A DNA stretch of 64,000 nt from Asterias amurensis (lineage: Eukaryota > Echinodermata > Asteroidea > Forcipulatida > Asteriidae), in the NCBI RefSeq assembly GCF_032118995.1, contig NC_092651.1, positions 27,742,938 to 27,806,937 of the forward strand, in the 5' to 3' direction. A program made the position numbers and the translations under genes. Below, piece by piece: positions 1-64,000 of the stretch (position 1 is the stretch's first letter; each line of letters starts with the position of its first letter). The notes beneath the pieces are model-generated. The model worked only from the letters and a program-made list of their open reading frames with translations. It was not told where the DNA came from and ran no database searches.

Positions 1-815
1 TCGATGTACAAGGTTCGGGTTGCCCACATCAGGAATAAGGGAATAAGCTCAATATATGACGAGTAGACCGCCCTCTTGTTGTCATTAACGGCCCCAAGGG
101 TAATTTCACAAAATCGCATCACATAATATTGTATTCATGCACCTTTGCCCGCTTTATGTACAGCTGTTTTAAATATCACTCGAGATTATTCGTCTTTGGT
201 TTGGAAAGTGCTGCTGTATTATTTTTATTTATTTGTTTATTTATTTATTTTGCTTTTTTAAGAAAACACCGTTGAAATTGTACTTATATTATACAAATTA
301 CAAATGTCTTGTTTATAAACTGGGACAATTCTGACATCTTAAGAAATTGTAAATTATAAATGTATACACAATATTTATCTTCTATCTTCACTACTCTGCA
401 CATGACTGTAAAATATATAAAACTTTGTAAAAAACAAAATATATATATATAATTATGTGTACTATGTCGTGACTTTATGCATACTTTGTATTAAAAAATA
501 GCGTATTTGTATAATGCTTGTTAAGTTCGATGTTTTTATTCCTAAGTCACTCTTGTCCATTTGTGTTTAGTTAAGTGGAATAACTACGTTTAGTAATAAC
601 TTTTAAATAATTGTCAAGCATTTGGTTGGAAGCCTACATCAGCTTGCGGTAGTTTAAAGCATTTTGAGCAAACATCTCAATGTGGCTATATAAAACAACA
701 TTATTGGTTATGGATTGCTCTTTCTAGGTGGACATTTCGCTCCATTGTTCTATCTAACAAAACGTGAGCTACTGAAATTAAATGTCCTCGTGTGTTTTGT
801 TCATTGGTCCTACAT

Positions 816-885
816 TAGCCCTATATAGGACTCTTTCTCTGTGTCACTGTAGTACAATACGAAAGTGTAAGGCCGACAGGGCTAG
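816..885. mobile_element. Short element with TAGCCCT/AGGGCTA ends, copy 1
   Basis: A 70-bp segment begins TAGCCCTATATAGGACTC and ends in an AGGGCTAG-type inverted end. A second copy lies at 13697-13777 and shares both ends and the internal block GTACAATACGAAAGTGTAAG. Inverted ends plus dispersed copies suggest a very small non-autonomous DNA transposon. No transposase is present. Confidence 0.5.
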
Positions 886-1875
886 TCCTACATCTACTTT
901 TTCATGGGATTACAAACAAGCAAATGGTTCCAACAACCAAAGGTAAAGTGTTCTTGATCTGAGGTTCATCACCGATTTGAAATAATCAAGTTTTAATAAA
1001 TCTGTAATTCCGGTTGCAGGGAAATCCAGTTTCTGCGCAAGTTAGGTGTATGTACTTTGCACACTCCCGACATTGTTGGCTTACTTTGACGCTAAGCAGA
1101 GAAAGGTAACACAGAATTCTGTGGTAACAAATGCTCAACTCAATCACTCTGCATAGCTGTAAATATTGCTTAGTCAATATGCAGGATACCAGTAACAGCT
1201 ATCAATTTGCTATGGTATTTGACTGCATGGTATTTAATCTGGTAAGCAAACCTTTCTTCTGTTTAGCTAAAGCAGCTCTGTCAATTGAGCTCGGAACCAT
1301 ACAGATGGGTCCAGATCCCTGTGAGGTGTCGCTTGGTAAATTAAACTACAATTTAATGCAATTCAGTTCAATTCAATCAGCATTTATTTTCATATTATTG
1401 GTCTATCATAATCAATTGTACGCCCCATTTTTCCGTCTGAAATACATAGAGTCAAATAACATAATAATTTGCAGACAAAGTCACAGGTTGCTTGTTTTGT
1501 ATGCTAACTGAAACTACTAGCTTGAACTGAATTTTCTCTTTCAAAATCAATTGAATGGTCTTTTCAAGGGTTTAAATCGGGGCGAACATAGCTGCTGTTA
1601 CATCACTTGACTAATCTTAATACAAGTCTCCATTTTCTTATACACACCTGGAAAGGTTTCATTGTTTTTTTCACAATGGTTATAGCGGCATTAGAGGGTG
1701 GGGGGTTGCCAGTGCATGCAATTTGGCAACAAAGAGGTCCGCCCATTAAGCATTGTGAGGAATCACAGTGTGCATTTAGTAAATGATTTCTGGGCAACTA
1801 TTCAAGGCGAGAACAAATCAGTCGGTTTTAACAATAGTAAGATTTGCAGTACCAAAAGCACACTCCTCAAATTGG

Positions 1876-2175
1876 TAATGAACAAAGAACCACCTCTGTC
1901 GTGGACTAGACTTCATCTGATTGGTTCTTCCAAATCATCCCAGCGAGAGGGGCGTTGGCTGTAGGCATACTTCCAATCCACGCGGTACACCAGAGTCCAG
2001 ATAGTCACCATACTGGAAGGTTTGTCAGTGACAAAAGAACAAAGAAACTGTGGCTAGACTGTATCTGATTGGCTGGTCAGAGTCGTCTCAGCAAAGGGGT
2101 GTTGGCTGAAGGTATATCTGCAACCGGAGGGCTACAAACACCAGAGTCCACCTAGTCGCCATACTGGAAGGTTGT
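1876..2175. repeat. Two-copy tandem duplication, period about 148 bp
   Basis: The block containing TAGACTTCATCTGATTGG, GTTGGCTGTAGGCATA, CACCAGAGTCCA and ATACTGGAAGGTT is followed by a diverged second copy about 148 bases later. Divergence between the copies suggests the duplication is old. No coding content is seen. Confidence 0.6.
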
Positions 2176-2940
2176 CCATCGACTGAGCTCTCATAACGTC
2201 TTGTGTTGTAACTTGGCACGCAGAGCAAGCAGCGTGCTAGAAATCCACGGCTAAAAGCAGTAAGTTAACAACAATTCAATGCGTCTTGAAGATTTACCAA
2301 TGTACTTCATTCACTTTATACCCCAAACTTAAAGCAGTAGTAAACGGACAGTGTTGTTACACATACTAGTTTGGGGTCATAATGTGTGGAAAATGGCAGG
2401 TCCAATATCCAATACAATGTTTTTCTACCACCTTTGTGTCATTTCACTTCAGGTAAAAAAAACTCAGTCATGTGCCTCACTACTCCGTCGTAATTCACTC
2501 CATCAAGTAAACCACAAGACAAGTTGACTTGTGATAACTTCGGCGTAAAGCCATTATTATACACTTTCGGTAAACAGTATTGTCCAAGTCCCACACTTCG
2601 TGTATCACAACTTATATATAAAATAACAAACCTGTGAAAATTTAGGCTCAATCGGCCATCGGAGTCGGGAGAAAATAACGGGAAAACCCACTCTTGTTTT
2701 CGCGCGTTTCGCCGTGTCATGACATGTGTTTAAAATAAATCCGTAATTCTCGCCAACGAGAATTGATATTGTTTTTTGAATACATGTTTTCTCAAAAAGT
2801 AAAGCATTTCATGGAATAATATTTCAAGAGAAATCTTTCACCATTACTTTACGTCAATCCTGTAAATTATTTGTAAATCTGTGAACTTTTTTTCTGTACC
2901 GAAAGTGTATAATGGCTGTAAGCAGAGACAAATATTGACT

Positions 2941-3010
2941 GAAGCGGCTCTTGAACCGGCGACCTCCGGGCGTAAATCCGGATGTCGACGGTTCAAGTCA
3001 TTGGCCAGTC
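2941..3010 (-). mobile_element. tRNA-derived SINE remnant
   Basis: The sequence resembles the inverted head of a tRNA-like SINE: the plus strand shows CTTGAACCGGCGACCTCCGG, typical of a reversed B box and anticodon arm. It is short and does not fold as an intact tRNA, so it is called a remnant. Confidence 0.4.
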
Positions 3011-3429
3011 GCGTTTTCTCTGTTCAACCCACAATAATTTATTGAAAGGTATGAGGAAAATAAGATAGTAAGCGTGGCATAGTAGCCGCGTATGCCATGC
3101 TTATCTCATCACATGGTTCGAGAAATCTATGACAACCATTACAATCTGTGGCTTTTGGAATTGTTTAGAATTTGTTGCAATTTCAAATGTTTTTAAAGCA
3201 CCTTAGATATTTACTCCTTCCCCCTTTTATTTTGTTTTTAAAATTGATTGATATTAATCGACCTTTCTCGAAGAGACTGATCGTTAAAATAAAATATTAC
3301 ATTCAAGTTCTACTTTATTAGTATTTATGAATATTTTGCTTTAAGATCTTTGTTCGAAAATGCCTTATGGAGACTGCAGAACGAACGCTGCCCTGTGTTA
3401 AATGTGTGTGTGGCGTAACGTTTGTTGAC

Positions 3430-3960
3430 TTAAAGGGACACACCGGCCGAATTCGGCTGTTTGGGCTACAAAATAGACTAAGAAATGACTTCAACGGTCT
3501 TCCAGGAATGAAGAAGAACAGTCCTTAAAAAAAATCATCAAATTTAGCCGTTTTTGAGCATTTTAAGACAAAAACGCAGGTCGCGTGATTGTTCCAACCA
3601 AAAAGTGGTACAAACAATCACGTGACCTTCCGGGCTAGTTTTACTTTCAGCCGTCTAAAAGTAACTTACTTAACCAAATTTAAATGTTTTTTTTACAATT
3701 TTATTTACGAATAATTGACGAAAAAGATCATGTATTCAAATTATCGCTACAAAATGTAAATAATGGTGAAAAATCTAACGTAAGATTCACATTCAAAGAG
3801 TCCGTGTAACGGAAGCTTGTTATATGGCCGTTTTTTCCCCCATTTTTCGCGAAATACGTGACATTTTGATGATTTTTCTTACAGCAACCATCTATAAAAA
3901 CATTATTTATGATTCTACACCCCTAAATTGCGTAAACGGTGAGCCGGTGTGTCCCTTTAA
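3430..3960. mobile_element. MITE with TTAA-flanked inverted ends (TTAAAGGGACACACCGGC)
   Basis: The left end TTAAAGGGACACACCGGC is matched by its exact inverted copy at the right end. Inside, a further inverted pair surrounds CAATCACGTGAC-like sequence, so much of the element can fold back on itself. It is about 530 bp and has no coding capacity. TTAA at both edges fits a TTAA target-site family such as piggyBac, but the terminal bases do not match the canonical piggyBac ends I know, so superfamily assignment is tentative. Confidence 0.7.
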
Positions 3961-4233
3961 CATTTGCATTGGCATATAATACTAAAACAGTAATGGAAGA
4001 TGTTGGTTGAAAGGACTGTTTAGAATAATTACGTAAAGTTGTACTGATGACAATTATAGCCGAAAAAATGTTCTGAAAAATACGCCCATGCTTTACTAAA
4101 TTGTGAAGATAAAATGGTTAATGTGACTTTGCTTAGAAAATAATGCATCAACCATTTGACCGAAGTAAGATCAGCAGATTTGATTCAATTAGTCATTAAT
4201 GCAACTGTTTGCTTCACAGCTAGATCAGCAACC

Positions 4234-7200
4234 ATGGCCGTCCAACTCGAGACTTACTTCTTCCTAACCCTTCTCACGTTCGCCATACTCCCCGGGGAAT
4301 CTGAAGCAGCTTTCGGCCAAACCATCGATGACAAAGTGACAGATTTTCGCTTCAAGAATATGGGTGAAGCCTATATATCAGAGTTTGAGATAGTCGACAG
4401 CAAAGCCAACTTCGAAGTCGTTTTGGAGGTAAGTCACTGTTATATCGGCCTTTGGGTAACAAATTGTCCTTTTACCAAAGTTAATCAATCATCAATGCAT
4501 TGCCGCGTCGACCTTGCATATCTATTATACCTTGTTAACGTCGCCTTTACCTGTAGGCAAATTGTTCACCAGTCTATACAGGAAACAAAATAGAATCATT
4601 TATGGAAATTGTGTGAGTTATTGGAAATGTAAGGCATAATAAAACGTGTTGAGCTGTTATTTTAACATTTTGCAAGTACTGTTTTCTATACAAAACCGTA
4701 AAAACGTTTTGTTTTTTGTTTGGATTGTCTTGTTGGGGTTTATGGTTTAGCATATACCCTTCCAATTGAATTTGCCGAATGTGGGGTGGGAGCAAAATAA
4801 TGAAAGTACACCAAGCGAGTCAAGTATTGGCTTATAAGATGCCATTCTTTGTAGCCAGTACTTTCACAACGTCTTTACACAAAACAGCAGCTTACTAGAT
4901 GGGCATTTGTTCCCGCAAAGTGAGTGGTAAGACCGAGTACTCTCCAACTGTTGCTTATTGGTACATTTATTACTTTCAGGACACACTAAACGAAGCCGAG
5001 TATTGGGTGGTAGACTTCGAGCCGTATAACATGAATAAGAACACTGCTGTAGATCCATACACTGGGGATATCAACCCAGAAAACACTGGTGAATGTTCTA
5101 ATGTCATGTTTGATGCACCGTACAATCAGCAAGACGTGGCTGCTGGATACTACTTCAGTGATGTCGGCAACTTCATGTAAGTTCATTCATTTTAGGATGT
5201 GTCTAGCTACATTTTTTTTAAGAGAAAAACTTGAATATACGTTTGGTACTCGCTTCTAGAAAAAAAACAATAAAAACGATTGGTTAGCCTGCAGCAGCTT
5301 TTGATTAGCTAAAGGCATTTTAAGAACATTTATTTTCAAATTAATGTGCTTACATTAAAAGATATCAGTTTTTTATGCACCGAAATTTGATTCTCAGAAA
5401 CGTTACTGTCAATAACGCTTCTCAGATTGTGTACTTCAATACGGATTTTTTTTCATGCATCGACAATATTGCTCCGGATGTTTGGCAATATCAAAAACGC
5501 AACCAACTTTTGAAATGAAATGTTGAAATATTAAATATTGGATGGAAACAATTGAACGGTTCAAAAACCAAAGCTATACTTTTCATGTAATTCCTAAAAT
5601 AAAGAGTACATCTTGGTATAAGTTTGAGCCCGAGATCTTTTTAAAGTACAACACACCGAGCCAGCAATCTTGTAAGGGCTACGTGAGCATTGCGGTAGTA
5701 ATCAGGCAATAAGGCCTTGTCACATGAACCAACTTTGACTATGACAATTGTTGAGGCAACCAACTGCAGTGCATGTAAATGGTAGACTTCAGTAGCACAT
5801 GAATACTTTTCAAACAATATCTTTACCACAACAATCCCCAATGTCTTACGAATCCCTAGTAGTGATAGAAATGACATTAATGTTTTGTAATGTCAATTCC
5901 AAAGATCTCGTAACGTGAGCATTCTAGATGACCAGAGCAATGGAGACAGTGTACATAAGCGTCTCTTCACTAGTTACGTACGAGGACAGTCCTTCACTGA
6001 TATTGACAGCGATGGTGTGAATATACAGAGACGAGATTATATCTTATCATTCAACCGTAAGAAATCATTCATCTTTAACTGTCCCTTTCACAAAAAACTT
6101 TTTTTAAATCCATTGTCACCAAATAATTTTCATTTAATGTGTTTCAATGCAAGTACCTACTATCATTTATAGACCAATTTCATTGATTGTGCTCTTCTTT
6201 GACGTCCCATTAAAAATCATTATTGGGACCTTGTTCCAATCCCTGCCATAACATTCCTTTGAATATAGGACTTGAATGTTTTTCATTCTTTGTTCTTGAA
6301 GTTTGTTAAGACCATTTGTACGTAAACGCACCCATAACTGGTTGAGCTTTTGGTTCAAATTTGACAGTATGATCCTAACTATATAAACAAATGATTAACA
6401 AGCAGACCCTTGGTTCACTCACATCAACACGTCGTTGCAAATCTTAGTCTCAAGTTTTGGGAGTTAAGCGTAGGGGTTTTTATGTATGTTTGATGCTTTT
6501 GTTATATTTTTCAACTTGCATAGAAACTGGAAAAATAAACGGTGTTTCAAATGCAATTTTTATATGTTACAATTTTCAGAAAACTTTGGGTTCTTTTTTA
6601 ACTGTACAAACACCATGGGAGAAAACATCTGGAGTTTTGCAAATACAACCGACACCATTGAGTTCCGATCCACAATTTACTTTACGAATGTTCGACCAGT
6701 GGATCCAGCAGATGGTACAAAGGTATGATGGTGACTTGTAGGAGGGATTATTCACATTATAATATAAAAAATATAAATGTATAAGAAACACAACTTTAGC
6801 ATAGGCTCCTCCTTGAATAATACTTAACAATTTAAGGGAAATTTCATTAAGACCTTTAACTTGATTTATGTTTTAGAACGTTTCTGCTGTTAAGAGTACA
6901 TTTTTAAATCATGGCTAAAACAAATAGACGGGGAAAGTTGTTTTTTTAAATAGTTTATTGACATCAAAAATGCGCTTTCTTTAACTGGAACGTTCGTGTA
7001 AAAATTCCTTTCGATTTAATATCAACCTCTAAGTAGAAAAATTAGCTAAGGACAACAACATATGCTTACCAGAATAAAGTTACCAGTTGACCCAGACTAC
7101 TGTCCATGTCAGCCGACACGCTATGATTGGTATACTACTCATTCCTGCTTAGCAAAATAAAGTTATACCAGTTGACCCAGACTACTGTCCATGTCAGCCG

Positions 7201-10200
7201 ACAAGCTATGATTGGTATACTACTCATTCCTGCTTACCAGAATAAAGTTATACCAGTTGACCCAGACTACTGTCCATGTCAGCCGACAAGCTATGATTGG
7301 TATACTACTCATTCCTGCTTACCAGAATAAAGTTACCAGTTGACCCAGACTACTGTCCATGTCAGCCGACAAGCTATGATTGGTATACTACTCATTCCTG
7401 CTTAGCAGAATAAAGTTATACCAGTTGACCCAGACTACTGTCCATGTCAGCCGACAAGCTATGATTGGTATACTACTCATTCCTGCTTACCAGAATAAAG
7501 TTATACCAGTTGACCCAGACTACTGTCCATGTCAGCCGACACGCTATGATTGGTATACTACTCATTCCTGCTTACCAGAATAAAGTTACCAGTTGACCCA
7601 GACTACTGTCCATGTCAGCCGACACGCTATGATTGGTATACTACTCATTCCTGCTTACCAGAATAAAGTTATACCAGTTGACCCAGACTACTGTCCATGT
7701 CAGCCGACACGCTATGATTGGTATACTACTCATTCCTGCTTACCAGAATAAAGTTACCAGTTGACCCAGACTACTGTCCATGTCAGCCGACAAGCTATGA
7801 TTGGTATACTACTCATTCCTGCTTACCAGAATAAAGTTATACCATATATATCAAATCCTACTTAAAGTTATACCAGTTGACCCAGACTACTGTCCATGTC
7901 AGCCGACACGCTATGATTGGTATACTACTCATTCCTGCTTACCAGAATAAAGTTACCAGTTGACCCAGACTACTGTCCATGTCAGCCGACACGCTATGAT
8001 TGGTATACTACTCATTCCTGCTTAGCAACAATTTAATAAACAATAAGTTCTGCTTAAAGTTTTGGCATCGAAGAACTCGTTGTGATTACTCCCAATTTAT
8101 ATTAGTGTAAAACTTGCATTTATCTCGACATCAAGCTTCTTTTAAAATCTTTTGATTATTCACAACAGTCCTACTATACATCATTATTTGACTAAGTTGG
8201 GGTTGCACGATATAAAAAAACAGAGCGGGATTTGAACCAACTACCTCCGGAATAACGTGCCGGCACTCTAACTGAACGACATGTTATATTTGTGGTTTGT
8301 TGCGTGGGAAGCGTTTTTGGTCAACGATATTAATTTCTCATTCTTCTTCTCTCTTACATTCAGGGTATGTCTTGGGTCACATCAAACGTGGATCTTATAT
8401 ACCGTCTAAACAGAGTTGCCATCGTTAACTTCATTGTCAGTTCCACCGCTCTGGTGAAACCAGTACTGGACTTTGTTATCATTGAACCATACTTTGATGC
8501 TCAGGTATGTAATCATCTTTGTTTTAAATCTCCAGTGTTATCGAATAAGTAAACAAAAGGCAAGAAGTCGGCTTTGTTACTAACATCTATAGATTGGATT
8601 CTAGCGTATCAAAGCTTCTTTTAACACTGGCCTGGTTGGGGAACACTGAAAAACAGAAGGGCAGCACATATACTGAATAGCTTTTCGAAAATGATAAATG
8701 TACATCTTGATATAAACTACCAGACCTATACAAACTACTAACCTGACAGATTCAGACTAGGAAACTCGAACTATTTAGAAATGTCTGCTTCCAACTCGCA
8801 ATATTATGGCAACTCTTGTTACCCCGAACCTTAAAGTCTTGGCCCAACCTCCAGTAATTATCGACCATCACTCAATCCTGTTTAACAACCTTCAAAGCTG
8901 CTGCTCTTAATGAAAAGTTCCTTAGTCCATTCAGTCAAAATTCAACCAATGTGACCCGTGCAGTCATCCAATGTCGTCTTCTAGCCTATTCACTCCACTG
9001 CAGGAGGAAAGCATCTTAACCAATTCTCCATCTCACTCTATCCTGCGCCGTCTGTTGCCAAGCAATGCCCCTGTATGTTCTTAGGTCATCTCTCCATCTT
9101 CTGTTTTGTCGCCCTCTTTTTCTTGTCCAGTTTCTTGGAGTCCAATGAATTTACAATACATGTATTTGTTAATTTGATTACAGGGAGATCCTGAGCCAAA
9201 CAGAGCGTCAATTGAGATTCAATTCCAGACCACCATAGAATCAGCCGGTGGTGAACTACTGGCACTGTACAATGCAACATCACTTCAATATATTGCACGA
9301 GACCAAGTTGCAGGTGAAAATAGCAGTCTCAATTTGGATCTGGACTATATCTATCCGGACGGCCCACAACAGTGTCAATACGTAGAGTAAGTGTTTGAAA
9401 CTGTCCTTGGTATAATCATTATTCTAGAATGAAAATAAAACAGTACCTCTGCTAAGAATAATGGTGTCCATTTAATTGTGGTATCAACTGAGGTGCCAAC
9501 TAGTTTGTTCGTTATCAGACGCATCAAGGAGCAGTTTTAGTCTGGTGCTATCTTTCGTTAGTTCGAATCCATTTGGCTCGAGAAAAATTAGAGCAATCTT
9601 TACAAAGGGTTTCAACACAATGTAGGGTTTTGAGAAATTGTGTCGACTTAAAGGACAAAAGCAAAATTGTTCTTGAAAATACAATACTTTATTATTCGAG
9701 TTTTTATGAATTCCATAACTAGTATTGAACAAAATTCATGCGAAGCGACTACTTTATTGGCGATCTTCAGAAAAAAATTATAATTATGTTTTTTTTTTTT
9801 TTTTTTTTTAAGATAACCGCAAGTTACATTTAGGAATTATTTAATATGTGTGTGTTTCTCTTATTAACTGTTGAAGACAGGGTTACAAGTCATGAGATGC
9901 GAATAACCCGAAAGCCCTGAGTCGATGGAATGACAAATGAATAAGTGTGCATACGTTGTTAATCCTTTGGGTGCTTGGCAATTGGCGTTGTGTATCAATG
10001 TTAATTTGGGATGCAGCTGCATCTACTTCTAAATTGCCTTCGTTTCAATTTTGGTATAAGACCTCGTCGTTGGAGTTATTTTGCTATAATATTATGGATT
10101 TCTCAAAATTATTGATGATGTTTAGAATAATGCTGTACTTTGACCCGTGAAACGTATCTTTACAGAACCGACAAATGCCGACAGACCTGGCTGTTCAAAT

Positions 10201-13200
10201 TCGTTATTGATCTAAACGTGGAAATCGTTGAGAATGACTTGCCTATCGATGCAACAGGTAAACGGATATTTATATCAGCTTTAAAGCATGAAACGTTTCA
10301 CAAAATAATGTACGGTTTTCAAAGGGAGTATTAATAAACCATTTTAGAACGTTTTCGAAAGAGTTGTAAAACAAAAAGGGTCTAATTAACAGGAAGATTA
10401 TACCAAGATTGCCGTTTTGTTTGAGAAACTGTGGGCTGAAAGTGGACTACTTCATGTATGCAAACAAAAAATGTCTTTGTAATAGTTATTACGTCATAAT
10501 TGCCAAATATTGGTATAGAAAGAACTAGGTAAATATAACGAACATCCTAGACTATTTCAATATTCAATTCCCCTAATATGTAATGCCCTATCGTTTACAA
10601 TTTATAAATACATCTTCGTATTCGATAGGTATTTTTTGGTAAAGTGTAGACTCTTTGAAACGTGACTTTCCGAATAGATAAAGTGCTCATTTTGTTCCAA
10701 GAAGTCTTTTTCATGAAACATTATACACAATTTATTTTGTAAAGGTACCTTTAAATTCCGGTTTGCCAAACACCAGTGTGTCGACGCGACCGAGGCCAAC
10801 CCAAGTGATTGCGTTGACCTAGGCCTTGACCCTTTCACCATCTCTCTTGAGGTCACCATACAGGTAAGGGCTAAATAGGGTACACCCATCTAAAAAGGCA
10901 GACAACGGAGCGTCGAGCTAATTAATTTTTGGTGGGACCTCAAAATATTCTTGACTAAACAAATTTGAGAGCCCAATATATAGGGTACAGTGTAAAACGG
11001 GAGTTTTTGACTTCCAACCTGGTTTTTTTTATGAGACCCTGAAATAAATGGCCCTATTTGCCGGAACATTTTTCAAGATTGATGCTCGGACGTTTGGGAA
11101 ATTAAAACTGGTTTAGGTGTACATTTGGAGAGTGAATAACTCGACGGGCACTCTGGGACTCCCATTATTAAATTGAGCCGAGGACTAAAAAAGAGTCGAT
11201 GCTTAATGTTCCCTTTACTGTAAAGAGACTTCTAAATATGATTAGTGTATTTGTTTCATATTTACCCACCCCTTACACACAACTCTCTTATTATGAAGCT
11301 AAACAAAGTTGTTTTATTGTTTAATGTAAAACTATTGACGGATTTATAGTTGTGTTTTCTTTCAATACCATCAGACGGTTGTACAAGTTGTGGACGCAAC
11401 GAAAGACAGCCCGACCGTCATATTGGTCTCCATGAGCGGGGCGAATGGAGAGGATCTACGGGGTGGTGTCGACCCTCCAACACGTGGAGTTAATCACCTT
11501 GAAGATGTCAATATCGTAGTCAAGTAAGTCACTCCTATTATTACGATAAAGCATGCGACAACTATAATGGAGTCTAACGTTAAATTTGCATCGGGGACAA
11601 AGAACATTCATTTCGGTTTTACTTATAATACATCGATGAATGCGAGCACTGTATACTCGGTACTTTCCCTAGTTCTGTGGAAACAAAATCATAGGCATAT
11701 TACTCGTGTTGGATTCGAACCCAAAACCTTTGTAGAGTCTACAGTGTGGTATTGTTGAAAGTGTGTAAAGTAATGCCTACCCAACTTGGTCAGACTAGTA
11801 AGGTGGGTTGGGATTTCAACCCCTCGTCAAGGCGAGAGGGACAGGGCACACTTTCATTAAGTTGCTAAGCAGAAAATACTGATTGACAAATGTCTTTGCT
11901 AACCAGAAATTAAGTCGGACCAGCCACAACAGTGCAAACTAAATGTAATTTGGGTTGGTAACCTGATTCTGCCAAGTTACACTCTGTTTTTAGCTCGTTT
12001 TTTGCTGAATGGCTTTATGAATTTGGGACCAGATGTGTGTATGAGTTTGTTTAGAACCGACGGGTGTGACCAGGAATCTAAATTCAGCAAACTTTGTATT
12101 TTTTTTTTAAGATACACTCCCGAGTTCCTGCGAAGTGATTTTGACCTTGATTTGACCCTCTTCATGGTGTGTAAGGAGGATAAAACAAACTCCCCAGGGG
12201 TAAGTCAAATAAAAGCAGACTGACAACGATTCAAAATTGCAGCGAAATAACCAGACAAGTTGTCAGTGCAGTAATTGGTGTCATTCTAGAAGCTCATTCT
12301 ATTGCCTTTCTTGTTGCCTTTATCCTTGCCTTTCTCGTTGCCTTTCTCGTTGCCTTTCTCGTTGCCTTTCTCGTTGCCTTTCTCGTTGCCTTTCTCGTTG
12401 CCTTTCTCGTTGCCTTTCTCGTTGCCTTTCTCGTTGCCTTTCTCGTTGCCTTTCTCGTTGCCTTTCTCGTTGCCTTTCTCGTTGCCTTTCTCATTGCCTT
12501 TCTCTTTGCCTTTCTCTTTGCCTTTCTTTTTGCCTTTCTTATTGCCTTTCTTATTGCCTTTCTTTTTGCCTTTCTTTTTGCCTTTCTTTTTGCCTTTCTT
12601 TTTGCCTTTCTTTTTGCCTTTCTTTTTGCCTTTCTTATTGCCTTTCTTTTTGCCTTTCTTTTTGCCTTTCTTATTGCCTTTCTTATTGCCTTTCTTATTG
12701 CCTTTCTTTTAGCCTTTCTTATTGCCCCACTATTGTTTCAGGGATGTCTGGATGTAGAGATCAGTAACCGTTATGTGGCCTACCAAAGTGAGTTCTTCAG
12801 ATATGCATACGTGGCAGTAGAAGGAGGAGAAGTAACATCTTACAACACAACTGATCTTGATGATGATAATACTGTACAGAGCCTCACAACCAACGCATAC
12901 GATTCGGTAAATTTACTCGGATATCTTGCTTTTCTTTGACCAGTAATTATAATAATAATCGGTTATTGTATAGCACTTTGCTCACGCGAATGGCGTCTCA
13001 TAGCGCTTCCAACAACATTACCCCTGCTGGTAATTCATTATCTTGAAAATGGTGTGCCGATCCGGCCCGTTTTACGCCTTGCTTTGTTGATTATTTGATA
13101 ATAACGAAAATAATGTACTCTGACGACTTCCTGAAACCAAGAGGCCAACTTATCACGACAAAAATTACCACAGCTAGTTGACTAATACTGTATTCAGTAG

Positions 13201-14692
13201 AATTCAGTAAATTTATCTTTGTGTGAGATATATTTGACTGCTTTGTTTCATTTTGTTGTCTTCTTGACTAGAGAAATCAACACACAAAGTCGTTATCTCA
13301 GTTTCAGTACGTCGTCTTAAAAATAAGTTATCTCGTTTTCTTGAAAATGGTTTGCCAATTCTGATCTTCGTAGATTTTATTATTGAATTATTTAATTCCT
13401 GAAACTTTAAACAACTTTTCTCTGCCCCTTTTCAGGCAAATGAAGTGTACAATATAGGGTTCACCAACACTGCCCTGTCCCAGGAGAGGTTGTCCTACAC
13501 GATCACTACAGTCTTCAGACTAATCGAGAAGCCAGGTAGAAGACGACGAGCTAACCAACCCCAACAACAGATGTTCTCAACCAGATTCGGTGGGATGGAT
13601 GGGATAGCTGGTCTTGTACCGTACGGACCGCCAAGACGCCGAGAAAGACGTGATATCATGAGCGCCGCCGCACTACCACAAGGTACGCACTATAGTTAGC
13701 CCTATATAGGACTCTTCCGTTGTACACAGATTCAGTCACTGAAGTACAATACGAAAGTGTAAGACCACCAGGGATAGCACTTTAGTCATGTCGGTCCAAG
13801 CATGGAGGACCATGGTCTAAAAATCATTAATAAAGGATTTTGTCAAAATGTCAGCGCCGAGTTGTAATAAAAGTGTTTTAGTTTTCAAAAATAACTTTAA
13901 AAAGAAGTCTCTTCGTTTCAAGATTCCTTCGTAGCTGATGTAGGCCAACAAAATGGTTCATACCTTTAGACACTGGACACTATTGGTAATTATCAAAGAC
14001 CAGTATTCTCACCTGGTGTATCCCCACATAAATGCATAAAATAACAAACCTGTGAAAATTGGGACTCCTTGGTAAAACTAAAATTGATAAAAGACTTCAA
14101 TTGAAGCCTTTTATTATTTGAGTGAGAAATTACCTCTTTCTCAAACTAGTTTACTTGAGCGGGAGTCGTTTCTCTGAAGTATGTATACTATCAACAGCTC
14201 TCCAATGCTCGTTTTATGGTTACAATTATTTTGAGTAAACGAATTGAAACGGGTATGGCGCAGCTGAATGAGTTACACAACAAATCGAATGGCGCCAAGA
14301 CTTTTTTTGAAGAATGAGAACCTGCATGAAAAGCAAATGTTTTTTTGTTTTTCATAATACATTCCTTTGTGAACATTATAAATGATTTAGCATAGTACAA
14401 TTGTTTTGATTTATTGTGTGTAGGTCATTTCGTCGAGATGACGTTTAACGGGTGCCCTGAAAACTCGACTTTCTCACCGGCAAGCTACCACTGCGAGTGC
14501 AACCGTGTCGGAGAGACGTACAGCAAAGAGACCTTCACATGCCAAGGATCCAAGTCACTTGCCCCAGATCAAGAAATCATCAATGTTAGAGACAAGGTGC
14601 CAGACTCCAGTGGGGCTCCCTCTATTGTTGCTAATAACGCCCTCTTTGTTGGTATTTTTATAGTGTCGATTCTTATTATGTATGTAAAATAA
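4234..14692 (+). CDS. Gene A: signal-peptide glycoprotein with convertase sites and C-terminal anchor, 719 aa, family not recognised
   Basis: Thirteen exons join in one frame with matching phases: 4234-4428, 4980-5176, 5905-6056, 6580-6722, 8364-8504, 9184-9386, 10166-10257, 10745-10863, 11375-11523, 12112-12199, 12742-12906, 13436-13682, 14424-14692. The ATG at 4234 is in a strong context (ACCATGG) and opens a signal peptide of about 25 residues ending ESEA. The body is rich in beta-strand-like and N-glycosylation motifs (NCT, NTT, NAT, NSS, NVS, NST) with few cysteines. Exon 12 carries two basic sites, GRRRRA (about residues 583-586) and RRRERRD (about 615-620), typical of furin-like cleavage. 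Exon 13 has four cysteines in a short module, then a stretch of about 16 hydrophobic residues ending two residues before the stop, which could be a membrane anchor or a GPI signal. The signal, late basic site and terminal hydrophobic tail recall zona-pellucida-type proteins, but I cannot show a ZP cysteine pattern. An extra 5' untranslated exon is possible, because an acceptor-like CACAG precedes the ATG by 15 bases. Confidence 0.85.
7073..8024. repeat. Minisatellite of 83-85 bp units, about 11 copies, in gene A intron 4
   Basis: The marker TGTCCATGTCAGCCGACA recurs at 7101, 7186, 7271, 7354, 7439, 7524, 7607, 7692, 7775, 7891 and 7974. Units differ mainly by a TA present or absent (GTTATACC versus GTTACC), giving 85 and 83 bp forms that partly alternate. 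A small unrelated insertion breaks the period near 7845. The short open frames across it are by-products of the repeat. Confidence 0.95.
8217..8283 (-). mobile_element. tRNA-like SINE head, inverted
   Basis: On the minus strand this reads as a tRNA-like segment with an A-box-like TTCAGTTAGAGTGCCGGC and a B-box-like GGTTCAAATCC. The plus strand shows the complementary GGATTTGAACC. There is no intact acceptor stem, so it is read as a SINE remnant and not a tRNA gene. Confidence 0.5.
8640..9130 (-). mobile_element. Decayed LINE 3' end in gene A intron 5
   Basis: On the minus strand the segment near 9003-9130 reads GRQNRRWRDDLRTYRG, then AWQQTAQDRVRW, an in-frame stop, and DAFLLQW. This is the pattern at the C-terminus of many LINE ORF2 proteins (GR.K.RW.DD, W...A.DR..W, AF...W). 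The stop and the missing upstream reverse transcriptase show a dead, 5'-truncated copy. The lower boundary at about 8640 is approximate. Confidence 0.6.
12300..12726. repeat. Pyrimidine-rich 12-bp array (TCTCGTTGCCTT), about 35 copies, in gene A intron 10
   Basis: The array has one block of TCTCGTTGCCTT units, then units in which the variable triplet becomes CTT, TTT or TAT. Almost every base on the plus strand is a pyrimidine apart from one or two purines per unit. It ends about 15 bases before the exon 11 acceptor at 12741, so it forms the polypyrimidine tract of that intron. Open frames of up to 176 codons across it are repeat artefacts. Confidence 0.95.
12945..13020. repeat. Microsatellite plus SINE-type 3' tail
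   Basis: A short AAT-type run is followed by TATTGTATAGCACTTTGCTC and CATAGCGCTTCC. The same microsatellite plus GCGCTT-tail arrangement recurs at 30285-30362 and 37655-37760, so this looks like the conserved tail of a SINE family. Confidence 0.4.
13697..13777. mobile_element. Short element with TAGCCCT/AGGG-TA ends, copy 2
   Basis: This copy matches the element at 816-885 over TAGCCCTATATAGGACTC and the internal GTACAATACGAAAGTGTAAG block. It starts about 14 bases after the exon 12 donor of gene A and so sits at the very beginning of that intron. Confidence 0.5.
13966..14245 (+). mobile_element. TTAAAGGCAGTGG-family MITE, truncated copy in gene A intron 12
   Basis: It contains CACTGGACACTATTGGTAAT and the internal marker AAATAACAAACCTGTGAAAA shared with the full copy at 47455-47841. 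The right inverted end is not recognisable, so the copy is truncated or diverged. Confidence 0.6.
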
Positions 14693-17167
14693 TGGCGACA
14701 GAACTGTAACACAGTATAAATGTACAACTTAATGGTATATATTTATATAGAGTTTATTCACAGTAACAATAGTTCATAGTTTAATATACTTTTGGCACGA
14801 CGCACTCTAATCTTAACAAGAAAATCTAAATTAAGTTTAATTTAATGGCTATTGTTGTCCCCCACTATAAATATATAAAATTTAAAAAAATTAATTTATG
14901 CACACATTATTGTTTCATGTGCTTTTAAACAACAAATAGCACCTGTTTACAAAAGGTTGCATATAAAAAAAATGTGTGTCATAGTTTTGTGAATACTGTT
15001 GCGGATAACCAATATTGCCTAAAATAATGCTTTTAAAAGGAAAGATGAGAGAAGTTTTCAATAATAATACCATGCTCATTCATGAGCTTAAATATAAATA
15101 GTTGACGAATATGCAATAAGTTTTAACTTTTTGCAACTACGCTGTAGGAAGGTGGTTTTTAATTGCAAGTTTAATCAAGAGGATTCTCGAGTACAGTCCA
15201 ATCTTGATAATGTGTGGTTTGACAAGGAGCAAGCTAAGGGTGCCAGACACTGAGGCAGAATAATTAACACTGTAACGAACTGCCCTCAATAGTCTGAGTT
15301 ATAGGAACTATTAGATTTATCAAGGGAACATTATCCCTGCAAAAATGGTTTCAGTGAACGGATTGACTCCATAAGCTTTTTTGAGATATGGCGGACACAA
15401 TTACTGAACTTTGGGTAAATTTGTCTGGATACAACCAACTCGAACAGTTTACTCCTTGATTGTCACATACATCAAATAGGCTAGTAGCTTATATCCAAAC
15501 TGGTCATTAAAGCAAACTACATGGTTAAATGTTTGATATTGTTTTTGTTTCTTTACAGAAAAACTGTAGCCCTGGAGTAAAGTTATATTGTTTTCTAAAG
15601 TTAATGAAAGCTGTGAAAATCAACAAAGTCGTTGCTGCTAGAATTTGGTAACATCTGTACATATTGTCGCCCATTTGAATATGTACAGGTGGTCCCTTGT
15701 TCTTGTATTGCACGCGTTTCTGTAAGGTTTTCACTTTTCACCAATCAATGCGATTTAATCGCGGTAAAACAAAAGTTTTAATTTCAATAGTTTATTAACT
15801 CTCTTGACATATATTATTTTAACTATCTATACAAGATGTTTTGTTTACGTTAGAAGATTATTTACTTATGTTGATTTATTTATACTGCTTAGTTTACCAA
15901 AATCTGTGTTTGAATTATATTCTAATTGGACAATGTTGACAGAGGTATACAAATTATACTGTTGTCGTTGTTTGATAAGTTTTCAACAATGTTTTTTTCC
16001 ATTTCCATTAACAAGTAAAAACACAAATTGGCATAAAAAAAATCAGATCTAAAAGTTATCAAACACCAAAGCTTGAGCTTGTAAAACCAAAATATAATTT
16101 TGACTCGCCGAAAGAAATGTTTTGTTCGATGGTGTTTAGTTTCCTTTTACAGACTCGGGTTTGTTGCGACAGTAGCATTCCATATCAAAATAACCAGAGA
16201 GTTGTTATAATAATGACTTGTAATGGTTCCTCTTAGCTCGTGGCAAAAGCCCTCGGAAAAACAATGGAAGGGCATGTAGTAGGCCCTATAAACCGGAAAG
16301 TGATGCAAAGTATTGTGATTTTAATGTAACTATAAAAGCACATTGAATTATACTTGTGTATTTTGGTGTTATCTATTAAACAAATATATTTTTGGCTAAA
16401 AACTGTGTTTGGAAAACAACTTTCATTATTCAATTATCATGACTACCAGACCGTACCTATGGGTAAAAATTCAGGTTCATGAAAGGTCATCCCACAGTAG
16501 ACTAATACTGCCAACAATGAAACGGCATTAAGTTTGAACTAGGAAGCCTCAATCCGTATGCTGCACTGCATTTCCGCAATCGGGGTTAAGGCCGGGTCGG
16601 GTTCTGAACGTGCAGGGACTAGTCTACGGCTAGTTTTATAGTGTGTGATTCATGTTGCTGGAGCAAGTTTTAAGTAGTGATTTTACTATGACATTACTGG
16701 GCCAAAATTAAACGGCTAATCTTCTAAACCAACTACACCATAAACAAACATGCAAACGCTGAAATATTGGTGTGCTGTTAATTATGTTTTATTCATAAAA
16801 AGTTTCGCTAATCCTAATGGTCGAGAGCGCGTCACGTGGTTGTGTATTACCCTTTGTTTATGACCGGTAAAAAGTGTTAGTTCTAGGGCGTGACACGCGA
16901 CCTTGCACCTGTTCTAATAAGACGGTTTCTTCATTCCTATTGGTCGAGAGCAACGGCTGAAACAGTTGTGCCACATTACGCGATACGCGCGACGCGCACA
17001 GCATTCCCTTATAAGGAGTTGTTTATGCGGAGGGCTTTACCAATTCATAGCTGGAGGGGTGTTGTTGTGTTGAAAGAAATCATTGAACAATAAAAAAATA
17101 TTATAATTTTTGCATTTATTCTACTTTTTGACCATTGTTAATGTCTTTTGACCGAAAATGTATTCAT

Positions 17168-17335
17168 GAATGGGAATCAAAGTGTGTTGAATCGGTTTTC
17201 AACTAGTGGTTTAAACCCGCCGAGGCCTGGTTCTGGAACTTTACCTAGACTTCGTCTCGGTAAAATTATCAAGAACCAGGCCTCGTTGGGATTAAACCAC
17301 TTTGAAAACCTCTTCACCACACATTGATTCCCTTA
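17168..17335. mobile_element. Fold-back element of about 165 bp
   Basis: The left arm contains GGGAATCAAAGTGTGTTG, then GGTTTAAACCCGCCGAGGCC. The right arm contains the complementary GGCCTCGTTGGGATTAAACC, then CACACATTGATTCCC. Nearly the whole segment pairs with itself around a short centre at about 17245-17265, as in a hairpin MITE. Terminal target duplications were not identified. Confidence 0.6.
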
Positions 17336-17731
17336 TTTATTAGTTATTATGTAAGAGTAGGCCTATCGTGCAACTATAGGCCTACAGGATTAAAAGGTCG
17401 GCAAAAACTTTCAAATCTCGGCCCTGTTTTAACCAACGCAGTGAAACAACAGACAAAAAACGCAACCCCTAAAGTAGGCTACAGCTCTTATAAACTTTAA
17501 ACAATGAAGGATGAATTTTGAATTGAAGAAGGAATGATTGTTCAAAACTTTAGGACCGGTGCAGGAGGTGGAGATTCGGTCTCCCAATCGGGAAAACTGT
17601 GTACTAGTTGTTTTGTCTGATAGCGCCCTCTATGCTTCATCCTCCTCTATTTCCCATTGGGGGACCGACTCTCCGGCGGACAGAACTTGCCTTGTATTGG
17701 GACACCGGCAAAGTAAGAGATTAAGGGCCGA

Positions 17732-17898
17732 GTCACTGCAGGGGGATAACGAAAACGATAACGATCACGGGGAGCACAGAGATCGCATTCTATTGGTTGA
17801 ATTGCTCCACGCAGAATACGCACACGCTCATTCAACCAATGGAATGCGTTCTCTTTGCGTCGTTATCGCTATCGTACTCGTTATCGCTGCAGTGGGAC
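17732..17898. mobile_element. Fold-back element with CACTGCAG ends
   Basis: The left arm (CACTGCAG, then GATAACGAAAACGATAACG and ATTGGTTGAATTG) is complementary to the right arm (CATTCAACCAATGGAATGCG, then GTTATCGCTGCAGTG) with roughly three quarters of positions pairing. A 122-codon open frame at 17538-17906 runs through the hairpin and has no coding character of its own. Confidence 0.55.
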
Positions 17899-17911
17899 AA
17901 GAGTAAGAGAC

Positions 17912-18285
17912 CCTGTACACTATTGGAAATTGTCGAAGACTAGTCTTCACAGTTGGTGTATGTCAACATAAGCATAAAATAACAAACCTGTGAAAAATTT
18001 GAGCTCAATCGGTCCTCGAAGTTACGAGATATTAGTGAAAGAAAAAACACCATTGTCGCACGAGGTTGTGTGCTTTCAGATGCTTGATTTCTAGACCTCA
18101 AATTCTAAATCTGAGGTCTCGAAATCAAATTCGCGGAAAGTTACTTCTTTCTCAAAAACTACATCACTTCAGAGGGAGCTGTTTCTCACAATGTTTTATA
18201 CCATCAACCTCTCCACATTACTCGTCACCAAGAAAGGTCTAAGAAAGGTTTTTATGCTAATAATTATTTTGAGTAATTACCAAAA
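17912..18285 (+). mobile_element. TTAAAGGCAGTGG-family MITE, diverged copy
   Basis: It shares TACACTATTGGAAATTGTC, AAATAACAAACCTGTGAAAA, TTGAGCTCAATCGG and the palindromic centre CTCAAATTCTAAATCTGAGG with the full copy at 47455-47841. It starts right after the fold-back element at 17732-17898. Confidence 0.75.
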
Positions 18286-18928
18286 CTCGAAATTGTTCAC
18301 ACGTTAGACCAACTAGAGCTTTGACAAATTAATGGTTTCAGGCTCCGAAGAAAGCTGGAAGCTCGGTAGGCCTGAATTTCGCTGCAGTTTCGTTATTATC
18401 CAGTTTTTGTTTCTCCTTAAGCCGAAACTAAGAGTTTTTGTGCTAAGGCAAAAATAACTTTTTTTTTGTATCTTGATTTCCTCTCTATTGAATGGAGGTT
18501 ATGTAACACTGGAGGGCGCTGTTCAAGCGCGCGCCGTGTGGGGATGTCAACAAGAAACGCTCTGATTCGGCGGTGATTCCAAACTACCTTCTCACCATCT
18601 TCCATGTGATTGAAGCGGAAAATGGAGCCTAGGTATTGTTTGTTTGGGTCCTTTGTAATATTAATGCGTTTATATTTAACAAGTATTTTTAAATTATAAT
18701 GATATGATCCGCGCTTACATCTACACATTCACTACAGATACAGTCATAATAGTGCACACACTTCATGGATGTCACACCTATTTACGTTGGTTTACTCAGC
18801 AGGATCCACAAGTTTGGACGTAACGCTAAGGGTGGTTGATTGGTGCTCAAGCAGTAGAAATACAAGTGCCTCCAGGCCAACATACATAAAGGGCTGGAAG
18901 AAGAAAAAAAGTGATAGGCCTTTTATAT

Positions 18929-19330
18929 TTAAAGGCAGTGGACACTATAAACTAGTACTATTGGTAATTACTACAAATTAATTATTATCATAAACCTTTC
19001 TTGATTAAGAGTAATGGGGAGAGGTTGATGATAGTATAAAACATTGTGAGAAATGGCTCCCTCTGAAGTGACGTAGTTTTCGAGAAATAAGTAATTTTCC
19101 ACAAATTTGATTTTGAGACCTCAGATTTAGAATTTGAGGTCTCGAAATCAACCATCTAAACACACAAAACTTCATGTGAAAAGGGTGTTTTTTTCTTTCA
19201 TTATTATCTCGCATCTTCGACGACCGATTGAGCTCAAATTTTCAAAGGTTTGTTATTTTATGCATTTGTTGAGATGCACCAAGTGAGAACACTTGTCTTT
19301 GACAATTGCCAATAGTGTCCAGTGTCTATA
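18929..19330 (-). mobile_element. TTAAAGGCAGTGG-family MITE, inverted copy
   Basis: The left end TTAAAGGCAGTGGACACTAT and the right end AATAGTGTCCAGTGTC are inverted copies. Internal order is reversed relative to 47455-47841, with CAAAGGTTTGTTATTTTATG near the right side. A short internal insertion or divergence follows the left end. No coding capacity. Confidence 0.8.
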
Positions 19331-19691
19331 AAGTGTCTTTTAATGTGTATTTATAAATGAACAGTGGCAATACTACTGTGCAGGACATCATCAGACAGGA
19401 TTGGTGCAAGTAAAAACAGCTTCCACTGCTCAAAGGTTAGTAGCTACTCCTTCCCGGAAGGCCATCACAGATGGAGCAGTGAGGACAATCCCAAGGAGGG
19501 TGTTATATATTGAGACAGTCCAGGGGAATAAGGAGAATCCGTAAAGCTGGGTGCGGCTTGTAATGAGTTGGAACTTGTTTGGGTGGTATGATCTTGTGCT
19601 GCTGGGAGGCATTGGTGTGAGGTAGACTGCAGGATCGATGGCGACTTTGTTATAGTGGATTTTGTAGAGAAGGGTTAGGCTTGCAGTTTGT

Positions 19692-19772
19692 TAGTTGCGA
19701 TAACGTAACCCTCCTGCCGACGGCGAAGCCGGAGGCTCCGCCGTCGGCAGGAGGGTTACGTTATCGCAACTA
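19692..19772. repeat. Perfect palindrome, 32-bp arms, 17-bp loop
   Basis: The left arm at 19692-19723 (starts TAGTTGCGATAACGTAACCC) is the exact reverse complement of 19741-19772 (ends GTTATCGCAACTA). The loop 19724-19740 contains CGGAG-CTCCG and can extend the stem. It is GC-rich compared with its AT-rich surroundings. It may be a recently inserted fold-back element or the core of one. No protein can be assigned. Confidence 0.9.
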
Positions 19773-20506
19773 GCAATTTGTTGCCTCCATTATAGGGTTT
19801 TTGCATTGTAGATCTTGTAACATTTTCGATACACTTTCCGTTCGATGGTACTCATGGAGGACAAACCTGACTGTGACATTAGTGACATTATTTATGTCGA
19901 GTGTCATTGACAGAGGACTTATTTTGTCCCCATTTTTATATTAGTTAGAGGTATTTCAAATGTGTTGTATGCTCGCACTGACACAATTGGACTGGTTTTG
20001 TAATTATGGTCCTTTTATTATAAAATGTATAGAAAAAAATAACTTTTTATTACCCTATTATTACACTGGGGCGCTGTACTCCTTTTTTTTAAATTTTGTC
20101 ATTTTCGGTCGTCAACTTTTCAAAAAATGGAGTACAGCGTAGACCGATAGTGACAAGATTTCAAAAAAAGCAGTTACTGGGTCTAAACCTTAATGCAAGA
20201 GAATTTTTCCTGGAAGCTTGCCAACTGCTGAACTGCATACAAGTTTAAAAAAAAAAAACGAAAGCAACATCAACAACAGCATCATTATATGCCAGCTCAT
20301 TGTTTTCAATTTTGCCATTTGCATCTTGGTACTACAGATGCAAATGTCAAAATTGTTAAAAATTAGTACAGAGCCCCAGTTCTAAGTCAGTTGTAAGTTT
20401 GTGGAATGGAAGTGCACGTCCCTTTTCAGTGATAAAATATATGAGTTGGATTACACTAGCTCACTCTGCCATCTTTGCTTTCATCTTTTCTTTTACAGAT
20501 GAGAAA

Positions 20507-40011
<19,505 letters not shown>

Positions 40012-40238
40012 CCAATCCAAATTCATCTCCCTGGTAGGGAAGTGATTATTCAAGAAAAGTTTGAAGTTATTATTTCCCTCCATCTTACAATCTAGACTGT
40101 TTTTGAGAGGAATATTTAAGCTCCCCTGAGTTCTTACCACTTTAAATAATTGTTCTTCTTGTAGCCCCATACCAAGAGTGCCTTTTAGCCTTGTTTGGAG
40201 CGAACGTGCATAACAAAAAATTGACAGACTTTTGATTC

Positions 40239-40244
40239 AATAAA
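40239..40244 (+). promoter_or_regulatory. AATAAA polyadenylation signal of CCDC158
   Basis: AATAAA lies 228 bases after the CCDC158 stop at 40009-40011, giving a short 3' untranslated region. It is the first canonical signal downstream of the stop. Confidence 0.6.
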
Positions 40245-43200
40245 TCATGGCATATGTTCGCAGGTGTTTTTTTTATTGTTGGTACATGCATTACTTAAAA
40301 ATAGAAGATGTCCTGTTCCCAAATAAATCTAGGGTTTGTTGCATGTGTCAAACGAAATCCAGTGTTCAAGTTCTAAAACTTGATCGATTCACCCACCATT
40401 GAGGGCCTTCTAAACGTGATCGCTTCACCCACCATTGAGAGCAGCATAGGAGGCTTGTTATCGATCAATCTTCAAGATTACTTTGAGGTTGCAACGTTGA
40501 CATCAAGCTATTAACTATTTATTTTGTTAAGATAACAAATTTCACACCACATTTCTTTTACATTGCCTTATCTGTAACAGGCTGCTGTATTTTTTAGATT
40601 GCAGGTTTGGCTACTGTTAACCCAAACTAGGGAATTAAGTTGGCCATGGAGCATTGTCAAACTCTGTGGTTTTATAGCCTCAACTAAAAGATCATCAAGC
40701 AAAACAAAACTGCTAAACAAAACTTGCTGGGTAGAATTACATCTTAGTTAATTATAATACTTGCTTTGCTGTTTTAGAGAGAGTTTGTTTGCTAAACAGA
40801 TCTATGCACAAGTGTGTATAGCTCTGAATCATAAAATTCACTCTTCTAATGCTGCACCCCCTATCATGTGTTTCAAAAAACCTAAATACTTATACTATGA
40901 AAACTACAAAGTGACACGTGTAGGGTGCTAATAATATGGTAAGACACCATTTAAACCGCAAAGAAATGAACAAATAAAGATGATTGTATAAAAGACAATT
41001 CTACAGCATTGTGTTATTCAATATGTATAATTATGTTGTCTTCCCCTGCATAGTACCATATGCAATCATTTATAATGTATTAAGGTCATGCAAATTACAC
41101 AGAAGTCTTTTATATTTCTTATCAATAATTACACAAATAACAGTTGCCCAACTCCATCATGCAAAACCTCCAATTCTTCATCAACAGAAGAATAGTTTCA
41201 AATATTTGTTAATGTTCTTATTTTCTTTATCTTTTTCTTTCCTAAATCTTCCGGTGTGTGCATTTAGCAAAAGAGCACTGTGCAGTGTTGATATAGGTAA
41301 TAAACTATAGAAACGACTCCCTTCGAGCTAGCGTAGTTTTAGAGCAACAGGTATCTTTTCATTTGTGTTTTTCTTGCATTTATTTTGGACAACTTCGATG
41401 ACCAAATTGAGCCCAAATTTTCGCACGTTTATTATTTTCTGCATTATGGTTGGAAACACCAAGTGAAGATACTAGTCTTTGACAATTACCATACAAAAGT
41501 ATTCCCCGCCTTTAAGGGGGTCATAAGTTACAACTGTGACTGAACGACTGCGATGTTTAAAAGAACATGCGAAATGACCAGTACAATTGGTCATCCTGAG
41601 ACCTCTAGGCCCTACCACTTATGCCAATGTAAGCAACATTCAAAAACTGATTGGACGTTTGTACGACGAATTAAAAAGCGACCCTTTTGAACAACGAACA
41701 GAAACATTCGTAATAAAGCAAACAAACAACGGAAAAAAAAACGTTTTTAACTTTATTTTGAAGGTCAAAATACACAGCAAGAACTAATTACTTTTCGGCT
41801 AAATTTAATGTAGCAGTGTTAGTATATTTATAAGTTTGTTTTCCTTGAAGTCGCAGACTTCGAAACTTGGAGACATCTATTTTACTTCTTTGCCTTCTCA
41901 AGATTATTTATTGGACCAGAGTTGTTACGGAGTCTAATAATTATTCTGTTCAGGGTTGAGAAGTCTCCCGAATGCCGAAACAAATTTACTCCGCGGTAGA
42001 TGCAAGTAAATATATACATAATTATTGTTAACGCAAACCAAATATTGTACACAAAATAATAGGCTAATCATTGCTTTCTCAATTAAATACGTTTTATTTG
42101 AAGAACAATAAATTGACAGAATAACAACTGACAATGACATAATTTACACTAGATTACGCAACAAGGTGAAAACGCGCCTATAATGTTTTGTAAAACAGGA
42201 CGTTGAATATTTCGGGTATTCCCCCCAGTTCAACTCGATGATGTAAGTCCGACGCTCTCCGCGATACTTGCGGTATCCTCGTGAAGGCCTATGCGGCAGT
42301 ATTGCGATGAGAGCAGTGATCTCGCGAGACCAAGGAAACCTTGATTAATCATAACGCAACCCGTCCACGACTCTTCCCTTACCGAAGCCAACAATTAACG
42401 ACTTGTCCAGAAGTCTAAGTATTCGTAGTGAACCTACCCACGAGTACTGTGCACGATGTAGTACACGAACAACGTTTACATAACGATTCCTAAATGCCGA
42501 GTCCACGCCCACCGATTATGATTTGATTTTTATGATATAAGTGTTTCGACCCATATCAGGTTTCACACAATCATTGACAGCTGGTCTTGGTCGCTCATGT
42601 GAGCTTACCCACGACCTTGGCGTTCCTTTTGGGTTACTACAAGCCATAAATAATAAGGGTCATGAGTTTGGGCAGCATTATGGGCGCCGTTTCTCAATTA
42701 AGGTTGACACGCTCTTACCATGGTTTATAAAAAATTACATATACACCTTAGAAAGTGTTGTTAAATTTAGTTGTTTGGTTTACTGTTTTAAAATAATTTC
42801 TTGTAAACCATGAACATACAATCAACATTGTAAACCTTGTATAAGCCAATAAATCATACCACGAAAGTTTAAGCATCATAAACATCATCATGGGTTGTAA
42901 ACCATGAAATATGTAAAACTATAGACCTACCGACAAGTAAAAAATAGCTCGTTGCATAAAATTTACTTAGTTTCTGTTTACTCGAAGTAAAATGTCAAAG
43001 TGGTCCAGAGAAGCTTATGTTCACTTCTCGTAGCATACAGTGGGTTTCCTACCAATATTGCAGTAGCCTACATCTTTTACAAACTAATTCACTATTAATT
43101 GTTTGGAAAATCATTGCAAGATATTGTAAAACTTATGCACTTGTGTGATTTATCATCTAAAACCCTAGGCTGGATTGGAAATAATTGCTCCGTGGGCGAA

Positions 43201-43473
43201 AGACAATCTGATGAAATCCATATGTATGGAAAGGTTTGCCGGAACACCATGTTTTATCTCTCCATGAGTTGGGGTGGGTTGGTTCTGAAAAGAACCGTTT
43301 GTTTCAACTCTTGAAATTCATGTTATAGCATCAAGGAATCTCTCGGTGGATCGTGGAATGATCACGTGATGTTTACACCCGACGTTTCGATCAGTGTCTT
43401 CAGATTGTTAACAAGTAGATTTTGGATTGCGTTTACCAATATGAGCAAGAAAGACTCAGCAAGTCGGTGTCTG
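40245..43473. other. Non-coding gap between convergent genes
   Basis: This separates the plus-strand CCDC158 from the minus-strand sulfotransferase gene, so both 3' ends face here. A partial TTAAAGGCAGTGG-family MITE lies at about 41306-41516 (inverted; it ends GACAATTACCATACAAAAG and GCCTTTAA). No coding frame with homology or splice sites was found. Confidence 0.5.
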
Positions 43474-46400
43474 TTATGACCATGAAAATTCCCTCCCAAT
43501 TAGTGTTGAAAAATACTGATTGTGCGGTTCAAAAAATAGTTTTAATTTGCTAATTGTCCTTTCATCAGGCTTTGCTTTAGGGATGACATAAAATCGTGTA
43601 TGTGCCATACAATGACCCTTCGTACATGACATGATATTCTTAGCAGTTCCATTAAACATCTCAGGATTATAGAATGTTGTCAGATTAAGGAATCTTTCGA
43701 TTTTATTCATCTCCGAGCTTGGATTAATCCTGAGTTGGGCGTGGTCCACGAAGTGAAACTTAGCAAGTGGGAAGTATTGAAGCCAGCGTTCCATGTGCTT
43801 AGCGTAGATGCTGGTGTCTATAACGGTGTGGTTCTTGAAGACTGATCCGTTTAACGGACTGATGACTTCAGATGTGAATCGGAGCCCCTCGGTGATTGAT
43901 GTTCGGTTCTTCGTGAGACTAGCGTTAATCTTACCACCATTGCAAAGATTTACCTGTAATTATTAAAGTAGAGTGAATAACATCATTAAGTACGAGTAAA
44001 CAAGTGTAACGTATGGTGGCTGTTATAGACTGCAATATTGGCGTATTTCTTGAAAGTTCGGGATTTTGTCCCATGTTGTGATTATGATCTTTCAGCTACC
44101 TGAGCGGAATGTTTTCAACAGAAATTGTATTTTTACTTGTTTATAATGCACTTGTTCACCATTTTAATGTAATTTTGATAATTGTACACTTCTGAACTTT
44201 TCGTAATTATCGACTAAAAAATCAGGCCCCTACCTAAAGGTTTTTTGAAAAACTAAAAACACTTCTGCCGTTGAGAGCGGGCATCAAAGGACAATGCCGC
44301 TGACGTCATTTGTGGGAGTTTGCTTTGTTATACATCCACGCTGCAACAAAGCGGCTTTATCTACTTATGACGTTTTGAGAGTGATTACGTAACGGGGCTT
44401 TTCGCAAATCTCGCAGAAAAGCTCTGGACAAGGGCATACAAAATGGTTGTTTTTTTACACAATTGAAACCTATTTATAATCATATGACTCGATTTCCTTA
44501 TTCATCGAAAACATTTTAAGTGGAATTCAGCAAAGTTCACGACTTGACATTTTCGTTCAAGCAGGTCTTTAAGCGAACTGCCCTATTTCAGTAATACTGA
44601 CGTCAATTTTCATGTACCGTCGATTCTTTGTGACTTGCCCCTCACGTTCCATGCACACCTCAAGTTCTACAGATCACAACTTTTCATAATATATGCCTGC
44701 AGCCAATTATGCTTCGTTTTTGAAAGCAATGGCACCAAAGCACGTCCTCCTCGGTAAAGGGCACCCTGTGCGGAAACCGGAGCATTTCAAGAGCACGAAG
44801 GCAATGATCCAGGGGGCATAAGGGCAATGATCCAGGGGGCATGAAGGCAATGACCAGGGGCACGAAGGCAATGACCAGGGGGCATGAGGGCAATGACCAG
44901 GGGCATGAGGGCAACGACCAGGGGCATGAGGGCAATGACCAGGGGCATGAGGGCAATGACCAGGGGCATGGAGGCAATGACCAGGGGCATGAGGGCAATG
45001 ACCAGGGGCATGAGGGCAATGACCACGGGCATGAGGGCAATGACCAGGGGCATGGAGGCAATGACCAGGGGCATGAAGGCAATGACCAGGGGCATGAAGG
45101 CAATGACCAGGGGCATGAGGGCAATGACCAGGGGCATGAGGGCAATGACCAGGGGCATGAGGGCAATCACATATTTTGCCTTCATGATGTTTAAGGCTTA
45201 AACTTATAAACTTTAATATCGATGATGCGGATCATAATGAGATACCTCTGAGATATGACCGAAGTCCGATAAACTTTAATATCGATGATGTGAATCATAA
45301 TGAGATACCTCTGAGATATGACCGAAGTCCGAGATAGCTCTCTCTATAGGATCTCGAACATTAATGATGAACCTGACGTGACGTGGGAGCAACTCCCGCA
45401 TCAATCTCGGAGTTTCCGGATTGACGAAATAACGCGGAGTTTTCTCGAAGGATAGCTGATCATCGGATGCAAACGTCATCCGACTCTTGTAGTATTGTAA
45501 ACCAAGTTGGAAGTATCTGTCAAAGAAGTGTGTCTCGACGTCCTGGGCGTGTGCTATTCCTGGGTGATGCGCCATGAACCAACTCAGTAAGGTGGTGCCT
45601 GTATTCATATACGATTATTAAGTAAATAAAATACACAAAATAAAATAAAAGAAGACTTGGCGACATTTATTTTATTCTTATCTGTAAAAAAAATCTTACT
45701 TCGGCCTCTGGCTGCAATTACGTTTTTTATCAATAAACCATTTAAATCAATGAATCAATCAATCAATCAATAATATCGAAATTTTATATAGCGCACGTAT
45801 CTACCAAACAACGTACTCGAGGCGCTGAATATATACAAACTTTCAGAAAGATAGGTTATTGAAGTTGTAAATTCCGATACCCATTTATGTAGCACCTGCC
45901 AGGAACACCGGGCGATTCCCTTCTCTTTTCGATAAGTGCACTCGGTTCTTTTACATGCGTTACACAACACATGGGACCAACGGCTTTACGTCCCATCCGA
46001 AGGACGAAGTAATGGTTAAGTTTTTTGCTTAAGGACACAAGTGACACGGCTGTGATTCGAACCCACACTCTGCTGATCAGAAACACCAGAGTTTGAGTCC
46101 AGTGGGCTTGGCCGTTCGGCCACGACACTTCCATCAGTCAGTCAGCTCGTAAATGACAGGGGAAAAAATAGGTCCACTTCTCAACAGTCTCACGCCACTT
46201 TCTTTAGTACAGCCAATCAGCTTAATTAAGATTGGATATTTATTCCTTGTCAGCATTTATAGCCATAAGGTCATTTCAGAATAGTTTTTAAGGAGATGGC
46301 TATCTTACCTGACTTCTTGACCCCAATGTTGATGACGTCAGGTAACCTTTGTCTGTAACCTCTTTGCGTTAAGTATTCAGTAATTCTTAATCTAGTTAGT

Positions 46401-46480
46401 TCACTGATGGCGAGTTGCGTAGCGTTGAACTGAAAGTACACAAACAGAAACATGATAACGGTGAATACCACAGTAGGCAT
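43474..46480 (-). CDS. HS3ST: Heparan sulfate glucosamine 3-O-sulfotransferase-like, 313 aa
   Basis: Three exons in transcript order, 46480-46309, 45598-45309 and 43953-43474, join in phase and end at TAA. The product is a type II Golgi protein: a short cytoplasmic start, then one membrane span (about residues 4-17), then the sulfotransferase domain. The 5'-phosphosulfate-binding loop is INIGVKKSGTTLL (about 50-62). The probable catalytic Glu is E79 in VETHFFD. LSFEKTPRYF (about 107-115) matches the family's VEKTP.YF. The 3'-phosphate site is VRDPIERAISDF (about 138-149). The C-terminal part has the family's WLQYFP, VERFL-like IERFLNL and a two-cysteine loop (CTKGHC). The family transfers sulfate from PAPS to the 3-hydroxyl of glucosamine in heparan sulfate. 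Length is close to HS3ST1 (about 307 residues). The lysine/arginine motif after the second cysteine in vertebrate enzymes is not clearly kept, so activity and exact subtype are inferred. The large intron holds a 21-bp minisatellite. Confidence 0.9.
44801..45170. repeat. 21-bp minisatellite (GCAATGACCAGGGGCATGAGG), about 17 copies
   Basis: It lies in the intron between sulfotransferase exons 2 and 3. Because 21 is a multiple of three, it produces open frames of 105-160 codons on both strands, encoding a seven-residue repeat such as EGNDQGH. None has coding support. Terminal units at the left are diverged (ATGATCCAGGGGGCAT). Confidence 0.95.
45217..45335. repeat. 62-bp tandem duplication spanning an exon end and its splice donor
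   Basis: The block AAACTTTAATATCGATGATG to ATGACCGAAGTCCGA occurs twice with a 62-base shift. On the minus strand it carries the last codons of sulfotransferase exon 2 (GHISE) and its donor GTATCT. The proximal donor at 45309 keeps the frame. Using the duplicated distal donor would add 62 bases and run into a stop. Confidence 0.8.
45755..46132 (-). mobile_element. Complete tRNA-derived SINE, ACACTTGTGTCC family
   Basis: Read on the minus strand it has an A-box-like TGGCCGAACGGCCAAG, GGACTCAAACTCTGGTGTTT, a B box GGGTTCGAATC, the body CACTTGTGTCCTTAAGC and TGGGACGTAAAGCCGTTGG, and the tail GTGCGCTATATAAAATTTCG with an ATTG microsatellite. It is the best-preserved copy in the window and lies in sulfotransferase intron 1. 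Confidence 0.85.
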
Positions 46481-46654
46481 ATTCGTCTTGACACTTTGTC
46501 TGGTCTCTTGTAGAAAGTGCAGGGCAACTTCACTGACTTCCCATCTATGAAGTTTTCCCCCATAGCGCCCGCAAACGGCTGCAAGATCTGACCTGCTACT
46601 TCATAATCTGACCCTCAACAAAAAAAGACTGCACAAAAAACTACTTGGTAACGA

Positions 46655-47190
46655 GTAATGGGGAGAGGTTGATAGTATAAAACATTGTGAGAAACGGCTC
46701 CCTGAAGTAACGTCGTTTTCGAGAAAGAAGTGATTTCTCGCTACGATATTTGAATTCGATTTCGAGACCTTAGAATTTGATTTTGAGGTCTCGAAATCAT
46801 CTGAAAGCATACAACTTCGTGTGACAAGGGTATTTTTTCTTCCATTATTATCTTGCAACTTAGACGACCAATTCAGTTCAAATTTTCACAGGTTTGTTGT
46901 TCTGTGAAGCACTAAAGAATTGTTAATATTGGAAATCATTGTTAGAAATGACCCCCTTTTTGAAGTAATAAATATCAGGTTATGTTTTCACCCAAATATT
47001 TGAATCTGAAAAAGGCTTTAGGCATAAAGCATTGGCTCTTGCATCTGAAAGCACGCAATTCTGTGCTACAAGTGTGGTGTTTTCTCACATTTTCCCCCGG
47101 CAAATTCGACCAATGTAGTTCAAGTTTTCACAGGTTTGTTATTTTATGCATAATATGTTGGGATACACCAAGTGAGAAAACTGCTTTACC
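46655..47190 (-). mobile_element. Two partial TTAAAGGCAGTGG-family MITE copies
   Basis: Inverted segments at about 46655-46912 (GAGTAATGGGGAGAGGTTGA through CACAGGTTTGTTGTTCTG) and 47085-47190 (TTTTCACAGGTTTGTTATTT, GGATACACCAAGTGAGAAAA) match parts of the full element at 47455-47841. Both lack terminal repeats. Confidence 0.6.
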
Positions 47191-47454
47191 AAATGTCTAA
47201 GATAAGCACATAAGCGCACAGGGAGGTCGAGATTGCCTAGTCTTAGCATTGGTACAGCAACAGCTGTCTAAATATCTACAAATCAGGTTAATGACAAAAC
47301 AGTTTGATCTTTGACTTTAAAACTATTAGTTCCTCCAGTCATTTACACTTCAGTTTTTCCTTAAAAAAAAAATGTTGAAGAAGGATGTACCAGACATAAT
47401 TTTTTATCCACAGTATATACAGGTACGTATACAACATAGCCAACATTGCTATAG

Positions 47455-47841
47455 TTAAAGGCAGTGGACACTATTGGTAATTGTCAAAGACTAGCCTTCA
47501 CAGTTGGTGTATCTCAACATATGCATAAAATAACAAACCTGTGAAAATTTGAGCTCAATCGGTCATCGAACTTGCGAGATAATAATGAAAGAAAAATAAC
47601 CCTTGTCACACGAAGTTGTGAGCGTTTAGATGGTTGATTTCGAGACCTCAAGTTCTAAATCTGAGGTCTCGAAATCAAATTCGTGAAAAGTAACTTCTTT
47701 CTCGAAAACTATGGCACTTCAGAGGGAGCCATTTCTCACAATGTTTTATACCATCAACCTCTCCCCATTACTCGTCACCAAAAAAAGGTTTTATGCCAAT
47801 AATTATTTTGAGTAGTTACAAATAGTGTCCACTGGCTTTAA
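47455..47841 (+). mobile_element. Complete TTAAAGGCAGTGG-family MITE (387 bp)
   Basis: It begins TTAAAGGCAGTGGACACTAT and ends AATAGTGTCCACTGGCTTTAA, so the ends are inverted and flanked by TTAA. The interior has an inverted centre (GAGACCTCAAGTTC and CTGAGGTCTCGAAATC). It is the reference copy for fragments at 2590, 13966, 17912, 18929, 41306 and 46655. No coding capacity. Confidence 0.85.
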
Positions 47842-48837
47842 TAGACATACTATAGGCATATACTGATACAACTAGAAAGAGGGCAGTAAACCAACAGTAC
47901 TTTTCTTTTGAAGCTATTAAGCTACCCATGCCTTAGCAATCAATGCTAAATATTACATTTACTCAAAAGGTCTCAGCTAGCCTTTTGACAAAAAGTCACA
48001 TAAAATGTTCTGGTGGGTCAGCCGTTCAGCTTTTGAGCTATAAGGCGCATCAACAATAGAAATACCTATAAGGCCTGAACTGGCAGACTTCATTTTAAAA
48101 AAAATACCTTTTAGAAAAATATTGTGCAATAATTATTTTTAGATGGCTGGATGTGCCCTCAAAATGCTCCAGGTTGAAGGTCAACAACCCCGAAGCATGG
48201 ACCATTTCAACAATCCATAAAAGTCGTGACCTTTAATCTGATTTACAGAAAACGTTGTGGTTTACAGAAAGATGCTATCTTCAATCCGTTTCCCTGAAAC
48301 TTCTTTAGCGGGTCAAAGGTCACGTAAAAGTAACTTTGGAACACGCGATGGGATGGTGCCTTTAAGAAGCCATTGAAACAAGTGACTTAGTGTACTTCAG
48401 TGCTAGCTTGGCAAGCTGCATCACAGCACTTGCGGTCATGGCTAGCTTGTGGTTTCACAGACGAAACACAGTTTTTTTCCGAAGCCAAAAAACTTGTAAA
48501 AAGAACCTTAGTCGAAAAAGGGCAGGGATTAATTTAGACCTCATGCTCAGTGCAAATAGCAGGTTGAAATATAGCTAGAGTTTGTTATGAGTCAAGAGGT
48601 CCTTATTGGTAATCTTTTGAGAAGTTCTGAATCAATTTAGGCGTCTGGGGAAGGTCAACATAAAATTCACTCGTACACTAAAATAGGAACGCTTTATACG
48701 GGAAAATCTGTTAAGATTCGGGGCCCGAAGGACATCACTGGAACATCATCATTATAGTTCTACGCTCATTCGATCCATATATCGAACAAAAAATTATTCG
48801 GAACCCAATTTTGGGCAAATGAGACAAGAACTATCAG

Positions 48838-48938
48838 GCAAGAATCACACGTTTCTTCTTGGAATTCACAACCTCCATTGTTCCACATTCATATATATAC
48901 CCCAAGAATCACACGTTTCTTCTTGGAATTCACAACAA
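48838..48938. repeat. Direct duplication, period 64 bp
   Basis: AAGAATCACACGTTTCTTCT and the bases following it through ATTCACAAC (about 33 bp) occur twice, 64 bases apart, with no mismatch. It looks like a recent local duplication. Confidence 0.75.
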
Positions 48939-49795
48939 CATGATTATTCAGCCACTTATTGCGGTTCATGTGGCGGCCAGACCAATTTGTGGTTAGTTAT
49001 AATGGCAGGACATCGCCCTGGCTAAGTGCGCCGGTTGGCAATATTGTGTATGCTCTTTAAAAAATATTCCTTTTTAAGGATTCCCTTTTTTTATTCGATA
49101 CAACAAACCCCATAGAAATAGAAATGAACGTAAGATGGTGTTGTAGTTTATTTGCCGCCTTTTGGGCACGATAGGTTTGAAGGATGACGTGGTGCGCGGG
49201 AACTCAGTGAGTGCCGTATTCAGTTGAGACCCAAACCACGCCTTCCCCGATAATAAGCCTATACCTTGTGTTTTTAGCTTTCTGGTCTACTAGATCTATG
49301 CTAGAGAACCATCAGTTATTCTTTCGCAGATTTAAATCGTCAGCTGTTAATCTGTCACAATGACTTTGTTTCGAAAGCCTTTTATTCCAAAGCTTCATGG
49401 GTGCGGATTTGAGATTGACCCAAATATTTCAGTAATGTGATGCCTTAGAATAAATTGATGTCGATTTGGGGTCTGGTGGTCTTGCCCGTGTCGTTGTCGG
49501 TCAGTGCAGTCACCTTCAACCAGTTAAGAGGCCAAGCCATTAAACAGCCGGTAGTTTTAAAGATGGGATATTTTGTTTTTACTAAAACACTATATTTTTT
49601 GGGCGACCCCTGGTAAACAGTTGCCTATGATAAGAGACTAGATGTGTCAACTTACGAAAAGCGACGCGGCCAAAGATAACGAAAGGGTTCGTTAAAATGA
49701 GAATGATACCGAGTATGCCACAGCAGCCTGGGACCCACATAGTAAAAAGAACTGCCAAGCCCTGGGAAAGAACTGCCAAGCCCTGTGAAAGAATT

Positions 49796-50243
49796 CAAAA
49801 CATGCAGCTCGCTTCACCACAAATAATTACAGTAGAACGCCAGGTTCAGTCACCAGTATACTAGAAGAACTTGGCTGGAAACCACTAGATATTAGAAGGA
49901 AAATTAGAAGACTATCCATGTTCTTTAAGCTTGTCAATAATTTAGTTGAAATCCCTCTTCAAGGCTTTGCACAGCATTCCACTCGACCCTCCAGAAAACA
50001 CAATCTCCAATTCCATTAAATTCGTCATTCAACCAAAATCTACGGCAGCAGTTTTTTTCTAGCCACCATCAAGGACTGGAATCCTGTAGTGTGATTTCCA
50101 GCAACTCAATCTTCAAAGACACTCTCACTATGCGCTTCAAAAATTAAGCCATCCCATCCACACAATGTACAGGGCTGGTGTGATGTGTCTTTAGACATTT
50201 CTTTGCCGGCTCAACTAAACAGATACAGATACAGATACTAACA
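49796..50243 (+). mobile_element. Decayed LINE 3' end with GATACA tail
   Basis: The plus-strand translation gives YSRTPGSVTSILEELGWKPL then IRRKIRRLSMFFKLVNNLVE, the C-terminal region of CR1/Jockey-type LINE ORF2. It is followed by stops and by a tail of three AGATAC repeats. It is 5' truncated and dead. It ends about 35 bases from the donor of the exon at 50278-50685. Confidence 0.7.
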
Positions 50244-50277
50244 ATTGAAAGAACGAAAATTATTAGATAACAGTTAC

Positions 50278-50685
50278 CTTTACAGTTGAGTTCCTAAAGC
50301 AATTCTCAAGATGGTTCAGAAGAGATCGGCGAATTTGTCGATTTGCAGTGTTTGGATACACAAGTCTATTGACAATACCTCGCAAAACCTTGGTATTATT
50401 CGACATTATACGTCCAGATTGTCTTTTCTTCTTGACACCAACCCGTTTAGTGACAGCCGGTTCGTGACCATTGCCATTTCTGTAAAGATCCGTGTGCCTC
50501 AAAGTGTTCTTCGTGGAAGGAAATTCCGTGGGCATCATCCTAAACGAATTCCCTTCACGAAACACCGGCCGTACCGAAGAAACATATAATCCAAAAAGGA
50601 ATCCAAACAGAGAAGTGAACAGAAGGCAACAACGTCTCTTCTTTGGAAAGACAAATAGTGAGCAGAGGAGTAAATTACGTGTCAT
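50278..50685 (-). CDS. Lone first exon of a type II membrane protein, partial
   Basis: An ATG at 50685 opens 136 codons ending at a consensus donor (AAG|GTAACT) in phase 0. The protein starts with about 16 residues, a KKRR motif, then a hydrophobic span CCLLFTSLFGFLFGLYV and a basic, low-complexity stem with several N-glycosylation sites (NNT, NST). This is the layout of Golgi glycosyl- or sulfotransferases. No catalytic motif is in this exon and no downstream exon could be identified. It cannot splice directly onto the neighbouring sulfotransferase exon 2, which needs phase 1. It could be an alternative 5' exon, a separate gene with distant exons, or a relic. Confidence 0.5.
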
Positions 50686-50807
50686 CTTCCCCGCTTACGA
50701 GAGGGGAGTTCGTGAAACTTGAACGGCAGTTGTGGTCCGTGTGTTATGACAACTTCACTTTCACCCCGGCGCACCGTCATCTGCGTGCCATGGAACGCCG
50801 GTGTCGC

Positions 50808-51238
50808 ATGCAATTATGTCCTCTATGCAATGCTATCCGGAGGACATTATTGCATAAATACAATAATGTCCGCCGGACGGTTTTGCATATGCAATCGTGT
50901 CCGCCCGCATATGCAGTTGTGCAAAACCGTCCTTGCAGTAAATTAAACGCCCTTGGTCGACGGAACACGTTCGCCAGTGGTTTACAAGCTAAGTGCTTGT
51001 CATGAATGACATGAAAAATGTTCGGCCGTTGGGTATTCGCTGCAATCATAAAAATACGTGAATATTCATGCTGCATATACGTAGGTTCAGTGCATGCACG
51101 CTCGCTTTCGTGCGCACATATGTACAGTCATGTACATGTCCACCGGACGGTTTTTGCATAGCCCCGGACAAGATTGCATATGCAAAAGTGTCCGGAGCGG
51201 ACAGTATTGCATGGCAGACACAATTGCATCTGACACCG
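50808..51238. repeat. Cluster of TTGCATATGCAA / TGTCCGGACG palindromic modules
   Basis: Two blocks (50808-50939 and 51134-51238) are built from alternating TGTCC-CGGACG and TTGCAT(A)-TGCAA pieces. An exact inverted pair GGACGGTTTTGCA and TGCAAAACCGTCC bounds 50876-50933. The cluster lies 120-550 bases upstream of the minus-strand ATG at 50685. Whether it is a regulatory array or a degraded fold-back element cannot be decided from sequence alone. Confidence 0.6.
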
Positions 51239-51590
51239 ACACGTGTTAGTCTTGATTGAAGACGTTCCGTACATGCCGATTCCGCAACACGAATTACTGG
51301 AGAAGAGAAATATGTATCGCGCGAACATCTTGATCAAATTCGATCTAATTTAAAGACTAGCCCCGTCCCTCCAAATCATCCTCATATTTCAACAGTCAAG
51401 TTGCAACCTTTACCGGTAAATTATACAAAAACAGCGTCACGAATCAATACTAGACCGTGACAGGTGTGGTTGGGAGGTACAAAGTGCAGATAAGTTTCTG
51501 TAAACATCTGTGGCTACGATTGTGTCCATGTTGAGACTGACCCCTCTGCCTGATCGCTAAGGTTGGCGATTACTGACCAATCATCTCTGG

Positions 51591-51925
51591 ATTCATCGTT
51601 AAAGTGGAGTCGTCGTTATAGTGGATTCGTCGTTATAGTGGAGTCATCGTTATAGTGAAGTCATCATTACAATGGATTCATCGTTATAGTGGAGTCGTCG
51701 TTATAGTGGAGTCGTCGTTATAGTGGAGTCATTGTTACAATGGATTCATCGTTACAATGTATTCATCGTTATAGTGGAGTCGTCGTTATAGTGGAGTCGT
51801 CGTAGTGGAGTCGTTGTTACAATGGAGTCATCGTTACAATGGATTCATCGTTATAGTGGAGTCGTCGTTATAGTGGAGTCGTCGTTATAGTGGAGTCATT
51901 GTTACAATGGATTCATCGTTATAAA
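51591..51925. repeat. 18-bp minisatellite (GTTATAGTGGAGTCGTCG)
   Basis: About 18 units vary between GTGGAGTCGTCGTTATA and ATGGATTCATCGTTACA forms, so two subtypes intermix. No gene overlaps it. Confidence 0.9.
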
Positions 51926-54900
51926 GGTTTTGTCGAATCAGTCGTCCCCGTTTGGGTCGAGGGTGATCTTTGTGAACCCATTCTCTTCCGCTTTCACAGG
52001 AACCTCAAGCTTCGACAACCAGTTGACCATAATTCATGGTCGAACTTGGCCGCAACACTCATCGATCGGCCATCTCATTGCCTTAAACAAACTTGGTTAA
52101 GTTATGTGATTTTATGCAGGTCGTACTCAAAGTCATCTTTTCCTTCACGTGAGTAAGAGGCATAGATGCCTATTCTACTATAGTGATGAAAATTCACACA
52201 CTCAACATTACAACTCCACAAACCGATTGCTTTCTTCAATTATTGACTCTCTAAACGAAATCACAGGTGTTGAATGTCTGCCAGTTTAAAGGTGAGGAGG
52301 TCACCCATCTTCCAAACCGTCTATTGAATTAATCAGAAATATTGCCAACAAAAGAAATGGACAAATACTCCTCGATAGATGATAGTTTAGGAAAAGGTTT
52401 CTCGGTTCTCTTTACTCCAAGAAGTCATTGTGTCCGACTACGTCCGACATGTGGTCCGACTACGTCCGACATGTGCGATAAACCGACAAGCGATGTGATC
52501 CGACAACTACTATTATTTCAGGATTATTTGAGTGCGACAAGAAATCGAAACATTACGTCCGAGGACGTGTCCCACCGACCATGCGGGACATTTATGTATC
52601 GTAATAAAGGTGTAGGCCAATATTTGCAAGTGCGCGTAATTTCTTATAAAAACTTTATAATGTTTGTAGTTTTTCTTCTTCTAGTTCTAAGACTTCCTGT
52701 AAGGGGGGGGGGGGGGGTAGGCTTGCTGTGCAGATGTATACGGACATATACAACGATAGGCCCCATTGGCCTGCGCAGAATCACTGATTAAAACTATAAA
52801 CCCATTATTTTGTCGTTGTTTACACAAAGGAGATGGGATAGCCTGGAATAGCCAGTTTCGAAAAACAATCATGTGACCTTTCTCTTCTTCAAGTGTTTTT
52901 TTTTCTTTTCTTTTTAACGGATTATAAATGTTGACGTTGAAAAGTTGAATTTTAATTTTAGTTTCATACCAACGCAGTGTTACCACATGGACAGAAACAA
53001 AAATTTAGGGTCCGGCCAATTTCAGCAAAAATTCATTTAATTTCACTAGCTGACCCATCTCTTTACACCCCTTTATACCAGCCCCATCCACTGCGGTGGT
53101 AAGACTAGGTCACCAGAAGCTATAGCTAGCTCCATTATGAGAACGACCGGATGAAAAACATTCATCTGGGGACAAGGTCGGCATAAATCTAAAAATAACA
53201 AAACAGAAGAAAAAACAGTAACCAAAATGGGTTGACCTCGTGATGTCCGGTCAGCTCAGAATGGGAAACATCTGACCCATATTAAAACTAAGGGCAAAAA
53301 CCTGACCATGACACACGGAGGTCAATGGAGTAGTACAGTAAATGCAGTATCCTAATTGGTTTTCACGTCCAGATAACTTCCCAAGAAACATAACTATAAC
53401 AGTGGACTCTGTTCTGTTGGCATTTCATAAGTTATTAGGTCAACGAAGTGTACATCTTTAAAACGCTTTATACACATTTAGATCGACCACTGGATTCCCC
53501 TTTCAAGTTACTGACTAATGCAATAAGAAAACCAAACATGTTTTCATACATTGGCCTCTTTTAACTGAAATTAAAACCATTTTAATTTTGATAACTTTAA
53601 TTTACAGACTGCATTCCAAAACAAAATAACACATTGCTCATGGTAATTAAGATTATTTAACTTTGCTTATTTATACATATTGTTTTTAAAGTCACAACAC
53701 TGAATAATTCTCTAAATAAACACCATATTCCTGATCCAGCTTAGCAGATCAGAAATAGTGAATGTATTTGGTATTTGTTTCTTCTGGAGTACATGTAGTT
53801 ATTTAGTTTATTACAGTGTAGTTATTTATTTACCCAACATAACCCACAGCACTCAACATAACATGTACATATCTTGATAATTATTCTGGGTGGGCTTTTA
53901 TTTCGTTTTGCTTTCAACTCACTGTCTATTGTGATAATAATCGATTCAACCCTAACTAGATACAAAACAACTAAACTGTAAATGTAGTACTGTTATCTTT
54001 AAGTAATGTTTGAGCCCATATTATTAGTATCAATAAACCATGTTAATGACATCATTCCCTCATAAATACGAAGAAACAAATTTCCATTTTTCCATCGACT
54101 TACACTATTTCCAACATACACATACAAAGTTCATTTCTTACAAAAAATATCTCTAGAAATCTGACTGAAAAATGGAACACACCTGGTGTTTCTTTTCAAT
54201 ATGAAAGAAATATGTCATGTTCAAGTCCTGTGTATATGCATTTTGTTAGTATATTTTTGTCTTTGTTTTAACGGTTACTTTATTGTTTTTCAAAATATTG
54301 TTTGAAAATTTTGTATTTAATCTTGTTTATTCAAGTATACTTCTGCTTTGAACTTGGCTGTGTGAAGTGTGGCCAATTCAATTTGAACAGTATTAGCACA
54401 GACCTTTGGTTCCCATGCGGCAATTTATACACAGCTTAAGGGAAGACAGCGCAAAATATTTACATTTTATATTGCATTTTTTTCCTAATATCAACTTCAA
54501 GGAAGGGGCTAAACTAAAAACCTGTTTGGTTGTTTTTCTGTTTAATTACAACCTGTATATGATACATGTAAACCTTCTCATTTGCACAGTGAAGTGTCTT
54601 GCTGACCAAAATTTAGCACTCTCTTTGTCAAACATTTGACTTGTCTATAACTTTGTGTTTTCAATGAGTTAAAATCACACTTCACTTTACTAATAATGCA
54701 GCAATCTTATCCAGTTGCAATTAAAACCCTGAGATTTTCAGCGGGAAAACAATACACACATTTTAAGCATTTGCAGAAGTACAATTGGAATCTAAACATA
54801 ATTCAAACTGGTTCACTTCAATTGAACTGAGTTTATGTAGAAGTTATCTTTCTGATGTTTACTTTCTTATATAATTTATTCTGAGCTTTGCAGAAAAACC

Positions 54901-55104
54901 CTCTGCTAAACAGTAACAACTTTCAATAAGTAGGTGCAGCTTACCAGCTAAAAATACCATGCTAGGTATGTCCTTGCTTGGTATCCTGCCAATGGGCTCA
55001 GCTGAAACATGTCTCCAATATTTTATGCCAAAAGATCAAATTAGAAAGAAGTCTGAGAGAAATCTGTTGGACAGGTGTTTTTTTAAATCACAACTCTCTG
55101 TAAC

Positions 55105-55280
55105 GACATGGGTGGGGCTCCCTGGCTGGGGCTTAATGGGTGGGGCGCTATGGGCAGGTTACCAGGGGTGGGGGTTTTATGCGTAGGACTCTTTAGGGGG
55201 GGTTCCATTGGTGGGCTCCATGGGTAGGGCTCCATGGGGCTCCATGGGTAGGGCTCCATGGGCGGAGACTCCACTGCTCC
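55105..55280. repeat. G-rich degenerate repeat (GGGGCTCCATGGGTA) beside the ClC stop
   Basis: Repeats of about 15-19 bp, clearest at 55199-55262, give many G triplets on the plus strand. On the transcribed minus strand the sequence is C-rich and begins about 20 bases after the ClC stop codon, so it would be in the 3' untranslated region. The plus strand has G-quadruplex potential. Confidence 0.7.
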
Positions 55281-55298
55281 ATAGTAGGGATGACATGA

Positions 55299-58200
55299 TT
55301 AATGGAAGAATATTGAGAAGGGATCTTGGTTATCCAGATAAGCTTTGTGTCGTAGGACGTCTTTCTTACTGATAATCCCAAGTAATCTCCTGCAAAAATA
55401 ACAACAGATGACAATAGAGTTAATGCAACATATTGAGCCCTTGCACTGAGGTCACACATGGCTAACTGTCAGGAGTTAAAGTGATCTTGTAAAACAACCA
55501 CACTTTGCATAAAGTATTCACTACACATTAACACTCAAGGAATCTGACACCCAAAATGGGGCAACCAAGATATATTGTAGTCAAGGTGCTATAGGTGAAT
55601 TGGACCACAATTAAGCTAACCACCAATAGAATTGATTTATTTAAAGAGTACATTGCAATTGAAGAAACATATTCCAGTAAAGTGTGTCACTATTGTACTT
55701 ACCCATTATGTGTAACGAGGCATGTTCTTATACCCAGTTTAACAAACATGTCCACAACGATACTCATAGGCGTCTGGTCTGTTATAGTTACCGGACTCTG
55801 TGGAGGACAATGTCAATTATGAGTTATCAATAATATACTTAAATATTGCACACATAGAGTCTTGTCACTTTATTAAAGAATTAATGTCACAAACCATCCT
55901 TTCATTGGCTTTTTACTAACTGACCACAGCTTCATTCAAATGGCTTTTAAATGATAGTTAAAGGAACACGTTGCTTTGGATCGGTCGAGTTGGTCTATAA
56001 AAAGCGTTTGTAACCGTTTGTTATGAAATGTATATGGTTAGAAAGATGTTTTAATAGTAGAATACAGTGATCTACACAAATATGCCTCGAAATTGCAAGG
56101 TTTTCCTTTTATCTCGCTGACTAACACGGCCATTTATGGGAGTCAAATTTTTGACTCCCATAAATGGCCGACCGTGTTAGTTCGCATAATAAAAGGAAAA
56201 CCACGCAATTTCGAGGCAAATTTGTGTGGATCATTATATTCTACTTTTAAATTATCTATCTAACCATTTGCATTTAATAACAAACGGTTTCAAACGCTTT
56301 TCAACGACCAACTTGTCCGATCCAAGGCAACACGTTCCTTTAAACAATGTTGAGGCAAACAGTACACAGTCAACCCTCCCACTGTCTGACCATTCAACAT
56401 CATCCACTATTGGTTTTGAATGATAGATAAACCATACTGACCTGCAATACAAAGATAGTTACGTATCAATGCACAAGTTTCATGATTTAAGAAGCACAAA
56501 GAATAAGATGTTACAGAACATAGAGAAGACATGGAACTACTTACTGCATCTAAGATGTTGACTAGGCTGAGGTGTGGTGGTATTCCTGGTACAGGAAATT
56601 TAGGTACTTGGGAAGTGAAGTAAACTTTAGACTGACTCACTGCTTCACTCTTATTCTTCCTGGCTTGTTCTAGATAGATAATAAACACAAATTCTTATTT
56701 AGCGCATTTCACAATAACCGTATCAATGCGTCATCGGGCCAATAACATCCCTTTAATCTTTCTCAGCTCCCTGGGGAGTATACAGCCCTGAGCTGCCGTG
56801 GCGCTCCAAAGGTTTTTTGATACACAATATCAACCTCTACCCTCGCAGGTACCCATTTATACCCCTGGGTGAAGAGAAGCAGTTATAGTAAAGTATCTTG
56901 CTCAAGGACACAAGTGTCAAGACCGGGATTCGAACCAACACTCTTGACTTAATCACCAGAACTTGAATTCGATGCTCTTTAGCACTCGACAAACCTTTTT
57001 GATTGCTCTAGAAGAGATCATGTGGCCATGTTTAAACTTGTGATATAAACCTTAAACATATGCATGCCCCACAACCTTTTGAGTCATGCTAATTTTACAT
57101 GTACCGCAATCAATACATACCAATAATCAATGTACAATTCATTAGATTGCCTGCGTCCGCACAGCTAATTAGTTTCACAAGCATTTTGAGCCTTTATGAA
57201 ATGGAGCCTGACAACATGACAGGAATAACTAATTTACAGAAAATGTACATTTAATTACAAAAAGGGCATTTATGAATGGGAATAAAAGAGTAGTGACTCA
57301 GTCTATAACATTTGTTTAAAACCTCACACGGCCTACCTGTTTAAAGTCACCTGGAAGTGGTATTTTTTCAAAATAAAGTTTTTGTCACTAATATATGTGT
57401 TTTGATGAGTGGAATGTGAATAAACAATTGTTTTATTGTTCATAAGCATATACTCTTATGTTTGAAAGAAAAAAAAATCTATTTCCAGGTGACTTTAAGG
57501 ACCCTCAGGACTTTGTCCTACTATGTTATTCATTTATTCATAACAACAAAGAGTGTTTTAACATTCCGATTGGTTGAAGAGAGTCTCAATGAGAGGAGAC
57601 AGGTAGATGGTTACTTACTCAATGCATGTATTAGCTCTCTTCTATAAACCACTCCTACAAGACGTTGTGAATCCTTAGATATAATCACCGGGTATGTATT
57701 GAAGAGAGTCTCAGTGAGAGGAGACAGGTAGATGGTTACTTACTCAATGCATGTATTAGCTCTCTTCTATAAACCACTCCCACAAGACGTTGTAAATCCT
57801 TAGATATAATCACCGGGTATGTATTGAAGAGAGTCTCAGTGAGAGGAGACAGGTAGATGGTTACTTACTCAATGCATGTATTAGCTCTCTTCTATAAACC
57901 ACTCCCACAAGACGTTGTGAATCCTTAGATATAATCACTGGGTATGTATTGAAGAGAGTCTCAGTGAGAGGAGACAGGTAGATGGTTACTTACTCAATGC
58001 ATGTATTAGCTCTCTTCTATAAACCACTCCCACAAGACGTTGTGAATCCTTAGATATAATCACTGGGTATGTATTGAAGAGAGTCTCAGTGAGAGGAGAC
58101 AGGTAGATGGTTACTTACTCAATGCATGTATTAGCTCTCTTCTATAAACCACTCCTACAAGACGTTGTGAATCCTTAGATATAATCACTGGGTATGTATT

Positions 58201-61200
58201 GAAGAGAGTCTCAGTGAGAGGAGACAGGTAGATGGTTACTTACTCAATGCATGTATTAGCTCTCTTCTATAAACCACTCCCACAAGACGTTGTGAATCCT
58301 TAGATATAATCACTGGGTATGTATTGAAGAGAGTCTCAGTGAGAGGAGACAGGTAGATGGTTACTTACTCAATGCATGTATTAGCTCTCTTCTATAAACC
58401 ACTCCCACAAGACGTTGTGAATCCTTAGATATAATCACCGGGTATGTATTGAAGAGAGTCTCAGTGAGAGGAGACAGGTAGATGGTTACTTACTCAATGC
58501 ATGTATTAGCTCTCTTCTATAAACCACTCCCACAAGACGTTGTGAATCCTTAGATATAATCACCGGGTATGTATTGAAGAGAGTCTCAGTGAGAGGAGAC
58601 AGGTAGATGGTTACTTACTCAATGCATGTATTAGCTCTCTTCTATAAACCACTCCCACAAGACGTTGTGAATCCTTGGATATAATAACCGGGTATGTATT
58701 GAAGAGAGTCTCAGTGAGAGGAGACAGGTAGATGGTTACTTACTCAATGCATGTATTAGCTCTCTTCTATAAACCACTCCTACAAGACGTTGTGAATCCT
58801 TAGATATAATCACTGGGTATGTATTGAAGAGAGTCTCAATGAGAGGAGACAGGTAGATGGTTACTTACTCAATGCATGTATTAGCTCTCTTCTATAAACC
58901 ACTCCCACAAGACGTTGTAAATCCTTAGATATAATCACTGGGTATGTATTGAAGAGAGTCTCAATGAGAGGAGACAGGTAGATGGTTACTTACTCAATGC
59001 ATGTATTAGCTCTCTTCTATAAACCACTCCTACAAGACGTTGTGAATCCTTAGATATAATCACTGGGTATGTATTGAAGAGAGTCTCAGTGACAGGAGAC
59101 AGGTAGATGGTTACTTACTCAATGCATGTATTAGCTCTCTTCTATAAACCACTCCTACAAGACGTTGTGAATCCTTAGATATAATCACTGGGTATGTATT
59201 GAAGAGAGTCTCAGTGAGAGGAGACAGGTAGATGGTTACTTACTCAATGCATGTATTAGCTCTCTTCTATAAACCACTCCCACAAGACGTTGTGAATCCT
59301 TAGATATAATCACTGGGTATGTATTGAAGAGAGTCTCAATGAGAGGAGACAGGTAGATGGTTACTTACTCAATGCATGTATTAGCTCTCTTCTATAAACC
59401 ACTCCTACAAGACGTTGTGAATCCTTAGATATAATCACCGGGTATGTATTGAAGAGAGTCTCAGTGACAGGAGACAGGTAGATGGTTACTTACTCAATGC
59501 ATGTATTAGCTCTCTTCTATAAACCACTCCCACAAGACGTTGTGAATCCTTAGATATAATCACTGGGTATGTATTGAAGAGAGTCTCAGTGAGAGGAGAC
59601 AGGTAGATGGTTACTTACTCAATGCATGTATTAGCTCTCTTCTATAAACCACTCCTACAAGACGTTGTGAATCCTTAGATATAATCACTGGGTATGTATT
59701 GAAGAGAGTCTCAGTGAGAGGAGACAGGTAGATGGTTACTTACTCAATGCATGTATTAGCTCTCTTCTATAAACCACTCCCACAAGACGTTGTAAATCCT
59801 TAGATATAATCACCGGGTATGTATTGAAGAGAGTCTCAGTGAGAGGAGACAGGTAGATGGTTACTTACTCAATGCATGTATTAGCTCTCTTCTATAAACC
59901 ACTCCTACAAGACGTTGTGAATCCTTAGATATAATCACTGGGTATGTATTGAAGAGAGTCTCAATGAGAGGAGACAGGTAGATGGTTACTTACTCAATGC
60001 ATGTATTAGCTCTTATCTATAAACCACTCCTACAAGACGTTGTGAATCCTTAGATATAATCACTGGGTATGTATTGAAGAGAGTCTCAATGAGAGGAGAC
60101 AGGTAGATGGTTACTTACTCAATGCATGTATTAGCTCTCTTCTATAAACCACTCCCACAAGACGTTGTGAATCCTTAGATATAATCACTGGGTATGTATT
60201 GAAGAGAGTCTCAGTGAGAGGAGACAGGTAGATGGTTACTTACTCAATGCATGTATTAGCTCTCTTCTATAAACCACTCCCACAAGACGTTGTAAATCCT
60301 TAGATATAATCACTGGGTATGTATTGAAGAGAGTCTCAATGAGAGGAGACAGGTAGATGGTTACTTACTCAATGCATGTATTAGCTCTCTTCTATAAACC
60401 ACTCCTACAAGACGTTGTGAATCCTTAGATATAATCACTGGGTATGTATTGAAGAGAGTCTCAGTGAGAGGAGACAGGTAGATGGTTACTTACTCAATGC
60501 ATGTATTAGCTCTCTTCTATAAACCACTCCCACAAGACGTTGTAAATCCTTAGATATAATCACTGGGTATGTATTGAAGAGAGTCTCAATGAGAGGAGAC
60601 AGGTAGATGGTTACTTACTCAATGCATGTATTAGCTCTCTTCTATAAACCACTCCTACAAGACGTTGTGAATCCTTAGATATAATCACTGGGTATGTATT
60701 GAAGAGAGTCTCAGTGACAGGAGACAGGTAGATGGTTACTTACTCAATGCATGTATTAGCTCTCTTCTATAAACCACTCCAACAAGACGTTGTGAATCCT
60801 TAGATATAATCACCGGGTATGTATTGAAGAGAGTCTCAGTGACAGGAGACAGGTAGATGGTTACTTACTCAATGCATGTATTAGCTCTCTTCTATAAACC
60901 ACTCCCACAAGACGTTGTGAATCCTTAGATATAATCACTGGGTATGTATTGAAGAGAGTCTCAGTGAGAGGAGACAGGTAGATGGTTACTTACTCAATGC
61001 ATGTATTAGCTCTCTTCTATAAACCACTCCTACAAGACGTTGTGAATCCTTAGATATAATCACTGGGTATGTATTGAAGAGAGTCTCAATGAGAGGAGAC
61101 AGGTAGATGGTTACTTACTCAATGCATGTATTAGCTCTCTTCTATAAACCACTCCTACAAGACGTTGTGAATCCTTAGATATAATCACCGGGTATGTATT

Positions 61201-63692
61201 GAAGAGAGTCTCAGTGACAGGAGACAGGTAGATGGTTACTTACTCAATGCATGTATTAGCTCTCTTCTATAAACCACTCCTACAAGACGTTGTGAATCCT
61301 TAGATATAATCACTGGGTATGTATTGAAGAGAGTCTCAATGAGAGGAGACAGGTAGATGGTTACTTACTCAATGCATGTATTAGCTCTCTTCTATAAACC
61401 ACTCCTACAAGACGTTGTGAATCCTTAGATATAATCACTGGGTATGTATTGAAGAGAGTCTCAATGAGAGGAGACAGGTAGATGGTTACTTACTCAATGC
61501 ATGTATTAGCTCTCTTCTATAAACCACTCCCACAAGACGTTGTGAATCCTTAGATATAATCACTGGGTATGTATTGAAGAGAGTCTCAGTGACAGGAGAC
61601 AGGTAGATGGTTACTTACTCAATGCATGTATTAGCTCTCTTCTATAAACCACTCCTACAAGACGTTGTGAATCCTTAGATATAATCACTGGGTATGTATT
61701 GAAGAGAGTCTCAGTGAGAGGAGACAGGTAGATGGTTACTTACTCAATGCATGTATTAGCTCTCTTCTATAAACCACTCCCACAAGACGTTGTGAATCCT
61801 TAGATATAATAACCGGGTATGTATTGAAGAGAGTCTCAGTGGTCAGGTTTTCTGAAATAGAAAACATGTTTAGAAGAAATTGAAAATCTTTATGGTTAAG
61901 GAGGTAATGAATGGTAGTTGTAGCACACAGATTGAAAAATTACAACAGTACATAAACTACTTCAGCAACTTCAAAACAAATTTCTTCAGTAGCGTGGTTC
62001 ACAAAAGAAACCATCGAACATTCTCAGAACCAACACCACTAAAAAGAGATTTTCACATGGTGGTACGACAAACCTCACCTAATCTAAGACATACTTTTTA
62101 AAATTTCTAACAACTTGTTAGAGACAAATGATTTGAAATGTCTTACCCAATTCTTCCACTGTCATTGAGTCCATTGTGATAGTGAAAAGTGGTGGGTCAT
62201 TACGCCTGTATCAGACAAAATATCAAGTATTTTACAATGTACATAAGTCATCCTACACACTGTTCATGAGCAGTACAAACAGCCTACTGAAGTCTATGGC
62301 ATAGGCATGCTAAGGTATTCATTTCATCTATTCTGGTTGAGAAGCCAAAAGACTCTCAGTAAACATGGTAAAGCAGATTTAACCACAGTACTAGCCAAGA
62401 ACCCAATGGAGAGAAAACAAGGAAGACAGTTTATTTTTTAGATGTGGGAGGAAAAACCCCAGAGATCCTTTTTTTCCAGGGAAAACCCATGCCGTCAGGC
62501 AGGGACTGAACACCCAATCCACGTAGTGCCCCATGTGACTGTCTGCTTACCTTATAAATATATTGTATCTCAATTGTGCCTTAAAGAAAGTCCAAACGGT
62601 AAGGCTCTTTGTAAAAATATGATACCATGAATATCTTAATTTTATTTTTAAAAATGTCTTATTATTTTCATAACTAAGAAAACCAACTCTTACCTTGGGC
62701 TCATTACATCCGATGCTAACGTTGTGTGCATAAATTCACGCTTGCTGTCTAAGAACGGGTAACCATTCAAATGTATGTGACCATCATAGCTGAGTACATG
62801 TAGCAGTTAAAGATTTTTAAAACAACTGATTTGCAGTATACCAATATAATAGAAATATCTTATGTTGGTGCAATTTATTTCTCTCAAAACATTTACCAAC
62901 TTCTCAAGAAAAACTTAAAAGCCAGAAACATATTGAGCTAATTTATATTTGGGTTTTTTACCAAATTTTTTTGGGGAAAGAGTGAATTTATTTCCTTCTA
63001 GTTTTGAATGAAGAGGTTTTTTTCCACAAAACTCGGGAAAGTACTGAGTATACAGTGCTAAATACACATTGGTCGAAGGGTAAAAGCAAACTATATTTTC
63101 TTTATACTCGATGCAAAACTAACATGTATCGTTGCAGTACCCGCTGCCAGCACATAGGATTCAAACTGCATCTAGCCATCGGGCTCTATGGTCACTGGTC
63201 TAGCGGTAAGACGCCACTGGTCTAGTGGTAAGACGTCACTGGTCTAGTGGTAAGACGTCACTGGTCTAGTGGTAAGACGCCACTGGTCTAGTGGTAAGAC
63301 GTCACTGGTCTAGTGGTAAGACGTCACTGGTCTAGTGGTAAGACGTCACTGGTCTAGCAATGCAAAGGTTGTGTGTTCAAATCCAACTTAAGTGATTTGT
63401 GTGGAGATTTGTTTTTCGCAGAACTCGGGCAAGTTAACAGTGTTTAATACACATGGATGTACGTAAAAACAAATTGAATTGTTTCATACAGTAACTTTAT
63501 TTTGACTGACAATTTTGTGCAAACTAAATGCTCAATAAATGATATGCCTGTCAGACTCAAAAAGTTCCAAAGGATACATTCCATCCTTGCCAAATGCATC
63601 AGCAACCCATTTACTGACCATACAGGCAATCATTAATGGTACAATGTACGTCAGACCTCCAGTTAGCTCAAACATGATCACAACAAGGGAAA
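55299..63692 (-). CDS. CLCN3: ClC-3/4/5-type chloride/proton exchanger, C-terminal 228 residues (5' part outside window)
   Basis: Seven exons in transcript order: 63692-63578, 62789-62694, 62205-62147, 61851-61744, 56669-56545, 55797-55703, 55389-55299. All phases agree. The first visible exon encodes [20 protein letters not shown], the last membrane helices, and its junction with the next gives KDGIYDGH, whose Tyr is probably the inner-gate residue of ClC proteins. CBS domain 1 spans the next exons ([33 protein letters not shown]). CBS domain 2 is [15 protein letters not shown] to [18 protein letters not shown]. The protein ends [10 protein letters not shown], close to the vertebrate ClC-3/5 end NQDP.SIMFN. 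The family exchanges chloride for protons in endosomes and lysosomes; the CBS pair binds nucleotides. The exon at 61744-61851 is followed in its intron by 33 further tandem copies of its own 3' end and donor. ClC-3, -4 and -5 cannot be separated from this part alone. Confidence 0.92.
55958..56343. mobile_element. Palindromic MITE with TTAAAGGAACACGTTGC ends, copy 2
   Basis: TTAAAGGAACACGTTGC at the left and CAACACGTTCCTTTAA at the right are inverted and TTAA-flanked. The centre is a perfect GGGAGTCAAATTTTTGACTCCC-type palindrome, as in the copy at 24616-25005. It lies in a ClC intron. Confidence 0.85.
56688..56990 (-). mobile_element. tRNA-derived SINE, inverted
   Basis: The plus strand shows ACACAAGTGTCAAGACCGGG then ATTCGAACCAACACTCTTGA, the complement of a B box and SINE head. 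The opposite end reads TTATTTAGCGCATTTCACAA. It is related to but distinct from the copy at 45755-46132. It lies in the ClC intron right upstream, in transcript order, of the exon at 56545-56669. Confidence 0.65.
57341..57498. mobile_element. Solo TTAAAGTCACCTGGAA MITE (158 bp)
   Basis: Both ends carry TTAAAGTCACCTGGAA or its complement. The whole sequence matches the outer part of the element at 27441-28025 in inverse orientation, without the nested insertion. It lies about 80 bases left of the 125-bp array. Confidence 0.8.
57576..61850 (-). repeat. 34-copy, 125-bp tandem array made from a ClC exon end plus its splice donor
   Basis: The start word GAAGAGAGTCTCA recurs at 57576, 57701, 57826 and every 125 bases to 61826, so 34 units occupy exactly 4250 bases with no indel. 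On the minus strand each unit holds 91 bases of CBS-domain coding sequence (ACTCTCTTCAATACATACCC to CATGCATTGA), the donor GTAAGT, and 34 bases of intron including a short pyrimidine tract ending CACTGAG. The rightmost copy is continuous with the true exon acceptor (TTTCAG at 61852-61857). Identity between units is very high. Recurrent variants are C/T in CACTCC(C/T)ACAAG, G/A in TTGT(G/A)AATCC, C/T in ATCAC(C/T)GGG, A/G in TCTCA(A/G)TGA and G/C in TGA(G/C)AGG. Confidence 0.97.
63128..63475 (+). mobile_element. tRNA-derived SINE with eightfold amplified A-box segment
   Basis: The SINE begins ATCGTTGCAGTACCCGCTGC and CATAGGATTCAAACTGCATC, as at 32128. The A-box-like CACTGGTCTAGTGGTAAGAC is repeated eight times in 22-bp steps (about 63191-63358), with GT or GC at each junction. 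A B-box-like GTTCAAATCC and the body then follow. It lies in a ClC intron. These are not tandem tRNA genes: no unit can form a cloverleaf. Confidence 0.8.
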
Positions 63693-64000
63693 CTAGAAAG
63701 AAGAAAATAAAAATATAATTTGTGTTACATTTAGCTTACAAGGAATAGATCACTGGTAATGACATTTTGGTGCATTGTGTTACACTTAGTGTTAAAAAAG
63801 GCATACTATTTACTTGCAATGATATTTGGTGCAGATGCATTTTGCAGCACACACTGAAAAATACATGAAAAAATAGAATTAGCGGTTGCAAAGTGCTTAC
63901 CAAACAACCAAAAAGACCTATGGACGGTATAAGTGCAAAAGAAAACAGTTAATGACATGAGGTTTTGACCTTAGCAGAGTCTTTCTAGCCAAGTCTTTTA

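Follow-up and report, generated by a model that had tools for sequence, protein, structure and literature searches.

A 34-unit minisatellite across an exon-intron border in a predicted chloride/proton exchanger gene of the sea star Asterias amurensis

How is a 5' splice site chosen when the end of an exon, its donor and the start of the following intron recur in 34 tandem copies? This question is raised by a locus in Asterias amurensis, which we analysed within a stretch of 64,000 nucleotides (hereafter, the window). In amphioxus, minisatellites over exon-intron borders have been named "mirages" (PMC3087553, PMC3902484). We propose, with considerable confidence, that the Asterias array is an exon-intron-boundary minisatellite of this type, expanded in tandem and homogenised, in which the most upstream donor is spliced and the other copies are intronic.

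Structure of the array and its host gene

TRF recovered 34.1 copies of a 125-bp unit with 98% matches, 0% indels and a score of 8158, and the spacing from unit to unit is exactly 125 in 33 of 33 cases. The donor 14-mer TTGA/GTAAGTAACC, in which the slash marks the exon end, was counted 34 times on the minus strand, once per array unit (donor G at 61743, 61618 and so on to 57618), and the 5' splice site is identical in every unit (34/34). The repeat count and the donor motif thus bear out the original prediction that an exon end and donor of a CLC-3-type gene had been amplified into 34 intragenic copies with an exact period of 125. Its details need revision: the unit had been divided into 91 exonic and 34 intronic bases, whereas comparison of the units assigns 97 nt, ending at the donor, to exon 4 and 28 nt to intron 4, and the predicted span of 57576-61850 is slightly off at its borders, as the array runs from 57574 to 61841 by TRF and the exon reaches 61851. 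As in a mirage, the unit holds exon together with adjoining intron sequence, and unit 1 is a real exon end (Table 1).

A 161-base query over unit 1, searched against the whole genome (491,506,623 bases in 23 contigs), returned at least 34 matches, such counts being lower bounds, and 34 of 34 lie in the array. A search for degenerate copies elsewhere in the window, with matches at 57000-62000 dropped, gave short matches only (best E 0.19), and the flanks of the array (56670-57573 and 61842-62200) match the unit exactly over 12 bases at most.

Other repeats are present in the window. A second minisatellite, at 7063-8024, consists by TRF of an 85-bp unit in 9.3 copies (7063-7844) and an 83-bp form in 1.9 copies (7871-8024). 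It has a GTAAG-like motif on the minus strand and was considered as another repeated donor, but we set it aside as apparently intronic in a plus-strand neighbour gene; plus-strand stretches that look exon-like by eye lie on either side of it, at about 6600-6740 and 8365-8520, and no open stretch found in 7000-8100 exceeds 67 codons. A 12-bp repeat (TTGCCTTTCTTG; 12302-12726, 35 copies) has several frames open and may be coding or simple sequence; across 12200-12800 a plus-strand frame runs without a stop for 199 codons. A 21-bp repeat (44793-45167, 17.6 copies) reads GHEGNDQ in frame on the plus strand, other frames being open too, and is followed by two copies of a 63-bp unit at 45206-45332.

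The host gene lies on the minus strand, and its seven exons in the window, joined through donor 1, give 228 residues that are the exact C-terminus of P0115, the A. amurensis H(+)/Cl(-) exchange transporter 5-like isoform X4 (828 aa; representative of 6 clustered sequences). The remaining exons of P0115 were found in order upstream, to about 8 kb past the window, with residues 1-14 unmatched. Among the best 120 of 1024 matches in a protein search with the C-terminal tail, P0115 came first (100% identical) and Patiria miniata next (87%); the exon-4 segment is single in the Patiria miniata protein. Compared with solved structures, the C-terminal exon product matches CLC-3 (E 1.8e-70) and CLC-5 (1.6e-63), with CLC-7 far weaker (0.00013), and its CBS domains are recognised by Pfam. 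Judged by these similarities, the host is a predicted CLC-3/4/5-type Cl-/H+ exchanger gene. Its five other complete introns in the window measure 788, 488, 295, 747 and 313 nt, and intron 1 (window numbering) contains a 22-bp repeat of 7.6 copies at 63191-63357. In a moth, Phthorimaea operculella, a deposited CLC model (P0117) shows an exon-like peptide three times before CBS1 and repeated CBS1-exon peptides, one of them apparently frame-shifted, possibly through tandem exon duplication or model error.

Table 1. Features of the exchanger gene and its array, in window coordinates (a slash marks an exon-intron junction; exons carry window numbering)
Feature	Position	Strand	Basis
Exon 1 (more exons upstream beyond window)	63578..63692	minus	joined translation
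Exon 2 (...MSPR)	62694..62789	minus	joined translation
Exon 3	62147..62205	minus	joined translation
Exon-4 authentic acceptor TTTCTATTTCAG, outside repeat unit	61852..61863	minus	sequence and gene model
Exon 4, 108 nt, phase 1-1, CBS1 coding; last 97 nt in array unit 1	61744..61851	minus	joined translation = end of P0115
Unit 1 authentic donor TGA/GTAAGT (six intronic bases)	61738..61743	minus	motif count and gene model
Minisatellite, 34.1 x 125 bp	57574..61841	minus	TRF and unit comparison
33 further identical donors of units 2-34, 125-nt spacing	57613..61618	minus	motif count
Units 2-34, of which 27 bear CAG at unit positions 26-28, AG at 60-61 or both	57591..61715	minus	unit comparison
Intron 4, 5074 nt, 82% array	56670..61743	minus	gene model
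Exon 5 (...NILDA)	56545..56669	minus	joined translation
Exon 6 (CBS2, ...THNG)	55703..55797	minus	joined translation
Exon 7, C-terminus	55299..55389	minus	joined translation

Choice among identical donors

Joined in silico to exon 5 (at 56669), donor 1 keeps the frame open to the native protein end, and each of donors 2-34 gives one and the same truncated product, ...ELIHALSK-stop, without CBS2 (33/33). Reading past a donor adds two codons and then a stop (AGT AAG TAA). Both results agree with the original prediction, which had held that the first donor alone keeps the frame and that a stop follows two codons beyond it. It had also treated a unit length that is not a multiple of three as a difficulty for the transcript, a point that becomes irrelevant if copies 2-34 are intronic. 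The annotated P0115 protein fits the use of donor 1, and all 34 donors are intact. Because exon 4 is phase 1-1, its skipping would also keep the frame. A transcript whose stop lies more than 50 nt upstream of the next junction is expected to undergo nonsense-mediated decay; in the truncated message the stop would be much farther than this from the junction, which would make it an expected target.

Splice sites were scored with a weight matrix and frequency tables. By this measure donor 1 is middling (outside the array, 16 of 297 GTs reach its score), and since it is identical to the other 33, position must decide which donor is chosen. The exon-4 acceptor scores 8.67, matched by 4 of the 225 other AGs outside the array, and the best AG inside a unit scores 3.78, a value reached by 27 of those 225. 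The six true acceptors of the exchanger gene include two weak ones (2.70 and 3.34) beside four at 7.4-10.5. Set against the weak pair, AGs in the array score 3.78 and 3.32; some in-unit AGs therefore exceed the lowest true scores, so that copies 2-34 do contain possible acceptors.

The favoured history is as follows. A 125-bp segment across the junction of exon 4 with intron 4 would have been tandemly duplicated, reaching 34 copies, and unequal crossing-over or gene conversion may have held the units alike. With the true acceptor outside the unit, copies 2-34 would offer donors that have no strong acceptor to match. The acceptor of exon 4 would then be paired by the spliceosome with the closest donor, which is also the most upstream one, to give the 108-nt exon, and copies 2-34 would be removed within the long intron. 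On this analysis the array most likely leaves normal splicing intact, and it is likeliest to be a neutral or nearly neutral border minisatellite whose first donor is used.

Variation among units and alternative readings

The 34 units vary at 9 of 125 positions and comprise 15 distinct sequences. All four allele combinations occur at 7 of 15 pairs of informative sites. When unit distances at lags 1-19 were compared with 5000 shuffles, similarity between neighbouring units did not exceed chance and no higher-order repeat emerged, the lowest P being 0.09 (lag 11); at lag 15 the units are more unlike than in 98% of shuffles. The lack of neighbour similarity and the pairs with four combinations are what repeated unequal exchange or conversion would produce. 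In this one species, the units combine about 98% identity with shuffled variants, the pattern of concerted evolution looked for in a mirage, and copy number in the array may vary. Unit 1 carries a rare variant, T at position 30, in common with unit 26 alone, from which it differs at one base; units 27 and 28 are as close to unit 1 as unit 26 is, yet without this T. Synonymous changes make up 5 of 8 exon-derived variants (P 0.03-0.05 by the mutation model) or, counted otherwise, 5 of 9 (P 0.05-0.09), in a post hoc test on tiny numbers. This mild synonymous excess is not predicted by neutral intronic copies, but it is too little to claim selection.

Variation of this kind bears on whether the array is real. 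In so homogeneous an array the copy number might be inflated by assembly, or the array itself might be false; we consider this extremely unlikely, given that the units differ by scattered variants (15 distinct sequences among 34) and that the assembly probably comes from HiFi fragments of about 15 kb, which are longer than the array. An A. amurensis assembly of 491.53 Mb in 22 chromosomes, which we infer to be the one analysed here, used PacBio HiFi sequencing of fragments about 15 kb long (PMC10625585), and a second published assembly likewise used HiFi reads (PMC11090083). If the array is real, its extra donors might still have a function: they could bind U1 and tune the inclusion of exon 4, or yield a truncated transporter (...IHALSK) that lacks CBS2. 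Such roles would draw on the 34 identical donors, on the single truncated frame that all 33 downstream donors share, and on the phase of exon 4, which makes skipping frame-neutral. They also have parallels in reports of TERT splicing controlled by a 38-bp intronic repeat at 9 or more copies (PMC3948165) and of downstream cryptic donor use once the first donor of factor VII is mutated (PMC6627357). We nevertheless regard these roles as highly improbable. RNA folding is no better than that of shuffles (z 0.23 for one unit, 1.19 for the exon region), values that also leave RNA structure unsupported as a cause of donor masking. From the position of its stop, the truncated message would be expected to decay. 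In the reports on mirages and on the normal factor VII gene cited here, donor use of this sort is not seen (PMC3087553, PMC3902484, PMC6627357). The original prediction had listed a neutral repeat among its options, and this option is supported; for the splicing-rate device and the source of truncated channels that it also listed, we found no positive evidence here, the truncated frame being the result of any downstream donor.

Alternatively, the downstream units themselves may enter the message as in-frame cassettes of 69 or 36 nt that lengthen CBS1 of the exchanger. An A at position 27 in 24 of 34 units creates CAG/TG, from which 69 nt (23 codons) lead in the right phase to the donor of that unit, and an A at position 60 in 16 of 34 units creates TGTAG/GA, 36 nt (12 codons) before the donor and also in phase. 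Of the 33 downstream units, 27 have one or both of these AGs (26 without a stop), and neither is present in unit 1, so that the real exon would not be split; this absence, however, is not special to unit 1, being shared with six other units. Both cassettes are phase 1-1, and a single insertion keeps the native C-terminus in 23 of 24 cases for the 69-nt form and 15 of 16 for the 36-nt form, unit 15 having a stop; still, the chance that two AGs would agree in frame is about one in nine. The AG of the 36-nt cassette, at 3.78, stands above two of the gene's six true acceptors, and splicing between neighbours would leave introns of 89 nt, whereas the 69-nt form requires introns of 56 nt. By score both AGs nevertheless belong to the background, as 65 of 225 other AGs are as high for the 69-nt cassette and 27 of 225 for the 36-nt cassette. 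Each of the 34 units also has a third AG, at position 6 (score up to 3.32), whose use would produce frame-breaking cassettes of 91 nt (units 2-4 tested). A search of 1116 candidates with the tandem peptide of the 69-nt form found one protein, the single-copy P0115, matched over 49% of the query. Amphioxus authors do propose that mirage units may become exons (PMC3087553). Even so, inclusion of such cassettes seems very unlikely to us, and we give correspondingly little credence to the array as a reservoir of at most 26 usable in-frame mini-exons, arising from two AG-creating variants absent in the working exon. If this were true, variable inclusion would lengthen CBS1 in steps of 23 or 12 residues, and the locus would show a minisatellite in the course of turning into new exons and introns.

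Relation to known border repeats

The preferred reading, a border minisatellite spliced at its first donor, has clear antecedents, and the original prediction that the structure is nearly without precedent does not stand beside amphioxus mirages, factor VII donors and human border repeats (PMC3087553, PMC3902484, PMC6627357, PMC2812944). Amphioxus mirages are reported to leave regular splicing undisturbed and to be variable in length, and it has been proposed that new introns arise from them (PMC3087553, PMC3902484), although their authors allow for cryptic use of mirage sites (PMC3087553). Genes with such mirages include Adh3, BflGb6, BflGb9, PGBD5 and TnC (PMC3087553, PMC3902484). Like the Asterias array, amphioxus mirages are border-spanning tandem repeats that include donor-side copies, as in BflGb9, where the 3' boundary of exon 2 is duplicated, and their units (10-160 bp in Adh3 and the globins, 60 and 108 bp in PGBD5) compare with the 125 bp found here. 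The clusters whose sizes are given in these reports are small, with 6 and 3 units in BflGb6, in contrast to 34 units and 4.3 kb in an echinoderm transporter gene.

In intron 7 of the human factor VII gene (F7), the most upstream of the donors in 37-bp repeats is normally the only one used, and mutation or weakening of this first donor leads to exon skipping and to the use of downstream cryptic donors (PMC6627357). In Asterias the frame-keeping donor 1 also stands first in its array, and its exclusive use would correspond to the factor VII pattern; the units differ in length (37 bp in factor VII versus 125 bp). The factor VII repeat has fewer copies than the Asterias array. A survey of human segmentally duplicated genes reports that border tandem repeats can create new introns and splice forms, with 27 intron modifications; these repeats, found through comparison of paralogues, average four 30-bp units, and one morpheus repeat has 39 copies (PMC2812944). 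A known case of tandem duplication across an intron-exon boundary is a single duplication that yielded a new intron, in contrast to the Asterias array, which has no demonstrated new intron (PMC4974935).

The Asterias array is a mirage-type repeat, and what is new is its size and its echinoderm host. The titles and abstract openings of the literature that we searched report no echinoderm mirage, which is no proof of absence; the present case points to the existence of mirages outside amphioxus. For the transporter itself, the consequences are probably minor. With 34 identical natural donors at one exon, the array provides a clean test of position-only choice among equal 5' splice sites, as well as a test of how a border minisatellite might feed the birth of introns or exons.
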